A stretch of DNA of 64,000 bases. Source: Chromohalobacter moromii (GTDB lineage: Bacteria > Pseudomonadota > Gammaproteobacteria > Pseudomonadales > Halomonadaceae). This document shows, piece by piece, positions 1 through 64,000 of the stretch; the first letter of the stretch is position 1; each line of letters begins with the position of its first letter. The stretch is taken from positions 434,001-498,000 of the forward strand of contig NZ_JAHXDI010000002.1 in NCBI RefSeq assembly GCF_023091865.1. Direction: 5' to 3'. Made by a program: the position numbers and the translations under genes. The notes beneath the pieces are model-generated. The model was given only the letters and a program-made list of their open reading frames with translations. It searched no databases and was not told the DNA's origin.

Positions 1-1439
1 CGCACGCGCCAGAAGACCCGCCAGGGGCCGGCACCGAGGCTGCTCGCCTGCTGGCTCCAGCGCGGATCCAGGCGTCGATAGCTTTCCGCCAGCGACAGGA
101 AGACGTAGGGCAGTACGAACACCGCGTGACCGATGATGACCGCACCCAGGCCGGGCCGGACACCCATTTGCGCCTGCATCATGACCAGCCCGAACAGAAA
201 CGCCACCGAGGGCACCAGCAACGGCAGGTACAGGATCAGTTGCGCCCAGGGGCGCATCGGCCGGCGGCGCTGGGTCTCCGCCTCCAGCGCGCCCAGCACC
301 AGCACCACGGAGACCAGGGTCGCGGCGAGCGCGACCCCGAGCGACTGCCATACCGGCGCGACCAGATCATCGGCCGCGTTCAGCCAGTTGTGCGCGGTCG
401 GCGGCCAGGGCAGGAACGCCGGGAACGGCCAGTATCCAGCCACCGACCACAGCGCCAGTCCCGCCAGCGCGGCCATCATCAGGCCCAGCACGGTGCGCAT
501 GGCCAGCCAGGCCATACCGGCCAGCCAGCGATCGCCGCACTGGCGCCGCCCGTCCCGACACCAGCCCCGGCTGGCGCGCGCCACCAATCGCTCCAGCGCC
601 CACCAGATCGACAAGGCAACCAGCGTCAGCAGCAGCTGCAGCATCGCCCCCGCCGAGGCCATGAAGCGCATCGACAGCGCGGGATCGTTGAGCCAGCCGA
701 CCACCGACACCGCAAGCGTGGAAGGCGTCGTGGGGCCCAGGATCATGGCTACGTCCACCGTCGAGGTGGCAAAGGCGATCACCGCGTAGAGGGGCAACCG
801 CAGCAAGGGATAGAGCCCGGGCATGACACCCTTGAGAAAGGCCGTCAGCGGACGATAGCCCAGACTGCGTGCCACGCGCAGGCGCTCGCCGGCCTGGCAC
901 TGCACCAGGGCCGCCAAGCTCATCAGCAGCAGGAAGGGCACCTCCTTGACGACCAGCCCCAGGATCAACGACAGCCCCCAGGCATCGCCGGGAAACGCAT
1001 AATCCGGCGGGTAGGCCCAACCGCTCAGCCAGGGCGAGATTCCCCGCGCCGCCCATCCCGACGGCGCCAGCAGGAACGCCAGGCCGATCGCCGCCGCTGC
1101 GTGGGGCACCGCCAGTAGCGGCGACAGCCAGCGCTGGATGCGCCGATACAGCGCCGTATGCAGGAAACTGCCCAGGAACAGTACCACCAGACCCAGTGAC
1201 AACGCCGCGCTGACCAACCCGGTCACCAGGCTGAGCCGTGCCATGTCGACGATTCCCGGCACCGCGAAGAGCTGCCGCCAGGGCGCCAGGGTCAGGCGTT
1301 CACCGCCGAGTGCCGGCAACCAGCCGAACGCCGGTGCCAGCGCCCCCAGCACACCGGCGACCACCGGTACGCTGAGCAAGGCGATGGTCAGCCAGGGCAG
1401 GACACCGACAACCAGCCGATAGGCAACGGCCGATGTCAT
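1..1439 (-). CDS. ynjC: YnjC-type ABC transporter permease (partial, runs off left edge)
   Basis: Inner-membrane permease of a YnjBCD-type ABC importer. I translated it from the ATG at 1439; the frame stays open to base 1, giving 479 codons of an expected 500 or so. It is a tandem permease with two membrane domains. The first carries an EAA-loop stretch (VARSLGYRPLTAFLKGVMPG, about residue 205); the second is cut just inside its own (QQASSLGAGPWRVFWRV). The start codon overlaps the ynjB stop (ATGA), so the two are translationally coupled. The ATPase partner ynjD should lie just outside the window. The substrate is unproven; related systems are often annotated as thiamine-like. Confidence 0.85.
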   Translation of the reverse strand, partial: MTSAVAYRLVVGVLPWLTIALLSVPVVAGVLGALAPAFGWLPALGGERLTLAPWRQLFAVPGIVDMARLSLVTGLVSAALSLGLVVLFLGSFLHTALYRRIQRWLSPLLAVPHAAAAIGLAFLLAPSGWAARGISPWLSGWAYPPDYAFPGDAWGLSLILGLVVKEVPFLLLMSLAALVQCQAGERLRVARSLGYRPLTAFLKGVMPGLYPLLRLPLYAVIAFATSTVDVAMILGPTTPSTLAVSVVGWLNDPALSMRFMASAGAMLQLLLTLVALSIWWALERLVARASRGWCRDGRRQCGDRWLAGMAWLAMRTVLGLMMAALAGLALWSVAGYWPFPAFLPWPPTAHNWLNAADDLVAPVWQSLGVALAATLVSVVLVLGALEAETQRRRPMRPWAQLILYLPLLVPSVAFLFGLVMMQAQMGVRPGLGAVIIGHAVFVLPYVFLSLAESYRRLDPRWSQQASSLGAGPWRVFWRV

Positions 1440-2641
1440 TGCGCGCCGTAACGCTGCCGCCAGGCCTTCTCGAGCGGCTCGATCCAGGAGGGATGGGGTT
1501 CGCGCAGCGTCTCGCCCAAGGAGGGTGGCGGCAGGCTCTCGGCGGCCCGGCCATCGCGCGCGAACGCCTCACGCTGCTCGGGGTTCAGGCGCGACATGTC
1601 CAGCACCGTGGCATCGCCCCACAGAGAGAGGTCCTGCTTGCGGGCCTGGGCCTCGGGCGAGAGCAGGAAGTTGGCGACCGTCAAGGCGCCGGCCTTGTGC
1701 TGGGCATTGAAGGGAATGGCGACGAAATGCACGTTGCCCAGCGTGCCATCGTCGAGGATGTAACTGCGCGTGGTCGGTGGCAGTTGATAATCGAGGACCG
1801 CGGCGGCCGGGGCGGAGGGGGTAAAGGTGAACGCCAGGCTCAACGCCCCGTCGCCCATCAACTGACGCATCTGTGGCCCGCCCGCGGGGAAGCGCTCGCC
1901 CTCGCGCCACAGAGAGGGATGCAAACGGTCCAGGTAGTCCCACAGCGGTGCGGTGACGGACTCGAAATCGGCCTCGTTGACCGGTGCATAAAGCGCCTCA
2001 CGGTGCTCGGTCAAGGCCAGCAGTGCCTGCTTGAGGAAGGTCGTGCCCAGAAAGGCCGGCGGCTGGGGATAGGTGAATCGCCCCGGATGCGCCCGGGCCC
2101 AGTCGAGCAGCGCGGATATGCTGCGCGGCGGCTCATCGACACGCGCGCTGTCGTAATAGAAGGTGATCTGCGCACGCCCCCAGGGCGCTTCGTAGCCCTC
2201 GACCGGCAGGGTGAAGTCCTCGCGCACCTCGGGGTTCTGCTCGGGCGCGGTCAGCGGAAAATGGGGCAGCTGCTCGGCCCAGGGGCCATAGAGCAGGTCG
2301 TTGTCCTTCATGGCGGCGAAATTCTCGCCGTTGAGCCAGATCAGATCGACCGCGCCCTGGTCGTCGTTACCCGCTGCTTTCTCGGCCACTACGCGGGTCA
2401 CCGCCTCGCCGGTATCGCCCACCTTGACATGCTCAAGGTCGATCCCGTAGCGCTCGTCGACCTGATCGGCCACCCAGTCGATATAGGTATTGGTGCGCGG
2501 ATCGCCGCCCCAGGCATTCCAGTAGACGGTCTGCCCCCGGGCGGCCTCGGTCACCGAGTCCCAATCGGACAACTCGTATGCCTGACCCATCGTCGGCAAT
2601 AGCGACAACGCCGCTAACAGCAAGCCTCGCGAAAACGTCAT
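1436..2641 (-). CDS. ynjB: YnjB-type ABC transporter substrate-binding protein
   Basis: Periplasmic solute receptor of 401 aa for the YnjC permease encoded next to it. It has an N-terminal signal peptide (MTFSRGLLLAALSLLPTMGQA, cleavage near residue 21) followed by YNAWGGDPRTN, typical of YnjB and its distant ThiB-like relatives. The motif DLIWLNGENFAAMK near residue 100 is characteristic of the family. It lies downstream of the APH-fold kinase gene on the same strand, with 121 bp between, and its stop overlaps the ynjC start. The family is clear; the ligand is not established. Confidence 0.88.
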   Translation of the reverse strand: MTFSRGLLLAALSLLPTMGQAYELSDWDSVTEAARGQTVYWNAWGGDPRTNTYIDWVADQVDERYGIDLEHVKVGDTGEAVTRVVAEKAAGNDDQGAVDLIWLNGENFAAMKDNDLLYGPWAEQLPHFPLTAPEQNPEVREDFTLPVEGYEAPWGRAQITFYYDSARVDEPPRSISALLDWARAHPGRFTYPQPPAFLGTTFLKQALLALTEHREALYAPVNEADFESVTAPLWDYLDRLHPSLWREGERFPAGGPQMRQLMGDGALSLAFTFTPSAPAAAVLDYQLPPTTRSYILDDGTLGNVHFVAIPFNAQHKAGALTVANFLLSPEAQARKQDLSLWGDATVLDMSRLNPEQREAFARDGRAAESLPPPSLGETLREPHPSWIEPLEKAWRQRYGAQ

Positions 2642-2762
2642 GTCTCTCTCCCTCGATTGATCACCGCCTTGGTCGTGGCACGGCGATATTCCTTACATCG
2701 CGTATCGGCGCCGGTGCCCGTAGCTCGCAGTCGAAAGCGCGCCCCTCACTAGCCGACAAGCA

Positions 2763-3860
2763 TCAGCGTGCCCGGCTCAGCTCTCGGGAAAGCCGATGGT
2801 TGTCGTCACTGACTCGCTCGATGACCGGCGAGGACAAATAGTGTCGAGCCCGGTCTTCTACATGTGCAATCAGCCGGTCCTCGCTCAAGGCAGCGGACCA
2901 GTCCTCGCCTTGTGCCAGCGAATCCCGCTCTTGGTGGTGAAGTGTCAGCCACTTGGCACACCAAGTCGTCGACCACAGCCACATGGCTCGCCTCGTGGCC
3001 ACCAAGGCCTCGACATCCATCACCTCATTGGTGGTGTGCCGGGTTGCCCACCAGTGGCGATAAAAGTCCACTACGGTGGCGGTATCCAAGACGGCGTAGC
3101 TCGCCGGATCCCAGGTCGTGGAGGTATACAGCGAGGCATGGGCAAGATCCAGCCCGGGGTGGCCATAACGGCACTTCTCCAGATCGACCAGTACCGCCTT
3201 TCCCTCCGGGGTGATCAGGAAGTTGCCCGGATGCGCATCGAAACTGATCAGGCAGCGTTGGACATCGATACGCTCGGCCAATTCACGATCATCGTTGAAG
3301 AGTGTCAGCTCGCTGTCGAGCCGCCGCCTTGTCGCCTCATCAATCGGCGCGTCATCGAGATAGTTAGCCTGGGCCAGAACCTCATCGCGCATGGCGGTCC
3401 AGGGCGAATGCGGACTTTCCAGCGGTGGGCGCGTAGCGACCGGCGGCACGGCGATGTCATGCAGATGCGCCAGTGCCTCGCCGATTGCCGGTAAGTCGTC
3501 AGGCAGCCGCGCCTGCCTACCCTCGATGGCACTCACGAGCAGGCCTCCACGGGGGAAGTCGGCACTGATTGGCAGGATGGCGTGGAGGTCCGGTGTATGG
3601 CCGCTCTGTGCGGCGCGTCGAAAACAGGCCGCCTGATACTCTAGATTTGTCTGCGGGTCGAGCTGCATCTGGCTCTGCTTGGGCAGTCTTGCTATCCAGT
3701 CGGGGCCGGTTTCACGTGAGATCCACACATGATCATGGGCAAGACCGGTATCCGGCAACGCGGCGAGATGAACGACTGTGTTGTCGATGGCGATCAACGC
3801 CTTGTGCAATTGAGATAGACGTTCGACAGAGAATAGCGATGAGGGCGTAAAATCGACCAC
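2763..3860 (-). CDS. APH-fold small-molecule kinase (aminoglycoside/choline kinase family)
   Basis: Cytoplasmic kinase of the APH/ChoK superfamily, 365 aa, using a GTG start at 3860 with AGGAG about 10 nt upstream. The catalytic loop reads ISFDAHPGNFLI (D208, N213), followed by the metal-binding segment VLVDLEKCRYG (D226). The usual HxDxxxxN histidine is replaced by Ser206, which is atypical. It is the first gene of an apparent transcription unit with ynjB and ynjC, so it may phosphorylate the imported compound, much as choline/thiamine-type kinases trap a substrate. Antibiotic resistance is a less likely role. The target is unknown. Confidence 0.75.
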   Translation of the reverse strand: MVDFTPSSLFSVERLSQLHKALIAIDNTVVHLAALPDTGLAHDHVWISRETGPDWIARLPKQSQMQLDPQTNLEYQAACFRRAAQSGHTPDLHAILPISADFPRGGLLVSAIEGRQARLPDDLPAIGEALAHLHDIAVPPVATRPPLESPHSPWTAMRDEVLAQANYLDDAPIDEATRRRLDSELTLFNDDRELAERIDVQRCLISFDAHPGNFLITPEGKAVLVDLEKCRYGHPGLDLAHASLYTSTTWDPASYAVLDTATVVDFYRHWWATRHTTNEVMDVEALVATRRAMWLWSTTWCAKWLTLHHQERDSLAQGEDWSAALSEDRLIAHVEDRARHYLSSPVIERVSDDNHRLSRELSRAR

Positions 3861-4117
3861 GAAAGAAACACTCCTAGGAGGGGGTTAGCTACTGGCATTA
3901 TTCGACATGGGGCCAACATGGCTGACATACCCTGTTAGTCGCAGAAAGGGCCAATTCCTTTCTAGTTCCGCGATGCTCCTGCCGCGACGCGCTCTAAAGT
4001 AACTGTAACGACAAGCCGGCGTTGCGGCTAGCCTAGCCGGCGACTGGCGGGGCCACGCTGACGATGTCACGCTGATGAGTATTCATCCATCATGATCTGA
4101 CAAAACGGAAAATTGAC

Positions 4118-5923
4118 ATGCCGCACTCCCATCGCAGCATGGCGCAACCGATGCGCAAGCGTCGCCTCGGCATGGGATTGAGTGTGCTGGCGGCGCTAGT
4201 GCTGCTATGTCTGGTCGCCTGGCTGTGGGCGTTACCGGCGTATATCGACCAGCGCCTCAGCCAGGCGCTGAGCGATCGCAGCGGTCGCCAGGTGGCCATC
4301 GACGACGTCACCCTCACCCCATGGCGCCACCAGGTCACCCTCGACGGGCTACGTATTGCGGGCCAGGCCGACACACCGGTTTTCTCGAGCCAACGCATCG
4401 TGGCGACCTTCGACTGGCACTCGCTGTTCGAATCTGGCTGGCGCTTCGAGCGAATCGAGCTAACGTCGCCGCGGCTGCAATTGATCTGGCGCTCCGGAGG
4501 CGAGTGGAACCTGGCGCAACTATTTGGCGGTGACGGTGGGGGCGGTGAATCGGCGCCACTGCGTATCGCCCAACTCAACGTTAGCGATGGCCGGCTGGAC
4601 TGGATCAATCGGCGACCCGATGAGCCGCTGACGCTGAGCCTGAAAAGCCTCGATCTCGAAGCGCGCCATTATGACAATAGCGATGATCGGCCCTTCTCTC
4701 TGCAGGGGCAGGCAGACTGGAATGGCGGCACGCTGAAGGGGGCGGGCGAGATGGGTTTCTCGCCGTGGACGGTGGATGTCGATCTCGAGGCGGACCAAGT
4801 GCCACTGACCACGCTGTCGGGTTATCTGGCCCATGTCGTTCGCGCCGAGCCGGCGGCGGGGTCGCTTGGCGCACAGATTCGACTGCGTGCGGGTCGCGCC
4901 AGTGATGCCGGTACACAAGTCAACGGTCAGGGCGTGATCGAAGGACTCGCGATGCGTGATCCCAAGAAGGATCAGACCATCGCCCGCGCTGAACGATTCG
5001 CCGTGGAAGGGCTGACGTTCGCCAGCGCGCGGCCTGAACTCACCGCTGAGCGGGTGTCGCTGGCGGCGCCTTGGCTCGATGTGACGATCGATAAACGACT
5101 CGACACCAATCTCACCGCTTGGCGCCCGCCGGCATCTAGCCGTGGTTCTGAGGAGGGTGGTTCCAGAGCCGATGGCATGCGCTATGCGATCGATACCCTG
5201 TCCATAGAGCGTGGTGCGATGGCCTTCGTTGATCGTCACCTGCCACGCCCATTCGAGCTCGACTTTTCGGCGCTGAATGGCGAGTGGCGACAGCTCAACT
5301 CCGGCCAGTCGGGCGAAGCCCAGTTGTCGCTCGACGGGCAGGTGGCCGATGGTTCGCCGCTGCGCATCGAAGGCACCTTCGATCCGCTCGGTGACGCGCT
5401 GAACGGCAATCTGAACTTGCACTTCGAGCGCCTTGATCTTGAAACCTTGGCGCCCTACTTGCGCGAGTTCGGTGGCTATGCCGTCGAGCGTGGCCAGGCG
5501 ACGCTGGATCTCGACTACCGAATCGATCAGGGTCGCCTGAAGGCACAGAATCATCTCGTGTTGCATCGACTCAAGCTAGGGGAGGAGGTCGATGCCTCGG
5601 CCACCGACTTGCCACTCAAGACACTGGTCGGTGTCCTGAAAAGTGACGACGGCACCATTAAGCTCGATATCCCCATGCGCTTGCCACTCGACGATCCCGG
5701 ATCGGTGGACTTTGGCAGTGTTGCCGGTCAGGCGATCCGCGAGGCGCTCGAGAATCTGGTGTCGTCGCCGCTGGAAACGGTCTCCGAGATGGTCGGCGAC
5801 GGTGCCGAGTCGGCCACCGACAGTGAGGGGCGTGGAAATGGCGCGGGCGATGGCAATGGTCAAAGTGACGAGGCCCCTGGAGAGGGCCCAGCGCTCTACG
5901 AGCGCGCTCGCACTCGCCAGTGA
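4118..5923 (+). CDS. DUF748/AsmA-like envelope protein
   Basis: A 601 aa protein with one N-terminal membrane anchor (LGMGLSVLAALVLLCLVAWL, about residues 18-37) and a large periplasmic region. It shows the AsmA/DUF748 signature: IDQRLSQALSDRSGRQVAID near the start and repeated beta-strand segments such as RLQLIWRSGGEWNLAQLF. The C-terminus is low-complexity and Gly/Asp/Glu-rich. AsmA-like proteins are thought to act in outer-membrane biogenesis or bridge-like lipid transfer; the role of this member is unknown. It stands alone between the divergent kinase gene and a convergent gntR. The Shine-Dalgarno is weak; Met7 is a possible later start. Confidence 0.75.
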   Translation: MPHSHRSMAQPMRKRRLGMGLSVLAALVLLCLVAWLWALPAYIDQRLSQALSDRSGRQVAIDDVTLTPWRHQVTLDGLRIAGQADTPVFSSQRIVATFDWHSLFESGWRFERIELTSPRLQLIWRSGGEWNLAQLFGGDGGGGESAPLRIAQLNVSDGRLDWINRRPDEPLTLSLKSLDLEARHYDNSDDRPFSLQGQADWNGGTLKGAGEMGFSPWTVDVDLEADQVPLTTLSGYLAHVVRAEPAAGSLGAQIRLRAGRASDAGTQVNGQGVIEGLAMRDPKKDQTIARAERFAVEGLTFASARPELTAERVSLAAPWLDVTIDKRLDTNLTAWRPPASSRGSEEGGSRADGMRYAIDTLSIERGAMAFVDRHLPRPFELDFSALNGEWRQLNSGQSGEAQLSLDGQVADGSPLRIEGTFDPLGDALNGNLNLHFERLDLETLAPYLREFGGYAVERGQATLDLDYRIDQGRLKAQNHLVLHRLKLGEEVDASATDLPLKTLVGVLKSDDGTIKLDIPMRLPLDDPGSVDFGSVAGQAIREALENLVSSPLETVSEMVGDGAESATDSEGRGNGAGDGNGQSDEAPGEGPALYERARTRQ

Positions 5924-5983
5924 GCACTCAGTGAGGCGGGCAGCGCTGCAATAAGGTCTGCCGATGTATCGCCATATAGATCA

Positions 5984-6763
5984 TCATTGCTCGTCAGCGG
6001 AGGGGGACTCTTTTTTTTGCTTGGCCGGTTTTGCGTTCGTTTGGCCTGACGAACGCGTTTCAGGATTTTCGTTGGCGGCAAATTTGAACCATGTCTTGCC
6101 AAGATGATTGCGTAGCTCTTGTCCCATTCTTGGTGCGTCTCGTGCCTCTAAGGCTGCCATGATCGCTTCATGCTCAGCCATGGCGGTCGTCCATTTCTCG
6201 CTTTTTTGGTTGGATAGATAGCGCACGCGGTATAGTTGGCGACATAAGTAGCCATGCATCTCTCTCAGCGATCTGTTACCCGAGAGGGCGACAATGCGGT
6301 CGTGAATCTCTTGGTTGATGCGGAAATAATTCTGCCGGTCGCCGCGGATGAATGCCGCTTTCATCTCGTAGTGCAGCGCCTGTACCTCTGTAATGTCGCG
6401 GTCGGTTGCTTTTTCGCAGGCAAGCTCCGCTGCGGCCTGCTCAAGTACGCTTAGGACGTAAGCTTTCTCTTTGACATCCGCGGGGCTAACATCGGAAACC
6501 ACTGCACCTCGGTTCGGTAGGATTTCTACCAGCCCTTCAGCGGCGAGTATCTTCAAGGCCTCTCGTAGAGGGGTCCGGGAAACCTGTAGCTCTTCGGCCA
6601 GAGTGCGCTCGGGCAGCCGTTGTCCCGGTTGAAAGTGATCCATCACGATATGCTCGCGAAGATAGCTGGCCACCTTGGTGACTAGCCCCTGTTGCGTTGT
6701 ATGGGCGATATCGTCGAGTGAAGTCATGGAAAGCTGCCTGCCAATTTGTCCTAAATATGGCAT
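5984..6763 (-). CDS. GntR/FCD-family transcriptional regulator
   Basis: A 259 aa regulator with an N-terminal winged helix (RTLAEELQVSRTPLREALKIL, about residues 54-74) and a C-terminal all-helical FCD ligand domain with the FRINQEIHDRI metal-site stretch. It is divergent from the SAF dehydrogenase and tct genes and is their likely repressor. The chosen start at 6763 has AAGGA five bases upstream, and the palindrome ATGGCATACCAT lies exactly over this start codon, suggesting autorepression. Met13 (6727) is an alternative start. The C-terminus is unusually Lys/Ser-rich. Confidence 0.87.
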   Translation of the reverse strand: MPYLGQIGRQLSMTSLDDIAHTTQQGLVTKVASYLREHIVMDHFQPGQRLPERTLAEELQVSRTPLREALKILAAEGLVEILPNRGAVVSDVSPADVKEKAYVLSVLEQAAAELACEKATDRDITEVQALHYEMKAAFIRGDRQNYFRINQEIHDRIVALSGNRSLREMHGYLCRQLYRVRYLSNQKSEKWTTAMAEHEAIMAALEARDAPRMGQELRNHLGKTWFKFAANENPETRSSGQTNAKPAKQKKESPSADEQ

Positions 6764-6768
6764 ACCAT
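6757..6768. promoter_or_regulatory. Putative GntR operator 1 (ATGGCATACCAT)
   Basis: A near-perfect palindrome covering the start codon of the gntR gene. It shares the core TGGyATACCA with the site at 6892. FCD-type GntR proteins commonly bind such short symmetrical sites, so it is a candidate autoregulatory operator. Confidence 0.55.
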
Positions 6769-6891
6769 CCTTTTTGAAATCAACTTTACCCGCCGCCCTG
6801 TAAATTTTTTTATGCCTTTCTATCAGGTAGTTAGTAGATTAAAGTGCTCAGAAACTACTAAAGTCTAACCGCTGCTCCTTTGACGGCAAAA

Positions 6892-6902
6892 ATGGTATAC
6901 CA
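6892..6902. promoter_or_regulatory. Putative GntR operator 2 (ATGGTATACCA)
   Basis: A palindromic copy of the site at 6757, about 100 bp upstream of the dehydrogenase start in the divergent intergenic region. A TAATAT box (6943-6948) follows and could be the -10 element of the dehydrogenase-tct promoter. Its placement fits repression of the catabolic operon by the divergent regulator. Confidence 0.55.
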
Positions 6903-7004
6903 CTAGCCTTTCGCTAACTATTCGGCATGATGATATGTCGGGTAATATAGACCACGTTAGTGGGGCATGGACGTTTTCCCGCTTTAGGAATTGGCGATTC
7001 TCGA

Positions 7005-8420
7005 ATGAACTATCTGAACTATTTCGAAAGTGACCGTGTTGTCGAGGCTTGCGTTGCAGGTGCTGGCGATTTCGGAACCGGTGTATTGCGTCAAGCCCTT
7101 AATATGAAAGCATTTTCCGCCAGAATTGCGGTGGATGTTGATGCCCGGAATGCACGCTTGGCCTTGGAACGTGCTGGAGTCGATATAGCGGCCATCGTCG
7201 AGTGTCATGGGATAGAACAGGCCCGCGCGGCCTGGGATGCTGGATGCTATATCGCCAGCGGCGATCTGAGCACCGTCGTCGATTTGCCGTTCGATATCCT
7301 TGTTGAAGCAACTGGTATACCAGAGGCTGGTGCCCTGCACGCCGAGGCTGCTATCGAGGCCGGCAAGCATGTTGGTATTGCCACCAAGGAAACAGAGTCG
7401 GTGGTTGGTCCCTATTTGACCCATAAGGCGTTAGAAAAGGGCTTGATCTTTACCCCTCTGGATGGCGATCAGCCCAGCCTTTTGATCGGTATGGTGACTT
7501 GGGCCAAGACGCTAGGATTCGAAATTATCGCCGCTGGTAAGAGCAGCGAATACGATTTCGTCTGGGACGAAGCGAACCAAGAAATCCAGTGCAATGATGC
7601 ACGTTATCCGCTGCCGACCATGGCTGATTTGTGGACGCTGCAGGATAGTCGGGAGGCCGAGATGGCGGGCGCGCGAATTGAAGCCGCCAGCGATATGCAA
7701 TTGATCTCGGTACCGGACCTCTGTGAGATGACCAATGTCGCCAATGCAACCGGCCTGCTTCCCGATCGCCCAGAATTCCACGCCCCGTTATTGAGAATAC
7801 CCGAGGTGCCGACGGTTCTGGATACCCGTGACCAAGGCGGAATTCTCCAGAATGGCGGCCGGCTGGAGGTATTCAACTGCCTGCGCAAGCCAGATGAGGT
7901 CAGCTTCGCTGGTGGAGTGTTCGTCGTCCTGCGCTGCGAAGACGCGGCATCTTGGGAACTGTTGCGTGGTAAAGGGCATGTGGTTAGCCGTAGTGGGGCA
8001 AGTGCGATGGTATACCTTCCACGTCACCTATTGGGTCTTGAGGCGCCGATCTCGCTACTCGATGCCGTACTTCATAATCTGCCCTCGGGCGGTGGAGAGG
8101 CGACCCAGCCGAGAATTGATCTGGTCGCAAGGGCCATTCGTGACCTGCCAACTGGACATCGTTTCGAGATGGTCGGTCACCATCGTGTTATCGATGGACT
8201 GCGTCCGGAGGCGCATCCGGCACGGTCTATCGATGGGGGGGGCGCGGCTCCGTTCTATTTGTTGCCGGGAGCGCGTTTGCTGCGCGATATCGCCGCAGGT
8301 GAGCCGATTCCTTTCGATGCGCTGGATAATGTACCCAATTCCGCACTGCTGAGACTGAGACGCGAACAGGATCGTACTTTCTTTACAAGAACCCAAGACG
8401 TCTCAACGGCGAGGAGGTGA
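7005..8420 (+). CDS. Homoserine-dehydrogenase-like NAD(P) oxidoreductase with C-terminal SAF domain
   Basis: A 471 aa cytoplasmic oxidoreductase. A Rossmann domain begins at once (ACVAGAGDFGTGVLRQAL, GxGxxG near residue 18), followed by DILVEATGIPEAGALHAEAA, as in homoserine-dehydrogenase-like enzymes. The C-terminal part (YLLPGARLLRDIAAGEPIPF) is a SAF domain, as in sialate and altronate enzymes. This family occurs with acid-sugar or branched-acid catabolic genes. Here it precedes a complete TTT importer and follows a divergent GntR regulator, so it probably oxidises or rearranges the imported acid. I could not assign a substrate. The start at 7005 is preferred over a GTG at 6960 because the fold begins there, although no strong Shine-Dalgarno is visible. 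Confidence 0.78.
   Translation: MNYLNYFESDRVVEACVAGAGDFGTGVLRQALNMKAFSARIAVDVDARNARLALERAGVDIAAIVECHGIEQARAAWDAGCYIASGDLSTVVDLPFDILVEATGIPEAGALHAEAAIEAGKHVGIATKETESVVGPYLTHKALEKGLIFTPLDGDQPSLLIGMVTWAKTLGFEIIAAGKSSEYDFVWDEANQEIQCNDARYPLPTMADLWTLQDSREAEMAGARIEAASDMQLISVPDLCEMTNVANATGLLPDRPEFHAPLLRIPEVPTVLDTRDQGGILQNGGRLEVFNCLRKPDEVSFAGGVFVVLRCEDAASWELLRGKGHVVSRSGASAMVYLPRHLLGLEAPISLLDAVLHNLPSGGGEATQPRIDLVARAIRDLPTGHRFEMVGHHRVIDGLRPEAHPARSIDGGGAAPFYLLPGARLLRDIAAGEPIPFDALDNVPNSALLRLRREQDRTFFTRTQDVSTARR
7313..7322. promoter_or_regulatory. Intragenic copy of the GntR palindrome (TGGTATACCA)
   Basis: A perfect 10-bp palindrome, CTGGTATACCAG with its flanks, inside the dehydrogenase gene. It is identical in its core to the site at 6892. 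It could be a downstream auxiliary operator, or chance; a further half-like copy (TGGTATACC) occurs at 8008. Confidence 0.35.
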
Positions 8421-8570
8421 ACACCTGCAGCAACGCTAACGAAAACTGCGTGACTGACAAAGCCGCGCATCGCTAGACATCAACTCACGGTTCCGATGAA
8501 CCGGGCGGAACGCATGCGCCGCTCCGTCTATCAACGACAATATTTCCTTATTTGAGAGGGAGCCAGTCAA

Positions 8571-9539
8571 ATGCTCGATAAATACAAGTTCGCGGCGATT
8601 GGTATTCTGGGGGTGAGCGTGGCCGCCGTCAGCGGCACCACCCTAGCCAGTTCTGAGGCCTCGGACTATCCATCCGGCAACATCAAGGCGCTGGTTGCTG
8701 CCGGCGCAGGTGGGGGCACTGACAATTTCACCAGACAGGTCCAGCCGATGTTGGAGAAGCGCCTGGATACCACGGTGACTGTCATCGATCTGCCCACGGC
8801 ATCCGGTGCCATCGCCCATCAGCGCACTGCCAACAGCGCACCTGACGGTCAGACCCTAGACTTCTCGTCGTCGACACTCATCACCTCGCTGGCCGCCGGC
8901 CAGAATCCTACTGGGCTCGATCAACTGACGCCCGTGGCCCGCATGCAGTCGGATGTCATGACGCTTATTGTAAATCCAGACAAGTACAAGAACTTCCAAG
9001 AATTTTATGACTATGCCAAGAATAATCCCGGCGAGGTCGTGATCGGTGGGACCGCCGCTGCAAGTCCCGACAAGATGGCGTTTCTCGGTTTTAAAGATGC
9101 CAGTGGCCTGGATATGAATTTCATTCCCTACGACGAGGAAGGCAGCGTTTCGTCCAATGTGCTGAGTGGCAATATCGATGGCATGTTTGGCGAGATAAGT
9201 TCAATTCTGGGCTATATGGAATCCGGTAAAATGAAGCCCATTTTGGTCTTTGCCGATAAGCGTCTTGAGGACTTCCCAGGCATACCGACAACCGTTGAAA
9301 AGGGGTGGGATTTGACGGACGGCAACGAGCGAGGAGTGTTCGTCAACGCCGACACGCCGAAGGAAACGGTGGCCGCTATCGAAAGTGCGCTTAAGGACAT
9401 CTACGAATCCGACAAGTACCAAGATTACGCCAGCAAGGTCCATCTGGATTATCGCGAGGGCTGGATGGGTAGTGATGCCTATAGAAAGGAACTCAAGACC
9501 GATCTAAAGCAGTATAAGCGGCTACTCAATAACGAGTGA
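8571..9539 (+). CDS. tctC: TctC-type solute receptor of a tripartite tricarboxylate transporter
   Basis: A 322 aa periplasmic binding protein of the Bug/TctC family. It has a signal peptide of about 28 residues, then YPSGNIKALVAAGAGGGTDNFTRQ, the hallmark N-terminus of TTT receptors, and the conserved region ASGAIAHQRTANSAPDGQT. The Shine-Dalgarno GAGAGGGAG lies about 9 bases before the ATG. It is the first gene of a tctC-tctB-tctA set placed 150 bp after the SAF dehydrogenase. The ligand is probably a small organic acid related to that enzyme's substrate; citrate is only one possibility. Confidence 0.9.
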   Translation: MLDKYKFAAIGILGVSVAAVSGTTLASSEASDYPSGNIKALVAAGAGGGTDNFTRQVQPMLEKRLDTTVTVIDLPTASGAIAHQRTANSAPDGQTLDFSSSTLITSLAAGQNPTGLDQLTPVARMQSDVMTLIVNPDKYKNFQEFYDYAKNNPGEVVIGGTAAASPDKMAFLGFKDASGLDMNFIPYDEEGSVSSNVLSGNIDGMFGEISSILGYMESGKMKPILVFADKRLEDFPGIPTTVEKGWDLTDGNERGVFVNADTPKETVAAIESALKDIYESDKYQDYASKVHLDYREGWMGSDAYRKELKTDLKQYKRLLNNE

Positions 9540-9559
9540 CTCGGATAATTCTATAGATT

Positions 9560-9621
9560 GGGGCAGCATTTTTCAGAAGACAATGAAGTGAGTGACGTCA
9601 GAAACATGCTGCCCCTTTTTT
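9560..9621 (+). terminator. Terminator/attenuator hairpin between tctC and tctB
   Basis: GGGGCAGCAT (9560-9569) pairs perfectly with ATGCTGCCCC (9606-9615). The stem can be extended inward by TTTC/GAAA past a single bulge, and six Ts follow at 9616-9621. This resembles an intrinsic terminator with a large loop. Leaky termination here would give more receptor mRNA than membrane-subunit mRNA, a common arrangement in binding-protein-dependent transporters. Confidence 0.6.
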
Positions 9622-9671
9622 CCTTCGGCGCCGGGGAGCCCGGCGTCGCCCCAACATCTTCGGTGTCAGTC

Positions 9672-10169
9672 ATGACTAGAAAGCTGTATGCCTTCATTGC
9701 TTGTGTCTTTGTCGGGGGAATCTTCTTCTTGACGCTGACCTGGCAATTGCCGAGTTCCGAGGAGGTCTCCACGCTAATCGGACCGCGCACCTGGCCAATG
9801 TTGGTGCTGGTGGCGATGCTCGTGCTAGCGACGATGCTGGCAGTTACGACCCATATCGAATCGCGCAAATCGAAGGGTAGCAGCCTCGCGACTAAAGAGG
9901 ACGACGGCCCCGAAGAAGCTGCCGCCGACGAGACCGCAAGCGGCGGCTTCTTCGCTCGGAACCGCCACTGGATTCTTCTCGTGCTGGTGGTGCTGTACAC
10001 AGTATCGATGAGCCTTGTGGGTTTCTTGTGGGCGACAATCGTCTTCTCTCTACTTTGCAGCCTGATCCTGGGCGCGACACGCAAGATGACGATTGGCATG
10101 ACCACTTTGGTGGGGGGAATTCTGGTGCTTGTCGTCTTCGACACTCTGCTGAACATTCCCTTGCCGTGA
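9672..10169 (+). CDS. tctB: TctB-type small membrane subunit of the TTT transporter
   Basis: Small integral membrane protein of the tripartite tricarboxylate transporter, about 165 aa, with four predicted helices: YAFIACVFVGGIFFLTLTW, WPMLVLVAMLVLATMLAVT, WILLVLVVLYTVSMSLVGFL and a C-terminal pair around VFSLLCSLIL and GGILVLVVFDTLL. A charged, acidic linker sits between helices 2 and 3. I chose the ATG at 9672 because it gives the usual TctB length and lies after the attenuator; in-frame starts upstream (TTG 9558, ATG 9606) fall in that hairpin. A second small hairpin (GCCGGG GAG CCCGGC) lies just upstream. Confidence 0.82.
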   Translation: MTRKLYAFIACVFVGGIFFLTLTWQLPSSEEVSTLIGPRTWPMLVLVAMLVLATMLAVTTHIESRKSKGSSLATKEDDGPEEAAADETASGGFFARNRHWILLVLVVLYTVSMSLVGFLWATIVFSLLCSLILGATRKMTIGMTTLVGGILVLVVFDTLLNIPLP

Positions 10170-10218
10170 TCGCGACGGTCGATATGCACGCCACAGGTGT
10201 AATTGAGGAAGACAGACA

Positions 10219-11721
10219 ATGCTAGACGGTCTTATGAACGGCTTTTCGGTTGTCCTGCAGCCGATGAATTTCCTGATTCTGCTATCCGCTGTGTTCATCG
10301 GGTTCATTGGTGGTGCCTTACCGGGCATTAGCGGCGTTATTCTGGTCGTTATCCTGCTACCGGTAACATATGGCATGGATTCCACAACGGCCTTCATGCT
10401 ATTGACGGCGATCTATGCCTCTACAGTTTTTTCGGGACTGATTACCGCCATCCTCTACCGGGCACCCGGAACACCGGAAGCCGTCATGACCTCCTTCGAC
10501 GGTTATCCCATGACCCAACGGGGTGAGGCCGGGAAGGCTCTGGGTATCGGGATCTTGAGCTCAGCGGTTGGTGGGCTCGTAGGCACCATTGCGCTCATCG
10601 TCTTCACTCCGATGTTGGCGTCGATAGCACTGAAGTTCTCGTCACCGGAATTCTTCGCTCTGGCAGTGCTCGGGCTGACCGTAGTGGCGTCGTTGGGCGG
10701 TAGCTTGCTGCTAGGCCTGATCGGCGCCATGATCGGGCTGTTCGTGGCCTCGGTAGGTATCGATCCGATGACTGGCACCTTGCGCTATACTTTCGGCAAC
10801 CTCAACTTGGCTGGCGGAATTCAACTGATCCCAATCATTGTGGGAATGTTCGCCATTTCCGAAGTGTTGAAGCGTGCTCAGGGCAACGCTCCGCACACGC
10901 CGATCAAGAAAGTTAAGATCCGAATATTCGACATGCCTGTCATTCGGCGGATTCGGTTGACCTTGGCCCGGTCGTCAATTCTCGGGGTTGCCATCGGAAT
11001 CCTACCGGGCATCGGCGCAAGCACTGCAGCCATGGTGAGCTATAGCGAGGCGATGCGTTGGTCCCGGAACCCTAAGGAATTCGGTAAGGGCGTACCGGAA
11101 GGAATCGCGGCCCCTGAATCGGCTAACAACGCCGCCGCAATGGGCGCTCTCGTGCCGCTGTTCGCCCTGGGTATCCCCGGCAGCGGTACGACGGCCGTCA
11201 TCCTGGGGGCTTTCATCATGCATGGTCTGCAGCCCGGTCCATCCTTCATGACCAACAACGGCGATCTAATCTATGCCGTATTCGTTGGTCTCCTTATCGT
11301 CAACTTGCTTATCCTGGCATTCTCCAAGCCGTTCGTCGCCGTGCTATCACGGATGTTGAATATTCCCTATTCGGCCTTGGGACCGATCATCATCATCTGC
11401 TGTGTGGTGGGTACGTACTCGGTACAGAACTCGATGTTCGATGTTTGGCTCATGCTGGGCTTCGGGGTGCTGGGTTTCTTGCTTGAGAAAATCAATTTCC
11501 CATTGGTTGCCATTATTCTTGGTGTTGTGCTGGGGCCGATTGCTGAGAGTGAATTCCGTCGGTCACTGGGCATGTCGCAGGGCGATCCCTCGATCTTTTT
11601 CTCACGGCCGATTAGCGCCACCTTGCTGTACATAGCTATCACCGTGGTGATGCTGGCGATCATCGTGCCACTGATCAAGTATCTGAGAAAGCGCAGTGCG
11701 CGATTGAGTGACGCTCATTAG
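10219..11721 (+). CDS. tctA: TctA-type large permease subunit of the TTT transporter
   Basis: A 500 aa polytopic permease, the usual TctA length, with about 11-12 membrane segments. Signature regions include FIGGALPGISGVILVVILLP, which carries the conserved PG motif, and the second copy GVAIGILPGIGASTAAMVSY. The stretch GIPEGIAAPESANNAA is present in the form GVPEGIAAPESANNAA, diagnostic for TctA. AGGAAG lies 6 bases before the ATG. With TctB and TctC it forms a sodium- or proton-coupled secondary importer driven by the periplasmic receptor. Confidence 0.93.
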   Translation: MLDGLMNGFSVVLQPMNFLILLSAVFIGFIGGALPGISGVILVVILLPVTYGMDSTTAFMLLTAIYASTVFSGLITAILYRAPGTPEAVMTSFDGYPMTQRGEAGKALGIGILSSAVGGLVGTIALIVFTPMLASIALKFSSPEFFALAVLGLTVVASLGGSLLLGLIGAMIGLFVASVGIDPMTGTLRYTFGNLNLAGGIQLIPIIVGMFAISEVLKRAQGNAPHTPIKKVKIRIFDMPVIRRIRLTLARSSILGVAIGILPGIGASTAAMVSYSEAMRWSRNPKEFGKGVPEGIAAPESANNAAAMGALVPLFALGIPGSGTTAVILGAFIMHGLQPGPSFMTNNGDLIYAVFVGLLIVNLLILAFSKPFVAVLSRMLNIPYSALGPIIIICCVVGTYSVQNSMFDVWLMLGFGVLGFLLEKINFPLVAIILGVVLGPIAESEFRRSLGMSQGDPSIFFSRPISATLLYIAITVVMLAIIVPLIKYLRKRSARLSDAH

Positions 11722-11864
11722 TGACATCTCGGTGGGGTCGCTGACAGGGCCCGTTACACTAGGTCTTATCGTTCCATAAGGTAGGTACCGCGGTCACCCG
11801 CTCTCCGATAGCTTTGGTGATGTTGGACATGACATTGAGAACGCTCGGCAGACTTGCTGACCGC

Positions 11865-12659
11865 TTATTGTGATGACATGGAGTCGGATGCTGTATGTAG
11901 GTGCATTAACGGCTCCTGCCTGAAGTAGCGGGCGAGCAGTGCGTACAGCTCAGGATAGGCGGCGTTCAGGACATCCGGGGCGGTGAAGAAGTACTCGCAG
12001 CAAACCGCGAAGCATTCGCCGGGGTGCGTGGCGGCGTAGTCGTCGATGGGTGGCGCGTCGCCGCGAGCCAGGTGTGCTTGAAGATCGTCCCACACGCCGG
12101 TGAAGACGCGGTGCCAGTCACGAGCATCGATATCGTGCGGCAAGGGCGGGAAGCCGTCGGCGTCCAGCGAGTTGCCCATGTCCAGTTTGTGGGCGAACTC
12201 GTGAATGACGACGTTGAAGCCGCCCCAGCCACCACTTTCCTGAATATCCGATAGGGCGAGGACGATGGGGCCTTGGTGCCAGGTCTCGCCGACGCGCTCG
12301 TCCTCGTATTCGTGGACTACGCCGGCTTCGTCCATCTCCTCGACCTTGCGGCGGAAGGCCTCTGGCAGTACGCGCACCTCATGGACGTTAGCAAAGGCCT
12401 CGCGGGCGTCGCCCTCCGACCAGTAGAGCGTCATCAGGCACGCCTGAGCGACCAGGGCCAGGCGCGCGGGAAGGTCAAACAGTTCGTCGTCGAATAACGA
12501 AAGCCGCTTGCGGCGCAGGAATGCCCAGGCGCGCTCGCCGAGGCGGCGTGCGTCCGCCTCCGGCAGTGCCTTCAACAGCGGCACCCGGGCCCGGCCTTCT
12601 GCCCAGGCCTCGGCGGGGAAGGGATGGCGCTCGCCGCGCCAGGCGTTCCACCATTTCAT
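11865..12659 (-). CDS. mtfA: MtfA-type zinc peptidase
   Basis: Zinc-dependent cytosolic peptidase of 264 aa, close to E. coli MtfA in length. The metal site is HEFAHKLD (H153, E154, H157), with the downstream GECFAVCCEYFF helix supplying the third metal-ligand glutamate. In E. coli MtfA binds the repressor Mlc, affects glucose PTS regulation and has aminopeptidase activity. The gene is unlinked to sugar genes here; the next gene upstream is a GNAT-nitrilase fusion in the same direction, 40 bp away. The Mlc role cannot be judged from this window. Confidence 0.88.
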   Translation of the reverse strand: MKWWNAWRGERHPFPAEAWAEGRARVPLLKALPEADARRLGERAWAFLRRKRLSLFDDELFDLPARLALVAQACLMTLYWSEGDAREAFANVHEVRVLPEAFRRKVEEMDEAGVVHEYEDERVGETWHQGPIVLALSDIQESGGWGGFNVVIHEFAHKLDMGNSLDADGFPPLPHDIDARDWHRVFTGVWDDLQAHLARGDAPPIDDYAATHPGECFAVCCEYFFTAPDVLNAAYPELYALLARYFRQEPLMHLHTASDSMSSQ

Positions 12660-12699
12660 CGTCGAACTCCTCTCCGCCGTTTCCCGCGTGCCCGGCGAC

Positions 12700-14271
12700 T
12701 CAGGTGTCTTCCTGGCGTGAGCCGGACTTCCACGACCAATCGCGCCAGCGCAGGTCGAACAGATCCTGGCGGCGGTCCTTCAGGTTGGTGACCGAGCCTT
12801 CGTTGCGCACCACCGTGAGACGGGTCAGGTCGAGATCCGAGAACATGATCATCTCGGTATTGGGGGTGGTTTCGGCCAGCACCGCATCGTGGGGGAAGGC
12901 GAAGTCCGAAGGCGAGAACACCGAGGACTGTGCGTACTGGATCTCCATGTTCTCGATCGATGGCACGTTGCCGACACTGCCGCACAGCACCACGTAGCAT
13001 TCGTTTTCGATGGCGCGTGCCTGAGAGCAGTGGCGCACACGCAGGTAGCCGTTCTTGGTATCGGTCCAGAACGGCACGAAGAGGATGTCCATGTCCTGAT
13101 CCGCGAGCAGGCGCGAGAGCTCCGGGAACTCGACGTCGTAGCAAATCAGGATGCCGATCCGCCCGGCATCGGTATCGAAGACCTTTAGATCATCGCCACC
13201 CTCGATGATCCAGTCGCGGCGCTCCTGGGGGGTGATATGCAGCTTGGCCTGCGCTTCGATGTCGCCGTCGCGGTGGAAGAGATAGGAGATGTTGTAGAGA
13301 TGCCCGTCGTCGTGCTCCTCGATCATCGAACCGGCGATGATGTTGATGTTGTAGGACACTGCCATGCGTGACAGCTCGGTCTTGAAGTGCTCGGTGAAGC
13401 TTGCCAGAAAACGGATGGCCGCGATTTGATCCTGCTGAGCGGCGCGATCCTGCAGGCCCATTAGCGGGGCGTTGAAGAGCTCCGGGAAGATCGCGAAGTC
13501 GCTTTGGTAATCCGATAACGCATCGACGAAGTATTCGGCCTGTTGCAGCACCGCCTCCACCGAGGAGAACTCGCGCATCTGCCATTGCACCGCGCCCACT
13601 CGCACCTGCGTCTTGCGGGTATCGAGTACCGATTCGGCCGGCTCGAAGAGGATGTTGTTCCACTCCAGCAGGGTCGCGTAGCCCTGGGATTTTTCATCCT
13701 CCGGTAGGTACTTGCGCAGCAGCCGCTTGACCTGGAAGTCGTTGGCCAACTGGAAGGAGAGGATGGGGTCGTGAATTTCCTTGCGCGAGACCTGATCCAG
13801 ATACTCGGCCGGCGACATGTCGCTGGCGTGCTGGTGGTAGTTGGGAATTCGGCCGCCGGCAAGGATGGCGCGCATATTCAGTGATTTACACAGATCCTTG
13901 CGAGCTTCGTAGAGGCGTCTGCCGAGCCGGTAGCCACGATAGGCCGGATCGATCAGCACATCCAGGCCATACATGGCGTCGCCCTCGGGGGCGTTGAGGA
14001 TGATCTCCCGCTGATCCATCAAATCGTCGTAGCGGTGCGGATTGGAAAATTCCTCGTAGTCGACGCGAGCGGTCAGCGCCACGCCGACCAGGGTCTGGTC
14101 ATCCTCGATGACGATCTGACCGTCGGGGAATTCGCTGATCAGTCGCTCGATGGTGCGCTTGGGCCAGGCGCCGCCGATGTCGTGATAGACCCGGTCCATC
14201 AGCGTCTTGAGCTGCGGATAGTCCTCGGGCGTCAAGTTGCGAAGATTGAGGTGAAGATCGTCGAGGGACAT
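12700..14271 (-). CDS. Fused GNAT acetyltransferase-carbon-nitrogen hydrolase (nitrilase superfamily)
   Basis: A 523 aa two-domain protein. Residues 1-210 form a GNAT domain with the acetyl-CoA loop AYRGYRLGRRLYEAR (about 110-124). Residues 225-520 form a nitrilase-superfamily amidase with the triad Glu264 (FPELF), Lys343 (AKLHI) and Cys377 (LICYDVEFPE). The start at 14271 has AGGA eight bases upstream; a longer frame from 14343 lacks such a signal. This fusion is widespread in bacteria, but no physiological substrate is known to me. The domains could act in sequence on one amine or amide. Confidence 0.85.
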   Translation of the reverse strand: MSLDDLHLNLRNLTPEDYPQLKTLMDRVYHDIGGAWPKRTIERLISEFPDGQIVIEDDQTLVGVALTARVDYEEFSNPHRYDDLMDQREIILNAPEGDAMYGLDVLIDPAYRGYRLGRRLYEARKDLCKSLNMRAILAGGRIPNYHQHASDMSPAEYLDQVSRKEIHDPILSFQLANDFQVKRLLRKYLPEDEKSQGYATLLEWNNILFEPAESVLDTRKTQVRVGAVQWQMREFSSVEAVLQQAEYFVDALSDYQSDFAIFPELFNAPLMGLQDRAAQQDQIAAIRFLASFTEHFKTELSRMAVSYNINIIAGSMIEEHDDGHLYNISYLFHRDGDIEAQAKLHITPQERRDWIIEGGDDLKVFDTDAGRIGILICYDVEFPELSRLLADQDMDILFVPFWTDTKNGYLRVRHCSQARAIENECYVVLCGSVGNVPSIENMEIQYAQSSVFSPSDFAFPHDAVLAETTPNTEMIMFSDLDLTRLTVVRNEGSVTNLKDRRQDLFDLRWRDWSWKSGSRQEDT

Positions 14272-14373
14272 GTGGGCGTCCTGCGTTGCGGATACGAAAG
14301 TGAGCGCTAGTGTATCACGCAGGGTGCGTGGCCCATGAGCCAACGATCGGGCAGTGGAAAGCCCCTCGCGACT

Positions 14374-14402
14374 GACAAGCCCTGCACGGGGCAGGGCTTG
14401 TC
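14374..14402 (-). terminator. Strong hairpin after nhaC
   Basis: A perfect 12-bp inverted repeat (GACAAGCCCTGC / GCAGGGCTTGTC) with a 5-nt loop, located 28 bp after the nhaC stop. There is no clear T-tract, so it may terminate poorly or act as an mRNA-stabilising end. Confidence 0.6.
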
Positions 14403-14430
14403 GGGTGATGAGAGAACTATCGGTGCCGTG

Positions 14431-15870
14431 CTATGAGGCTTGGAAGTTCTGTCGTGCGTTGGCGTTGTCTTGTACCTCGGACTTGGGCTGGGTCCGCCAG
14501 ATGGCGATGTTGGCGTAGCCATAGAAGATCGAGATCACGATCACCAGCATGTGGTACCAAAGGAAGGGCAGGTAGGACATGGTCGAGACACCGAGGGTCG
14601 TTGCCATGAATACACCGCCGTCGGTCCAGGGCACCATTGGAGTCGTGATGGTGCCGCCCGCTTCGGCATTACGCGAGAGCACCCGCCGATCAACGCCTTG
14701 GTCGTCGTAATTCTTCCCGGTGATGGTACTGGCGGTGATCAGCGACACGTAGGCTGCGCCACCGAAGAAGTTACCGAAGAACCCGCCTAGCATGGTCGAC
14801 ACCGTCAAGCGGCCCGGGTTGTTGGCCCAGCGCAAAAAGCCATTGCTGATCGTCTTGAGGATACCCACTTGGCTCATCAGGCCACCGAGGCCCAAGGCGA
14901 ATAGGATCAACGCCACGACACTGAGCATGGACTCGATGCCGCCACGGTTGAGCAGCGTGTTTAGAAACTCCACGTCGGATTGCATGTCGTTGCCCACATA
15001 GGCGATGCGGATGGCATCGATGGGGCCGACACCCTGTGCCCACCAGGCGCAGATACTGCCCAGGACGGCGCCGAAGGTGATGACCGGAATGGCCGGATAG
15101 CGGCGGGTCAGCAGCCCGATCACGATCACTGCCGGCAGCAGTAACCACGGGCTGATGGTGAAGTTGGTTTCTAGTGCTTGCATAGCGACAGTGGCGCGTG
15201 AAGTGTCCACATCACCGCTCACATAGAAGAAGCCGACGACCAGGAACAGAATCGATGCGACCGGAATGGCGAGGGCGCTGACCGTCATCATGGAGCGGAT
15301 GTGGTCGATCAGGTTGACCTTGCACAGCGATGCGGTCATCACCGTGGTATCGGACAGCGGCGACATCTTGTCGCCGACGTAAGCGCCTGAGATGACCGCG
15401 CCGGCTACCAGTGGGAGCGGAATGCCGAAGCTGTGACCGATGCCCATCATGGCGACGCCGGCGGTGCCCGCAGTCCCGAAGGAGGTGCCGGTAGATAGCG
15501 AGGTCAGGGCACAGATCACGAACGCGGCGAACAGGAAGATCTGTGGGTTCATCACCGTCAGCCCGTAGTAGATGATGCTGGGCACGATGCCCCCGGCGAT
15601 CCAGGTGCCGATCAGTGCGCCGACGGTGGTGAGAACCAGCACTGCCTCCATGCCATTGTGGATGCCGTCGATGAGGCCTTCCTGCATGGCGGCGTAGGAC
15701 ATCTTGAGCCTCAGGCCGAGTGCCATGACCAGGAACCAGGAAGCGAACAGCGCAAGCTGAATGGGCAGACCGAGCACGTTGATGCTGAGGAACATGATAG
15801 CGATAAAGCCCACCATGATGGTCAGCACTTCGGCCATGCTGGGTAGCCTGGGGGCGTTGGATGCGGACAT
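14431..15870 (-). CDS. nhaC: NhaC-family Na+/H+ antiporter-type carrier
   Basis: A 479 aa polytopic inner-membrane carrier with about 11-12 segments. Family motifs include TSFGTAGTAGVAMMGIG and SGAYVGDKMSPLSDTTVMTAS, where the charged residues of the transport site sit, and ITGKNYDDQGVDRRVLSRN. The gene starts 43 bp downstream of the dadA-like dehydrogenase and is apparently co-transcribed with it. NhaC homologues in catabolic operons may move amino acids or organic acids in exchange for ions, so it could be the hydroxyproline or product carrier. Plain Na+/H+ exchange is equally possible in a halophile. Confidence 0.87.
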   Translation of the reverse strand: MSASNAPRLPSMAEVLTIMVGFIAIMFLSINVLGLPIQLALFASWFLVMALGLRLKMSYAAMQEGLIDGIHNGMEAVLVLTTVGALIGTWIAGGIVPSIIYYGLTVMNPQIFLFAAFVICALTSLSTGTSFGTAGTAGVAMMGIGHSFGIPLPLVAGAVISGAYVGDKMSPLSDTTVMTASLCKVNLIDHIRSMMTVSALAIPVASILFLVVGFFYVSGDVDTSRATVAMQALETNFTISPWLLLPAVIVIGLLTRRYPAIPVITFGAVLGSICAWWAQGVGPIDAIRIAYVGNDMQSDVEFLNTLLNRGGIESMLSVVALILFALGLGGLMSQVGILKTISNGFLRWANNPGRLTVSTMLGGFFGNFFGGAAYVSLITASTITGKNYDDQGVDRRVLSRNAEAGGTITTPMVPWTDGGVFMATTLGVSTMSYLPFLWYHMLVIVISIFYGYANIAIWRTQPKSEVQDNANARQNFQAS

Positions 15871-15913
15871 GATATCTCCTTTGGTCTTGTTGTCTGAATT
15901 GAGGGGATTGCGT

Positions 15914-17236
15914 TTAGAAGCGATCGAGCCGATAGGGGGTCAACTCGGGAAGTGCTTGGTCGGTCGCAGGGGGAGCGCGTCGGGATGCGTCGGCCTTCGT
16001 CGCTCCTTGCATGGCCAGCCCGGCTATAAGTTCGGCCGTCACCGCCGCCTGGGTAAGTCCCAGATGGTGATGTCCGAACGCCAGCAGCACCCTGCCGTCT
16101 TTCGCGCTATCGATGACGGGTAGCGAATCGGGCAGCGAGGGGCGAAAGCCCATCCAGGGTGTTGCCTCGGAGGCATCGAGAGACGTCTTGAAAAGACCCT
16201 GGCTCAAGCGATGCAGCTGCCAGGCCCTTTCCATGTTGGGCGGTCGCTCGAGGCCCGCGAATTCGACGGTGCCCGCTAGGCGCAGACCTTCTGACATCGG
16301 CGTCATGATGAAACGACGCTCCAGCGACGTGACCGCCATGGGTAGACGCGACTGCTCGCCGGGAAGCATCAGGTGGTAACCGCGCTCGGTATCCAGCGGT
16401 ACTCGCTTCCCGGTGAGGTGGGCGGTGAGCGGCGCCGAGTGCGCGCCGCAGGCCACCAATACCTGGCGGCCGTGGAGCCGCCCAGGGCCGGCCGTCTCGA
16501 GCGTGACGCCATGAGCGTGGACGTGGCCGGAGACGACGTCGTCTTGGCAGAATTTGACGCCCTCGGCCTTGGCGGTGGCCACCAGGCGCTGGACGACCGC
16601 GAGCGGGTCGACGACGTGACCGGTCGAAGGGAAGAACAGGCCACCGCGAATCGACTCGGACAGTTGCGGCGCCACATCGCGGATGGCGTTTCCCGACCAG
16701 GATTCGACCGGCACGCCCTGTGTTGCCATGCAGGATTGCAATGCCTCCAGGTCGGCGCGGGAGCCTTCCTGCTCGTAGACCATGAAGGAGCCATCTTGCT
16801 TGAGCAGGTGGGTACCATCGACCGACTCAAGCAGGCGACACCAGGCACTGAGGCTTACCTCGTTGAGCGCGCGGAGCCCGCTCACGCTGTTCTGGTAGGG
16901 CGCTTGGCGTAGATTCAGCAACAGTCGAGTGAACCAAGGCAGTGCCTTGGGAAGGTAGCGCCAGTCCAGGCGCAGTGGCCCCGTAGGGTCCATCAGCATG
17001 CGAGGCAGACGTTTGAGAATAGATGCGTCGGCGAGCGGAAAGACTTGCTCGGTGGCCATGTGTCCCGCATTGCCGAAGGACGCCCCCATGCCGGGTGCCT
17101 GCTTGTCCACCACCAGCACTTTCAAGCCCTTCCGGCTCAGGGCGAGAGCACTTGCGATACCAACCACACCGGCACCGATAACGGTGACGTCGGCATGGTT
17201 AGCGTCGTCTTGGGAGGCTTGGTCATATGAGCCCAT
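15914..17236 (-). CDS. DadA-type FAD-dependent D-amino acid (D-hydroxyproline) dehydrogenase
   Basis: A 440 aa flavoprotein of the DAO superfamily. The FAD-binding motif VTVIGAGVVGIASALALSRKG lies near residue 18, and the C-terminal FGHHHLGLTQAAVTAELIAG closes the site. It resembles DadA and the monomeric D-hydroxyproline dehydrogenase HypO. It is encoded with a Cys-Cys proline racemase-like epimerase and a DapA-family deaminase, so oxidation of cis-4-hydroxy-D-proline to pyrroline-4-hydroxy-2-carboxylate is the likely reaction. The respiratory chain or a quinone would be the electron acceptor. Its promoter carries an operator-like site shared with the epimerase gene. Confidence 0.82.
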   Translation of the reverse strand: MGSYDQASQDDANHADVTVIGAGVVGIASALALSRKGLKVLVVDKQAPGMGASFGNAGHMATEQVFPLADASILKRLPRMLMDPTGPLRLDWRYLPKALPWFTRLLLNLRQAPYQNSVSGLRALNEVSLSAWCRLLESVDGTHLLKQDGSFMVYEQEGSRADLEALQSCMATQGVPVESWSGNAIRDVAPQLSESIRGGLFFPSTGHVVDPLAVVQRLVATAKAEGVKFCQDDVVSGHVHAHGVTLETAGPGRLHGRQVLVACGAHSAPLTAHLTGKRVPLDTERGYHLMLPGEQSRLPMAVTSLERRFIMTPMSEGLRLAGTVEFAGLERPPNMERAWQLHRLSQGLFKTSLDASEATPWMGFRPSLPDSLPVIDSAKDGRVLLAFGHHHLGLTQAAVTAELIAGLAMQGATKADASRRAPPATDQALPELTPYRLDRF

Positions 17237-17550
17237 AGGGGTTCCTCAACTGACAGATCATTTTGTATTTGTCGATTGTATAAAATATAAGATATGTCGT
17301 TGCCAGCTTCAAGACGGCATTTGACCAAAGTCGAGACGTGTCTCGTGGATGACGCTATTGGTGGTGGATGGCAGCGAGAGATGGGACTCCCTCAACGCCT
17401 AGGATGGGCACTCCGGGCGCGCAAAAAGGGAGGTATCGACACGCCGGCGCTGGCTCGAATGATGGCCGAAGGTCCGACGCGGGGTGGTTGGATAGTGTTG
17501 AAGAGAAACGCTTGCGCTTGATGGGCAAGAGCCGGTTTATGAGGCGCCGA
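17237..17550. other. Intergenic region upstream of dadA-like gene, no gene seen
   Basis: 314 bp between the dehydrogenase start and the end of the gntR gene, both on the minus strand. The left third is AT-rich and holds the putative operator at 17274 and presumably the dehydrogenase promoter. Small open frames are present on the plus strand but lack a ribosome-binding site or a recognisable product. No clear terminator was seen. Confidence 0.6.
17274..17290. promoter_or_regulatory. Putative operator shared with the epimerase promoter
   Basis: GATTGTATAAAATATAA, about 40 bp upstream of the dehydrogenase start. Its exact reverse complement occurs at 20441-20457 upstream of the epimerase gene, and a related TGTATACAA sits before the gntR gene. 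It is the likely binding site of the cluster's GntR regulator, overlapping the promoter. Confidence 0.6.
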
Positions 17551-18222
17551 TCATGATGTTTCGGGCTGTTTAGCGCGCTCTTCCAGCAGCGCGACGATGC
17601 CTTCGCAGGCTTCTTGAATATGCGTCTTCAACAACTCACAGGCCTGATCGGCATCGCCCTGACGGGCTAGTTCGAGAAGGCCGTGATGTTCCTGCTCGGC
17701 TTTCTCGATTTCCTGGGTGTAGACCAACTGCATGCGAATATAGCGATCCGACTTGGTGTTCAATTGGCTGATCAGGGAGAGGGTTTCAGGTAGGTTGGCC
17801 GGGGCGTAAAGCGCCTGATGGAAGGCGAAGTTGTACTCGCTCCAGTTATCGATGTCGCCGCCGGAATTCAGCGCCTGGTCGTACTTGAGGAGGATGTCTT
17901 CGGCCTTTTTCAGGTCTGTGTCGGTAAGGCCATTGATGGCGTGGCGCAGCACGTAGGTCTCGAGCAAAACGCGAAGGTCGAACAGTTCGCGGATCTTGGC
18001 CACGGAAAGCTCGGTGGTGAAAGCCCCCCGGTGAGCGTGAAATTCGACCAGACCCTCGGACTCCAGTGTCAGCAAGGCCTCACGGACGGGGATGCGACTG
18101 ACATCGTAGTCATTGGCCAAGGCATCCTGACGCAACTGGGTACCGCCTTTGAATTCCCCACCCAGGATACGCCCGCGTAGATCGTCCGCGACGAATTGCG
18201 CTCGTGTCTTGTAAGTCGCCAT
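17551..18222 (-). CDS. GntR/FCD-family regulator of the hydroxyproline-type cluster
   Basis: A 223 aa regulator with an N-terminal winged helix (DALANDYDVSRIPVREALLTLE, about residues 35-56) and an FCD domain with the metal-site stretch YNFAFHQALY. The start at 18222 is chosen because AGGGA lies 7 bases upstream; a longer frame to 18294 would include the operator-like promoter sequence. It sits between the dehydrogenase and deaminase genes, and TTGTATA-type sites occur at all three cluster promoters, so it probably represses the cluster until hydroxyproline or an intermediate is present. Confidence 0.87.
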   Translation of the reverse strand: MATYKTRAQFVADDLRGRILGGEFKGGTQLRQDALANDYDVSRIPVREALLTLESEGLVEFHAHRGAFTTELSVAKIRELFDLRVLLETYVLRHAINGLTDTDLKKAEDILLKYDQALNSGGDIDNWSEYNFAFHQALYAPANLPETLSLISQLNTKSDRYIRMQLVYTQEIEKAEQEHHGLLELARQGDADQACELLKTHIQEACEGIVALLEERAKQPETS

Positions 18223-18253
18223 GGCCAGTCCCTGCCGAAGGTTGGAATTCGCA

Positions 18254-18267
18254 TACTGTATACAAAC
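18254..18267. promoter_or_regulatory. Putative operator at gntR promoter (ACTGTATACAAACT)
   Basis: A partly palindromic TGTATACA-containing site about 32 bp upstream of the gntR start, related in its core to the sites at 17274 and 20441. It suggests autoregulation. Confidence 0.5.
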
Positions 18268-18355
18268 TGCAATGAATGTCCAAGATGAAGGCATGGGACA
18301 CCGTGTTCAGACAGCGACATGCGAGAGTGCTCGGCTTGATGAATCAGGAAAGGCA

Positions 18356-18387
18356 GCCGGGAGGCTGGTCATCGTAGACCTCCCGGC
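18356..18387 (-). terminator. Hairpin after the DapA-family gene
   Basis: GCCGGGAGG (18356-18364) pairs with CCTCCCGGC (18379-18387), 47 bp beyond the deaminase stop. In the minus direction the stem is followed by TGCCTTTCCT, a weak U-rich tail. It probably ends the epimerase-deaminase transcript before gntR. Confidence 0.5.
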
Positions 18388-18434
18388 ATGGCAGTGAAGT
18401 GACACCTACAATGCCAAGATGTGAGGTGTCTCGT

Positions 18435-19382
18435 TTAGGCGTCGTCGAGGGCGGCGGACCATTGCGCGTACCAAGTACGGAACAGGTCGTACTGGGCTTC
18501 AATGTAATGACGCTGGGCGTCGCTAAGCACGTCGCTTTCGTTGAAATGCAGCGCGTACTCGTTTTCGCCGTTGAGGACCATCAAGTGCTTGTAATAAAGC
18601 ACCAAATCGGCGCCTTCGTCGAAAGAGGACAACACGCCGAGCGCTTCTTCGAGCTCCTTGGCCCGGCGGCGTGCGACGACGTCTCCCTTGGCCGCTTTCT
18701 TGCTGAGTGCGACGAGGTGCAACACTTCGCGGGGCAGAGCGTTACCGATACCGGTGATGGCACCGGTCGCACCGCAGTTGACGAAGCCGTGGTAGACGGT
18801 GGTGTCAACGCCGACCATCAGGGTGACGTCATCATCCTGTGAGGTGATGTGTTCCGCCGCGTAACGCAGGTCATCGGCGCCGCCGAACTCCTTGAAGCCG
18901 ATCAAGTTCGAGTGTTGGGCGCGAAGCGCGAAGAATAGGTCGGCACGGGTGGCGAAGCCGTAGTGCGGACTGTTGTAGATCACCGCCGGCAAATTGGGCG
19001 CGGCGTCGAGAATGGCCGAGAAGTGAGCCTTCTGCGCGGTGGCGGACGTACCGCGAGACAGCACGCGGGGAATGGCCATCAGTCCATGCGCGCCGACCTT
19101 GGCCGCATGCGCTGCATGAGAGACGGCTTCCTTGGAGTTGACCGCACCGGTGCCGACGATGGTCGGGATGCCCGCTTCGACCAGCCGTGCGACGCCTTCC
19201 TGACGCTGCGCTTCGCTTAGAAGAGGCCAGTCGCCCATGGAACCGCAGTACACCACGCCGCTCATCCCCAGTTCGATCAGTTCACGGCCCTTGGCAACCA
19301 AGGCGTCGAAATCCGGCTGGCGGTCGGCGGTGCAAGGTGTCATCAGTGCGGGAATGCAACCGGTAAAGATGGCATCGTTCAT
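18435..19382 (-). CDS. DapA-family lyase, probable pyrroline-4-hydroxy-2-carboxylate deaminase
   Basis: A 315 aa TIM-barrel enzyme of the dihydrodipicolinate synthase/N-acetylneuraminate lyase family. The catalytic Tyr is in VIYNSPHYGFATRADL and the Schiff-base Lys in IGFKEFGGADDL (about residue 167). It lies 94 bp downstream of a hydroxyproline-type epimerase and near a D-amino acid dehydrogenase. That set matches bacterial 4-hydroxyproline breakdown, where this family deaminates and dehydrates pyrroline-4-hydroxy-2-carboxylate to alpha-ketoglutarate semialdehyde. True DapA function in lysine synthesis is unlikely in this context. Confidence 0.82.
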   Translation of the reverse strand: MNDAIFTGCIPALMTPCTADRQPDFDALVAKGRELIELGMSGVVYCGSMGDWPLLSEAQRQEGVARLVEAGIPTIVGTGAVNSKEAVSHAAHAAKVGAHGLMAIPRVLSRGTSATAQKAHFSAILDAAPNLPAVIYNSPHYGFATRADLFFALRAQHSNLIGFKEFGGADDLRYAAEHITSQDDDVTLMVGVDTTVYHGFVNCGATGAITGIGNALPREVLHLVALSKKAAKGDVVARRRAKELEEALGVLSSFDEGADLVLYYKHLMVLNGENEYALHFNESDVLSDAQRHYIEAQYDLFRTWYAQWSAALDDA

Positions 19383-19476
19383 CGTTGTACCTCGAAGGTT
19401 GGTCTATTGCATGCAGGTGGCTCAGCGCAGCGGCATCGCCGTAATGCCCGGCGCTGAATCGTCGAGAACAAAGAGA

Positions 19477-20412
19477 TCACTGACGCGTGATCCCCCAGGC
19501 GAACGGGTCGTGTTCGTCGATTAGTAGAGTGGCGTCGGCGCTGAGATAGGCGCGCCCCTTGATCGAAGGACGAATGCGCTCGCCCTCCCATTCGTAGGTG
19601 GCCTCGAACTGGCCGCCGCAGATGCTCGCCTGGACCCAGCTCTGCCTCGGCGCCAACTTGCCGTCGGCGGCGAGGCAGGCGAGTTTGGCGCTGGTGCCGG
19701 TGCCGCAGGGCGAGCGGTCATAGGCCTTGCCGGGACACAGCACGAAATTTCGGCTGTCAGCCTCGCGGTCGTCGCAGAAGAGTTCGATGTGGTCGATGAC
19801 ACCGCCGTTTCCCCCGGTGATCGATTGGGCTTCCAGTGCCTGACGAATGGCCCAGGTGTAGTCGGTGAGCCCCTCGACGTTATCGAGTTCGATGGCCATG
19901 CCGTGATCGCTGACCAGGAAGAACCAGTTGCCGCCCCAGGCGATGTCGCCGTGTACGGTGCCGTATCCCGGCACCTCCACGGGGACCTGGCGGCGATGAC
20001 GGTAGGAGGGGACATTGCGCACGGTCACGGCGCCGTCGTCGTGAAGCGTGGCGCTGATGGGGCCCGCTGGCGTATCGATCTTGTGGCAGCCCGGCGTCAT
20101 GCGTCCCAGGTGATGTAGCGACGCCACTAGCCCGATGGTGCCGTGGCCGCACATGCCCAGATAACCGCTGTTGTTGAAGAAGATGACCCCGCAACTAGCA
20201 TCACTGGACTCGGGGGCGCAGTACAACGCGCCGACCAGCACGTCATGCCCACGCGGTTCCAGCATGATGGCTCGTCGCCATGCGTCGTGATTGTCGCGGA
20301 AGTCATCGCATTTCTCGGCGATGGTGCGACCGGAAAGCGTCGGCATGCCTTCCATGACCAATCGTGTCGGCTCTCCCGCGGTGTGGGAGTCGATGACGTG
20401 CACCCGTTTCAT
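19477..20412 (-). CDS. 4-hydroxyproline 2-epimerase (proline racemase family)
   Basis: A 311 aa cytoplasmic epimerase. Both catalytic cysteines are present, in [11 protein letters not shown] (about residue 88) and [12 protein letters not shown] (about residue 236). This Cys-Cys pair separates epimerases/racemases from the Cys-Thr dehydratases of the same family. The product is expected to be cis-4-hydroxy-D-proline from trans-4-hydroxy-L-proline. The ATG at 20412 has AAGG a few bases upstream. It is first in a pair with the deaminase gene. Proline racemase activity cannot be fully excluded. Confidence 0.86.
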
Positions 20413-20440
20413 AAGCACCTTCGTTCGATCTTGTTAGGTT

Positions 20441-20457
20441 TTATATTTTATACAATC
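20441..20457. promoter_or_regulatory. Putative operator upstream of the epimerase gene
   Basis: TTATATTTTATACAATC, located 29 bp upstream of the epimerase start. It is the exact reverse complement of the 17-mer at 17274-17290 in front of the dehydrogenase. An exact AT-rich 17-mer at two promoters of one pathway in a GC-rich genome strongly suggests a shared regulator site. Confidence 0.62.
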
Positions 20458-20692
20458 TTCAAGAGGCTTTGTGAAGCTTTGTCCGGCGACAATTATCCAA
20501 GAGGGGTACGACATGGGTTCATGCCGGGGCATACGTTAACGCTTGCTTGAGCCGGCGCCGCGTCGGTGGATAAGACATCGCGTGCGCCGGCGAAAGTGGG
20601 AAGGAAGGGAAGCTAGAAGGAAAGTGACAGTGTTGTCTGCGCCAGGGCTGATGCCGTGAGCGAGCCCCAGGCTGTTACCTCAGTGCGTGTGG

Positions 20693-21313
20693 TTAGCCTG
20701 GCCGGTGCATCTTGAAGTTTTGCTCGGCGCTGATTTCGAAATAATCGGCCGGGCCGCCGCCGCGTAGAATGGGGTGCGCCTCGGCGGTCTGATAGACGCC
20801 GTCATATAGCAGTGACTGGTCGATGTGCACACCGACGACTTCGCCGAGCACCAGCCAGGTCTCGAGCGACTCACCGGCGGCGGAGTGGAGCTGAATCAGC
20901 TGACTCAGCCGACACTCGAATGCGACGCGCGCTTCGGCGACATGCGGTACCTCGATGACCTGGGAGGTGCGCGGCGTCAGACCGGCCAGTGCGAACTCAT
21001 CGACCTCGGGCGCGACGGCCGCGCAGCTTGCATTCATCTGCTCGGCGAGCGGGCGAGTCGCCAAGTGCCAGCAGAACTCGCCGGTGGCGGCGATATTACG
21101 CACGCTGTCCTTGTAGCCGATGCTGGAGAACCCCACGATCGGCGGCGTGTAGTTGAAAGCGTTGAAGAAGCTATAAGGGGCCAGGTTCAGGTGGCCGTCG
21201 CGATCCTGAGAGGAGACCCAGCCGATCGGACGTGGCCCGACGATGGCGTTGAATGGGTCGTGTGGCAGGCCGTGGCCCTGGTGCGGCTCGTAGAAGTGAA
21301 ATCCATCACGCAT
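20693..21313 (-). CDS. Flavin reductase-like/FMN-binding protein (DIM6/NTAB type)
   Basis: A 206 aa protein of the flavin-reductase-like split-barrel fold. Conserved stretches are NAIVGPRPIGWVSSQDRDGHLNLAPYSFFNAF near the N-terminus and VGFSSIGYKDSVRNI, which line the flavin site. Relatives reduce FMN for a partner oxygenase or act on unknown substrates. It is on the same strand as the hydroxyproline genes but separated by about 280 bp with an operator region between, so it is probably a separate unit. No partner oxygenase is adjacent. Confidence 0.8.
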   Translation of the reverse strand: MRDGFHFYEPHQGHGLPHDPFNAIVGPRPIGWVSSQDRDGHLNLAPYSFFNAFNYTPPIVGFSSIGYKDSVRNIAATGEFCWHLATRPLAEQMNASCAAVAPEVDEFALAGLTPRTSQVIEVPHVAEARVAFECRLSQLIQLHSAAGESLETWLVLGEVVGVHIDQSLLYDGVYQTAEAHPILRGGGPADYFEISAEQNFKMHRPG

Positions 21314-21411
21314 GGTGCTTCCCTATGTTGTTTCCTGGATCAATGCGTGGATGGTAGCCAGAGACGGGTGCCGGCGATAGGGGCGGCAATGTGATCGGCA
21401 TGACCAGACGC

Positions 21412-22269
21412 TTAGGTCGCGCTGCCGTCGAGGACGTCGCGTGTGCGGCGTACATTGGTGAGCAGCGGGGCACCAGTGGCGGGGTCGGTCATCAGTGTGC
21501 AATCGACGCCATACAGCCGCTTGACCAGCTCAGGGGTGACCGTTTGGCTGGGCAGTCCCTCGGCGATGACGTGGCCTTGGTACATGGCAATCAGGTGGTC
21601 GGCGTAGCGACATGCGCTGACCAGGTCGTGGATGACCATGACGATGGTCTTGCCCGAGGCGGCGAGTGATTGGATGAGCTCATAGACTTCGACCTGATGG
21701 CCGAGGTCGAGCGCCGAGGTGGGTTCGTCGAGCAGCAGCGTTGCGGTCTGCTGGGCGATGGCCATGGCGATCCACGTGCGTTGGCGCTGGCCCCCGGAAA
21801 GCGCGTCTACCGGGCGCTCGGCAAGCGTCGTCAGCCCCGTTAGCTCGAGCGCTTCGTCGACGCAGGCCTTGTCGTCTGCGGACCACTGGCGTAGCCAGCT
21901 TTGATGCGGATGACGCCCGAAGCGTACCAGTTCGGCGACGGTCAACGCCTCGGGGGCATGCGGCTGCTGCGGCAATAGTGCCAGCCGCTTGGCCAGTTGG
22001 CGGGTCGGCTGGTGCCGGATGTCCGTGCCGTTGAGCAGCACCGTGCCGCCCCGGGGTTTGAGCAGCCGCGACAGCCCGGCCAGCAGTGTCGACTTGCCGC
22101 AGCCATTGGGGCCAACGATGGCCGTGACCTGGCCAGCGGGTAGTTGCAGGTCGAGATCCTCGATGACCGCGACCGAGCCGTACGCCAGCGACAAGCCCTG
22201 AGTCGTCATATCCGGTGCGATGTCGGGCTGAGTAGCGTCACGCTCGCAGGCTGGGGCGTCGTGTGTCAT
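21412..22269 (-). CDS. Ferric-siderophore ABC transporter ATPase (FecE/FepC type)
   Basis: A 285 aa ATPase energising the two FecCD permeases encoded just upstream. Walker A is GPNGCGKST (about 53-61), the signature is LSGGQRQR, and Walker B is ATLLLDEPTSALDLGHQ, closest to ferric enterobactin/citrate and hydroxamate systems. The start at 22269 overlaps the permease stop (ATGA) and has AGGA upstream; Met21 is an alternative. It ends the operon of receptor, permease, permease and ATPase. The siderophore type is not determined. Confidence 0.92.
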   Translation of the reverse strand: MTHDAPACERDATQPDIAPDMTTQGLSLAYGSVAVIEDLDLQLPAGQVTAIVGPNGCGKSTLLAGLSRLLKPRGGTVLLNGTDIRHQPTRQLAKRLALLPQQPHAPEALTVAELVRFGRHPHQSWLRQWSADDKACVDEALELTGLTTLAERPVDALSGGQRQRTWIAMAIAQQTATLLLDEPTSALDLGHQVEVYELIQSLAASGKTIVMVIHDLVSACRYADHLIAMYQGHVIAEGLPSQTVTPELVKRLYGVDCTLMTDPATGAPLLTNVRRTRDVLDGSAT

Positions 22270-23390
22270 GGCGCGGTCCTGGCGTTGGGGTTCAAGAGTA
22301 TCCACAGCAGTAGTGGGCTGCCGATCAAGGCAGTGACGATGCCCACCGGTACTTCGATGGGGGCGAGTATCACGCGCCCAAGCAGGTCGGCGGCGACCAT
22401 GACCACCGCCCCGGCGAGGGTTGCGCCGACCACGGGTACCGTGTTCTTGGCGCTGAGCTGACGCGCGAACTCCGGGCCGATCAGTGCCACCATGCCCACC
22501 GGTCCCGCCACTGCCACGGCCAGCCCGGTGAGAATCACCGCGACGCTCAGGGCGACCATCCGGCAGCGTCCCGCCGCGATGCCCAAACTGATGGCGACGG
22601 CGTCGGAAAGTCGCAATACGGTGAGCGAGCGGGTCAGCCATATGCCAGCCAGCAAGGCAGGCAGCAGGGCCAGCGACAGGCTCAGCACCGCGTGATCGGG
22701 GCGGGCGTTGAGACTGCCCACCGTCCACGGGTAGGCCGCATTGGCGGCGTCGATGGAGACGCGCGTCAGCATGAGCTGGGTGAGGGCGCCAAAGACGGCC
22801 CCGACACCGATGCCGGCGACCAGGAAGCGATACCCGCGCACGCCGATGCGGCCCGTCAAGCCGAAGGTGAGCGCCGCGGCGACGGCGGCGCCGGTCAAGG
22901 CCATCGCCGGCGGGGCCAGGCTGATGCCGGCGCCCACCACGGAGGCCACGGCGAAAGCGGTGGCGCCGTTGTCGAGGCCGACGATCCCTGGCGTGGCCAG
23001 GCGGTTGCGCGCGACGGTCTGCATCAGGCAACCGGCCAGCGCAAAGGCGCCACCGGTGACGACGCCGGCAACGATGCGAGGCAAGCGCAATTCTTGAATC
23101 ACGAAGGTGTCGAGTGGGCTGCCCGCTCCGAACAAGGCGCGAAGTGTCGCCGGCAGCGATAGCGACGCGGCGCTGCCGGTATTCAGCGAGACGCCTGCCA
23201 GCAGTATCAGGAGCCCTAACAGCAGCAGATTGGCGAGCAGGTTGCGCTTGTCGACGATCACGCGCAGCGGGGGGCGCTGGCCCAACGGCAACGCGAGATA
23301 GTACTTGTCCTGGCGTACCGCGTTCGGGGCGTCGACGGGGGACGTCATGGCGTGTCCCATGGAAGGTGTCGTGGATACGGAGTCGGGCAT
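22266..23390 (-). CDS. FecCD-family ferric-siderophore permease (second)
   Basis: A 374 aa inner-membrane permease of the BtuCD/FecCD fold. Family marks are LRLPRIVAGVVTGGAFALAG and the coupling region VAGPVGMVALIGPEFARQL. An N-terminal cytoplasmic extension of about 50 residues precedes the first helix. I chose the ATG at 23390, which starts 8 bp after the upstream permease stop and has AGG upstream; Met at 23348 would also serve. It should pair with the other permease as a heterodimer, as FepD/FepG do. Confidence 0.88.
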   Translation of the reverse strand: MPDSVSTTPSMGHAMTSPVDAPNAVRQDKYYLALPLGQRPPLRVIVDKRNLLANLLLLGLLILLAGVSLNTGSAASLSLPATLRALFGAGSPLDTFVIQELRLPRIVAGVVTGGAFALAGCLMQTVARNRLATPGIVGLDNGATAFAVASVVGAGISLAPPAMALTGAAVAAALTFGLTGRIGVRGYRFLVAGIGVGAVFGALTQLMLTRVSIDAANAAYPWTVGSLNARPDHAVLSLSLALLPALLAGIWLTRSLTVLRLSDAVAISLGIAAGRCRMVALSVAVILTGLAVAVAGPVGMVALIGPEFARQLSAKNTVPVVGATLAGAVVMVAADLLGRVILAPIEVPVGIVTALIGSPLLLWILLNPNARTAP

Positions 23391-23397
23391 AAATGGC

Positions 23398-24438
23398 CTA
23401 GAGCGTCGGCAGCCGGCGGCCACGCACCACGCCGATCAGCACGGGCGCGCCAATCAGCGCCGTGAGCACGCCCAGCGGGAGTTCGGAAGGCGGCACCACG
23501 AGCCGCGAGACGATGTCTGCACTGACGACGACGATAGGACCCAGTGGCAAGCACAGCCATAGCGTGCGCCGAATATCGGGGCCGGCCAGTGCGCGTGCGG
23601 CGAAGGGCACCACCAGCCCCACGAAGGCGATGGGCCCGGCCGCGGCGGTGGCGCCACCCACCAGTAGGGCGACGACCACGATCACCAGCAGACGCACAAC
23701 GCGGGGATGATGCCCGAGCCCGATGGCGACGTGCTCACCGAGCGCCAGTGCTGCCAGTGGGCGTGCGAGGAGGATGGTCAGCAATGCGGCCACTCCCAGG
23801 CTGGGGAATAGTGGCACCAGGTCGTCGAGTTGGCGGCCAGCGAGGCTGCCCACCACCCAGAAGCGAATTTCGTCTGCCGTGTGTTGATCGTAGAGCAGGA
23901 TCAGCGACGACAGCGAATGCAACAAGCCCGACAGGATGGCCCCGGCCAGGATGAGGCGGACAGGGTCGTTGCCGATGCCTTGCAGGCGCGCGGCGGCAAG
24001 TACGCAGAGACACCCGCCCAGGGCGCCGAGTTGGGCGACCGAGACGCGTAGCGTGGCGGTATCGGCGCCCCACAGGATCGCCAACGTCACGGCGAAGGCA
24101 GCCCCTGCGCTGACGCCCAGCAGCCCGGGTTCCGCCAGCGGGTTGCGCGTCACGGCCTGGAGCAACGCCCCCGCAACGCCGAGTGCGACGCCCACCACCA
24201 GGCCGATCCACAGCCGGGGCGCGCGTAGCTCGGCGATCACGAAACGGGCCTCGCTATCGTATGAAGCGGCGGCACCTAAGTCCTGCAGTGCCTGCCAAGC
24301 GCGTGAAGGGCCGACATCACCGGCCCCGTACAGCAAGCTCAACAGTGCAATGGCGATGAGCAGTCCGCTCAAGCCAAGCCACAGGCCGATCAATGAGCGT
24401 GGCTTACCGAATGACAGGTAATGAGTCAGGACACGCAT
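23398..24438 (-). CDS. FecCD-family ferric-siderophore permease (first)
   Basis: A 346 aa permease with about ten helices. It has the family opening LRAPRLWIGLVVGVALGVAGALLQAVTRNPLAEPGLLG and the ATPase-coupling motif AAGPIAFVGLVVPFAARAL near residue 265. It shares its fold and motifs with the next gene and lies 44 bp downstream of the binding-protein gene. It imports an iron-siderophore complex from the periplasmic receptor across the inner membrane. Confidence 0.9.
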   Translation of the reverse strand: MRVLTHYLSFGKPRSLIGLWLGLSGLLIAIALLSLLYGAGDVGPSRAWQALQDLGAAASYDSEARFVIAELRAPRLWIGLVVGVALGVAGALLQAVTRNPLAEPGLLGVSAGAAFAVTLAILWGADTATLRVSVAQLGALGGCLCVLAAARLQGIGNDPVRLILAGAILSGLLHSLSSLILLYDQHTADEIRFWVVGSLAGRQLDDLVPLFPSLGVAALLTILLARPLAALALGEHVAIGLGHHPRVVRLLVIVVVALLVGGATAAAGPIAFVGLVVPFAARALAGPDIRRTLWLCLPLGPIVVVSADIVSRLVVPPSELPLGVLTALIGAPVLIGVVRGRRLPTL

Positions 24439-24482
24439 GAGGGCATCGTCATCATCAAGTGCTTAAGCATCCGTGGACGCAA

Positions 24483-25400
24483 TCATTGGGCCGCATCCAT
24501 GGCGGAGGCGAGGTCATCGAGTATTGCCTTTGCCGCCATCGGCCCGGTAGCACTGGTCCACAATTGGCCGTCGACGGTGACCACCTGATCGCGCTGGACG
24601 ACATCGAGACGCTCGAAGGCCGGCGATTGCTTGGCTGCCTCGTAAGCCTCGTCACCTTCGGCGTTCAGCGTGGCCAGGAACAACCAGTCGTTATCGATCC
24701 GTGAGAGATTCTCGAGACTCAGCGGATCGCTGTGCGGGCGTCCCTCCTTGACGGTGCCGCCGTCGTCGACCGCAAAACCGCTTTTGGTGAGGAGTGTGTT
24801 GGAGAAGATTTGCGGTGCCATCACGAGCGCGCCTTGCGGCATCCAGCGAATCAAGCTGGCGCTCGGAGAGCCGTTCTGACGTTCGCTCAACGTCTCGGCC
24901 TTGGCATTGACCTCGGCGATAGCGTCATCGATGGTGTCGCGGCGCCCGAGTGCCTCGCCATAGATCCGTGCCTCATTTTCCCAGCTATCCATTTGATAGG
25001 GTTCGACATCCGGTACTACGGTCGGTGCGATGTGCGACAGCAGATCGTACTGAGTCTCGGGCAGTCGCGGCGAAGCCAGAATGACATCTGGCATGAGCGC
25101 CGCTACCGCTTCGATGTTGGTCTCACGCGGCGTGCCGACGATATCGATATCCCCGGCCTTCTCGGTGAGGTAACGCGCGACGCCGTCGCCGCCTCGGGTA
25201 GCGACCGCGCCCAGCGGCTTCACGCCCGCCGTCAGCGCGGTATCCAGCGCGTTGGTATAGAGCGTGACGACACGCGCGGGATCGTCGGCGACCTCCACCG
25301 TACCGTAGGCGGTCTCCAGGGACCTGGCGTCGGCTGGAAGCGTCGCGGAAAGCGCGGCGATACCGGCCGTCGCCATGCAAAGGTGTCGTAGCGATGTCAT
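24483..25400 (-). CDS. Ferric-siderophore periplasmic binding protein
   Basis: A 305 aa class III (helical backbone) solute receptor. A signal peptide of about 23 residues (MTSLRHLCMATAGIAALSAT) is followed by VEVADDPARVVTLYTNALDTALTAGVKPLGA, the standard opening of FepB/FhuD-like proteins. The ATG at 25400 has AGGAG seven bases upstream; an upstream extension to 25511 would run through the putative Fur site. It is first in the importer operon. No siderophore synthesis genes are nearby, so the ligand may be a xenosiderophore. Confidence 0.88.
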   Translation of the reverse strand: MTSLRHLCMATAGIAALSATLPADARSLETAYGTVEVADDPARVVTLYTNALDTALTAGVKPLGAVATRGGDGVARYLTEKAGDIDIVGTPRETNIEAVAALMPDVILASPRLPETQYDLLSHIAPTVVPDVEPYQMDSWENEARIYGEALGRRDTIDDAIAEVNAKAETLSERQNGSPSASLIRWMPQGALVMAPQIFSNTLLTKSGFAVDDGGTVKEGRPHSDPLSLENLSRIDNDWLFLATLNAEGDEAYEAAKQSPAFERLDVVQRDQVVTVDGQLWTSATGPMAAKAILDDLASAMDAAQ

Positions 25401-25480
25401 GAGAGGCTCCTGATGGTGATTGCCGTGCTGATCGATCCCGGAGACACGAACCCTGTGCTCGAGCACGTGGAATAGTAAAC

Positions 25481-25501
25481 GAGAACAAATGTAAATGAGA
25501 A
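25481..25501. promoter_or_regulatory. Possible Fur box upstream of the siderophore receptor gene
   Basis: An AT-rich, loosely symmetrical sequence ending in AAATGAGAA, resembling half of the Fur consensus with its repeated NATWAT-type hexamers. It lies about 80 bp upstream of the receptor gene of an iron importer. The match is partial, so this is a candidate only. Confidence 0.4.
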
Positions 25502-25747
25502 GCCATCTCATGAGTTGTCGGTCGCTTCTCGGGCCGTATCGCCAGGCCGAGCGACATGGCCTCCCTGGGCTTCGTGTTACATGAGATAACGTTTGGGGTG
25601 GTTTTTTATTTATTAACTTATTGTTTTTAAATAAATATTCTGGGGGTGGAAAGAGCGAAGTAGGCGTATCCGAAGTGATGGCGATGAGGTAAGTGTTCTA
25701 GATGATGAAACAAAGCGTTCGTCGATCACCGAATCTCTGAGAGAGGC

Positions 25748-25770
25748 CGCACCACTCGGTGAGCGGTGCG
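25748..25770 (-). terminator. Weak hairpin after the GST gene
   Basis: CGCACC and GGTGCG arms around an 11-nt loop, about 15 bp beyond the GST stop. There is no T-tract; it is a weak candidate terminator. Confidence 0.3.
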
Positions 25771-25782
25771 AGAACGTGGTGA

Positions 25783-26466
25783 TTAGGCGCGGCGGTCTGC
25801 AAGGACGCGCCGACCGCGACGGCAATCCTGCTCATGAGGCTCGTCGATCCATGGCTCGGCGATGCCTTGCGATACCCATTCAGCGACGCTGGGATGCTCG
25901 AGCAAACGATGCGCATAGGCGAGTGCCGTCTCTGCGAGCGGCAGGTCATAGCCCTGGACGCGTACGGCCACCGGGGCGAAGAAAGCATCGACGGCCGTAA
26001 AGCGTTCACCGGCGAGCCACGGGCCGCCGAAGCGTTTCAGGCCTTCGCACCACAGGGCATCCAGTCGAGCGAGGTCCTTTTTCAAGCCCTCGCTCGGCGT
26101 GCCCAGTTCAATCCGCAACGAGCAGTTCATGGAGCATTCGTCACGCAAGGCTGGGAAGCCGGAATGCATTTCGGCGGTGGCGCAACGTGCCCAGGCCCGG
26201 GCATCGCGTGACCGAGGCCAGAGGTCCGGATGGGCTTCGGCAACATATTCGATGATCGCCAACGAGTCCCATACCACGTCGTCGCCCCCATGCAGGCACG
26301 GCACCTTGGCGGTGGGCGAAAACGACATGAAGTCGGTTTGCGGCCCGGCTCCTTTGAAAGGAGTGAGTTCTTCCTCGAAAGGAATATCGAGCGCTTTGAG
26401 GGCCACCCACGGGCGCATGGACCAGGACGAGTAGTTTTTATTGGCGATAAAGAGGCGATATGACAT
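25783..26466 (-). CDS. Glutathione S-transferase family protein
   Basis: A 227 aa GST with an N-terminal thioredoxin fold and a C-terminal helical domain. The opening YRLFIANKNYSSWSMRPW supplies the catalytic Ser, SPTAKVPCLHGGD has the cis-proline that binds glutathione, and WDSLAIIEYVAE has the Glu/Asp-Ser pair of the gamma-glutamyl site. The ATG at 26466 has GGAG seven bases upstream. Substrate unknown. The dienelactone hydrolase gene upstream is separated by a hairpin. Confidence 0.87.
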   Translation of the reverse strand: MSYRLFIANKNYSSWSMRPWVALKALDIPFEEELTPFKGAGPQTDFMSFSPTAKVPCLHGGDDVVWDSLAIIEYVAEAHPDLWPRSRDARAWARCATAEMHSGFPALRDECSMNCSLRIELGTPSEGLKKDLARLDALWCEGLKRFGGPWLAGERFTAVDAFFAPVAVRVQGYDLPLAETALAYAHRLLEHPSVAEWVSQGIAEPWIDEPHEQDCRRGRRVLADRRA

Positions 26467-26509
26467 GCGTGACTCCATGGGAAACGCCGGGGCGTCCGTT
26501 CATTGTTGA

Positions 26510-26537
26510 CGAGAAACCCCCAAGCGAGGGTTTCTCG
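26510..26537 (-). terminator. Terminator hairpin after the dienelactone hydrolase gene
   Basis: CGAGAAACCC pairs with GGGTTTCTCG across an 8-nt loop, 21 bp beyond the hydrolase stop. The stem itself ends in a U-rich arm in the minus direction. It separates the hydrolase from the GST gene. Confidence 0.6.
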
Positions 26538-26558
26538 GGCTCGTGGGCTTCGTCGAGG

Positions 26559-27269
26559 TCAGTCCTGGCCTTCGAGGAAGACCAGGGTGCGGCCGTGGGA
26601 GAGTGCCGCAGCGTGGCGATGGTAGGCACTGCGGGCCCAGCAGTTGAAGCCGTGATCGGCACCGTCGTAGACGTTGATCGTGACGTCGTCGCGATCGGCG
26701 AAGGTAGTGCGGACTTGGTCGATGGTCTCGGCGGGAATATGCCCGTCGTTACCGGCGAAATGGAACTGCACCGGCACGTTGAGGCGCGACGCTTTGTCCA
26801 GATGCTTGTGGATGCCGCCCGGATAGAAACTTGCCGCGCGGTCGACGCCCGACTCGATGGCGGCCAGATAGGCGAGTATGCCGCCCATGCAGTAGCCGAT
26901 GGCAGTGACGTCGCCTTCGCATTCGGCACGCTGGCGCAAGGCCTGGGTGGTGCTGGCGAGATCCTTGACGGCCACCGTGAAGTCGATGTCCCCGACGAGC
27001 TTGAAGGCCTTGTCCATGTCGGCGCCTTCGTAGGCGAGCTCCACGCCCGGTTCCTGACGCCAGAAGACATCCGGGGCGAGGACCACGTAACCGTCCTGTG
27101 CGTACTGCTCGGCGACGCTGCGGATATGGGCATTGACGCCGAAGATCTCTTGAATCAAGACGATGCCGGGGCCCTTGCCAGCAGGTGGCAGAGCGAGGTA
27201 CCCCCTGAAGGACTGGCCGTCGTGGGATGTGATATCGATCCATTGGGGGGTGACGGTGGCGTCGCTCAT
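26559..27269 (-). CDS. Dienelactone hydrolase family protein
   Basis: A 236 aa alpha/beta-hydrolase. The nucleophile is Cys in IGYCMGGILAYLAA, the acid is Asp in FAGNDGHIP and the histidine is in GADHGFNC: the Cys-Asp-His triad of carboxymethylenebutenolidase. AAGGAG lies six bases before the ATG at 27269. Classical members open dienelactones in chloroaromatic breakdown, but no other genes of that pathway are here, so its role is more likely general. It is divergent from cysJ. Confidence 0.86.
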   Translation of the reverse strand: MSDATVTPQWIDITSHDGQSFRGYLALPPAGKGPGIVLIQEIFGVNAHIRSVAEQYAQDGYVVLAPDVFWRQEPGVELAYEGADMDKAFKLVGDIDFTVAVKDLASTTQALRQRAECEGDVTAIGYCMGGILAYLAAIESGVDRAASFYPGGIHKHLDKASRLNVPVQFHFAGNDGHIPAETIDQVRTTFADRDDVTINVYDGADHGFNCWARSAYHRHAAALSHGRTLVFLEGQD

Positions 27270-27308
27270 GGTGTCTCCTTGGATGGGTGAAGCGTTCACG
27301 ATATGGAT

Positions 27309-27454
27309 CTAGTCTAGAGAGCTGACACCATGAAGGCTAGGAGGTTTGCAGGCGAACGATGGTCCAGTCGAGTGACTGGGCCTTTTAATCCTGTAAGGAA
27401 TATGAGGATCGCTTTTTAGAATTTTTCATTCTTTTTAGACTTGCTAGTCTAGAG
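27309..27454. repeat. Repeats in the dlh-cysJ divergent intergenic region
   Basis: CTAGTCTAGAG occurs at 27309-27319 and again at 27444-27454. CTTTTTAGA is directly repeated at 27412-27420 and 27431-27439 (19 bp apart). TAGACT and AGTCTA form a small inverted repeat at 27436-27451. These lie 40-190 bp upstream of cysJ and may be binding sites for its regulator; CysB is the expected one, but its sites are too degenerate to assign. Confidence 0.45.
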
Positions 27455-27495
27455 GTCTTCGTTTTTCGAGCATTTACGCAACGATGAGAGGCCCA

Positions 27496-29286
27496 ATGTC
27501 GCAAGGACGCTTGTCCGAATCGAACAGCCCCCTCAGCGCCGATCAGGCGCGGCGGCTCAATGACGCGCTGGCCGATCTCGACGCCCGGCAACGTGCTTGG
27601 CTGCAGGGATATCTGGCCGGCCTGGATGCGCATGATGCGCCGGCGGCCGCCGAGTCGCCGGCCTCGACGCCGGGTGAACCGCTGACCGTGCTGTTCGGCA
27701 GCCAAACCGGCAATGCCGAGGGTGTGGCCGAGCAAGCGGCCGAGCGCGCGCGCGCCTGGGGGCTCGACGTCGAGCTGAAGGATATGGCGTCCTTTGGCAA
27801 GCAAGACCTCAAGCAGGCCACCCGACTGATGGCGGTGGTCAGCACTCAGGGTGACGGTGACCCGCCGGATAGTGCCTTGGGTTTTTACGAGCTGCTAGCG
27901 GGGCGCAAGGCACCACGTTTGAGTGACGACCATCGCTTTGCTGTCTTTGGGCTGGGCGATGCCAGCTACGAATATTTCTGTGAGTCCGGCAAGGTGCTCG
28001 ATTCGCGGCTCGAAGCTCTGGGCGCGCAGCGCCTGTGTGCGCGAGTCGACGCCGATGTCGACTACGAAGAGGCTGCCACCCAATGGATCGACGCGACGCT
28101 CGAGGCCTTCGTAGCGCTCTCGGGGAGTGCCGCACCGGGCCCGGCATCCGATGCGCCCGGCGGCGTGGCCGCGACTTACTCGCGTTCACATCCCTTTCAG
28201 GCGGAGGTGCTGGAGTCGCAGCCGCTCAACACTCAAGATTCCGACAAGCAGACGCTGCATGTCGAGTTGTCCCTGGAGGAGTCGGGTCTGGAATATAACC
28301 CCGGCGACGCCGTGGGTATCGTGCCGCAGAACGATCCTGTTTATGTCGATGAATTGCTGGCCGCCTTACGTTTGGATGGCGAGGCCCCCTTCGAGGAAGG
28401 GCGCCAGTTGCGCGATGCCCTGCTCAACGATTTCGAGGTCACCACGCTGACGCGTCCCTTCCTCAATCATTGGGCCGAGATCAGCGACGATGCCGAGCTG
28501 CGCCGCCTGCTCGACGAAGAGTCGCGGGATGAATTGCGCGAATGGCTGCAAGGGCGGCATATCATCGATGTGCTGGAGCATTTTCCGGTCGAAGGATTGG
28601 AGGCGGATACCTTCATTCGTGCGCTGCGCAAGTTGCCGCCGCGCCTGTACTCGATTGCCTCGAGTCAGGCCGCGGCCCCCGACGAGGTGCATCTCACGGT
28701 AGCCGTAGTGCGCTATGAAACCCATGGTCGCGCGCGCGGCGGCGTGGCCACGACCTACCTCGCCGATCGCGTGCAGCCCGGCGATTCAGTGCCGATTTAC
28801 ATCGATCACAACAAGCACTTCAAGCTACCCGATGATGACGCGGCACCCATCGTGATGATCGGTCCCGGCACCGGCGTGGCACCGTTCAGGGCCTTTCTCC
28901 AGGAGCGCGAAGCGCGTGGCGCGAGCGGTGACAACTGGCTGTTCTTCGGCGACCGGCGGCGGCGAAGCGACTTCCTGTATCAGGCCGAATGGCTGCAATG
29001 GCGCAAGACAGGGCTTCTGTCGCGATTGGACGTGGCGTTCTCTCGCGATCAACAAGACAAGGTTTATGTGCAGGATCGCCTGCGCGAACAGGCTGCCACC
29101 CTCTATGATTGGCTGCAGGCCGGGGCTTATGTCTTCGTGTGCGGCGACGCCGAGCGCATGGCGCCGGACGTCCACCAGGCCTTGCTCGATGTGATTCGCG
29201 AGCAGGGTGAATACGATGAGGAAGCCGCTGCCGAGTACCTGCGTGACCTGCAGCAGCAAAAGCGCTATCAGCGCGACGTCTACTGA
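27496..29286 (+). CDS. cysJ: Assimilatory sulfite reductase (NADPH) flavoprotein alpha-subunit
   Basis: A 596 aa diflavin reductase that passes electrons from NADPH through FAD and FMN to CysI. The flavodoxin domain starts at LFGSQTGNAEGVAEQAAERA (about residue 70). The FAD site is RLYSIASSQ near 390, the NADPH site is GPGTGVAPFRAFLQER near 455, and the C-terminus ends in RYQRDVY, as in E. coli CysJ. The ATG at 27496 has GAGAGG upstream; an ATG four codons earlier has none. It is followed 10 bp later by cysI. Confidence 0.95.
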   Translation: MSQGRLSESNSPLSADQARRLNDALADLDARQRAWLQGYLAGLDAHDAPAAAESPASTPGEPLTVLFGSQTGNAEGVAEQAAERARAWGLDVELKDMASFGKQDLKQATRLMAVVSTQGDGDPPDSALGFYELLAGRKAPRLSDDHRFAVFGLGDASYEYFCESGKVLDSRLEALGAQRLCARVDADVDYEEAATQWIDATLEAFVALSGSAAPGPASDAPGGVAATYSRSHPFQAEVLESQPLNTQDSDKQTLHVELSLEESGLEYNPGDAVGIVPQNDPVYVDELLAALRLDGEAPFEEGRQLRDALLNDFEVTTLTRPFLNHWAEISDDAELRRLLDEESRDELREWLQGRHIIDVLEHFPVEGLEADTFIRALRKLPPRLYSIASSQAAAPDEVHLTVAVVRYETHGRARGGVATTYLADRVQPGDSVPIYIDHNKHFKLPDDDAAPIVMIGPGTGVAPFRAFLQEREARGASGDNWLFFGDRRRRSDFLYQAEWLQWRKTGLLSRLDVAFSRDQQDKVYVQDRLREQAATLYDWLQAGAYVFVCGDAERMAPDVHQALLDVIREQGEYDEEAAAEYLRDLQQQKRYQRDVY

Positions 29287-29296
29287 GGAGACCGAC

Positions 29297-31027
29297 ATGG
29301 ATATCATCGCCAAGATGCGTGACGTGTCGCTCGACGAGCTGCACCCCAACGAACGGCTCAAGGTCGAGAGCCACTATCTTTATGGCACCCTGGAGGAGAG
29401 CTTGGCCGACCGGGCCACCGGCGCGGTCAATGAAGCGGACACCCAGTTGACCAAGTTTCACGGTTTTTATCAGCAGGATGATCGTGATGTGCGCGACGAC
29501 CGTCGCCATCGCAAGCTGGAGCCGCTGTATTCGTTCATGGTGCGCCTGCGCTTACCCGGCGGGCGAGTGTCGCCCGAGCAGTGGCTGACGCTGGATGACA
29601 ACGCCAGGCGCTATGCCAATGGCACGCTGCGTATCACTACGCGCCAGACCTTTCAGTATCACGGGGTGTTCAAGGAGAATCTGCGCGGCCACTTGCAGGC
29701 GCTGGACAAGGCGATGATGGACACCATCGCCGCCTGTGGCGACGTCAATCGCAACGTGATCTGCAGTGCCAACCCGCACCGCTCGCCGGTGCACCGTCAG
29801 GTCTACGACCTCGCGCACGAGATCAGCACTCGTCTGTTGCCGAGCACTCGGGCCTATCACGAGATCTTCCTCGGTGAGGAGCGCGTAGCGGGGGGGCCTC
29901 AAGAAACCGATGACGAGGTCGAGCCGCTCTATACGCGGCACTATCTGCCGCGCAAGTTCAAGGTCGCGCTGGCGATTCCGCCCGAGAACGATGTCGATGT
30001 GTTCGCCCACGATGTCGGCTTCATCGCCGACGTGCAGGCGGGCGAGCTCAAGGGTTTCAATGTTTGCATCGGTGGCGGTATGGGCATGACGCACGGTGAG
30101 ACCGCGACCTTCCCGCGGCTTTCCGACATCGTCGGCTACTGTACGCCGGATCGCGTGGCCGCCGTGTCGGAGGCGATCATGCTCGTGCAGCGTGATAACG
30201 GCAATCGCCACGATCGCAAGCAGGCGCGCCTCAAATATACCGTCGAGGCCCTGGGTGTTGAAGGATTCCGCGAGCGGGTCGAGGAGTACCTGGGCGAGTC
30301 GCTGGCGTCGGCGCTTGAATTGCCGCTCACCCACAACGGCGACCGGCTGGGTTGGTATCAGGGGGAAGACGGCCTTTGGCATTACGGCCTGTTCGTTCAG
30401 AACGGCCGCCTGGCGGATGTCGACGAGGGCGCTCAGCTACTGACGGGCATGCGCGAGATCGCCAAGGCGCACGATGGCGATATCGTGTTGACCACCAACC
30501 AGAACCTGATCATCACCCAGGTGCCCGAGGCGCGCCGCGAGGCCATCGATACGTTGCTGGCGGATTACGCGATGACGTTCGAGACGACGCCGCTGCGCCG
30601 TCATGCGATGGCCTGCGTGGCATTCCCCACTTGTGGTTTGGCGATGGCCGAAAGCGAACGTTATCTGCCGTCACTCATCGACCGGCTCGAGGCGATCATG
30701 CATGACGTGGGCCTGGGTGACGATGCCATCATCGTGCGTATGACGGGGTGCCCCAACGGTTGTGCGCGGCCCTATCTGGCGGAAATCGGCTTCGTGGGCA
30801 AGACGTTGGGACGCTACAACCTTTACTTGGGGGGCGGCTTCGCTGGCGAGCGCCTCAATAAGCTCTACCGCGAGAACATCGACGAGGCGACCATTCTCGA
30901 GGAGCTCACGCCGCTGATTCAGCGCTACGCCGCCGAGCGCGAGGCGGGCGAGGCCTTCGGCGACTTCGTGGTGCGCGCAGGGGTAATCGCGCCGACCCTG
31001 GCCGGGCGCGAATTCCACGTGCGCTGA
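29297..31027 (+). CDS. cysI: Assimilatory sulfite reductase hemoprotein beta-subunit
   Basis: A 576 aa siroheme/4Fe-4S enzyme that reduces sulfite to sulfide in cysteine synthesis. The cluster and siroheme cysteines are in FPTCGLAMAESER and MTGCPNGCARPY (about residues 445-490), preceded by the sulfite-binding arginine/lysine stretch NANPH-like ICSANPHRSPV and TTRQTFQYHG. GAGGAG lies six bases before the ATG. It forms a cysJI operon without cysH. Confidence 0.95.
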   Translation: MDIIAKMRDVSLDELHPNERLKVESHYLYGTLEESLADRATGAVNEADTQLTKFHGFYQQDDRDVRDDRRHRKLEPLYSFMVRLRLPGGRVSPEQWLTLDDNARRYANGTLRITTRQTFQYHGVFKENLRGHLQALDKAMMDTIAACGDVNRNVICSANPHRSPVHRQVYDLAHEISTRLLPSTRAYHEIFLGEERVAGGPQETDDEVEPLYTRHYLPRKFKVALAIPPENDVDVFAHDVGFIADVQAGELKGFNVCIGGGMGMTHGETATFPRLSDIVGYCTPDRVAAVSEAIMLVQRDNGNRHDRKQARLKYTVEALGVEGFRERVEEYLGESLASALELPLTHNGDRLGWYQGEDGLWHYGLFVQNGRLADVDEGAQLLTGMREIAKAHDGDIVLTTNQNLIITQVPEARREAIDTLLADYAMTFETTPLRRHAMACVAFPTCGLAMAESERYLPSLIDRLEAIMHDVGLGDDAIIVRMTGCPNGCARPYLAEIGFVGKTLGRYNLYLGGGFAGERLNKLYRENIDEATILEELTPLIQRYAAEREAGEAFGDFVVRAGVIAPTLAGREFHVR

Positions 31028-31054
31028 GTCTGCGCCTAATCTTGCTTTAACTCT

Positions 31055-31081
31055 CCTTGGCGCCTGGATGGGGCGCCAAGG
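31055..31081. terminator. Bidirectional terminator between cysI and the N-oxygenase gene
   Basis: CCTTGGCGCC pairs with GGCGCCAAGG across a 7-nt loop in the 81-bp gap between two convergent genes. No strong T-tract on either strand, but the position fits termination of both transcripts. Confidence 0.6.
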
Positions 31082-31108
31082 CGTTGCGTCCGGTCGCGCG
31101 ATGTCGTG

Positions 31109-32044
31109 TTATTGGAAAACGAAGCTCGATCCCTCGTGAATGCCGATCTGCCGCAACAGTTTGGCCAGCGCGCTGTAATCGCGAAGCGAGCGTTTCGTGC
31201 GGCTCTTCGCGGCCATGTCTTGCAAGATGCCCTCGCGTTCGGGGATCGCCAGATAGTCGAGAATGGCCCTCCAGAAGCCCACGTCGAGTTCGACGAAGTC
31301 GTCGATGGCGCGCATCAAGTGAGCACGAAAGATGGCTTGCTGTCCGGCACCGAGACGCTCGTAAACGGCGCGGGCGATCTCGCCGAAAATGGCAGCATGC
31401 GAGGCTTCGTCCTGCCGGTGAAGCTCGGTATTCAGACGGTTGAGTGGCTGGATGCTGCGGTCCTGCGAGAGACGTTTCAAGAACACGTTGATGGTCATCT
31501 CGGCCACGGTGGCATAGGCCATGCGGATCAGGGCGAACTCGCGCTCGTTGTCCGCCTTGGAAAGCGCTGTCTCCATGCGCTGCTCGAGCAGAGGCGTGGG
31601 GATGTGCAAGTCATGTAGCTGGTGCTGCCGGCGCGCGCAGTCGCAGACCTCCAAGCACATCAGAATGTGGAACTGCTCGTCCACCTGGGTCTGGGCGATG
31701 GCCTTTTTGGTTACGCTATCGCCGACGCCGGGCAGGGCATCCCGCAGCAGCAACGAGCACATGGGATTGATGACCTTGTCTTCGACGAAGATCGTCTTCT
31801 CGTTGTAGTTGATCCAGGCGCCGGCGAGCACACGGCGCTTGTCCGTTTCGTCGATGGCCTGGAAACGCGGGTCGTCCCAGAAGGGCACCATCGACGGTGG
31901 GAAGTCCGGCGCCGTGGTGTCGTAATAGTCATTAAGGTCGAGCCGTGCCTTGCGCACCGCGACGCGCTGATTCCAGCTCTCGGTGAGGCGCGCGAGTATC
32001 TCGCTTTCATGTGCTGTCGTGGGACTGTCGGTACCGGTGTACAT
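31109..32044 (-). CDS. AurF-type diiron arylamine N-oxygenase
   Basis: A 311 aa ferritin-like diiron enzyme. Every expected AurF ligand can be placed with family spacing: Glu88 (FVEDK), Glu123 and His126 (DEQFH), Glu182 (VAEMT), His209, Glu213 and His216 (LHRQDEASH). AurF turns p-aminobenzoate into p-nitrobenzoate through hydroxylamine; relatives such as CmlI act on related arylamines. It begins 25 bp after pabA, which itself overlaps the fused pabB-pabC gene, so its substrate is very probably p-aminobenzoate or a close derivative. Whether it stops at hydroxylamine, nitroso or nitro cannot be told. A minor alternative is another ferritin-like activity, but the seven-ligand set argues against it. 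Confidence 0.85.
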   Translation of the reverse strand: MYTGTDSPTTAHESEILARLTESWNQRVAVRKARLDLNDYYDTTAPDFPPSMVPFWDDPRFQAIDETDKRRVLAGAWINYNEKTIFVEDKVINPMCSLLLRDALPGVGDSVTKKAIAQTQVDEQFHILMCLEVCDCARRQHQLHDLHIPTPLLEQRMETALSKADNEREFALIRMAYATVAEMTINVFLKRLSQDRSIQPLNRLNTELHRQDEASHAAIFGEIARAVYERLGAGQQAIFRAHLMRAIDDFVELDVGFWRAILDYLAIPEREGILQDMAAKSRTKRSLRDYSALAKLLRQIGIHEGSSFVFQ

Positions 32045-32069
32045 ATGGATCGTTCCCTGAAATATCTAC

Positions 32070-32690
32070 CTAGAAGCCGGCCGCTTTTCCTAGCGATGGG
32101 CGATGTTGATCGAGCCTGCGAAGAAAGTTCGCCAGCATGAGGTGGCCATGCTCGGTGAGGATGGACTCGGGATGAAACTGCACGCCTTCGATGTCCAGGT
32201 CGCGATGCCGGATGCCCATGACGTCCTCGATATTACCCTGTGCGTCACAGGTCCAAGCGCTGATCTCGAAATCGGCGGGCATGCGCTGGCGGGTGACGAT
32301 CAGCGAGTGGTAGCGCGTCACGCGCACCGGTTGGCTGACGCCGGTGAAAACGCCACGTCCGTCGTGGTGAACGTGCGATACCTTGCCGTGCATGACCTCG
32401 CGAGCGTGCTCTATATACCCACCGAAGGCCTCGGCGATCGCTTCGTGACCCAGGCAGATGCCCAGAATCGGGACCTTGCCCGCGTAGGCCTTGATGACCT
32501 CGAGCGTAATGCCGGACTGCGATGGCGTGCAGGGTCCCGGCGAGATCAAGATGCCCTCGATCTCGTGGCTCGCCAATTGGTCAAGCGTCATCGCGTCGTT
32601 CTTGACGATCCAGGGCTGGATGCCCAGTTGGTTGAGGTAGGACACGATGTTGTAGGTGAACGAATCGTAGTTATCAATGAGACACAGCAT
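32070..32690 (-). CDS. pabA: Aminodeoxychorismate synthase glutaminase subunit (PabA)
   Basis: A 206 aa class I glutamine amidotransferase that feeds ammonia to PabB. The catalytic triad is Cys79 (GICLGHEAI), His173 and Glu175 (FHPESILTEHG). The start at 32690 has a perfect AGGAGG seven bases upstream and overlaps the end of the pabB-pabC gene by 17 bp. PabA and TrpG glutaminases look alike, but coupling to a PMKGT-type PabB points to p-aminobenzoate synthesis. It is the middle gene of the operon that ends in the N-oxygenase. Confidence 0.88.
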   Translation of the reverse strand: MLCLIDNYDSFTYNIVSYLNQLGIQPWIVKNDAMTLDQLASHEIEGILISPGPCTPSQSGITLEVIKAYAGKVPILGICLGHEAIAEAFGGYIEHAREVMHGKVSHVHHDGRGVFTGVSQPVRVTRYHSLIVTRQRMPADFEISAWTCDAQGNIEDVMGIRHRDLDIEGVQFHPESILTEHGHLMLANFLRRLDQHRPSLGKAAGF

Positions 32691-34566
32691 AGGTAGCCTC
32701 CTGGCCCGCCCAGGCGGTAAGGGTTTGTATGGCCTGATCGCTGAGCGTGACCGGTATGACGCCACGCACAGCGTTGGTCAGCCATATGGCGTCGGCGTCG
32801 AGTAGATCCCGCGGCGTGATCGGGCGTTCGCAACAGCGCTCGCAACTCGCTTCGATGAGCGTTTCACGGGCGATGCCGGGCAGTACGCCTTCGTCGAGCG
32901 GCGGCGTCAGCAGCAAGCCGTCCTTCTCGATGAACAGGTTATGGCGACTGGCCTCGGTGACCCGGCCTTCGTGGTTGAGAAAGGCTACGTCGTAGTCGCC
33001 TTGAGCCTGGTGTCGTCGATATTCGCTATCGTAGATATCGCGTGCGGTGGTCTTGTACTGCAGCAAGAAGGCGTGCTGGTCGATGGGATGGGCGCTGATG
33101 CCCAGCCGCGCCGCAGATGGCGCTTCGTCATCGGGCTCCAGCGCCGTGGTGGTGATATCGAACTGGCCGTCGTGGGCCAGGGAAAGGCGCACCCGTGTGT
33201 CTTGATCGAGCCCGTCGATGGCCTCGGCAAGAGCCAGGCGGACGCTGGCGGCCGCATAGACGAAGTGTAGATCGCGTGCCGCGTGTGACAGCCGTTGCAG
33301 GTGTTTCTCAAGGTGCTCGATATGGGCGCCATCCGCTCGGTAACGCATGGTCTCTATGAGTTGAAGGTCCTGATTGAGCCCACTCAGGAATCGCGCCTTG
33401 AGCAGGCATTCCTCGTATTCGGCCCCAGGGTCGGACTCATGAAGCACGCCGCCGCCAATCCCCATCTCCGCATGGCCGTCGGCATGCGCGACGCAGGTAC
33501 GGATGGGCACGTTGAAACAGAAATCGTTGTGCGGCGTCAGGTAGCCGATCGCGCCGGTATAGACGCCGCGCGGCTCGCGCTCCAGCTCTTCGATGACCTG
33601 CATCGTGCGTATCTTGGGGGCGCCGGTGATCGAGCCGCAGGGGAATAGCTCGCGGAATACGTGCTCGATCCTGGCGTTGGTGTCGATCTTGCCGGTCACG
33701 GTGGAAATCATCTGATGTAGCGTCTCGAAGGTCTGTATCTCGAACAGGTTCTTGACCGCCACGGAGCCCGGCGAGGCGACGCGGCTGACATCGTTACGCA
33801 GCAAATCGACGATCATTACGTTCTCGGAGCGTGTCTTCGTGTCGTGACGCATCGAATCGAGAATCTCGGCATCCGCTTCGGCCGATGTGCCGCGTGGGAA
33901 AGTGCCCTTCATGGGCTTGGATTCCAGCGCCGTGCCTTGTTTACGCAGGAAGAGTTCCGGCGATAACGACAGCACCGCATACTCCGGGAAGTTGAGCAGT
34001 CCACCGAACTCGACTTTCTGGCGACTACGGAGCTTGCGGTACAGGGCGACGGGCGCGCCTTGATATTCGAAGCGATATTTTAGTGTGTAGTTGACTTGAT
34101 AAGTATCGCCTTCTCGAATATAGGATTTTATTTTTTCGATATTATCGAGATACTCTTCGCGTCGCGCGTTGAGCGCTAAGTGGCGAATGGCCGCGGGTGT
34201 CGTGTCGGGCGTGCGCTCTTCGAGAAGTCGGCTGGCTTGGTGCTGCGACAAACGGCGCACATCGCGAAACGCATAGAAGTGCACGAGTGGGGCATCGCTC
34301 TTAGTGCGTTTGCAGAACTTGAAATCAGGCTTGTCGGCAAGCGCGTAACCCGCTTCGTAGGCGAGATAGCCGCAGACGTAATAACCTTGCTCACGCAACT
34401 CATCGAGCTCGCGCAATGCGCCCTGCAATGCATCGTTGCGGTAACAGATCACTTCGTATTCTGGATTTTCGAACAACAACGAAGCGCGGTGATCGCTTGA
34501 GCAACGGGTATTCTCGAGCAATATGAAGACATTGTCTGTTTGTTGTTTGTTTAGGCTGCGCATCAC
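32674..34566 (-). CDS. pabB: Fused aminodeoxychorismate synthase component I and aminodeoxychorismate lyase (PabB-PabC)
   Basis: A 630 aa bifunctional enzyme for p-aminobenzoate synthesis. Residues about 1-395 are the chorismate-binding PabB part, with Lys220 in PMKGT, the nucleophile that separates ADC synthase from anthranilate synthase (PIAGT), and GSITGAPKIRTMQVIEELE and IGGGVLHESDPGAEYEEC. Residues about 400-630 are a class IV PLP aminotransferase-fold lyase with Lys505 (LQYKTT) and EGRVTEASRHNLFIEKDG. Together with pabA it can make p-aminobenzoate from chorismate without another gene. The start is the first of two ATGs (34566) without a strong Shine-Dalgarno. Its leader is very AT-rich. 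Confidence 0.9.
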   Translation of the reverse strand: MMRSLNKQQTDNVFILLENTRCSSDHRASLLFENPEYEVICYRNDALQGALRELDELREQGYYVCGYLAYEAGYALADKPDFKFCKRTKSDAPLVHFYAFRDVRRLSQHQASRLLEERTPDTTPAAIRHLALNARREEYLDNIEKIKSYIREGDTYQVNYTLKYRFEYQGAPVALYRKLRSRQKVEFGGLLNFPEYAVLSLSPELFLRKQGTALESKPMKGTFPRGTSAEADAEILDSMRHDTKTRSENVMIVDLLRNDVSRVASPGSVAVKNLFEIQTFETLHQMISTVTGKIDTNARIEHVFRELFPCGSITGAPKIRTMQVIEELEREPRGVYTGAIGYLTPHNDFCFNVPIRTCVAHADGHAEMGIGGGVLHESDPGAEYEECLLKARFLSGLNQDLQLIETMRYRADGAHIEHLEKHLQRLSHAARDLHFVYAAASVRLALAEAIDGLDQDTRVRLSLAHDGQFDITTTALEPDDEAPSAARLGISAHPIDQHAFLLQYKTTARDIYDSEYRRHQAQGDYDVAFLNHEGRVTEASRHNLFIEKDGLLLTPPLDEGVLPGIARETLIEASCERCCERPITPRDLLDADAIWLTNAVRGVIPVTLSDQAIQTLTAWAGQEATYAVSH

Positions 34567-34740
34567 CCATGCTCCCTAGTATTAATTATATGTTTATTTA
34601 AGAGTGCGCAGGAGTTTGTGTCAATGGTGATTATATTGGTATTATTATGTAATGCATTTAATGCAAAGAGGTTATTGTGCGTTTAAAATAAAGATTAAAA
34701 ATAGAGTGATAAATCTGCACAGTACGTGGCAGGAAACTAC
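34567..34740. promoter_or_regulatory. AT-rich leader of the pab/N-oxygenase operon
   Basis: About 175 bp upstream of the fused pab gene that is strongly AT-rich (34575-34720), in contrast to the GC-rich surroundings. It contains TATAAT-like and TTTAAA-like stretches and ATGCATTTAATGCA-like repeats at 34651-34665. It probably holds the operon promoter and may attract an H-NS-like silencer. No coding frame seen. Confidence 0.5.
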
Positions 34741-34764
34741 CGCGTGCCGATGAAAACGCTCATC

Positions 34765-34799
34765 CCGCCGTCGGTCGCAATGCGATTCACCGACGGCGG
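34765..34799 (-). terminator. Terminator hairpin after the DksA-like gene
   Basis: CCGCCGTCGGT (34765-34775) pairs with ACCGACGGCGG (34789-34799); the loop holds a further small TCGCA/TGCGA stem. It lies 7 bp beyond the zinc-finger gene stop and isolates it from the pab operon. There is no T-tract. Confidence 0.55.
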
Positions 34800-34805
34800 A
34801 ACGGC

Positions 34806-35075
34806 TCAGCGTAGCTGGCTATCCTTGCTGCCCCGGCGGTTGTAGCCGCTGGCATCAAGGCGTTCATGCCGGTCACGCTCGCTCTGGCAAGCAATGCACA
34901 GGCGTACCCCAGGTACGGCATCGCGCCGCGCTTGGGGGATAAGATCGCCGCATTCCTCGCAGTGGCTTAGGCTCTCGCCGCTGGGTAGCCGATGGCGCGA
35001 GCGTTGTATAGCGTCCTCGACGGTGCTATCGATCTGCTCCTGTACGGCACCGTCCTTCGACCATCCTCCTGCCAT
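34806..35075 (-). CDS. DksA/TraR-type C4 zinc-finger protein (YbiI-like)
   Basis: An 89 aa protein with the DksA/TraR C4 zinc finger HCEECGDLIPQARRDAVPGVRLCIAC (C39, C42, C60, C63 approximately). It lacks the long coiled-coil of DksA, as in TraR and YbiI. TraR-like proteins bind RNA polymerase through the secondary channel; whether this one does is not shown. It begins about 50 bp downstream of the YdeP-like gene on the same strand. Confidence 0.82.
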   Translation of the reverse strand: MAGGWSKDGAVQEQIDSTVEDAIQRSRHRLPSGESLSHCEECGDLIPQARRDAVPGVRLCIACQSERDRHERLDASGYNRRGSKDSQLR

Positions 35076-35127
35076 GTCATCTCCTCGGCATGTGGCATGC
35101 CGTGCCTGCGGTTGGGCTCATGGGCGC

Positions 35128-37479
35128 TCAACTCGTGGCGAGCATTCCCGTGGCGCTCTCGACTTCTTCGCTCGACATCAGCGATAAGGTGACCGGTATC
35201 GACTTGCCGGCGATGGTATTGCTTTGGCGGTCCCGGTTGGTGACTGGAATCAGGTCGTTCACTTCCGGGTAGTACGCGCCCAGGCAGTTCTCGGGTAAAT
35301 CATAGGCGATGAGCTTGAAACCGGATACCTGGCGTTCGATGCCATCGTCGCTGACGGCGGTCAACGTGACGCGATGTCCCGCCTCGAAGCCGTGTTTCTC
35401 CATGTCCGCGGGATTCATCATCACCACGCTGCGGGTGCCATAAATGTCACGATAGCGATCATCGTATGAATATACGGTGGTGTTGTACTGGTCGTGGCCG
35501 CGGATCGAGAGCAGTTGGAAGTGCGTATCGTCGGGGTCAGAGTCGTCCTCGGTGAGCATGTCGCCGGGGAACAGGAAATTAGCCTTGCCCGAATCGGTGT
35601 GCCAGAGACGGTCACGCGCGGCGATATCGAGATGAAACACGCCTTCGGCGTCGAGCCGGCGGTTGTAGTCGCGAAACGTCTCGGGCTGTGTGGCTTCGAT
35701 CTTGTCGCGAATGCGTGCGTAATCCTCGCATAACCACTCCCAATCGACCTTGGGGTTGGGGGGGAGCGTGGCCCGCGCTAGCCCGGCGACGATGGCGATC
35801 TCCGAACGTAAATGCGGTGAGGCCGGCTCCAGTGCGCCGGTCGAGGCCTGCACGTTGCACATGCCGTCCTCGATGGTGATGGTTTGTTCGACCCCGGCCT
35901 GGACATCTTTCTCGGTACGCGCCAAAGGCGGCAGCAAGTAAGCGGCCTTGCCGTGAAGCAGGTGGCTTCGATTGAGCTTGGTGGCGATCTGCACGGTCAA
36001 CGGAATATGTTTGACGCGTGCGGCGACGCGCGCCTGATCCGAAATCGCACGGAAGAAGTTGCCGCCCATGCCGAGAAAGGCGTCGACCTCGTCGCGCAGG
36101 ATGGCCTCGCAGCATAGCGCGACGTCGTGGCCGTGCTCGCGACGGCAGTCGATGCCGAAGACCTCGTCCAGCTTCGACAGGAACGCCTCGCCGGATTTGT
36201 GAAAGATCCCCACGGTGCGATCGCCCTGGACGTTGGAGTGGCCGCGTACCGGGCAGGCGCCGGCCCCCCGGCGACCGATATGACCGCCCATCAACAGCAG
36301 ATTGAGAATCTGGTGGACGTTGTCGCCACCGCGTATGTGCTGGGTAATGCCCATGCCCCAGCAGCATATAACGCGCTCGGCACGCATCCATGCCGCGGCG
36401 GCGTCCTCCATGGCCGCGCGCTCGAGGCCACTATGCCGTTCGAGACGTTCCCAGGACAGCGCTCGGCAATGCGCAGCGAAGTCATCGAAACCGGCGGTAT
36501 GCATACTGATGAAGTCGTGATCGATCACGCCCCGACGCCCGTCTTGGCGTGCTTGATCGTCGGCCTCCAGAATACGCTTGCACATGCCCTGAATCGCAGC
36601 GATATCCCCACCGATACGCAGTTGATGATATTGGCTGCTGATCGGTACACCGCGGTTGGTCAGCATATCGCGTGGCGTCTGCGGGTTGGCGAACTTGACC
36701 AGCGCTCGCTCGCGCAATGGGTTGAAGGTGATGACTTCCGCCCCTCGCTGGCGCGCCTCATGGAGCAGGCCCATCATGCGCGGGCTGTTGGTGCCGGCGT
36801 TCTGACCGAAGAGGAAGATTGCATCGGCATGCTCGAAGTCTTCCAGCGTGGTGGTGGCCTTGCCCACACCGATGCTCTGGGGGAGCGCCACGGTGGTCGT
36901 CTCGTGACACATGTTGGAACAATCGGGAAAATTGTGCGTGCCGAGCATGCGACCGAATAGCTGCCACAGAAACGCCGCTTCGTTGGAGGTGCGCCCCGAC
37001 GTATAAAGCTCGACTTTCTGAGGATCGTAGGTTTTGAGGCGCTCGCCGATCTCGCGAAAGGCTGTGTCCCAGTCGATGGGATCGTATTTGTCGGTGGTGG
37101 CGTTGTAGCGCATGGGATGCGTCAACCGGCCTTGCTTCTCGAGCGCGTGATCCGACCAGTCAAGAAGTTCGCTCAGCGTGTGTTTGGCGAAGAACTCCGG
37201 GGTGGTGCGTGCCGCCGTAGCTTCCCACGCCACTGCCTTGGCGCCGTTCTCGCAGAATTCCGCCGGGCCGGGCTTTTCAGGATTGGGCCAGGCACAGCTT
37301 GGGCATTCGAATCCGCCCTTGGGTTGATTGATCTTCAGCATCAAGGAATTGCCCTTGAAGGGCACTTTCTCGCGCAGAAAGTGCGTCTCGGTGGCTTGGA
37401 TCGATTGCCAGCCTCCACCCGGGGCATCGTGCGCACTTTGCTGGCCGTGTACTGCATCATCCGTGAGCGAACGTGCCAT
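35128..37479 (-). CDS. ydeP: FdhF/YdeP-type molybdopterin oxidoreductase
   Basis: A 783 aa molybdopterin-guanine-dinucleotide oxidoreductase of the YdeP family. The N-terminus has Cys59, Cys62 and Cys76 (CPSC...FCENG), and the predicted Mo-ligand cysteine is Cys191 in DCSNMCHETT, at the position of selenocysteine in FdhF. Further signatures are GQNAGTNSPRMMGLLHEA and CWGMGITQHIRGGDNVHQILNLLLMGGHIGRRGAG. Members are linked to acid resistance in enterobacteria, but the substrate is unknown. The ATG at 37479 has GGAGGAG upstream. No small electron-transfer subunit is encoded beside it. Molybdate importer genes lie 15 kb away. Confidence 0.86.
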   Translation of the reverse strand: MARSLTDDAVHGQQSAHDAPGGGWQSIQATETHFLREKVPFKGNSLMLKINQPKGGFECPSCAWPNPEKPGPAEFCENGAKAVAWEATAARTTPEFFAKHTLSELLDWSDHALEKQGRLTHPMRYNATTDKYDPIDWDTAFREIGERLKTYDPQKVELYTSGRTSNEAAFLWQLFGRMLGTHNFPDCSNMCHETTTVALPQSIGVGKATTTLEDFEHADAIFLFGQNAGTNSPRMMGLLHEARQRGAEVITFNPLRERALVKFANPQTPRDMLTNRGVPISSQYHQLRIGGDIAAIQGMCKRILEADDQARQDGRRGVIDHDFISMHTAGFDDFAAHCRALSWERLERHSGLERAAMEDAAAAWMRAERVICCWGMGITQHIRGGDNVHQILNLLLMGGHIGRRGAGACPVRGHSNVQGDRTVGIFHKSGEAFLSKLDEVFGIDCRREHGHDVALCCEAILRDEVDAFLGMGGNFFRAISDQARVAARVKHIPLTVQIATKLNRSHLLHGKAAYLLPPLARTEKDVQAGVEQTITIEDGMCNVQASTGALEPASPHLRSEIAIVAGLARATLPPNPKVDWEWLCEDYARIRDKIEATQPETFRDYNRRLDAEGVFHLDIAARDRLWHTDSGKANFLFPGDMLTEDDSDPDDTHFQLLSIRGHDQYNTTVYSYDDRYRDIYGTRSVVMMNPADMEKHGFEAGHRVTLTAVSDDGIERQVSGFKLIAYDLPENCLGAYYPEVNDLIPVTNRDRQSNTIAGKSIPVTLSLMSSEEVESATGMLATS

Positions 37480-37634
37480 GCTGACTCCTCCTGCGGTCAC
37501 CCACCTACGAAGAATACGATACGTCGCGAACTCATCGTATGGTGGCTAGTAAGTATGTGACTAGCGAGTATGGCAACGAAAAAACGATCTTGCAGGGCCG
37601 ATAAGGGAGAAGTGGAGGAAAGGATAGGGAAGCG

Positions 37635-37657
37635 GAGACACGCCTGCGGCGTGTCTC
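37635..37657 (-). terminator. Hairpin after glcG
   Basis: GAGACACGCC pairs with GGCGTGTCTC across a 3-nt loop, 15 bp beyond the glcG stop in the minus direction. No long T-tract. It probably ends the glcDEFG transcript before the YdeP gene. Confidence 0.6.
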
Positions 37658-37672
37658 ACGTCGCGCGAAGGG

Positions 37673-38074
37673 TCACGCCAAGGCGGCGACGGCGACCTTG
37701 GCGACTTGCACGTCTTGATCGGGCTTGACGCCGGAAACGCCGACGCTGGCGATGACGTTACCCTCGACGACCACCGGCACGCCACCGGCGAGCAGCGCCT
37801 GCATCGGTGCGCTGACGAAGGCGGTGCGGCCATTGTTGATCATGTCCTCGAAGGCCTGGGTTTCCTTGCGGCCGATGGCGGCGTTGCGGGCCTTTTCGGT
37901 GGCAATCCCGGCGCTGAATGGGGCCGCGCCGTCCAGGCGGCGCAAGCCGAGCAGATGGCCGCCGGCATCGGCTACGGCGATGGTCACCGCCCAGCCATTG
38001 GCCTCGGCTTCCTGTTGCCCGGCGTCGAGCAGTCGGTTGACGTCACTGAGTTCGAGTACGGCTTGAGTTTTCAT
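37673..38074 (-). CDS. glcG: GlcG/HbpS-family protein
   Basis: A 133 aa protein of the GlcG/HbpS fold, with AVTIAVADAGGHLLGLRRLDGA and the C-terminal VVEGNVIASVGVSGVKPDQD. Some family members bind heme; the role of GlcG in glycolate use is unclear. It is the last gene of a glcD-glcE-glcF-glcG operon, 32 bp after glcF, in the order seen in E. coli. Confidence 0.88.
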   Translation of the reverse strand: MKTQAVLELSDVNRLLDAGQQEAEANGWAVTIAVADAGGHLLGLRRLDGAAPFSAGIATEKARNAAIGRKETQAFEDMINNGRTAFVSAPMQALLAGGVPVVVEGNVIASVGVSGVKPDQDVQVAKVAVAALA

Positions 38075-38106
38075 GCAGGTCTCCTGTGGGAAATGTGAGC
38101 TACGAG

Positions 38107-39375
38107 CTACGGGACACTCGCAGCTCGAGGCGCGTCGCTCGTGGCCGGGGTCAGAGCCTCATCGACGATTTCGATCCAGTGTCGGACCGGGGTGCGGCCT
38201 GCACCTGCCAAGTGAGTCTGACAGCCAATGTTGGCGGTGACGATCTGCTCGGGGTGACCGGCCTCGAGCGCGTCGAGCTTGTCGTCGCGCAATTGTGTTG
38301 CCAAGGCGGGCTGGGTGATCGAGTAGGTCCCCGCCGATCCACAGCATAGATGGGGATCGCGCACCGGGGACAGTGTGAACCCCAGGCGGCCGAGCACGCT
38401 TTCCACCGCGCCGCCCAGTTTCTGGGCGTGCTGCAGCGTGCAAGGGCAATGGAAGGCGAGTCGTGCGTCGCCGTGAATCGCCAATGCGTCCAGGTCTTCT
38501 TCCCGCAGGATTTCCACCAGGTCCTTGGCCAGGGCGCTGATGTGTTTGGCCTTGTCGGCGTAGCGCGGGTCGTCGGCGAGCATGTCGCCGTATTCTTTGA
38601 CGAAAGCCCCGCAGCCACTGGCAGTCTGCACGATGGCTTCGACGCCTTGGTCGATGTATGGCCACCAGGCGTCGATGTTGGCCCGCATGCGCTCGCGGCC
38701 AGCCTCTTGGGCATTGAGATGATAGTCGATGGCGCCGCAGCAGCCTGCCGCGGGGGCTGAGTTCAGGGCAATGCCCAGCCGGTCGAGAACGCGGGTCGCG
38801 GCGTCATTGGTGTTCGGGGACAATCCCGGTTGCACGCAGCCCTCGAGCACGAGCATGCGACGGTTGTGCGTCGTGGGCGCGGTACGTCCCGCACGGTACT
38901 CGCGGGGCGGAATCTTGGCCTTCAGCGAGGTCGGCGCCAGCGGTCGGAAGGTCTGGCCCAGGGCGAGCAACGCTTGAAACCGCTGCGGTTCGACCAGTGC
39001 CTTGCGTAGACCATAACGCAAGGCACGCTCCTTGTAGGAACGCCCGACGCGACGCTCGACCTCGGCGCGCCCGATGTCGAGCAGTTTGTGGTACTCGACC
39101 CCCGAGGGGCAGGTGGTCTCGCAGTTGCGACAACTCAGGCAGCGGTCGAGGTGGGTTTGCGTTTCTTGCGTGACCTGGTCGTCATCGTCGCGGCTTTCGA
39201 GCAGCTCTTTCATCAGGTAGATGCGCCCGCGCGGGCCGTCGCGCTCGTCGCCCAGCAGTTGATAGGTCGGGCAGGTGGCGTTGCAGAAGCCGCAGTGCAC
39301 GCACGATCGCAGGACGCGGTCGGCCTCGCGAATGTGCGGTTGGCGCAGCGCCTCGTCGGAAAAATTCGTCTGCAT
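38107..39375 (-). CDS. glcF: Glycolate oxidase iron-sulfur subunit
   Basis: A 422 aa subunit with two 4Fe-4S motifs, CVHCGFCNATCPTYQ (near residue 30) and CLSCRNCETTCPSGVEY (near 84), and the CCG-domain motifs APAAGCCGAIDYHL and DPHLCCGSAGTYS that bind further cofactors. It passes electrons from GlcD/GlcE to the respiratory chain. It starts 2 bp after glcE, so coupling is tight. Confidence 0.93.
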   Translation of the reverse strand: MQTNFSDEALRQPHIREADRVLRSCVHCGFCNATCPTYQLLGDERDGPRGRIYLMKELLESRDDDDQVTQETQTHLDRCLSCRNCETTCPSGVEYHKLLDIGRAEVERRVGRSYKERALRYGLRKALVEPQRFQALLALGQTFRPLAPTSLKAKIPPREYRAGRTAPTTHNRRMLVLEGCVQPGLSPNTNDAATRVLDRLGIALNSAPAAGCCGAIDYHLNAQEAGRERMRANIDAWWPYIDQGVEAIVQTASGCGAFVKEYGDMLADDPRYADKAKHISALAKDLVEILREEDLDALAIHGDARLAFHCPCTLQHAQKLGGAVESVLGRLGFTLSPVRDPHLCCGSAGTYSITQPALATQLRDDKLDALEAGHPEQIVTANIGCQTHLAGAGRTPVRHWIEIVDEALTPATSDAPRAASVP

Positions 39376-39377
39376 GG

Positions 39378-40502
39378 CTATAGCCCCTCATAGAGTCGCC
39401 CGGGATTGAAGATCCCCTTGGGGTCGAGCTTGGCCTTGAGCTGGCGATGATATTTGTCCAACACCACGGAAAGCGGTGTGAACGGCGCGTCGACGCCGTG
39501 CGCTCGGTCACGGTCGACAAGGGTGGCATGGCCGCCGGCCTGAGCGGCGTGCTGGCGAATCGTCGCGGCGGGAAGCTCGCTGCGCAGCCAGCGTTGGGCA
39601 CCGGCCCAGTCGACGAGCGTATCGCCGTCGAGTGCCAGGGGCGGTGCGCGATGCGGTAGCGACAGCCGCCAGAGCGGGCGGTCGTCGTGTCGGCGCGAGA
39701 AGAACGCCAGTTCGAGTTCGCGCAGTTGCGTCCAGAACGCCGTATCGTCCGGCTCGCCACCCAGTTGCGCCTGGGTATTGGCCACCGAGCTGGCGCCCCC
39801 CTCGAGCCGCAGGTGCAAGGTCTCGCCGTCGTGGGCGGCGCCGGTGATGGGCATCGGCTTGCGTCCCCATTCGGCGAGGCGTGCCATGGCGTCGCCCAGC
39901 CCCATCTCGAGGCGCAACGTGGCGCTGGCGGCGGGGCGCGGCAACACCTTGAACGAGACTTCGTCGATGATGCCGAGCGTACCCTGGGCGCCGACCATGA
40001 GCCGCGAGAGGTCGTAACCGGCGACGTTTTTCATGACCTCGCCACCGAAATGCAGCCGCTTGCCGTCATGGGTGATCATGCGTGTGCCGAGCACGAAATC
40101 GCGCACGCTGCCGGCCCACGGACGGCGTGGGCCGGAAAGCCCGCAGGCCACCGTGCCGCCCACGGTCGCGTTCTCGCCGAAATGGGGTGGTTCGAAGGCC
40201 AGTTGCTGTCCCTCTTGGGCCAGTGCGGCTTGCAGATCGGCCAGGCGGGTGCCGGCGCGTACCGTGACCACCAGTTCGACGGGATCGTAGTTGACGATGC
40301 CGGTGTGCTCGGCCAGCGAGAGCGTTTCGCCGATGACCGGTCGACCATAGAACCCCTTGCTGCCACTCCCGACGACGCGCAGCGCCGTGCCGGTCGCCGC
40401 GGCTTGACGCACGCGTTCGAGCAGGGCCTCGCTGGCATCGTGATCGCGCGCCGGCAAGGTGCGTGCGTCCTGTGGCGGATGTTGATCCTGTGGATGCGTC
40501 AT
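39378..40502 (-). CDS. glcE: Glycolate oxidase FAD-binding subunit
   Basis: A 374 aa FAD-binding PCMH-type subunit. Conserved regions are RVVGSGSKGFYGRP and FGENATVGGTVACGLSGPRRPWAGSVRDFVLG, where FAD binds, and the C-terminal NPGRLYEGL. It lacks most of the substrate half found in GlcD, as expected for GlcE. It lies 24 bp after glcD and 2 bp before glcF in the operon. Confidence 0.92.
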   Translation of the reverse strand: MTHPQDQHPPQDARTLPARDHDASEALLERVRQAAATGTALRVVGSGSKGFYGRPVIGETLSLAEHTGIVNYDPVELVVTVRAGTRLADLQAALAQEGQQLAFEPPHFGENATVGGTVACGLSGPRRPWAGSVRDFVLGTRMITHDGKRLHFGGEVMKNVAGYDLSRLMVGAQGTLGIIDEVSFKVLPRPAASATLRLEMGLGDAMARLAEWGRKPMPITGAAHDGETLHLRLEGGASSVANTQAQLGGEPDDTAFWTQLRELELAFFSRRHDDRPLWRLSLPHRAPPLALDGDTLVDWAGAQRWLRSELPAATIRQHAAQAGGHATLVDRDRAHGVDAPFTPLSVVLDKYHRQLKAKLDPKGIFNPGRLYEGL

Positions 40503-40526
40503 ATAGTCTCCTTCGCACGCATGCCG

Positions 40527-42026
40527 TTAGAAACGCGGCAACTCGGGGTGCGGCAATTGCCCCTGGTGAACGTGCATGGCGCCGAATTCGGCGCAGCGCG
40601 CCAGCGTCGGAATGTTCTTGCCGGGATTGAGCAGCCCGAGCGGATCGAAGGCGGCCTTGACGGCATGAAAGACCGTGATCTCGTCGGGGGAGAACTGGGC
40701 GCACATCTGGTTGATCTTCTCGCGTCCCACGCCATGCTCGCCGGTAATGCTGCCGCCGACCTCGACGCAGAGTTCGAGGATCTTGCCGCCCACTTCCTCG
40801 GCCAGTGCCAGTTCTCCCGGCGCATTGGCATCGAACAGAATCAGTGGGTGCATGTTGCCGTCGCCGGCATGGAAGACATTGGCCACGCGCAGACCGTGGG
40901 TTGCCGATAGGTCGGCGATGCCCTTGAGCACGCGCGGCAGCTCGCGCCGGGGAATGGTGCCGTCCATGCAATAGTAGTCGGGCGACATGCGCCCCACCGC
41001 GGGGAAGGCGTTCTTGCGTCCGGCCCAGAAGGTGGCGCGCTCGGCGTCGTCGCGGGCGAGCCGAATGTCGGTCGCGCCGGCGGCCTCGAGCACTCGGCGA
41101 ACCGTTTCGCAGTCATCGTGAACGTCGGCTTCTACGCCATCCAGCTCGCACAGCAGGATGGCCTCGGCCTCCACCGGGTAGCCGGCCTTGACGAAGTTCT
41201 CGGCGGCTTGAATGGCCAGCCGGTCCATCATTTCCAGGCCGCCGGGAATGATGCCGGCGGCGATGATGTCGCCCACTGCCTTGCCGGCCTTCTCGACGTC
41301 GTCGAAGCTGGCCATCAGTACCTTGGCGCTTTCCGGCTTGGGCAGCAGTTTGACGGTGATTTCAGTGATCACGCCGAGCATGCCTTCAGAGCCGGTGAAC
41401 AGCGCCAGCAGGTCGAAGCCCGGCGTATCCAGGGCTTCGCTGCCGAGCGTGATGTGCTCCCCTTCGATGGTCAGGATGTTCACCGCGAGCACGTTGTGCA
41501 CGGTCAGCCCGTACTTGAGGCAGTGCACGCCCCCGGCGTTCTCGGCGACGTTGCCGCCGATCGAGCAGGCGATCTGCGAGGAAGGGTCGGGTGCGTAATA
41601 CAGCCCATGAGGCGCAGCCGCTTCGGAAATCGCCAGATTGCGCACACCGGGCTGTACGCGTGCGGTGCGGGCGTCGGGGTCGATGTCGAGGATGCGGCTG
41701 AAGCGGGACATCACCAGCAGCACTCCCTTTTCGAGGGGCAGGGCGCCACCGGAGAGGCCGGTGCCCGCGCCGCGCGTGACCACCGGAACGCCCTGGGCGT
41801 GGCAGATGCCGAGCAGGGCTTCCACCTGTTCCAGGGTATCGGGCAGTGCCACGAGCATGGGCAGCACGCGGTATGCCGAGAGGCCGTCGCATTCGAAGGG
41901 ACGCAGGTCCTCCTCGCGATGCAGCAGCGTCATGTCGGGGAGATGCGCGGTCAGATGCGTGACAAGGGCATCCTTGTCGATCGCCGGCAGCGTGCCGTCC
42001 AGGCGTTCGTCAAAGAGGATGTTCAT
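40527..42026 (-). CDS. glcD: Glycolate oxidase catalytic subunit
   Basis: A 499 aa FAD-linked oxidase, identical in length to E. coli GlcD. The FAD site includes VTRGAGTGLSGGALPLEKGVL and SQIACSIGGNVAENAGGVHCLKYG; the C-terminus carries HAGDGNMHPLI and GSITGEHGVG metal/substrate-site motifs. It oxidises glycolate to glyoxylate (D-lactate is sometimes accepted). The ATG at 42026 has AAGGAG upstream. Its promoter carries a PdhR/LldR/GlcC-type operator at 42161. No glcB malate synthase or glcC regulator is in this window. Confidence 0.94.
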   Translation of the reverse strand: MNILFDERLDGTLPAIDKDALVTHLTAHLPDMTLLHREEDLRPFECDGLSAYRVLPMLVALPDTLEQVEALLGICHAQGVPVVTRGAGTGLSGGALPLEKGVLLVMSRFSRILDIDPDARTARVQPGVRNLAISEAAAPHGLYYAPDPSSQIACSIGGNVAENAGGVHCLKYGLTVHNVLAVNILTIEGEHITLGSEALDTPGFDLLALFTGSEGMLGVITEITVKLLPKPESAKVLMASFDDVEKAGKAVGDIIAAGIIPGGLEMMDRLAIQAAENFVKAGYPVEAEAILLCELDGVEADVHDDCETVRRVLEAAGATDIRLARDDAERATFWAGRKNAFPAVGRMSPDYYCMDGTIPRRELPRVLKGIADLSATHGLRVANVFHAGDGNMHPLILFDANAPGELALAEEVGGKILELCVEVGGSITGEHGVGREKINQMCAQFSPDEITVFHAVKAAFDPLGLLNPGKNIPTLARCAEFGAMHVHQGQLPHPELPRF

Positions 42027-42160
42027 GCGGTCTCCTTGGGCGATGCCGCCACGCGTGGGCGAGGGCGTTCGGCGCATGGCCTCGCCACTTATGGAAAGTG
42101 TTTCCATATTCTCTTATGGCATGCGGCCGTGCCTATTAGCCGAAAGCCTAATGATTGGAG

Positions 42161-42178
42161 AATTGGTCTTACCAATAA
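42161..42178. promoter_or_regulatory. GlcC/LldR/PdhR-type operator upstream of glcD
   Basis: AATTGGTCTTACCAATAA matches the FadR-subfamily GntR consensus with TTGGT and ACCAA half-sites, 135 bp before glcD. A sister site lies upstream of glcA, so one regulator, encoded elsewhere, probably controls both. Confidence 0.7.
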
Positions 42179-42193
42179 TGACTTCGCAGAAAA

Positions 42194-42221
42194 GCCCCGC
42201 CCGGCATGGCCGGGGCGGGGC
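42194..42221 (-). terminator. Intrinsic terminator after glcA
   Basis: A GC-rich stem (GCCCCGCCCGGC with GCCGGGGCGGGGC, one bulged base) around a short loop. In the minus direction it is followed by TTTTCT. It lies 43 bp beyond the glcA stop and before the glcD operator, so glcA and glcDEFG are separate transcripts. Confidence 0.75.
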
Positions 42222-42263
42222 GATAGTGTGTGCGATGATGTGAAAGCGCGTGGTGGTCAGGCG

Positions 42264-43958
42264 CTAGCCCATGAGCGGGTCGCTCACGCCGATCACGTAG
42301 AAGGCGATCAACCCGATGAGCCCCGTGAAGATCAGGTAGTACAGGGTGGGGAGGATCGTCTTGCGCAGCGTGGTGCCCTCGCGGCCCAGCAGCCCCACGG
42401 TGGCGGAGGCGGCGACCACGTTGTGAATGGCGATCATGTTGCCGGCGGCGGCGCCCACGGCCTGCAGGGCCACCATCATCGCGGTGGACACGCCCAGCGC
42501 TTCGGCGACGTTGAACTGGAAGTCCGAGAGCATCAGGTTGGACACCGTGTTGGAGCCGGCGATGAAGGCACCCAGCGCCCCGACGGCGGGCGAGAAGAAC
42601 GGATAGACGTGTCCCACGCCGTCGGCCACCAGTTGCGCCATGGCCACGGGCATCGACACCAGGTCCGCCTGGTTGACGCCGGAGTTGATCAGAATGCGCA
42701 CCATGGGCACGGTGAAGATCAGCACGAACCCGGCGCCCAGCAGCGTTTTGGTCGACTCGCTGAAGGCCGCCCCCAGCTCGCTGGCGCGCATGCGGTGGAG
42801 CAACACAGTGAGCAGCACCACGATGAGAATGATGCCGCCGGGAAGGTACAGCGGCTGAAGGCTGCCTGAAACGCCGCTCTCACCGAGGATGTCGTTCCAG
42901 CTCACGCTGAGCGACTGCAGTGTCGAAGTGACCGACGGCACAGTGCGCGAGATGACCAGCAGGACGGCCAGCAGCACGTAGGGCACCCAGCCCATGAAGA
43001 CCGACATCGGTGCCTTGCCGGCGACCTGATCCATCTTGATCTCCAGGTTCCCCAGCCATTCGTCCGGCCAGGTCGTGCTGTCCGGAAAATCCCAGGTGTC
43101 CTTGGGCAGCAGGAAACCTTTCTTGGCGGCCGGCACAACGATGGCCAGCCCGACCAGGGCGCCGATCATCGACGGGAACTCGGGGCCCAGAACGACGCCC
43201 ACCAGCGCGTACGGGACCACGAAGGCGACGCCGGTGAAGAGCGCGAACGGCGTGATCGACAGGCCTTCCTTCCAGGAGCGATTGGCGCCGAAGAAGCGCA
43301 CCATCACGATGACCATGATCAAAGGCATCAGGATGCCCACGATGGCGTGGGTGATGGCGACTTCCGAGGCGATCAGGCGAAAGAAGCTTTCCCAGCTCGA
43401 GCCGTTGGCGGTCAGTTGCTCGGTGATCGCATTGCGATTGAGGCCGCCGGTGACGCCGACCACGATGGGCGTGCCGACGGCGCCGAAGGAGACCGGCGTG
43501 GACTGGATCATCATGCCCACGGTGACGGCTCCCAATGCCGGGAAGCCCAGCGCAACCATCAGCGGTGCGGCGACGGCGGCAGGCGTGCCGAAGCCGGACG
43601 CCCCTTCGATGAAGCAGCCGAACAGCCACGCCACGATCAGCGCCTGAACGCGACGGTCGGGGCTGATGCTGGAGAAGCCGTTGCGGATGGCGGTGATCCC
43701 GCCGGAGTGCTTCAGGGTGTTGAGCAGCATGATGGCGCCGAAGATGATCCACAAAAGGCCCACGGTGAGGATCAATCCCTGGAACGTGGAAGCCAGCACC
43801 CGTGTGAAGGTCATGTCCCAGGCCAGCAGAGCGATCAGTGCCGTGACCAGAAACACCACGGGCATGGCGATCTTGGCCTGAACCCGGAAGCCAATCAGCA
43901 AGACGCCGGCCAGCACCAATGGCAGGAAGGCGAGTAGCGAGAGCAGCGTTTGATTCAT
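42264..43958 (-). CDS. glcA: Glycolate/L-lactate permease (LctP family)
   Basis: A 564 aa permease of the LctP family with about 12-14 membrane segments. Family regions include [56 protein letters not shown] and the C-terminal [19 protein letters not shown]. It imports glycolate or lactate with protons. Placement next to glcDEFG favours glycolate (GlcA). An operator of the type found at glcD lies 110 bp upstream of its start. Confidence 0.92.
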
Positions 43959-44340
43959 GAAAGTGCCCCTGATTGTGTTGTTGTGCAGCGCAAAACGGAG
44001 GCAGGCGGATGTCGCCCGTCATCGAGCGAAAGATAAACGTGAAACGCAGAAAGGCCAATTAATGGGTAATTGGTATTACCAATAGTGTTGGCAAGCTAAC
44101 GGGTTTAAATTATCTTTCAAAATCAAATTTCTACGTGCTCTCTTGTGACCTTCGTCGGAGGCACATAGGGCTTTGACGAGGCGTTTCGTGCGGTATGAGT
44201 TCGACTAATAGACGATTCCCGCAAAGGACATCGCGGCAAGGATGCGTAGCGCATAGGCGCGATTGCGTGGCGTGTGGTAGCGTCGACTTCCTGGGCGTGG
44301 GCGCTTCCCCACGCGATGCATCTCGAGAAGGAGCGATGAC
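43959..44340. other. Divergent intergenic region between glcA and the GST gene
   Basis: 382 bp with no gene. It holds the operator at 44068 and, around 44098-44130, an AT-rich run (TTTAAATTAT, CAAAATCAAATTT) suited to the glcA promoter. The right half is GC-rich and ends with GAGAAGGAG, the ribosome-binding site of the GST-like gene. No other structure was recognised. Confidence 0.55.
44068..44084. promoter_or_regulatory. GlcC/LldR/PdhR-type operator upstream of glcA
   Basis: AATTGGTATTACCAATA, the same TTGGT-N4-ACCAA arrangement as the glcD site, in the leader of glcA. Two matching sites in one pathway support a common FadR-type GntR regulator. Confidence 0.7.
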
Positions 44341-45051
44341 ATGGCGTTGCAGATGTACGAGTTGAGCGGCCGTGACGAACGGCTGCGGTTTTCTCCCTAT
44401 TGCTGGCGCGTGCGCTATGCGCTGGCGCACAAGGGCCTGGAATGCGATTTCATTCCATGGCGATTTACCCAGAAAGAGGCGATCGCGTTTTCGGGGCAAG
44501 GCAAGGTGCCGGTACTCGTCGATGGCGAGACCACGGTCACCGATAGTTACGAGATCTTCCGTTATCTCGACCGTGAGTACCCGGACAAGCCGCTGCTGGG
44601 CGACGACACGGCCGAGTCACGGGCGCGCTTCTTCAAGTTCTACAGCGAGCGGGCCCTGGCGCCGGGGATCCTGCGCACCATCGTCATGGACTTGTTCAAC
44701 GTCGTGCATCCCGACGATCAGGCCTATTTTCGTGAGACGCGTGAAAAGGCGCTGGGACGCAGCCTCGAGGAAATGCACGCGCCCAGCAAAGGGCTCTCGG
44801 CACTCGATGCGGCCCTCGAGCCGCTGCGTGGGCGTCTCGAAGAGGCCGACTTCCTCGACGGCGAGGCGCCCGGTGGTGCCGACTACATGGTTTTCGGCCA
44901 TTTCATGTGGGCCCGCTGCGTGTCGGCGGCGGATCTCGTCTCCAATGCCGACCCGGTCTATGCCTGGATCGAGCGCATGCTGGATCAGCATGGTGGCGTA
45001 GGGCGCAATGCCACGCGCATCGTCGACATCGAGGGCGGCTATCCGGGTTGA
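44341..45051 (+). CDS. Glutathione S-transferase family protein (LigE/beta-etherase-like)
   Basis: A 236 aa GST. The glutathione-binding thioredoxin fold shows RFSPYCWRVRYALAHKGL (catalytic Ser/Cys region), GKVPVLVDGE with the cis-proline and TDSYEIFRYLDREYP with the Asp-Ser pair. The sequence resembles the LigE-like subgroup, though that does not prove etherase activity. GAGAAGGAG lies just before the start. The ydfG gene follows 54 bp later on the same strand. Confidence 0.83.
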   Translation: MALQMYELSGRDERLRFSPYCWRVRYALAHKGLECDFIPWRFTQKEAIAFSGQGKVPVLVDGETTVTDSYEIFRYLDREYPDKPLLGDDTAESRARFFKFYSERALAPGILRTIVMDLFNVVHPDDQAYFRETREKALGRSLEEMHAPSKGLSALDAALEPLRGRLEEADFLDGEAPGGADYMVFGHFMWARCVSAADLVSNADPVYAWIERMLDQHGGVGRNATRIVDIEGGYPG

Positions 45052-45864
<813 letters not shown>

Positions 45865-45865
45865 G

Positions 45866-46285
45866 TCAATCGTCGGCGATCAAGCGCTTGCCAAGGGTCA
45901 CGAAGTCACCTTCGTCGTATCCTTGGCGGCGGTAATAGTCGATCAACGTGGGATGCTCGTTGCGTACCATCAGCATCAGTTTTGGGCAGCCCCGGGCCTG
46001 CAGGGCGCGCTCCACGGCGGCGAGTAATTGGCGGCCAAGGCCGCGGCGCTGGCAGTCGGGGCTGACCGCTAGATAGTGCACCCAGCCACGATGCCCGTCA
46101 TAGCCCGCCATGGCACTGGCGATCACCGTTCCCGCCTCTACTCCAACCAGAAACAGGCTGGGGTCTTCCGCAAGCTTGCGCGCGATGTCGCGGCGTGGGT
46201 CGTTCCATGGGCGCGTCAGCTCGCAGCGCTCCCAGAGCGCAATGACGCTGTCTTCATCGACAGGCTGGAAAGGTCGAATCTGCAT
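45866..46285 (-). CDS. ypeA: GNAT acetyltransferase, YpeA family
   Basis: A 139 aa single-domain GNAT protein. The acetyl-CoA binding loop is VSPDCQRRGLGRQLLAAVE (about residues 79-97), and the C-terminal NEHPTLIDYYRRQGY completes the fold. It begins MQIRPFQPVDEDSVIALWERC, typical of YpeA. The substrate is unknown. It is convergent with ydfG and follows the FUSC efflux gene on the minus strand. Confidence 0.86.
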   Translation of the reverse strand: MQIRPFQPVDEDSVIALWERCELTRPWNDPRRDIARKLAEDPSLFLVGVEAGTVIASAMAGYDGHRGWVHYLAVSPDCQRRGLGRQLLAAVERALQARGCPKLMLMVRNEHPTLIDYYRRQGYDEGDFVTLGKRLIADD

Positions 46286-46310
46286 ATGCTCCTCTCGAAG
46301 GGTACCGGCC

Positions 46311-48362
46311 TCAGGCGGTCTTGGCCGTGGCAGTAGCCGGTGTCTGACGTTCGGCCATGACCTCGGCCTGTCGTTCCAGCACCAAGACGAGTCGCTCGAT
46401 CAAGCCTTCGATGAGCTTGCGCGCGTCTTCTTCGATGCCGCCATGGCGTGCGATGGCGTCGTCCAGGGCTTGGCCGGCCTCGCTTATTCCCTGGGGCGAG
46501 CGGCCATGGGCACTGTCCTCGAAGCCGTCGGCCAGCGTGTCCAGAAGATGTCGCATGGCGTCGCGCGCTGGCGCTGGTGCGTCTTCCAGTCGGTGGCGCA
46601 GGCGCAAGCACGAGCGACCCAGGTCGAGGCCATTGAGGCCGATCATGAATAAGTGACGATGATCCTCGGGCAGCATGTCGTCGTGCCGTGCGAGTTGCAG
46701 CAGGCGGTCGGCCATGCGACCGCTGAAGCGGCTTTCGGCTTCATGCAAAGGCTGCTGATCGATATACCGCAGGTCGTGGCTGATGGCGCCGATCAAACGC
46801 CGCCGCCGGATCGGTGCTCCCAGACCGGGGAACAGGCGGAACCCCATCACCACGGCGCTGAGTCCAACGATGACGGCGATGGCACGATTGGCGAAGCTAT
46901 CAAAAGAAAAGTCCATCCCATTGCCGGGCATGGTCAGCAGAATGTTGAAGATAGTGAAGGCCAGACAATAACCCATCAAGCGCGGGTTGGAGGCGCCAAG
47001 CAGCCCCAGGAAAAGCGGCGTGACGAAGAGCATGGCGAGCATGGGAAAGCCGTTGGCTTGCGAGAGCAACACATGGCCGAATAGGAAGGCGCTGGGTAAT
47101 GCGGCCAGCATACCTTTGAAGAACATCATGCAGATCGTCACGGGATTATCGCGGGTGGCGAAAAACGCCGAGAACAGAGTACCTAGTAGCATCGCGACCT
47201 GGCCGTTGTTCCAGTGCGTCTGCAACCAGAAGAGGGCCAGGCACGAAAAGACCAGTCCCGCGCGGCCGGCATTGAGCAACGCTACCAGATGGTCGCGATG
47301 CCAGGACAGCGAGCCGCCGCGTAGCTGCTTGCGTCCGGGATGGGCGATGGCCTCGCGCGCGTCGAGCATGATCATGGCATGACCGAGTACCTCGCGCAGC
47401 GCCAGAAGCACACGGCGCTGCAAGGGGTCGAGTTGCGTGTCGGCATAGCCGTGAGCGCGCTTGCGCAGGTCCTGTAGTTGGCGGCGTGCGGCGGGCACGC
47501 CTTTCACGTGCTCGGCGTTGCGAAAGCCGTCGGCGATTTCGTTGGCCAACTGGTGCAGGGGCGCGCTGATGCGCTCGCGATGATCGTGCAGCAACTGATA
47601 AAGCGCGCCTAGCGTGGCGAAGAAACGCAACGTGCGCCGGGTGAGCACATGCGTCGCGCGGATGCGGCCGGCGCCATCGGGGCCTTCGTAGCGGGCCGCC
47701 TGGCTGTCGGTTTCGAGCATCGTCAGCGGTTCGAGACTGGCGGTTAACGAGTGCTGCATGGCGTCCAGGCCATCGCCGGCGTCGAGGTGCTGACTGGCAT
47801 GTGTGAAGGCTTGGTTGATCACCTCGTCGGCCTGATTGGCCAAGTGATCCTTGACGCGCGTGGGCCACAGCAAGGCACTGACCAGGGTGGCGCACAGCGC
47901 CCCGAGGCCGAGTTCGGAGAGTCGCGCCACGGCGATGTCGAAGATGCCGCTGGGGGGCTGGTTGGCGGAAATCACCACGATCAGCATCGCGGTCACGGCG
48001 CCCATGATGCAGCCATAGGAGAAGTTGTTGCGCAACAGCGAGCTGCCGTAGGCGCAGAACATGATCCACAGCGTCAGCGCAATCAGAGCGGGCACACGCG
48101 CCTGGGCGAAGAAGGCCATGATGACAATGCCGACCAGCGCACCGATGAGCGTGCCGCCGATCTGGCAAATGCCCTTCTCGACGACCATGCCGCTCATTGG
48201 GCGGATCTGCAGAAAAGCTGCCGAGATCAACGCCCAATAAGGACGGTCGAGATCGCACCATAGTGCGATGTAAAGCGCCAGCAGCATCGCCAGGGTAGTC
48301 TTGGTGGCGAACTGCAGTGACGCCTTCGAGGGAGTGAGATAGGTTTCGATCCAGGGCGACAT
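46311..48362 (-). CDS. AaeB-like FUSC-family aromatic acid exporter
   Basis: A 683 aa inner-membrane protein of the FUSC/AaeB family, with two clusters of membrane helices separated by long cytoplasmic segments. The first cluster (ATKTTLAMLLALYIALWCDL onward) and the second (near residue 370, AGLVFSCLALFWLQTHWNNG) have the repeated AaeB pattern. With the HlyD-type adaptor and DUF1656 protein upstream it forms an AaeXAB efflux unit. In E. coli AaeAB exports p-hydroxybenzoate and related acids. It starts 7 bp after aaeA. Confidence 0.86.
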   Translation of the reverse strand: MSPWIETYLTPSKASLQFATKTTLAMLLALYIALWCDLDRPYWALISAAFLQIRPMSGMVVEKGICQIGGTLIGALVGIVIMAFFAQARVPALIALTLWIMFCAYGSSLLRNNFSYGCIMGAVTAMLIVVISANQPPSGIFDIAVARLSELGLGALCATLVSALLWPTRVKDHLANQADEVINQAFTHASQHLDAGDGLDAMQHSLTASLEPLTMLETDSQAARYEGPDGAGRIRATHVLTRRTLRFFATLGALYQLLHDHRERISAPLHQLANEIADGFRNAEHVKGVPAARRQLQDLRKRAHGYADTQLDPLQRRVLLALREVLGHAMIMLDAREAIAHPGRKQLRGGSLSWHRDHLVALLNAGRAGLVFSCLALFWLQTHWNNGQVAMLLGTLFSAFFATRDNPVTICMMFFKGMLAALPSAFLFGHVLLSQANGFPMLAMLFVTPLFLGLLGASNPRLMGYCLAFTIFNILLTMPGNGMDFSFDSFANRAIAVIVGLSAVVMGFRLFPGLGAPIRRRRLIGAISHDLRYIDQQPLHEAESRFSGRMADRLLQLARHDDMLPEDHRHLFMIGLNGLDLGRSCLRLRHRLEDAPAPARDAMRHLLDTLADGFEDSAHGRSPQGISEAGQALDDAIARHGGIEEDARKLIEGLIERLVLVLERQAEVMAERQTPATATAKTA

Positions 48363-48369
48363 GGGCGGC

Positions 48370-49239
48370 TCAGTCGGCGTCCGTGTCGTCGACGATGTGG
48401 ATGGTGGCGGTCATGCCGGCACTGAGCAGCGTCTCGTCGGGGACTTCATCGAGCTCGATGCGCACCGGAATCCGCTGCGCTAGCCTGACCCAATTGAAGG
48501 TGGGTTCGACTTGGGGCAAGAGCTGATCGTTGGGTGAGGTATTGCTATTGGCGATCCCGCGACCGACTCCCGTGACATGGCCACGCAATTCGGTATCGCC
48601 GTTCATCAGCGTAATCCTGGCGGTGTCGCCTTCATCGATACGCGGCATCTTGGTCTCTTCGAAATACCCGGTCACATAGTAGGAATCCGATTTGACCAGC
48701 GCCATCACCGCATTGCCGGCCGAGACGTAGTTGCCCTCGGTAAGACGCAGATTGAGGATATGCCCGTCGGCGGGCGCCTCGACCACGGTGCGCTTCAGGT
48801 CGAGCTGGGCGCTTTCCAGGTTGGCCTGGGCCTCGTCGAGATTGGCTTTTGCCACGCGGGTATCGATGCGCGCGACTTCGCGATCCTCGCTGCTGATGGC
48901 CTGATTGCTCAAGTTGTTGCGCCGGTTCTCCTCGTGTCGTTTGAGCTCCAACTGCGCCTGGTTCAACGCGACCACGGCCTGGGCCTTGTTGACGGCAGTT
49001 TGGTAACGCGCCTGATCGATCTGGAACAGGGTGTCGCCTTGCTCGACCTTTTGCGTGTCGCTCACCGGCAGCTGGCGCACCCAGCCCGAGACATCCGGGG
49101 CGATCGTGATGACGTCGGCGCGAACGCGGCCATCGCGGGTCCACGGCGTATACAGGTAGTAATGCCAGAGCCAGACGCCGGCAGCGACGGCCAGTGCCAC
49201 GACAACGAGAGTGATCAGCATGCGTAGCGGTGTGCGCAT
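48370..49239 (-). CDS. HlyD-family periplasmic adaptor (AaeA-like)
   Basis: A 289 aa membrane-fusion protein. An N-terminal anchor (LITLVVVALAVAAGVWLWHY) is followed by the lipoyl half-motifs (DVSGWVRQLPVSDTQKVEQGD and VEAPADGHILNLRLTEGNYV) flanking a coiled-coil hairpin, and by a beta-barrel. It couples the FUSC exporter to an outer channel. Start and stop abut DUF1656 and FUSC genes. An outer-membrane TolC partner is not in the window. Confidence 0.87.
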   Translation of the reverse strand: MRTPLRMLITLVVVALAVAAGVWLWHYYLYTPWTRDGRVRADVITIAPDVSGWVRQLPVSDTQKVEQGDTLFQIDQARYQTAVNKAQAVVALNQAQLELKRHEENRRNNLSNQAISSEDREVARIDTRVAKANLDEAQANLESAQLDLKRTVVEAPADGHILNLRLTEGNYVSAGNAVMALVKSDSYYVTGYFEETKMPRIDEGDTARITLMNGDTELRGHVTGVGRGIANSNTSPNDQLLPQVEPTFNWVRLAQRIPVRIELDEVPDETLLSAGMTATIHIVDDTDAD

Positions 49240-49458
49240 TTAAACGATTCCAGCAGTGGACGAGAAGGCAAAGGCGACGGCGGCGGTAATGATGACGAAC
49301 AAGGCGACATCGAACCACGCTTCGAACCACGGGATATGTTGCCCGATGAGTCGATGCAATACGGTACGCACGATGAGTGCGCCGATGAACCCTAACAAGG
49401 CATAGATAAGCAGTGGACTGAGATAAATGCCACCGACAGCGATTTCCTTGAGACCCAT
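49240..49458 (-). CDS. DUF1656 small membrane protein (AaeX-like)
   Basis: A 72 aa protein with two membrane segments (YLSPLLIYALLGFIGALIV and FDVALFVIITAAVAFAF), the AaeX/DUF1656 pattern. It always precedes the HlyD and FUSC genes of such pumps; its function is unknown. I chose the ATG at 49458 with GGAGAGGG upstream; a longer frame starts at 49488. Its stop abuts the adaptor gene. Confidence 0.85.
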   Translation of the reverse strand: MGLKEIAVGGIYLSPLLIYALLGFIGALIVRTVLHRLIGQHIPWFEAWFDVALFVIITAAVAFAFSSTAGIV

Positions 49459-49643
49459 TCCCTCTCCCGTTCGCCAAGGCAAGCGCATATGTTAGCACGC
49501 TATCAAAATGCGCGACACCTGGACATCGGCATTTCGCATGAACCGGCTGCCACATGCGCCCACATGCACCGACTTTCACTTGAGCCAGCTTTTTATATGA
49601 ATCGGTTCTTTATAAAAGAGTACAGCATGCCATTTTGAGGCTG

Positions 49644-50582
49644 TCAGTCTAGCGTGAAAACGCGCTCGGGCGGGATAGGTGAATGCAGGCGCCAGCTCTC
49701 CGGCACGGCCTGGCGGATCTGTTCGAGAAGCGTGACGCTCTTGCGAGGCAAACGCCCGAAGGGATAGAGCAAGGTGATGGGAAGCGATGAGGGGGCCCAT
49801 TCTGCGAGGCAAGGCGCCAAGCTGCCGGGATGATGCTGGAGGCGTTTCTCGGCCATCCAGTGAGGAAGAAGGCCCAGACCACGTCCCCGTGCGATGGCAT
49901 CGATATGCAGGACGTATTGATCCACGTGCAGACGTGAGGGCGGCAGCGTGATCCGGGTCTCTCCTTCACGAGTGTGATGCAGCGTCACGCCTTCTTCACT
50001 GGTACCGAGCAGGTCGACCCAGGCGTGTTCTGTCAGTTCGCGGGGGTGGCGAGGCATGCCATGGCGCCGAAAATAGTCGGGATGCGCGTAGACGCCACGA
50101 TGCATGTAGCCAAGCGTCTCCTGACGCAGGCCACAGTCGGCGACGTTGCCCAGCCACAGGCACAGAGTTTCGTCTTCGGGGCCTGTGGGCGGCGTCAGGC
50201 GGGTATGCAGGTTCAGGCGCACGCCCGGGTGACGTGCCACGAAATCTTCCATCTGCTGGCTGAACCAGCCCCGCGTAAAGGCGTTATGCACCTCGACGGT
50301 CAACGCGCCGCTGACATCCGCGCGCAAGTCGTCGAGCGCCTGCTGGCCTTGCTCGGCGAGGTGAATTATCTGCTGACTGTAGGCGAGAAATAGCGTGCCG
50401 GCCTCGGTGGGAAGCAGTCGGTTGGCTTGGCGCCGAAGTAGCGGCTGTCCCAGCCGTTCTTCCAACTGGCTGATGCGCCGACTGAGTGTCGACTTCGCTA
50501 GTCCCAGTTCGCGGGCGCTGGCGGTCAGGCTACCGGACGCCATGACCGAGGCGAATGCGGTCAGTTCATCGAGATCGTGCAT
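49644..50582 (-). CDS. LysR-family transcriptional regulator
   Basis: A LysR protein of about 312 aa. The N-terminal winged helix is TAFASVMASGSLTASARELGLAKSTLSRRISQLEERLG, followed by a periplasmic-binding-like effector domain. It precedes the aaeX-like gene on the same strand by 185 bp and could regulate that efflux pump, as AaeR does in E. coli, although AaeR is divergent there. The start is uncertain: in-frame ATGs at 50633, 50597 and 50594 are possible; the chosen one gives the standard LysR length. No strong Shine-Dalgarno is seen at any. Confidence 0.83.
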   Translation of the reverse strand: MHDLDELTAFASVMASGSLTASARELGLAKSTLSRRISQLEERLGQPLLRRQANRLLPTEAGTLFLAYSQQIIHLAEQGQQALDDLRADVSGALTVEVHNAFTRGWFSQQMEDFVARHPGVRLNLHTRLTPPTGPEDETLCLWLGNVADCGLRQETLGYMHRGVYAHPDYFRRHGMPRHPRELTEHAWVDLLGTSEEGVTLHHTREGETRITLPPSRLHVDQYVLHIDAIARGRGLGLLPHWMAEKRLQHHPGSLAPCLAEWAPSSLPITLLYPFGRLPRKSVTLLEQIRQAVPESWRLHSPIPPERVFTLD

Positions 50583-50743
50583 GCCATAGACCATCATCAG
50601 CGTGGTGCGTGGGGTGGGCGACCATTCTGGCATATTGCACGACGTTTTTGAAAATCATTAACGCTTGTAATGGTGTCTCGTTGCGTTGCGGATTATGAAA
50701 CGCGCCGTCCCGTGGTCTGTTGTTGTTCCTTGTGAAAGAATCT

Positions 50744-50770
50744 AAATGATAAAAATTCGCATTAAATATC
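50744..50770. promoter_or_regulatory. Probable Fur box upstream of the TonB receptor gene
   Basis: An AT-rich sequence with AAATGATAA on the left and GCATTAAATATC on the right, resembling overlapping Fur 19-mers (GATAATGATAATCATTATC). It lies 65-90 bp before the receptor start, where a Fur-controlled promoter is expected. A second GAAAATCATTA-like stretch occurs near 50650. Confidence 0.5.
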
Positions 50771-50833
50771 AAAATATCATGCAAAAGCTCCGGCCGGCTC
50801 CGGAGTGGGATTCATCAGGGAGCACAACGCACC

Positions 50834-52813
50834 ATGTCCTATCTTTCACGTCTATCGACGTTGGCGCTAGCCGTTGCCGCCTGTAATACATCCATGGCGC
50901 ATGCTGCCGAGGACGATGTCCAGCTGAACGATGTCGTCGTGACCGCTGCCGGCTATGCGCAGCAGGTCACACAAGCGCCAGCGTCGATCAGTGTTGTCTC
51001 ACGCGAGCAACTCGAGAAAAAGGCCTACCGCGATATCACCGATGCTCTGCGGGATGTACCGGGTGTCATCGTGACCGGCGGGGGGGCCGGCGACAACGGT
51101 GCCGATATCAGCATGCGTGGCATGCCCGCGCAATACACGCTGGTACTCGTGGATGGCCGCCGCCAGTCCTCGCGCGAGTCTCGTCCCAATGGGAGTGCTG
51201 GGTTCGAGCAGGACTGGTTGCCGCCACTACAGGCCATCGAGCGTATCGAGGTCATCCGCGGGCCCATGTCGACCTTGTACGGTTCGGACGCGATCGGCGG
51301 GGTCATTAACGTCATCACGCGCAAGGTGGCCGATGATTGGCACGGCAACGTGCGCGCCGAGGCCACGCTGCAGGAAGACAGCGACTCGGGAAATGCCAAT
51401 CAGGAGCAGCTATATGTGTCGGGTCCCTTGGCCGACGATCTGCTGGGTCTGCGGGTGTATGGCCAGTACCAGAAGCGTGAAGAAGACGATATCGAGCAGG
51501 GGTACGAGGACAAGGACCTACAGAGCCTGACTGCCAAGTTTGCGTTGACGCCGAGCGAGAATCACGACTTCGGCGTTGAGGTTGGCAAGGAGACGCAGGA
51601 TCGTGCGTCCCATGTTGGCAAGTCGGCTCCGACGGAGGGATGTCGAGGCGGTTGCACCGATAGCTATTCGGAGCATGATCGCGAACATTACGCATTGACC
51701 CATACCGGGCGCTGGGGATTTGCCACCTCCGACAGTTACGTACAACGCGAGTCCACCGACAACAAGTCGCGTGATATCGAGATCACCAACACCGTGGCGA
51801 ACACCCAATGGGTACTGCCGTTGTCGCGTCATATCGTGACGCTGGGCGCTAACTATGAGAAAGAAGAGCTAGATGATCAGAATACCAACCAGATCTCCGA
51901 CCGGACCCAGGTCAGTAACGATCAGTGGGCGCTGTTCGCCGAGGATGAATGGCTATTGACGCAAGATTTCTCGCTGACCGGCGGGGTGCGTCTGGATGAC
52001 AACGAAAATTACGGCAGTCATGTCAGCCCGCGCCTGTATGGTGTATGGCAGACGGCACCGCGTTGGACCTTGAAAGGTGGCGTCTCTACTGGGTATCGCG
52101 CCCCCGGGCTACGTGAGGTAACGGCTGATTGGGGGGCCATTAGCCGTGGCGGAACCACCTATGGCAATCCAGACCTGGAGCCTGAGACATCGCTCAACAA
52201 AGAGCTTGCCTTGCTGTATAGCGCCCCGCGCGGGCTGAAGGCCAGCGTGACGCTGTTCCACAACGACTTCGAGGACAAGATCACGCGGGTACGCTGTGGT
52301 TCGGCCACGGCATGCCCGCCGGTGACGCAGTACGATACCGACGATGACGGCACTCTGCGGACCAATACCCGCATCAATGTCGACGAAGCCGTGACGCAAG
52401 GCGTGGAGCTCGCACTCTCGTCGCCGCTGACCGAGACGTTGACCTTGTCGACGAGCTATACCTATACCGACTCCGAGCAAAAAAGCGGCGAATACGAAGG
52501 CAATCCGTTGACCCAACTGCCCAAGCATCAATTTAGCGGTACGCTGGACTGGACGCCGGTGGCGCGACTCAATGCCTGGACGCGTCTTACCTATCGCGGC
52601 AAGGAGAGCCAACCCGTCGAAGGGCCGTCCTCCAGTAGCATTCGTGCCCCTTCCTACACTTTCGTGGATAGTGGCGGTTCGTGGCAGGTGACCGAGCAGG
52701 CCAAGCTCATGCTTGGTGTCTATAACATGTTCGACGAAGACATCGGCTATGACGAATACGGTTATGTGAACGATGGGCGTCGTTATTGGATAGGGGCAAG
52801 CCTCGACTTTTAA
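50834..52813 (+). CDS. TonB-dependent catecholate-siderophore receptor (CirA-like)
   Basis: A 659 aa outer-membrane receptor, the size of E. coli CirA. A signal peptide (about residues 1-24, ending AHA) is followed by the TonB box DVVVTAAG and a plug with APASISVVSREQLEKK and RIEVIRGPMSTLYGSDAIGGVINVIT. The barrel shows TGVRLD-type GGVRLDDNENYGSHVSPRLYG and ends in the C-terminal ASLDF signature. It resembles receptors for linear catecholates. A Fur-like site lies upstream and a terminator downstream; modABC follow, which is unusual company. Confidence 0.88.
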   Translation: MSYLSRLSTLALAVAACNTSMAHAAEDDVQLNDVVVTAAGYAQQVTQAPASISVVSREQLEKKAYRDITDALRDVPGVIVTGGGAGDNGADISMRGMPAQYTLVLVDGRRQSSRESRPNGSAGFEQDWLPPLQAIERIEVIRGPMSTLYGSDAIGGVINVITRKVADDWHGNVRAEATLQEDSDSGNANQEQLYVSGPLADDLLGLRVYGQYQKREEDDIEQGYEDKDLQSLTAKFALTPSENHDFGVEVGKETQDRASHVGKSAPTEGCRGGCTDSYSEHDREHYALTHTGRWGFATSDSYVQRESTDNKSRDIEITNTVANTQWVLPLSRHIVTLGANYEKEELDDQNTNQISDRTQVSNDQWALFAEDEWLLTQDFSLTGGVRLDDNENYGSHVSPRLYGVWQTAPRWTLKGGVSTGYRAPGLREVTADWGAISRGGTTYGNPDLEPETSLNKELALLYSAPRGLKASVTLFHNDFEDKITRVRCGSATACPPVTQYDTDDDGTLRTNTRINVDEAVTQGVELALSSPLTETLTLSTSYTYTDSEQKSGEYEGNPLTQLPKHQFSGTLDWTPVARLNAWTRLTYRGKESQPVEGPSSSSIRAPSYTFVDSGGSWQVTEQAKLMLGVYNMFDEDIGYDEYGYVNDGRRYWIGASLDF

Positions 52814-52840
52814 GCATCGAGCGAACGCTCGTATCGCGCA

Positions 52841-52866
52841 GGGAGGCCTTTAGGCCTCCCTCTTTC
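52841..52866 (+). terminator. Intrinsic terminator after the TonB receptor gene
   Basis: GGGAGGCC TTTA GGCCTCCC followed by TCTTTC, 28 bp after the receptor stop. The stem is perfect (8 bp) with a 4-nt loop. It separates the receptor transcript from modABC. Confidence 0.75.
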
Positions 52867-52975
52867 ATGCGAAACGGTCTCGGTTGGAGTGTCTGTGTTG
52901 TTGCCATCGTGCGTGCTATTTTCAGTAAGCTAATTCATTTGTCATTCTTATCGAGGCCGCTAAGCCCGGAGTTTT

Positions 52976-53776
52976 ATGTCACTTCGTTCGTTGATTCGTC
53001 TTTGTATCGTTCATGCTCTAGCGCTGTCGTTGGGTATGGGAAGTCTTTCGGCATTGGCAGGTGAACGCGTCAAGGTCTTTGCGGCGGCCTCGCTGACCGA
53101 TGCCGTCGATGCGCTGGCTGAGGCTTACGAGCGCGATCACGATGTCGAGATCGTACCCGTTTACGCCGCTTCATCGACATTGGCTCGACAGATTGCCAAC
53201 GGCGCGCCGGCGGAGATCTATTTATCCGCTAACGAGCAGTGGATGGACTGGCTAGGATCGCAAGAAGGAGTTCCGCTGACACAGCGCCACGATGTGTTGA
53301 ACAATCGCTTGGCACTGATCGCGCCTCGGGACAGCGATCTCGAGGACTTTACACCGGATGAGACTGCCTCTATCGCCGAACGGTTGGGAGAGGGGCGCCT
53401 GGCACTCGGCAACCCGGAGCATGTCCCCGCGGGTATCTATGCCAAACAGGCGCTGACATCGCTCGGTCAATGGACGTCGCTTGCGCCACGGCTAGCGCGT
53501 GCCGACAACGTGCGTAGTGCCTTGGCATTGGTCGAGCGTGGTGAAGCGCCGTTGGGTATTGTCTATGCCAGTGACGCTCAGGCTAGCGACAAGGTCGAAA
53601 CGCTGGGCCTGTTTCCGGACGCGTCCCATGAGCCGATTATCTATCCGATGGCATTGATCGGCGACGCACCGAGTGATGCGGCCAAGTCTCTGGCGGATTG
53701 GCTCGATGGCCGTCAGGCGGCCGCGATCTTTCAACGCTTTGGCTTTACGACCGTGGCGGCGGAAGACGCGTCATAA
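52976..53776 (+). CDS. modA: Molybdate-binding protein ModA
   Basis: A 266 aa periplasmic receptor for molybdate/tungstate. A signal peptide of about 28 residues ends at LSALAG. Ligand-site motifs are FAAASLTDAVDALAEAYE, PVYAASSTLARQIANGAPAEIYLSANEQWMD and the C-terminal APLGIVYASDAQAS. CGGAG lies just before the ATG. Its stop overlaps the modB start (TAATG). Confidence 0.92.
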   Translation: MSLRSLIRLCIVHALALSLGMGSLSALAGERVKVFAAASLTDAVDALAEAYERDHDVEIVPVYAASSTLARQIANGAPAEIYLSANEQWMDWLGSQEGVPLTQRHDVLNNRLALIAPRDSDLEDFTPDETASIAERLGEGRLALGNPEHVPAGIYAKQALTSLGQWTSLAPRLARADNVRSALALVERGEAPLGIVYASDAQASDKVETLGLFPDASHEPIIYPMALIGDAPSDAAKSLADWLDGRQAAAIFQRFGFTTVAAEDAS

Positions 53777-54471
53777 TGTTGACCCCGCTGGAATGGGAGG
53801 CGCTGGCCTTGAGCCTGCGTGTTTCAGGTGTCGCCGTGGCCGTGATTCTGTTGCCGGGGCTGGGCATGGCCTACGTGTTGGCGCGTTTCGACTTCCCGGG
53901 CAAGACGCTTCTCGATGGCATCGTGCATTTGCCGTTAGTGCTGCCGCCGGTGGTGGTGGGCTACTTACTGCTGGTGTCGCTGGGACGCCAAGGTACGTTG
54001 GGCCACTGGCTGCACGAAACGCTTGGCGTGAGCCTGCCCTTTACCTGGCAAGGGGCGGCGCTTGCCGGTGCGGTGATGGCGTTTCCCTTGCTGGTACGTG
54101 CCGTGCGCCTATCGTTGGAGTCGGTCGATCGCAAGCTTGAGGAAGCGGCCCGCACGTTAGGCGCGAGCCGCTGGAAGACCTTTCTTACGGTGACTCTGCC
54201 GCTGATATTGCCGGGCCTTCTGACCGGTAGCGTGCTGGCATTCGCACGCTCGCTGTCCGAGTTTGGCGCGACGATTACCTTTGCCTCCAACATTCCCGGT
54301 GAGACGCGCACCTTGCCGCTGGCGCTTTACAGCCTGGTGCAGACGCCCGGAAAAGAGGCCGCCGCCGCGCGGCTGTGCGTGATTTCGGTGATCGTGGCGT
54401 TGATCGCGCTGGTGGCGTCGGAATGGTTGGCGCGGCGTGCACGCCGACGCCTGGAGGGACGCCATGCTTGA
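53776..54471 (+). CDS. modB: Molybdate ABC transporter permease ModB
   Basis: A 231 aa inner-membrane permease with about five helices. The EAA loop is EEAARTLGASRWKTFLTVTLPLI, and FARSLSEFGATITFASNIPGETRTLPLALY is diagnostic for ModB. The ATG at 53776 overlaps the modA stop by one base, and the modC start overlaps its end by 8 bp, so all three are translationally coupled. Confidence 0.94.
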   Translation: MLTPLEWEALALSLRVSGVAVAVILLPGLGMAYVLARFDFPGKTLLDGIVHLPLVLPPVVVGYLLLVSLGRQGTLGHWLHETLGVSLPFTWQGAALAGAVMAFPLLVRAVRLSLESVDRKLEEAARTLGASRWKTFLTVTLPLILPGLLTGSVLAFARSLSEFGATITFASNIPGETRTLPLALYSLVQTPGKEAAAARLCVISVIVALIALVASEWLARRARRRLEGRHA

Positions 54472-55558
54472 GGCGCAGGTCTTTCAGCGGTTGGGTGATT
54501 TCACGCTCGATACCTCACTGGCGGTGCCGGCGGAAGGCGTCACGGCGTTGTTCGGGCGCTCGGGTAGCGGCAAGAGCAGTCTGATTCGCTTGATCGCCGG
54601 CTTGGAGGCGCCGGAGACAGGCACCATCCGGTTGGGCGATACATGGCTGATGGATACTCAGCGCCACCTCTGGGTACCGCCCCACCGACGCCAGTTGGGC
54701 ATCGTGTTTCAGGAAGCACGGCTGTTTCCGCATTATTCTGTGCGTGGCAATTTGCGCTACGGTATGCCGCGCGCGGCGCGCGCGGATTTCGATGGTCTTG
54801 TCGAACTGTTGGGGATCGGCCATTTGCTATCGCGTACGCCGGGGCTGCTTTCGGGAGGCGAGGCACGGCGCGTGGCTATCGGCCGGGCGCTATTGTCGCG
54901 ACCGCGCATGCTGCTGATGGATGAGCCGCTTACCGGGTTGGATGGGGCGCGAAAGCAGGAGCTCCTGCACTATATCCGGCGCTTGGCGCGCGACACTGGC
55001 GTGCCGATTCTCTTCGTCAGTCATGACACGCGCGAAATCGGGGCCCTGGCCGATCGCGTGGCATTGATAGAAGAGGGCCGTGTCATGGCCAGCGGGCCGG
55101 TGGATGAGATGTTTGCGCGCTTCGATCTGGGCCCGCGTACGGGGCGTTTCGAGGCGTCTTCGTTGCTCGAGGCGCGTATCGTCGCGCATGATGAAGCGCT
55201 TTGCTTGACGCGTCTGGTACTGCCGGGTATGACCGAGGGCGAGACGTTGAGCGTCGCGCGTCTCGAGGGGGCGGTGGGGGATACGGTGCGTTTGCGCCTG
55301 CGGGCGCGCGATGTCGGGATCGCGCCTTCATGGACGCCGCCTTTGCCGGATTTTGCCTGCATACCGGCGACGCTACGCGAGATCGGTGACGAAGCCCATG
55401 GCCCCTTCGTCGAGGTAATGCTGGACGTCGGCGGACAGGCGCTGCGGGCGCGTCTCACCCGCGAAGCCGTTGACCAAATGGGACTGCGCGCGGGGCAAGC
55501 GCTGCAGGCGCGACTGCGTAGCGTGACGATCTCCCGCCATGATGTGATCGTGATGTGA
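54464..55558 (+). CDS. modC: Molybdate ABC transporter ATPase ModC
   Basis: A 364 aa ATPase that powers ModB. Walker A is GRSGSGKSS (near residue 31), the signature is LLSGGEARRVAIGRAL, and Walker B is MLLMDEPLTGLD. The C-terminal TOBE/MOP part (about residues 290-360) senses molybdate. In the signature LSGGE-A replaces the common LSGGE-R, a conservative family variant. AGGGAC precedes the ATG. It ends 6 bp from the convergent eamA gene. Confidence 0.93.
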   Translation: MLEAQVFQRLGDFTLDTSLAVPAEGVTALFGRSGSGKSSLIRLIAGLEAPETGTIRLGDTWLMDTQRHLWVPPHRRQLGIVFQEARLFPHYSVRGNLRYGMPRAARADFDGLVELLGIGHLLSRTPGLLSGGEARRVAIGRALLSRPRMLLMDEPLTGLDGARKQELLHYIRRLARDTGVPILFVSHDTREIGALADRVALIEEGRVMASGPVDEMFARFDLGPRTGRFEASSLLEARIVAHDEALCLTRLVLPGMTEGETLSVARLEGAVGDTVRLRLRARDVGIAPSWTPPLPDFACIPATLREIGDEAHGPFVEVMLDVGGQALRARLTREAVDQMGLRAGQALQARLRSVTISRHDVIVM

Positions 55559-55564
55559 GCGTAC

Positions 55565-56428
55565 TCAAGGCGCGGCGCGGGCACGCCACCTTCCCGGCAG
55601 ATTGATCACCGCCAGCCCGGCGATGACCAGCGCCCCACCGAGCAGCTTGTGACTATCAAGGCCATCGCCGAGCAGCCAGACGCCGAGAAAAACGGCGATG
55701 ACCGGCATCAGCAACGTCAGCGGAACGACCCGGTTGATCGGGTGGCGACGCAGCAGTGAATACCACAAGCCATAGGCGATGATTGACGACATCACCGCCG
55801 TGTAGAATACCGCGCCCCAGCCGATCCAGCCGGCATGGCGAAGCGCTTGCATGTGCTGAGTTTCGAAAAGCCAACTGCCTAATGCGACCTGGGGAATGGC
55901 GAATAGCGCGATCCACCCGGCCAGCGTCAGCGGCGAGGTGGCCGGCGCACGCTTGATGATCAACGTCGATACCGCCCAGGCCAGGGCGCTGGTCAAGAGC
56001 GTCAACGTGGCCGTGGCATTGGGCAGCGCCGGCCCGCCAGCGAGTACCACGGCGCCGGAGAAGGCCAGCAGTAAGCCGAGCAGGCGGCGAAGGTCGAGGC
56101 GTTCCTTGAGGAACACAGCGGCGAGCAAGGTGGCAAAGGGCGTCCCCATTTGCACCAGCAAGGCGCCGGTGCCGGCCTCGGCCTGTCCCAGGCCTAGAAA
56201 CAGCAGCGGGAAATGCAGGCCGCCGAAGGTGACCGACAACACCAGCAGCCATGGCAGTTGCCGTCGTGTCACGCGTGTGAAGGGGACGACCAAGGCGGCG
56301 ACCAGCATGAAGCGCAGTGTCATCAGCATCAGGGGTGGCATGTCGTCCACGCCGACCTTGATGACGATGATGTTGAAGGCCCAGATGACGATGACTAAAA
56401 GGCCGATCAGAAGATCGCGAAGAGGCAC
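55565..56428 (-). CDS. EamA-family drug/metabolite transporter
   Basis: A 287 aa inner-membrane protein with ten predicted helices in two EamA repeats. The first repeat opens LVIVIWAFNIIVIKVGVDDMPPLMLMTLRFML, and the second lies around LTSALAWAVSTLIIKRAPA. Members usually export amino acids or metabolites; the substrate is unknown here. It is convergent with modC with almost no gap and divergent from the DUF192 gene. Confidence 0.86.
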   Translation of the reverse strand: MPLRDLLIGLLVIVIWAFNIIVIKVGVDDMPPLMLMTLRFMLVAALVVPFTRVTRRQLPWLLVLSVTFGGLHFPLLFLGLGQAEAGTGALLVQMGTPFATLLAAVFLKERLDLRRLLGLLLAFSGAVVLAGGPALPNATATLTLLTSALAWAVSTLIIKRAPATSPLTLAGWIALFAIPQVALGSWLFETQHMQALRHAGWIGWGAVFYTAVMSSIIAYGLWYSLLRRHPINRVVPLTLLMPVIAVFLGVWLLGDGLDSHKLLGGALVIAGLAVINLPGRWRARAAP

Positions 56429-56499
56429 GGTATGTCCTTGTGGCTGCGTAGGGTGAGGTATCTATTCGCGTTTGGCGATAGAACGCAAGAGGATAGCGC

Positions 56500-56985
56500 A
56501 TGAAACGGACATTGTACGTGTCGAGCTGGATAGTGTTGGGCCTTTGGGCGCTAACACTCGTGTCGGCATTCGGAGAGGAACGCTCGACGCTCGAGCGCGC
56601 CACGTTGGAGATTGCCGGCGAGACCCTATCGGTTGAGGTGGCCAGGCAGGCCGACGAGCGTGCCCGAGGGTTGATGGGGCGCGACGCGCTCGCGCCGGAC
56701 GCCGGCATGCTATTCGTCTATGCACGTCAGCAGCCACCGGCGTCGAGCTTCTGGATGTACCGCACCCTGATTCCTCTGGACATCGCTTTTCTTGGCGAGG
56801 CAGGAGAGATACGCGCCATCCGACACATGCAGCCGTGCAAGGCCACTTCCAGTGCCGAGTGCCCCAGTTATGCGGCCGAGGTTCCATTTCGCGCGGCGCT
56901 GGAAGTCAATGCCGGTTACTTTCGTCGACACGGCATCGAGGTGGGCGATCGTCTCCCGGTCGCGCCTTTACTATCGCCGCGCTAG
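56500..56985 (+). CDS. DUF192 family exported protein
   Basis: A 161 aa protein with an N-terminal signal or membrane anchor (LYVSSWIVLGLWALTLVSAF, about residues 4-23). The DUF192 core has VEVARQADERARGLMGRDALAPDAGMLFVY and FWMYRTLIPLDIAFLGEAGEI. The function of the family is unknown; it is commonly encoded singly in proteobacteria. It precedes the TauE/SafE gene by 62 bp on the same strand. Confidence 0.84.
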   Translation: MKRTLYVSSWIVLGLWALTLVSAFGEERSTLERATLEIAGETLSVEVARQADERARGLMGRDALAPDAGMLFVYARQQPPASSFWMYRTLIPLDIAFLGEAGEIRAIRHMQPCKATSSAECPSYAAEVPFRAALEVNAGYFRRHGIEVGDRLPVAPLLSPR

Positions 56986-57047
56986 GCTAGCGGGCCGACT
57001 GTCGACGCTGAAGTGGTACCGAATGTTCGATGACAAGGAGTGAGCAC

Positions 57048-57854
57048 GTGGATCCGATATGGTGGTTGGCTTATCTGGCCTTGGGCGGTGTAGTGGGTAT
57101 TTTCGCCGGCCTGCTGGGGGTCGGTGGTGGCGGTATCATGGTGCCGATACTGACATCGTTGTTCGCCCTGCAGGGGTTTCCGCATGACACCTTGGTCCAC
57201 GTGGCACTCGGGACGTCGCTGGCCGCCATCGTACCCACATCGCTGGCGAGCCTGCGCGCGCATCATCGTCGCGGCGGGGTGGTATGGCCGGTAGTGCGCT
57301 CCATCACGCCGGGCATTCTAGTGGGGACGTTTCTGGGCACCTTCCTGGCGTCCCACGTGCCGACGTCGGGGTTGGCCATCTTCTTTGCCTGTTTCATGGC
57401 CTTCGTCTCGTTACAGATGCTGATTAATCTCAAGCCCCAGCCGTCGCGCACCTTGCCGGGTGCCTGGGGCGTCTCGGGCGTGGGACTGAGCATCGGCGGT
57501 ATCTCCGCTTTGGTCGCCATCGGTGGCGGTTCGTTGACGGTGCCTTTCCTCACTTGGTGCAACGTCTCCATGCGACGTGCGATCGGCACATCCGCAGCAG
57601 TGGGGTTGCCGATCGCGCTGGCAGGGGCGGTCGGTTATCTGATCAACGGCTTGGGAGAACCTGGATTGCCCGTGGGAGCGCTGGGGTTCGTCTACTGGCC
57701 GGCGGTGATCCTGATGTCGAGCGTGAGCTTCTTCACCGCACCCCTGGGCGCTCGGCTCGCCCATCATCTGCCCGTGTCCGCGCTCAAGCGGATCTTCGCG
57801 TTTGTCCTGATGGCGTTGTCGGTCAAGATGTTGCTCACCGTCTTATCGGGATAG
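57048..57854 (+). CDS. TauE/SafE-family sulfite/organic anion exporter
   Basis: A 268 aa membrane protein with about eight helices. It has the family features VVGIFAGLLGVGGGGIMVPILTSLF in the N-terminal half and the repeat ISALVAIGGGSLTVPFL in the second. I chose the GTG at 57048, which has AAGGAG eight bases upstream; an ATG at 57030 lacks a ribosome-binding site. Members export sulfite or sulfonate-derived compounds, but the substrate cannot be inferred here. Confidence 0.85.
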   Translation: MDPIWWLAYLALGGVVGIFAGLLGVGGGGIMVPILTSLFALQGFPHDTLVHVALGTSLAAIVPTSLASLRAHHRRGGVVWPVVRSITPGILVGTFLGTFLASHVPTSGLAIFFACFMAFVSLQMLINLKPQPSRTLPGAWGVSGVGLSIGGISALVAIGGGSLTVPFLTWCNVSMRRAIGTSAAVGLPIALAGAVGYLINGLGEPGLPVGALGFVYWPAVILMSSVSFFTAPLGARLAHHLPVSALKRIFAFVLMALSVKMLLTVLSG

Positions 57855-58104
57855 ATGTGGGCATTGAGTTAGACGTTGGTCGAAGGCAGGCTCAATATGG
57901 CAAACGTCTGTTCCGGTTGGCGCAACGGGCGGTTATCATGCCCGCCGGCTATCGGCTTTGGCACATATTGCCTACGCTGAGTGCAAGGGAATTGAAGGCG
58001 CTGGAGTGTACTGCGTTCGCGGTGCTTTTCGGTCGCTCCCGGTTGTCGGTCGTGGCCTCGGCCTTGCGATCGGCTCGTCAAAATAATGTTAAAGAGGTGC
58101 ATGC

Positions 58105-59082
58105 ATGAAACGTTACGCCTTTACCGCTGCGTTATTCTCCGGGGCCCTGCTGGGTGCCGCCGCGCTATCGACGCCGGCGATGGCTCAAGATCAGGAGCGC
58201 TTCGTCACCATCGGGACAGGTGGACAGACAGGGGTTTACTACGTGGTGGGACAGTCGATCTGTCGTCTGGTCAACCGCAACTCGGAAGACACCAACATTC
58301 GCTGTAACGCACCGTCTACCGGTGGCAGCGTGGCCAACATCAACGGCATCAAGTCCGATGAACTGAGCATGGGCGTCGCGCAGTCCGACGTGCAATATCG
58401 TGCCTACAACGGTGAGGGTGATTTCAAGCAGCCGATGGAAGACCTGCGTGCGGTATTTTCCGTGCACGGTGAGCCGCTGACCGTTCTGGCGCGCAAGGAT
58501 GCTGACATCCATGGCATCGAAGATCTCAAGGGTAAGCGCGTCAACATCGGCAACCCGGGGTCCGGTCAGCGCGCCACCATGGAAGTGCTGATGGATGCCG
58601 AAGGCTGGGACAAAGATGTGTTCTCGCTGGCCTCCGAGTTGGGCGCTTCCGAAATGGCCTCGGCGCTGGCGGATAACAACATCGATGCTATGGCGTATGT
58701 GGTCGGCCACCCCAATGGCGCGATTCAGGAAGCAACCACGACCGTGGATGCCAACCTCGTCCCGCTGAACGATGACGCGGTGGATGGCTTGGTCGAGGAA
58801 TATCCCTACTACGCCAAATCGGTCATTCCCGGTGGCATGTACAAGGGCAACGATGAAGATGTCGAGACGTTCGGCGTCAAGGCGACTTTCGTGACTTCCT
58901 CCAAGGTGGATGACGATGTCGTCTACGAAGTGGTCAAGGCGGTGTTCGACAACTTCGATCGTTTCAAGCGTCTGCACCCGGCCTTCGCCAACCTGGAACC
59001 GGAAGAAATGATTTCCGACGGTCTCTCCGCGCCGCTGCACGAGGGCGCCAAACGCTATTATAAAGAGCGTGGTTGGCTGTAA
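58105..59082 (+). CDS. TAXI-family TRAP transporter solute receptor
   Basis: A 325 aa periplasmic receptor of the TAXI type. A signal peptide (about 27 residues, ending AMA) precedes FVTIGTGGQTGVYYVVGQSICRLV, the hallmark motif, and the regions GKRVNIGNPGSGQRATMEVLMDA and GMYKGNDEDVETFGVKAT. Related receptors bind glutamate or other small acids. AGAGG precedes the ATG. The fused TRAP permease gene follows 161 bp later; there is no regulator beside them. Confidence 0.92.
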   Translation: MKRYAFTAALFSGALLGAAALSTPAMAQDQERFVTIGTGGQTGVYYVVGQSICRLVNRNSEDTNIRCNAPSTGGSVANINGIKSDELSMGVAQSDVQYRAYNGEGDFKQPMEDLRAVFSVHGEPLTVLARKDADIHGIEDLKGKRVNIGNPGSGQRATMEVLMDAEGWDKDVFSLASELGASEMASALADNNIDAMAYVVGHPNGAIQEATTTVDANLVPLNDDAVDGLVEEYPYYAKSVIPGGMYKGNDEDVETFGVKATFVTSSKVDDDVVYEVVKAVFDNFDRFKRLHPAFANLEPEEMISDGLSAPLHEGAKRYYKERGWL

Positions 59083-59243
59083 GCGTTAGCTTGATGTCGT
59101 GCTAGACGATGCGCGGCCGCTTCGGCGCCGCGCATCGCTGGTTCTGGCCACGCGGTGGCGAATGAAACAAGCGACTGTGATGTGTTTTTTGGTCGGCCAG
59201 GGCGCGCGAAGCACGCTCTGATCGACACCACCGGGACAACAGT

Positions 59244-61841
59244 ATGCAAGACGATAAGTCGACGGCATCCACGCGAGAAGCCGAGCTTGAAGAACTGGCT
59301 GCCAACGAGACTGGGGCTCGCAAGCCCGCGGGGCCGGTTGGCAAACTGCTGCTTTGCGTGGCGGCGGTCTGGTCGTTGTTCCAGCTCTGGATCGCGTCGC
59401 CCTTACCCTTCGTATTCGGCTTTGGGGTGTTCAGTGCCACGGAGGCACGTTCCATCCATCTGGCCTTTGCCATCTTTCTGGCTTTCATGTCTTATCCGGC
59501 CTTCAAGCGTTCACCCCGCGAAAGGGTGCCGTTGTTAGATTGGGGGCTGGCACTGGTAGGCGCTTTCGCGGCGTCCTACATGTATTTCTTTTACGAGCAA
59601 CTTGCGCAACGCCCTGGTGCGCCGATCCTGCAGGACGTCATCATCGGTGTGATCGGTTTGTTGCTACTGTTGGAAGCCACGCGGCGTGCGCTTGGACCGC
59701 CGTTGATGATCGTGGCGATAGTGTTCATCGTCTATTCACTGGCAGGCCCCTACATGCCGGGGATGTTAGCGCATCGCGGGGTGAGCCTGTATGGCCTGGT
59801 CAATCACCAGTGGCTAACATCGCAAGGCGTGTTCGGCATCGCCTTGGGCGTGTCGACGAGCTTCGTGTTCCTGTTCGTATTGTTCGGTGCCTTGCTGGAT
59901 AAGGCCGGGGCCGGCAATTATTTCATCAAGATGGCGTTTTCGATGCTGGGCCACTATCGCGGCGGTCCGGCCAAGGCGGCTGTCGTCGCCTCGGGCATGA
60001 CCGGCCTTATTTCGGGCTCCTCGATTGCCAATACCGTGACGACCGGTACTTTTACCATTCCCATGATGAAGCGCGTCGGCTTTAGCCCCACCAAAGCCGG
60101 TGCGGTCGAGGTCTCGTCGTCGGTCAATGGTCAGATCATGCCGCCGGTGATGGGGGCCGCGGCCTTCTTGATGGTCGAGTATGTGGGTATTTCGTATGTT
60201 GAAGTCATCAAGCATGCCTTCCTGCCGGCATTGATCTCCTATATAGCGCTGATCTACATCGTTCACCTCGAGGCGCTCAAGGCCAATATGCGCGGGCTCG
60301 AGAGCAGCAATCCCGTACGTCCATGGCTTCAGAAATTCGTCGGTTTCCTGACCGGGCTGGTGGGGATCATGGCCTTGGCGCTGATCGTGTATTACGGGTT
60401 GGGATGGCTCAAGCCGGTGTTGGGTGAGGCCATGCCGTGGGTGGCCGCCGCCGGGCTGGCGGTGATCTATGTGGCGCTGCTCAAGCTAGGGTCGCGTTAC
60501 CCCGAGCTTGAGAAGGACGATGCCAATAGCGATATTTCAGTGCTTCCGCAAACGCGGCCTACGGTGATGGTAGGGCTTTATTTTCTACTGCCTGTCGTGG
60601 TGCTGGTGTGGTGCCTGATGGTGGAGCGCTTGTCGCCAGGGCTCTCGGCGTTCTGGGCGACCGTGCTCATGATCGTCATCATCCTGACCCAGCGTCCGCT
60701 GGAGGCATTTTTCCGTGGACGCGGCGGGCTAGGCAATGAAGTCAAGCGTGGCGTCGTCGATCTCTGGGAGGGTCTGATCGACGGTGCACGCAACATGATC
60801 GGCATCGGCATCGCCACGGCGGCGGCGGGGATTATCGTCGGCGCCGTCTCTCAGACCGGCGTGGGGCTGGTACTGGCAGGCTTGGTCGAGACGCTGTCGA
60901 TGGGCAATCTGTTGCTGATGCTCATGCTGACGGCGGTGTTGAGCCTTATTCTGGGCATGGGGCTGCCAACCACGGCTAACTATATCGTGGTCTCCGCGCT
61001 GCTGGCGCCGGTCATCGTCCAACTGGGTGAGCAGAATGGCTTGATCGTACCGCTGATCGCGGTGCATCTGTTCGTCTTCTATTTCGGCATCATGGCGGAT
61101 GTGACGCCCCCGGTGGGACTGGCCTCGTTCGCCGCTGCGGCGATTTCCGGGGGCGATCCCATTCGCACCGGTTTCCAGGCGTTTTATTACAGCTTGCGTA
61201 CGGCGGCGTTACCCTTCCTGTTCATTTTCAATACCGATCTGCTATTGATCGATGTGAACTGGTGGCACGGCATACTGATCTTCGTGGTGGCAACGGGGGC
61301 AATGCTGATCTTCGCTGCCGCCACGCAGGGCTATATGGTGGTGAGAAACCGCTGGTACGAGAGCCTGCTGCTGTTGCTGGTGGCTTTCACGCTGTTCCGG
61401 CCCGGGTTCTGGATGGACATGATTCATGATCCGTATCGGGACATCCCACCAGCGCAGTTCGAGCAAGCGTTAGGCGCTATCGATGACGATAGCAATCTGC
61501 GCGTTCGTGTCGACGGTCTCGATGCCTATGGTTCACCGACCAGTTTCGTGATGTTGGTACCGGCCCCGGAAGGGGACAGCGGTAGCGAGCGTATGCAGAA
61601 CCTGGGCCTGACCTTGATGCAGGAGGAGGGCAAGACACTGGTCGACATGACCGATTTCAATAGCCAGGCGGAGAAACTGGGCTTCGATTTCGATCAAGAG
61701 ATCGTGTCGATTCGAGCCCCCGTCGAGCGCTGGCCGAAGGAGTGGATGTGGATACCGGGGCTGGCGGTATTCGCACTCGTCGTCTGGCTGCAACGCCGCA
61801 GGCGGCCGACACTGAGCCGGCACGCCGACGCTGCGACGTAA
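59244..61841 (+). CDS. Fused TRAP transporter permease (DctQ-DctM type, TAXI system)
   Basis: An 865 aa membrane protein in which the small DctQ-like and large DctM-like subunits are joined, as usual for TAXI systems. The DctM core has GLISGSSIANTVTTGTFTIPMMKRVGFSP, SVNGQIMPPVMGAAAFLMVEYVG and LGMGLPTTANYIVVSALLAPV. The C-terminal 110 residues (after residue 740) form an extra soluble region after the last helices. It imports the receptor's ligand with a cation gradient. Confidence 0.92.
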   Translation: MQDDKSTASTREAELEELAANETGARKPAGPVGKLLLCVAAVWSLFQLWIASPLPFVFGFGVFSATEARSIHLAFAIFLAFMSYPAFKRSPRERVPLLDWGLALVGAFAASYMYFFYEQLAQRPGAPILQDVIIGVIGLLLLLEATRRALGPPLMIVAIVFIVYSLAGPYMPGMLAHRGVSLYGLVNHQWLTSQGVFGIALGVSTSFVFLFVLFGALLDKAGAGNYFIKMAFSMLGHYRGGPAKAAVVASGMTGLISGSSIANTVTTGTFTIPMMKRVGFSPTKAGAVEVSSSVNGQIMPPVMGAAAFLMVEYVGISYVEVIKHAFLPALISYIALIYIVHLEALKANMRGLESSNPVRPWLQKFVGFLTGLVGIMALALIVYYGLGWLKPVLGEAMPWVAAAGLAVIYVALLKLGSRYPELEKDDANSDISVLPQTRPTVMVGLYFLLPVVVLVWCLMVERLSPGLSAFWATVLMIVIILTQRPLEAFFRGRGGLGNEVKRGVVDLWEGLIDGARNMIGIGIATAAAGIIVGAVSQTGVGLVLAGLVETLSMGNLLLMLMLTAVLSLILGMGLPTTANYIVVSALLAPVIVQLGEQNGLIVPLIAVHLFVFYFGIMADVTPPVGLASFAAAAISGGDPIRTGFQAFYYSLRTAALPFLFIFNTDLLLIDVNWWHGILIFVVATGAMLIFAAATQGYMVVRNRWYESLLLLLVAFTLFRPGFWMDMIHDPYRDIPPAQFEQALGAIDDDSNLRVRVDGLDAYGSPTSFVMLVPAPEGDSGSERMQNLGLTLMQEEGKTLVDMTDFNSQAEKLGFDFDQEIVSIRAPVERWPKEWMWIPGLAVFALVVWLQRRRRPTLSRHADAAT

Positions 61842-61878
61842 ACGGACACATCGCGTCGGTACGTGGTGTAACAAAATG

Positions 61879-61907
61879 CGCCCGCCTCGAGAGAGGCGGG
61901 CGTTTTT
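61879..61907 (+). terminator. Intrinsic terminator after the TRAP permease gene
   Basis: CGCCCGCCTC GAGA GAGGCGGGCG followed by TTTTT, 38 bp after the stop. The stem is a perfect 10 bp and the loop is a 4-nt GAGA; it is the clearest terminator in the window. Confidence 0.88.
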
Positions 61908-62030
61908 GATGGTGGCTTTCGCGGCTCCGGGGAATGGCAATGGCGTGTCGCTATCGAGGCGGCAGGTGGTATTTTTTGCGACAATGCTCAGAAATACTCT
62001 TTCAATCCCCTAGCCCCCAATGAGGTTGCC

Positions 62031-62822
62031 ATGGCGTCGCTGTCCACGATTCACCTTTATCCCATCAAATCTACTGCGGGACGTATGCAAGAATCGGCAT
62101 GGGTCGGTTTGGAAGGGATAGTGGGTGATCGACGTTTCATGGTTGCCAAGCCCGATGGCACCTTCCTGACCGCCCGCACGCATCCACAGTTGCAGTGCGT
62201 GACCGCGACGTTCGACGGTCAAACGCTGGGCCTGTCGCATCCGCAACTGCCCGCGTTGGAACTGGCGGTGGGGGCCTTCGATCTAGCAACGTTCGCCACT
62301 ACGGTATGGGCCGACGACTTCGATGCCTGGACCACGCATGCACGCCTTGATGCCTGGTTCAGTGAGGTGGCGGGCGAACCCGCGCGGTTGTTGTGGCTGG
62401 GTGAGCAATCCGCACGTTATCGGCGCTCCATCGAACAGCGCGTCAGCTTTGCCGATGGTTACCCGCTGTTATTGATCTCCGAGGCCTCGTTGGCCGATCT
62501 CAACACGCGCACGGCTGAGCAGCATCTCATGGCGCAGTTTCGCCCCAACCTGGTGATCGCCGGTACCTCGGCGTATGCCGAGGACGAGTGGCGACGCATC
62601 CGTCTGGGCGAGGTCGTTTTCCGTGTCGCCAAGCCATGCGCTCGCTGCGCGATGGTTAGCGTCGATCCCGCCACGGGTACGTTCAAGGAGGGGCGCGAAC
62701 CCTTGCGCACGCTAGCCGGTTACCGGCGCGGCGAGGGCGGCAAGGTGTATTTCGGGCAGAACCTGATTGCCGAAAACGAAGGCCGCATCACGTGTCATGA
62801 TCGTCTCGAGGTGCTGGAGTGA
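62031..62822 (+). CDS. MOSC domain protein (YcbX-like, without ferredoxin domain)
   Basis: A 263 aa protein with an MOSC N-terminal beta-barrel (LYPIKSTAGRMQESAWVGLEGIVGDRRFMVA) and the MOSC domain with Cys in RVAKPCARCAMVSVDPATG. YcbX of E. coli uses this cysteine to bind a molybdenum cofactor for N-hydroxylated substrate reduction but also has a C-terminal 2Fe-2S domain, absent here. It overlaps, or lies just before, a SUOX-fold gene, so a role in molybdenum cofactor chemistry is likely. Confidence 0.85.
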   Translation: MASLSTIHLYPIKSTAGRMQESAWVGLEGIVGDRRFMVAKPDGTFLTARTHPQLQCVTATFDGQTLGLSHPQLPALELAVGAFDLATFATTVWADDFDAWTTHARLDAWFSEVAGEPARLLWLGEQSARYRRSIEQRVSFADGYPLLLISEASLADLNTRTAEQHLMAQFRPNLVIAGTSAYAEDEWRRIRLGEVVFRVAKPCARCAMVSVDPATGTFKEGREPLRTLAGYRRGEGGKVYFGQNLIAENEGRITCHDRLEVLE

Positions 62823-62941
62823 AAATAGACCGGCCACGATATTCGGCAACCGAGTCTGGCATGCAAGCACCATGTTGCGGTGGTAGGGTCATTGATAGCG
62901 GTATGACGTTTTTGCTCGCACTCGGATGGGAACGGCTAATC

Positions 62942-63484
62942 ATGAGTATCTTGATGACGCTGAGGCAATGCCTGAGGCGTCGAGGCATGACGGCCGGACT
63001 TGGCTTCTTTGTGTTCATGTCCTGTGTGTCGGTGGTACATGCTCACCCATTGCCGGCTCCCGAAGGAAAGGTCATGTTGACCGTGGAGGGGGATATCTCG
63101 CGTACCAACGGTAATGGTGTGGCACGCTTCGACCGCGACATGCTGCAGGCATTGCCACAAGGCACTACCGTCACGCATACCCCCTGGACCGCAGGTGCAT
63201 CGCATTTCAAAGGCCCTTTGCTGGGCGCAATTTATGACGCGGTCGGCGCTCGCGGCGATTCGCTGCACGTCGTCGCGTTGAATGATTTCGCTGCCGACGT
63301 ACCGCTGACCGAGGCAAAAGAGTACGGCGTCATTCTAGCCATGCAGCGCGATGGCGAGCCGATGCCGGTGCGTGAGTACGGCCCGTTGTTCGTGCTCTAT
63401 CCTTTCGATGATTACCCCGAACTGCAGACTGAGGAAGTGCGTTTCCGCTCGGTCTGGCAGGTCGCGCGTATTGTCGTGGAATGA
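62942..63484 (+). CDS. Exported SUOX-fold (molybdopterin oxidoreductase-like) protein without the cofactor cysteine
   Basis: A 180 aa protein with a signal peptide of about 34 residues, followed by a small sulfite-oxidase-type fold (LTVEGDISRTNGNGVARFDRDMLQAL; FKGPLLGAIYDAVGA; YGPLFVLYPFDDYPEL). In true enzymes a cysteine binds molybdopterin near the TTVTHTPWTAG stretch; no Cys is visible in the mature region. It is probably a non-catalytic ligand-binding protein. Its stop overlaps the next start (ATGA), so it is coupled to the membrane sensor. The start is uncertain: a longer frame begins at 62819. Confidence 0.68.
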   Translation: MSILMTLRQCLRRRGMTAGLGFFVFMSCVSVVHAHPLPAPEGKVMLTVEGDISRTNGNGVARFDRDMLQALPQGTTVTHTPWTAGASHFKGPLLGAIYDAVGARGDSLHVVALNDFAADVPLTEAKEYGVILAMQRDGEPMPVREYGPLFVLYPFDDYPELQTEEVRFRSVWQVARIVVE

Positions 63485-64000
63485 TGATGGTCTGGCGCTC
63501 CCGTATCCATCTCGTGTCGCGTTTGCCGATGCGGCTCAAGCTTGGGGCCTGCGCGGCGATCCTGTTTTTCGTTGCGGCCCTGGTGGTGGTCAGCTTGATC
63601 ATCTGGCGACAGGAAGTCCTGGCCAAGAGCGTTGCCGGCGACGCCGCCTGGGCGGCCTACAAGCTGGATCGGGAAACCATTCAGATGCGCAATGCCGTCT
63701 TGCAGGCCGAACAGAATCCGGGCGAGTTCGATGACGTGCGCATGCGCTTCGAATTGCTGTATAGCCGCATCAATCTGCTACGCGAAGGCGAAATCGCCGC
63801 GCTTTTTCAGTCGTTGCCCGAAGCGCGCGCGCTGTTGCCGGAGATCCTGTCGCGCAGCGATGCACTGGATGCCGCCTTGACGCGAATGTCCCCCGAGTCA
63901 CCCGAGCTTTCCTCATTAGATGAACGCTTGCAGACGCTGAGCGGCCTCAGCGAGCGCCTCGTCGTGTCGGTCAACGCCTATCTCGCCGAATCCAAGACGC
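63481..64000 (+). CDS. Membrane sensor protein, N-terminal part (runs off right edge)
   Basis: Open to the end of the window (about 173 codons). It opens MMMVWRSRIHLVSRLPMRLK, followed by one membrane helix (LGACAAILFFVAALVVVSLII, about residues 21-41) and a helical, Leu/Glu-rich periplasmic segment that resembles the input region of histidine kinases or GGDEF proteins. The output domain is outside the window, so I cannot name it. It is translationally coupled to the SUOX-fold protein, which may be its periplasmic partner. Confidence 0.6.
   Translation, partial: MMMVWRSRIHLVSRLPMRLKLGACAAILFFVAALVVVSLIIWRQEVLAKSVAGDAAWAAYKLDRETIQMRNAVLQAEQNPGEFDDVRMRFELLYSRINLLREGEIAALFQSLPEARALLPEILSRSDALDAALTRMSPESPELSSLDERLQTLSGLSERLVVSVNAYLAESKT

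Follow-up and report, generated by a model that had tools for sequence, protein, structure and literature searches.

A compact three-gene operon by which Chromohalobacter may produce a small nitrogen-oxidised benzoate

Introduction

Oxidation of the amino group of p-aminobenzoate is familiar chiefly as a step encoded in large gene clusters for antibiotics. We asked what product might arise from a compact operon that joins the genes for p-aminobenzoate synthesis to a gene for amino-group oxidation, found within a 64,000-nucleotide stretch of Chromohalobacter moromii DNA (contig NZ_JAHXDI010000002.1, positions 434,001 to 498,000; the window). Because both activities are predicted from one such operon, the genus may produce a small, undescribed nitrogen-oxidised benzoate. 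The operon is probably a dedicated, genus-wide one leading from chorismate through p-aminobenzoate to an N-oxidised benzoate, possibly as the end product. The features discussed are as follows.

34566-32674, minus strand: pabBC, fused PabB-PabC, GTG start, 630 aa
32690-32070, minus strand: pabA, glutamine amidotransferase subunit, 206 aa from ATG 32690
32044-31109, minus strand: AurF-family (PF11583) ferritin-like diiron N-oxygenase, 311 aa
34567..34660, minus strand: AT-rich region upstream of pabBC, with blocks CCAATATAA (34639-34631) and TTGACA (34624-34619)
31028..31108, no strand: convergent operon/cysI junction, 81 bp, left edge of the operon slot

Organization of the operon

The open frames for pabBC, pabA and the N-oxygenase are all co-directional (31109-34566, minus strand) and would be transcribed together. 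The tight packing described in the first-pass annotation was borne out, with pabBC and pabA overlapping by 17 bp and a 25 bp gap between pabA and the N-oxygenase gene; the open reading frame list also offers a longer GTG form of pabA (231 aa). The upstream region 34567..34660 is likely a promoter or operator, as its CCAATATAA and TTGACA blocks are kept in 9/9 aligned Chromohalobacter upstream regions; a consensus scan gave no promoter on the operon strand. Base composition was uninformative about horizontal transfer (G+C of 0.59-0.61 for the operon genes vs 0.61 for the window). An aromatic-acid pump of the AaeXAB type had been placed 12 kb away, and AaeAB-like genes do lie at 46311-49239, about 11.7 kb off; these are not linked to the operon, since a glycolate-oxidase and lactate-permease locus stands between and the models were matched below cut-off (AaeA, 279.6 vs 400 bits; AaeB, 137.9 vs 870 bits).

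The p-aminobenzoate enzymes

Profile searches placed the pabBC domains (PF00425, for aminodeoxychorismate synthase component I, and PF01063, a PLP domain resembling aminodeoxychorismate lyase) and pabA (PF00117) above cut-off. Lys220, the PabB-type residue named at the outset, was confirmed within PMKGT of pabBC; the corresponding motifs elsewhere in the same genome are PIKGT in the folate-type PabB and PIAGT in TrpE. A lysine in P(I/M)KGT marks PabB and an alanine in its place marks TrpE, which separates the two enzymes, and the operon protein passed the pabB equivalog model TIGR00553 (374.8 vs 328.4 bits). The C-terminal half carries an Aminotran_4 domain, a class IV assignment that includes transaminases too, and no lyase-specific model stood among the best 25 of 47 matches; K505 in QYKTT is a candidate PLP lysine. 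In PabA, residues C79, H173 and E175 were found as claimed, and the protein scored over the trpG_papA model TIGR00566 (233.6 vs 121.05), although both the model and the Cys-His-Glu set are common to PabA and TrpG.

Besides the operon, the genome holds a folate-type pabB, a separate pabC (adjoining a fabF-like gene) and trpE/trpG. Because these exist separately, the operon is a second, dedicated p-aminobenzoate set and is presumably dispensable for folate. The operon might instead provide folate synthesis with overflow or backup p-aminobenzoate, in which case the N-oxygenase would serve to brake or detoxify. Its pab enzymes are indeed ordinary in sequence, and similar fused PabBC proteins occur in several proteobacteria genomes at a distance from their AurF-family gene; however, with separate pabB, pabC and trpG present, and with an N-oxygenase behind the synthase that would destroy the vitamin precursor, we consider such a backup highly improbable. 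The PabBC tree gave a split (85/94) between the cassette PabBC proteins and four other fused PabBC proteins, which is only a hint because one row in the wrong reading frame (BSRS46) stayed in.

The N-oxygenase

The seven AurF iron ligands said to be retained were all recovered by alignment as E88, E123, H126, E182, H209, E213 and H216 (in AurF, by PDB chain numbering, E101, E136, H139, E196, H223, E227 and H230), and the seven columns were invariant in 26/26 aligned family members. A set of this kind, with six carboxylate/His ligands and a further, seventh His in the N-oxygenases, is described for FDOs and FDO N-oxygenases (PMC13061610). The protein matched PF11583 far past chance (E 3.5e-38, 131.8 vs a cut-off of 29.6 bits), and its structure model (pLDDT 84.7) agreed with the proposed comparison to AurF at the level of fold class: nine PDB matches were obtained with Foldseek at E<=0.001, all of them CmlI or AurF chains, with TM about 0.8 (5hyh, 2jcd and 3chh included), and further matches had E 0.017 or worse. 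Arylamine N-oxygenation is the probable activity of this diiron enzyme, as predicted from its family, ligands and modelled fold.

The NCBIfam model for AurF (NF045603, 4-aminobenzoate N-oxygenase) was matched at E 2.4e-51, yet with 174.7 bits against a cut-off of 620; because that cut-off was missed, the protein is not to be called an AurF ortholog, and by sequence it is a member of a subfamily distinct from AurF. A substrate signature specific to AurF was sought in R96, N200 and R302, which we take to line the AurF pocket; the equivalents here (K83, N186 and R288) are not diagnostic, since K83 and R288 recur in all the sister loci described below except that of Pseudoalteromonas, and N186 in most, so that p-aminobenzoate cannot be discriminated from other substrates by them.

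Distribution and conservation

The N-oxygenase was found in 10/10 Chromohalobacter genomes. An orthologous N-oxygenase occurred in 0/265 other genomes of the family, one of which held a distant homologue (31%); the operon is therefore a trait of Chromohalobacter (10/275 family genomes, a single genus) and not of the Halomonadaceae at large. Besides the genome's own protein, a class sample (369 genomes, E<=1e-20) gave one N-oxygenase match and a phylum sample (398 genomes, E<=1e-10) two, all distant. The operon is neither absent nor split throughout the close relatives, as it was intact in 9/10 Chromohalobacter genomes; in C. israelensis DSM 6768 an IS30-like element lies within pabBC, so the pathway would be dispensable in that one species. 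All three genes had dN/dS values of 0.04-0.13 against the window genes (8 relatives for the N-oxygenase gene and pabA, 7 for pabBC; G006 omitted throughout and L019 omitted for pabBC), and the operon is under strong purifying selection.

Boundaries of the operon

In each of the 7 Chromohalobacter genomes for which the flanks were inspected, the operon has the same location. In two of the seven, the interval from cysI to a glcG-like gene is taken up by the three genes (in one of them together with the IS30-like element), there being no open frame of more than 48 codons between operon and glcG-like gene and a gap to cysI of less than 80 bp. No PKS, NRPS or tailoring gene was seen in the slot or among the scanned window genes, which cover part of the window; no CoA ligase or carrier protein was seen in the slot; and a search of the operon's whole genome for NRPS condensation domains gave none. 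The linked PKS or NRPS of nitroaryl clusters (aureothin/chloramphenicol type) was thus not found. The linked lysine N-oxygenase, cupin-MetRS, FAD oxidase and AMP ligase of a dob-type cluster, which are present around Stappia homologues of the enzyme, were not found in the 20.9 kb searched in C. canadensis. The self-contained chorismate route first proposed therefore stands in so far as no linked assembly or tailoring gene was seen; what changes is that the operon belongs to Chromohalobacter and not to the Halomonadaceae, that the enzyme is no AurF ortholog and that the pump genes are not linked.

Cassettes and sister loci elsewhere

Of eleven plasmid records (H1 to H11), regions were examined for six, H1, H2, H4, H7, H8 and H9 (H7 and H8 being unannotated). 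A Burkholderia glumae plasmid (NZ_CP100299.1) carries pabB(C), pabA and a diiron oxygenase gene in the order and orientation of Chromohalobacter (44/53/44% identity), followed by a 12.4-kb NRPS/PKS and by genes for another KS protein, a ClpP-type subunit and an MFS pump. A point against the preferred reading is that the B. glumae enzyme and that of Chromohalobacter are not mutual nearest kin (AU test p 0.003, in a second tree with four distant rows removed and for a clade chosen after the first tree; long branches were flagged for B. glumae and Pseudoalteromonas). The B. glumae cassette is an independent tie of the N-oxygenase to p-aminobenzoate, and the pab-plus-N-oxygenase cassette exists both alone and ahead of an NRPS/PKS.

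This placement raises the alternative that the operon feeds a plain or N-oxidised p-aminobenzoate unit into a pathway elsewhere, e.g., as an aryl polyene starter or for an ester or an amide. Split biosynthetic clusters are common. The available part of PMC10093197 reports an aryl polyene cluster in 3/3 Chromohalobacter strains, two of which (11-W and 296-RDG) carry the operon here. In view of the missing condensation domain, and of a slot with neither CoA ligase nor carrier protein, we hold this supply role to be unlikely, though worth keeping in mind. The larger form in B. glumae, together with the insertion in pabBC of C. israelensis, would also fit an operon in decay, left over from a larger cluster after loss of the assembly line and by now of little function; the nine intact operons, their low dN/dS and their constant place in the examined genomes argue against decay, and we consider it very improbable.

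The nearest relatives outside Chromohalobacter (44-54% identity) lie in other clusters. The pab genes were absent from 10/10 such sister loci (12-21 kb per locus); 9/10 shared at least two neighbours with the Stappia/Pseudovibrio cluster, 6/10 had its ketosynthase, and the tenth, from Pseudoalteromonas, held the N-oxygenase alone near a contig end. As these loci are without pab genes and in other clusters, the substrate is not readable from family alone. Two of the ten (Stappia) held four hydrazine/hydrazone-type genes, and Dob3, of the AurF family, oxidises hydrazones (PMC13061610); the Chromohalobacter enzyme might then be chiefly a hydrazine/hydrazone-type oxidase, perhaps like the sister clade or Dob3, with pab genes that serve another purpose. 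Against this, queries from a hydrazone cluster matched only the N-oxygenase in a 20.9-kb region containing the C. canadensis operon; pab genes are again linked to the enzyme in B. glumae, whose branch lies outside the group holding the Stappia enzymes; and Dob3 is reported at 47% identity to CmlI and 31% to AurF (PMC13061610). We regard a chiefly hydrazine/hydrazone-type oxidase as very improbable.

Proposed pathway and significance

In the preferred reading, a dedicated chorismate route, PabA and PabB would convert chorismate and glutamine to aminodeoxychorismate, from which the fused PabC domain would release p-aminobenzoate; the diiron N-oxygenase, using O2 and supplied with electrons by a partner whose gene lies elsewhere, would then form 4-hydroxylamino-, 4-nitroso- or 4-nitrobenzoate. 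Because no attached assembly line or tailoring gene and no condensation domain were found, the most likely end product, or nearly so, would be such a benzoate itself or something formed from it by simple coupling, for instance an azoxy dimer; the search for a consumer elsewhere in the genome covered condensation domains and PnbB. According to the available part of PMC6783550, p-nitrosobenzoate with NAD+/NADH yields the azoxy dimer with no enzyme needed. The sequence evidence reaches as far as gene content, motifs, fold class, the doubled pab set, conservation, selection, boundaries and the B. glumae cassette; joint transcription, substrate, oxidation level, export and role are inferred. A search for PnbB (4-hydroxylaminobenzoate lyase, PF16155), which would convert an N-oxidised product to protocatechuate, gave no match in the C. 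moromii genome, but none in the control genomes either, and so does not show that the lyase is absent.

If the dedicated route is real, an N-oxidised benzoate would be made naturally in few steps, by an operon that is simple to delete and easily reconstructed in E. coli; the route would yield a new small metabolite detectable by mass and a candidate halophile biocatalyst, and would offer a test case for N-oxidised benzoates as allelochemicals acting on quinone synthesis. A bolder reading is that the genus secretes 4-nitrobenzoate (or nitroso- or azoxy-benzoate) as the finished product of three genes, which would act as an allelochemical by blocking the synthesis of ubiquinone. Coq2 is inhibited competitively by 4-nitrobenzoate, and the compound is listed as a Coq2/UbiA inhibitor in the available part of PMC5479927. 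We offer this reading as speculation and think it unlikely; if true, 4-nitrobenzoate would harm those competitors and grazers in brines that depend on ubiquinone, and would be a minimal nitroaromatic natural product made without an assembly line.

Comparison with known systems

No description of this operon or of a Chromohalobacter N-oxygenase was found among titles and the starts of abstracts, in a coverage that leaves out most subscription journals; in the available parts of two papers retrieved, 'N-oxygenase' occurs only in a cited reference (PMC9279137, a transcriptome) or another enzyme family is dealt with (PMC10724926). AurF (Streptomyces thioluteus, aureothin; PDB 3chh, 2jcd) is alike in fold, the seven ligands and the presumed p-aminobenzoate substrate, but shares only about 33% identity and belongs to another subfamily. 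AurF acts inside a polyketide cluster. CmlI (chloramphenicol; PDB 5hyg, 5hyh) has a like fold and ligands and was the best match by sequence and structure search, with 29% identity to the Chromohalobacter enzyme. A Rhodococcus H-CA8f homologue, again like in fold and ligands (33% identity), has as gene neighbours an AMP-binding protein, an MBL-fold hydrolase, a pabA-pabB fusion and a chloramphenicol efflux gene.

The remaining systems are likened to the Chromohalobacter enzyme by description, not sequence, and the accounts of all but Dob3 are from the available parts of the papers cited. CysR (cystobactamid), a p-aminobenzoate N-oxygenase by deletion (PMC7966384), differs in belonging to a large NRPS cluster. 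AzoC (azoxymycins) and BezJ are diiron arylamine N-oxygenases; AzoC, closer to CmlI (53%) than to AurF (37%), stops at the nitroso stage, and BezJ acting on p-aminobenzoate stops at the hydroxylamine (PMC6783550). ObaC (obafluorin, Pseudomonas), an AurF-related diiron oxygenase with 25% identity to AurF, is proposed to form a nitroaryl, 4-nitrophenylpyruvate (PMC5490192). Dob3 (Nocardia), an AurF/CmlI family member with seven ligands, carries out a two-electron hydrazone oxidation (PMC13061610) and differs in its hydrazone cluster setting. The p-aminobenzoate N-oxygenases in the literature consulted serve larger natural-product clusters, and the operon here is closed, with three genes.

Operon genes and predicted fold of the N-oxygenase

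The three open frames predicted in the first-pass annotation were recovered with agreeing ORF coordinates, including the 17-bp overlap of pabBC and pabA and the 25-bp gap between pabA and the N-oxygenase gene:

34566-32674, minus strand: pabBC, open frame (Pfam Chorismate_bind and Aminotran_4)
32690-32070, minus strand: pabA, open frame (Pfam GATase)
32044-31109, minus strand: N-oxygenase, open frame (Pfam AurF)

All four Pfam domains scored well above cut-off, and pabBC matched the NCBIfam pabB equivalog model above cut-off; the N-oxygenase match to the NCBIfam AurF model fell far below cut-off. The catalytic residues that had been named were confirmed: pabBC has K220 within PMKGT (the same genome's TrpE reads PIAGT, its folate-type PabB PIKGT), PabA has C79/H173/E175, and the N-oxygenase ligands E88, E123, H126, E182, H209, E213 and H216 align to AurF positions 101, 136, 139, 196, 223, 227 and 230, in columns without variation in 26/26 aligned AurF-family members. 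The earlier suggestion of a structural comparison with AurF was followed with an AlphaFold2 model (pLDDT 84.7, pTM 0.82; 14-row alignment), whose predicted fold agreed: a Foldseek search of the PDB gave nine matches at E<=0.001, every one a CmlI or AurF chain (TM about 0.8, identity 28-32%), and the next matches had E 0.017 or worse; the ligand agreement is that of the sequence alignment. The enzymes of the operon are ordinary; their arrangement is unusual, closed and conserved.

The host genome (3.47 Mb, six contigs) also encodes a second PabB, a separate PabC (adjoining fabF-, mltG- and tmk-like genes), and TrpE and TrpG, all away from the operon, which therefore represents a second, dedicated pab set; the names of the second PabB, the separate PabC and its neighbours were assigned by reading translations. 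Upstream of pabBC, short blocks at 34619-34640 were kept in 9/9 aligned Chromohalobacter regions while the DNA around them diverges, and they may be an operator.

Distribution, conservation and genomic slot

The N-oxygenase was present in 10/10 Chromohalobacter genomes and in 0/48 other genomes sampled from the family and order. A wider family search matched 11 of 275 genomes, i.e., the 10 Chromohalobacter and one distant homologue (31%). That gene (L057, 9530-10366), the sole match in 265 non-Chromohalobacter family genomes, sits among small biosynthetic-looking genes, one aminotransferase-like as read from its translation. Besides the own genome, one distant match was obtained in a class sample (369 genomes, E<=1e-20) and two distant matches in a phylum sample (398 genomes, E<=1e-10). 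Absence or splitting of the operon in all close relatives would have counted against the first-pass proposal; it was intact in 9/10 Chromohalobacter genomes (the window, L012-L018 and G006, the last with one unbroken tblastn match per gene). dN/dS against the window was 0.066-0.132 for the N-oxygenase (8 relatives), 0.038-0.117 for pabA (8 relatives) and 0.073-0.116 for pabBC (7 relatives). A natural interruption was seen in C. israelensis DSM 6768, where a 334-codon transposase gene (L019 6987-7991, same as L100), IS30-like as assigned by reading the sequence, splits pabBC at about residue 216; pabA and N-oxygenase frames are still open despite this.

Flanks were compared in six Chromohalobacter regions besides the window (L012, L013, L015, L051, L100, L101). 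In all six the operon was convergent to cysJI on one side, with a glcG-like gene (named by reading its translation) and glcF-glcE on the other. Four of them (L013, L015, L051, L101) have a DksA-like and/or YdeP-like gene separating the operon from the glcG-like gene. C. canadensis (L012) and C. israelensis (L100) have neither, and their gap to the glcG-like gene was about 400 bp with no ORF >48 codons; on the cysI side, L012 leaves about 75 bp and L100 <50 bp. The operon was absent from the cysJI regions of four other family genera with a cysI match (one region ends at a contig end), and in one of these cysI and the glcG-like gene were 5.4 kb apart with other genes in between. The cassette therefore consists of these three genes as a separate unit, and the slot that holds it varies.

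In the window, 34806-37500 holds a DksA-like zinc-finger gene and a YdeP/FdhF-type oxidoreductase, each varying in presence across the genus. The AaeXAB-type pump previously placed 12 kb away stood in part: AaeB- and AaeA-like genes exist (46311-49239), but both were under curated cut-offs and a glcFED/lactate-permease locus separates them from the operon.

Proposed pathway and product

In the likeliest route, PabA/PabB would convert chorismate and glutamine to aminodeoxychorismate, the PabC domain would release p-aminobenzoate, and the diiron enzyme, with O2 and an external electron donor, would yield an N-oxidised benzoate. Among related enzymes, BezJ ends at the hydroxylamine, AzoC at the nitroso and AurF and CmlI at the nitro stage, and p-nitrosobenzoate with NAD+/NADH alone gives an azoxy dimer (PMC6783550). 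The lack of polyketide or peptide-synthetase genes noted from the sequence held, in that a search of the host genome gave no NRPS condensation domain and none of 20 window genes scanned by model resembled a consumer of the product. Aryl polyene clusters are reported in Chromohalobacter strains, with no NRPS/PKS class in the part of the table consulted (PMC10093197); a starter-unit role in aryl polyene synthesis is therefore a rival to an N-oxidised benzoate as end product. Such an end product might act as an allelochemical; 4-nitrobenzoate is described as a competitive inhibitor of Coq2 and drawn as a Coq2/UbiA inhibitor (PMC5479927).

Sister loci outside the genus

A pattern search gave 10 loci outside Chromohalobacter with N-oxygenase relatives (44-54% identity), and pab genes were absent from 10/10 (12-21 kb around each). 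The Stappia alpha/beta-hydrolase occurred in 8/10 and the Stappia KS in 6/10 (counts including both Stappia loci), and 9/10 had at least two neighbours in common with Stappia/Pseudovibrio clusters. The Stappia loci (L027, L028) carry hydrazine/hydrazone-type genes (Lys N-oxygenase, FAD oxidase, cupin-MetRS, AMP ligase), and the Pseudovibrio locus has a Lys N-oxygenase at its edge. A Burkholderia stagnalis plasmid stretch encodes an AMP ligase, GNAT, C45 peptidase, ferredoxin, ferredoxin reductase, two ACPs and two KS-like proteins, with no Lys N-oxygenase or cupin-MetRS match.

Some AurF-family genes have different company. In Pseudoalteromonas sp. S16_S37, one of the 10 loci above, a lone gene (L029 1226-2158, 44% identity) adjoins transposase-like ORFs near a contig end, and this genome had no full-length match to fused PabBC. 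On a Pantoea agglomerans plasmid (L079 7414-13197) the gene shares a small cluster with genes for arylamine N-acetyltransferase, hydrolase, MFS, iron-sulfur and ATP-grasp proteins. In a genome of the same class (L050 7330-10625) the genes that come after it read, from their translations, as amidotransferase-, rubredoxin- and FAD-reductase-like, and they resemble the dnf set for direct ammonia oxidation.

A proteobacterial type II PKS-like cluster with an AurF-family enzyme (L027 5180-19291, L028, L023, L024-L026, L047) contains ACP, KS, a second KS-like protein, alpha/beta-hydrolase, SDR and dehydratase genes, joined in Stappia by the hydrazine/hydrazone-type genes named above, and is a candidate hydrazone or diazo pathway. 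Since the AurF/CmlI-family enzyme Dob3 is able to oxidise hydrazones (PMC13061610), some members of this sister group may carry out a similar oxidation; the oxidase of the L027-type clusters belongs to a clade other than that of CmlI, the enzyme that Dob3 is reported to resemble.

Comparison with the Burkholderia glumae cassette

The decisive comparison is the Burkholderia glumae SL-2395S plasmid, where pabB (608 codons, fused as judged by alignment), pabA and a diiron oxygenase gene have the order and orientation seen in Chromohalobacter (identity 44%, 53% and 44%, respectively) and directly precede a 12.4-kb NRPS/PKS. This NZ_CP100299.1 cluster (L048 13485-32855, L081 26964-33655), nitroaryl-type as predicted from its genes, also holds a second KS protein, an MFS efflux gene and a ClpP-type protease-subunit gene, which, speculatively, might serve self-resistance; our literature search found no publication on it.

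The N-oxygenases of B. glumae, Pseudoalteromonas, Chromohalobacter and the PKS/hydrazine-type group formed one clade (98/94 in the first tree, 95/90 in the second) in which B. glumae branches deepest. Grouping B. glumae and Chromohalobacter as a pair was rejected (p 0.003), and the pab linkage is therefore, tentatively given the long branches, either ancestral to the clade or acquired twice. Among 10 other AurF-family regions checked, pab genes were not found in seven (L047, L050, L055, L056, L057, L079, L080) and were found in three: next to the B. glumae gene, and, farther away and arranged differently, at the Rhodococcus chloramphenicol-type locus (L049) and the Embleya AurF-like locus (L078).
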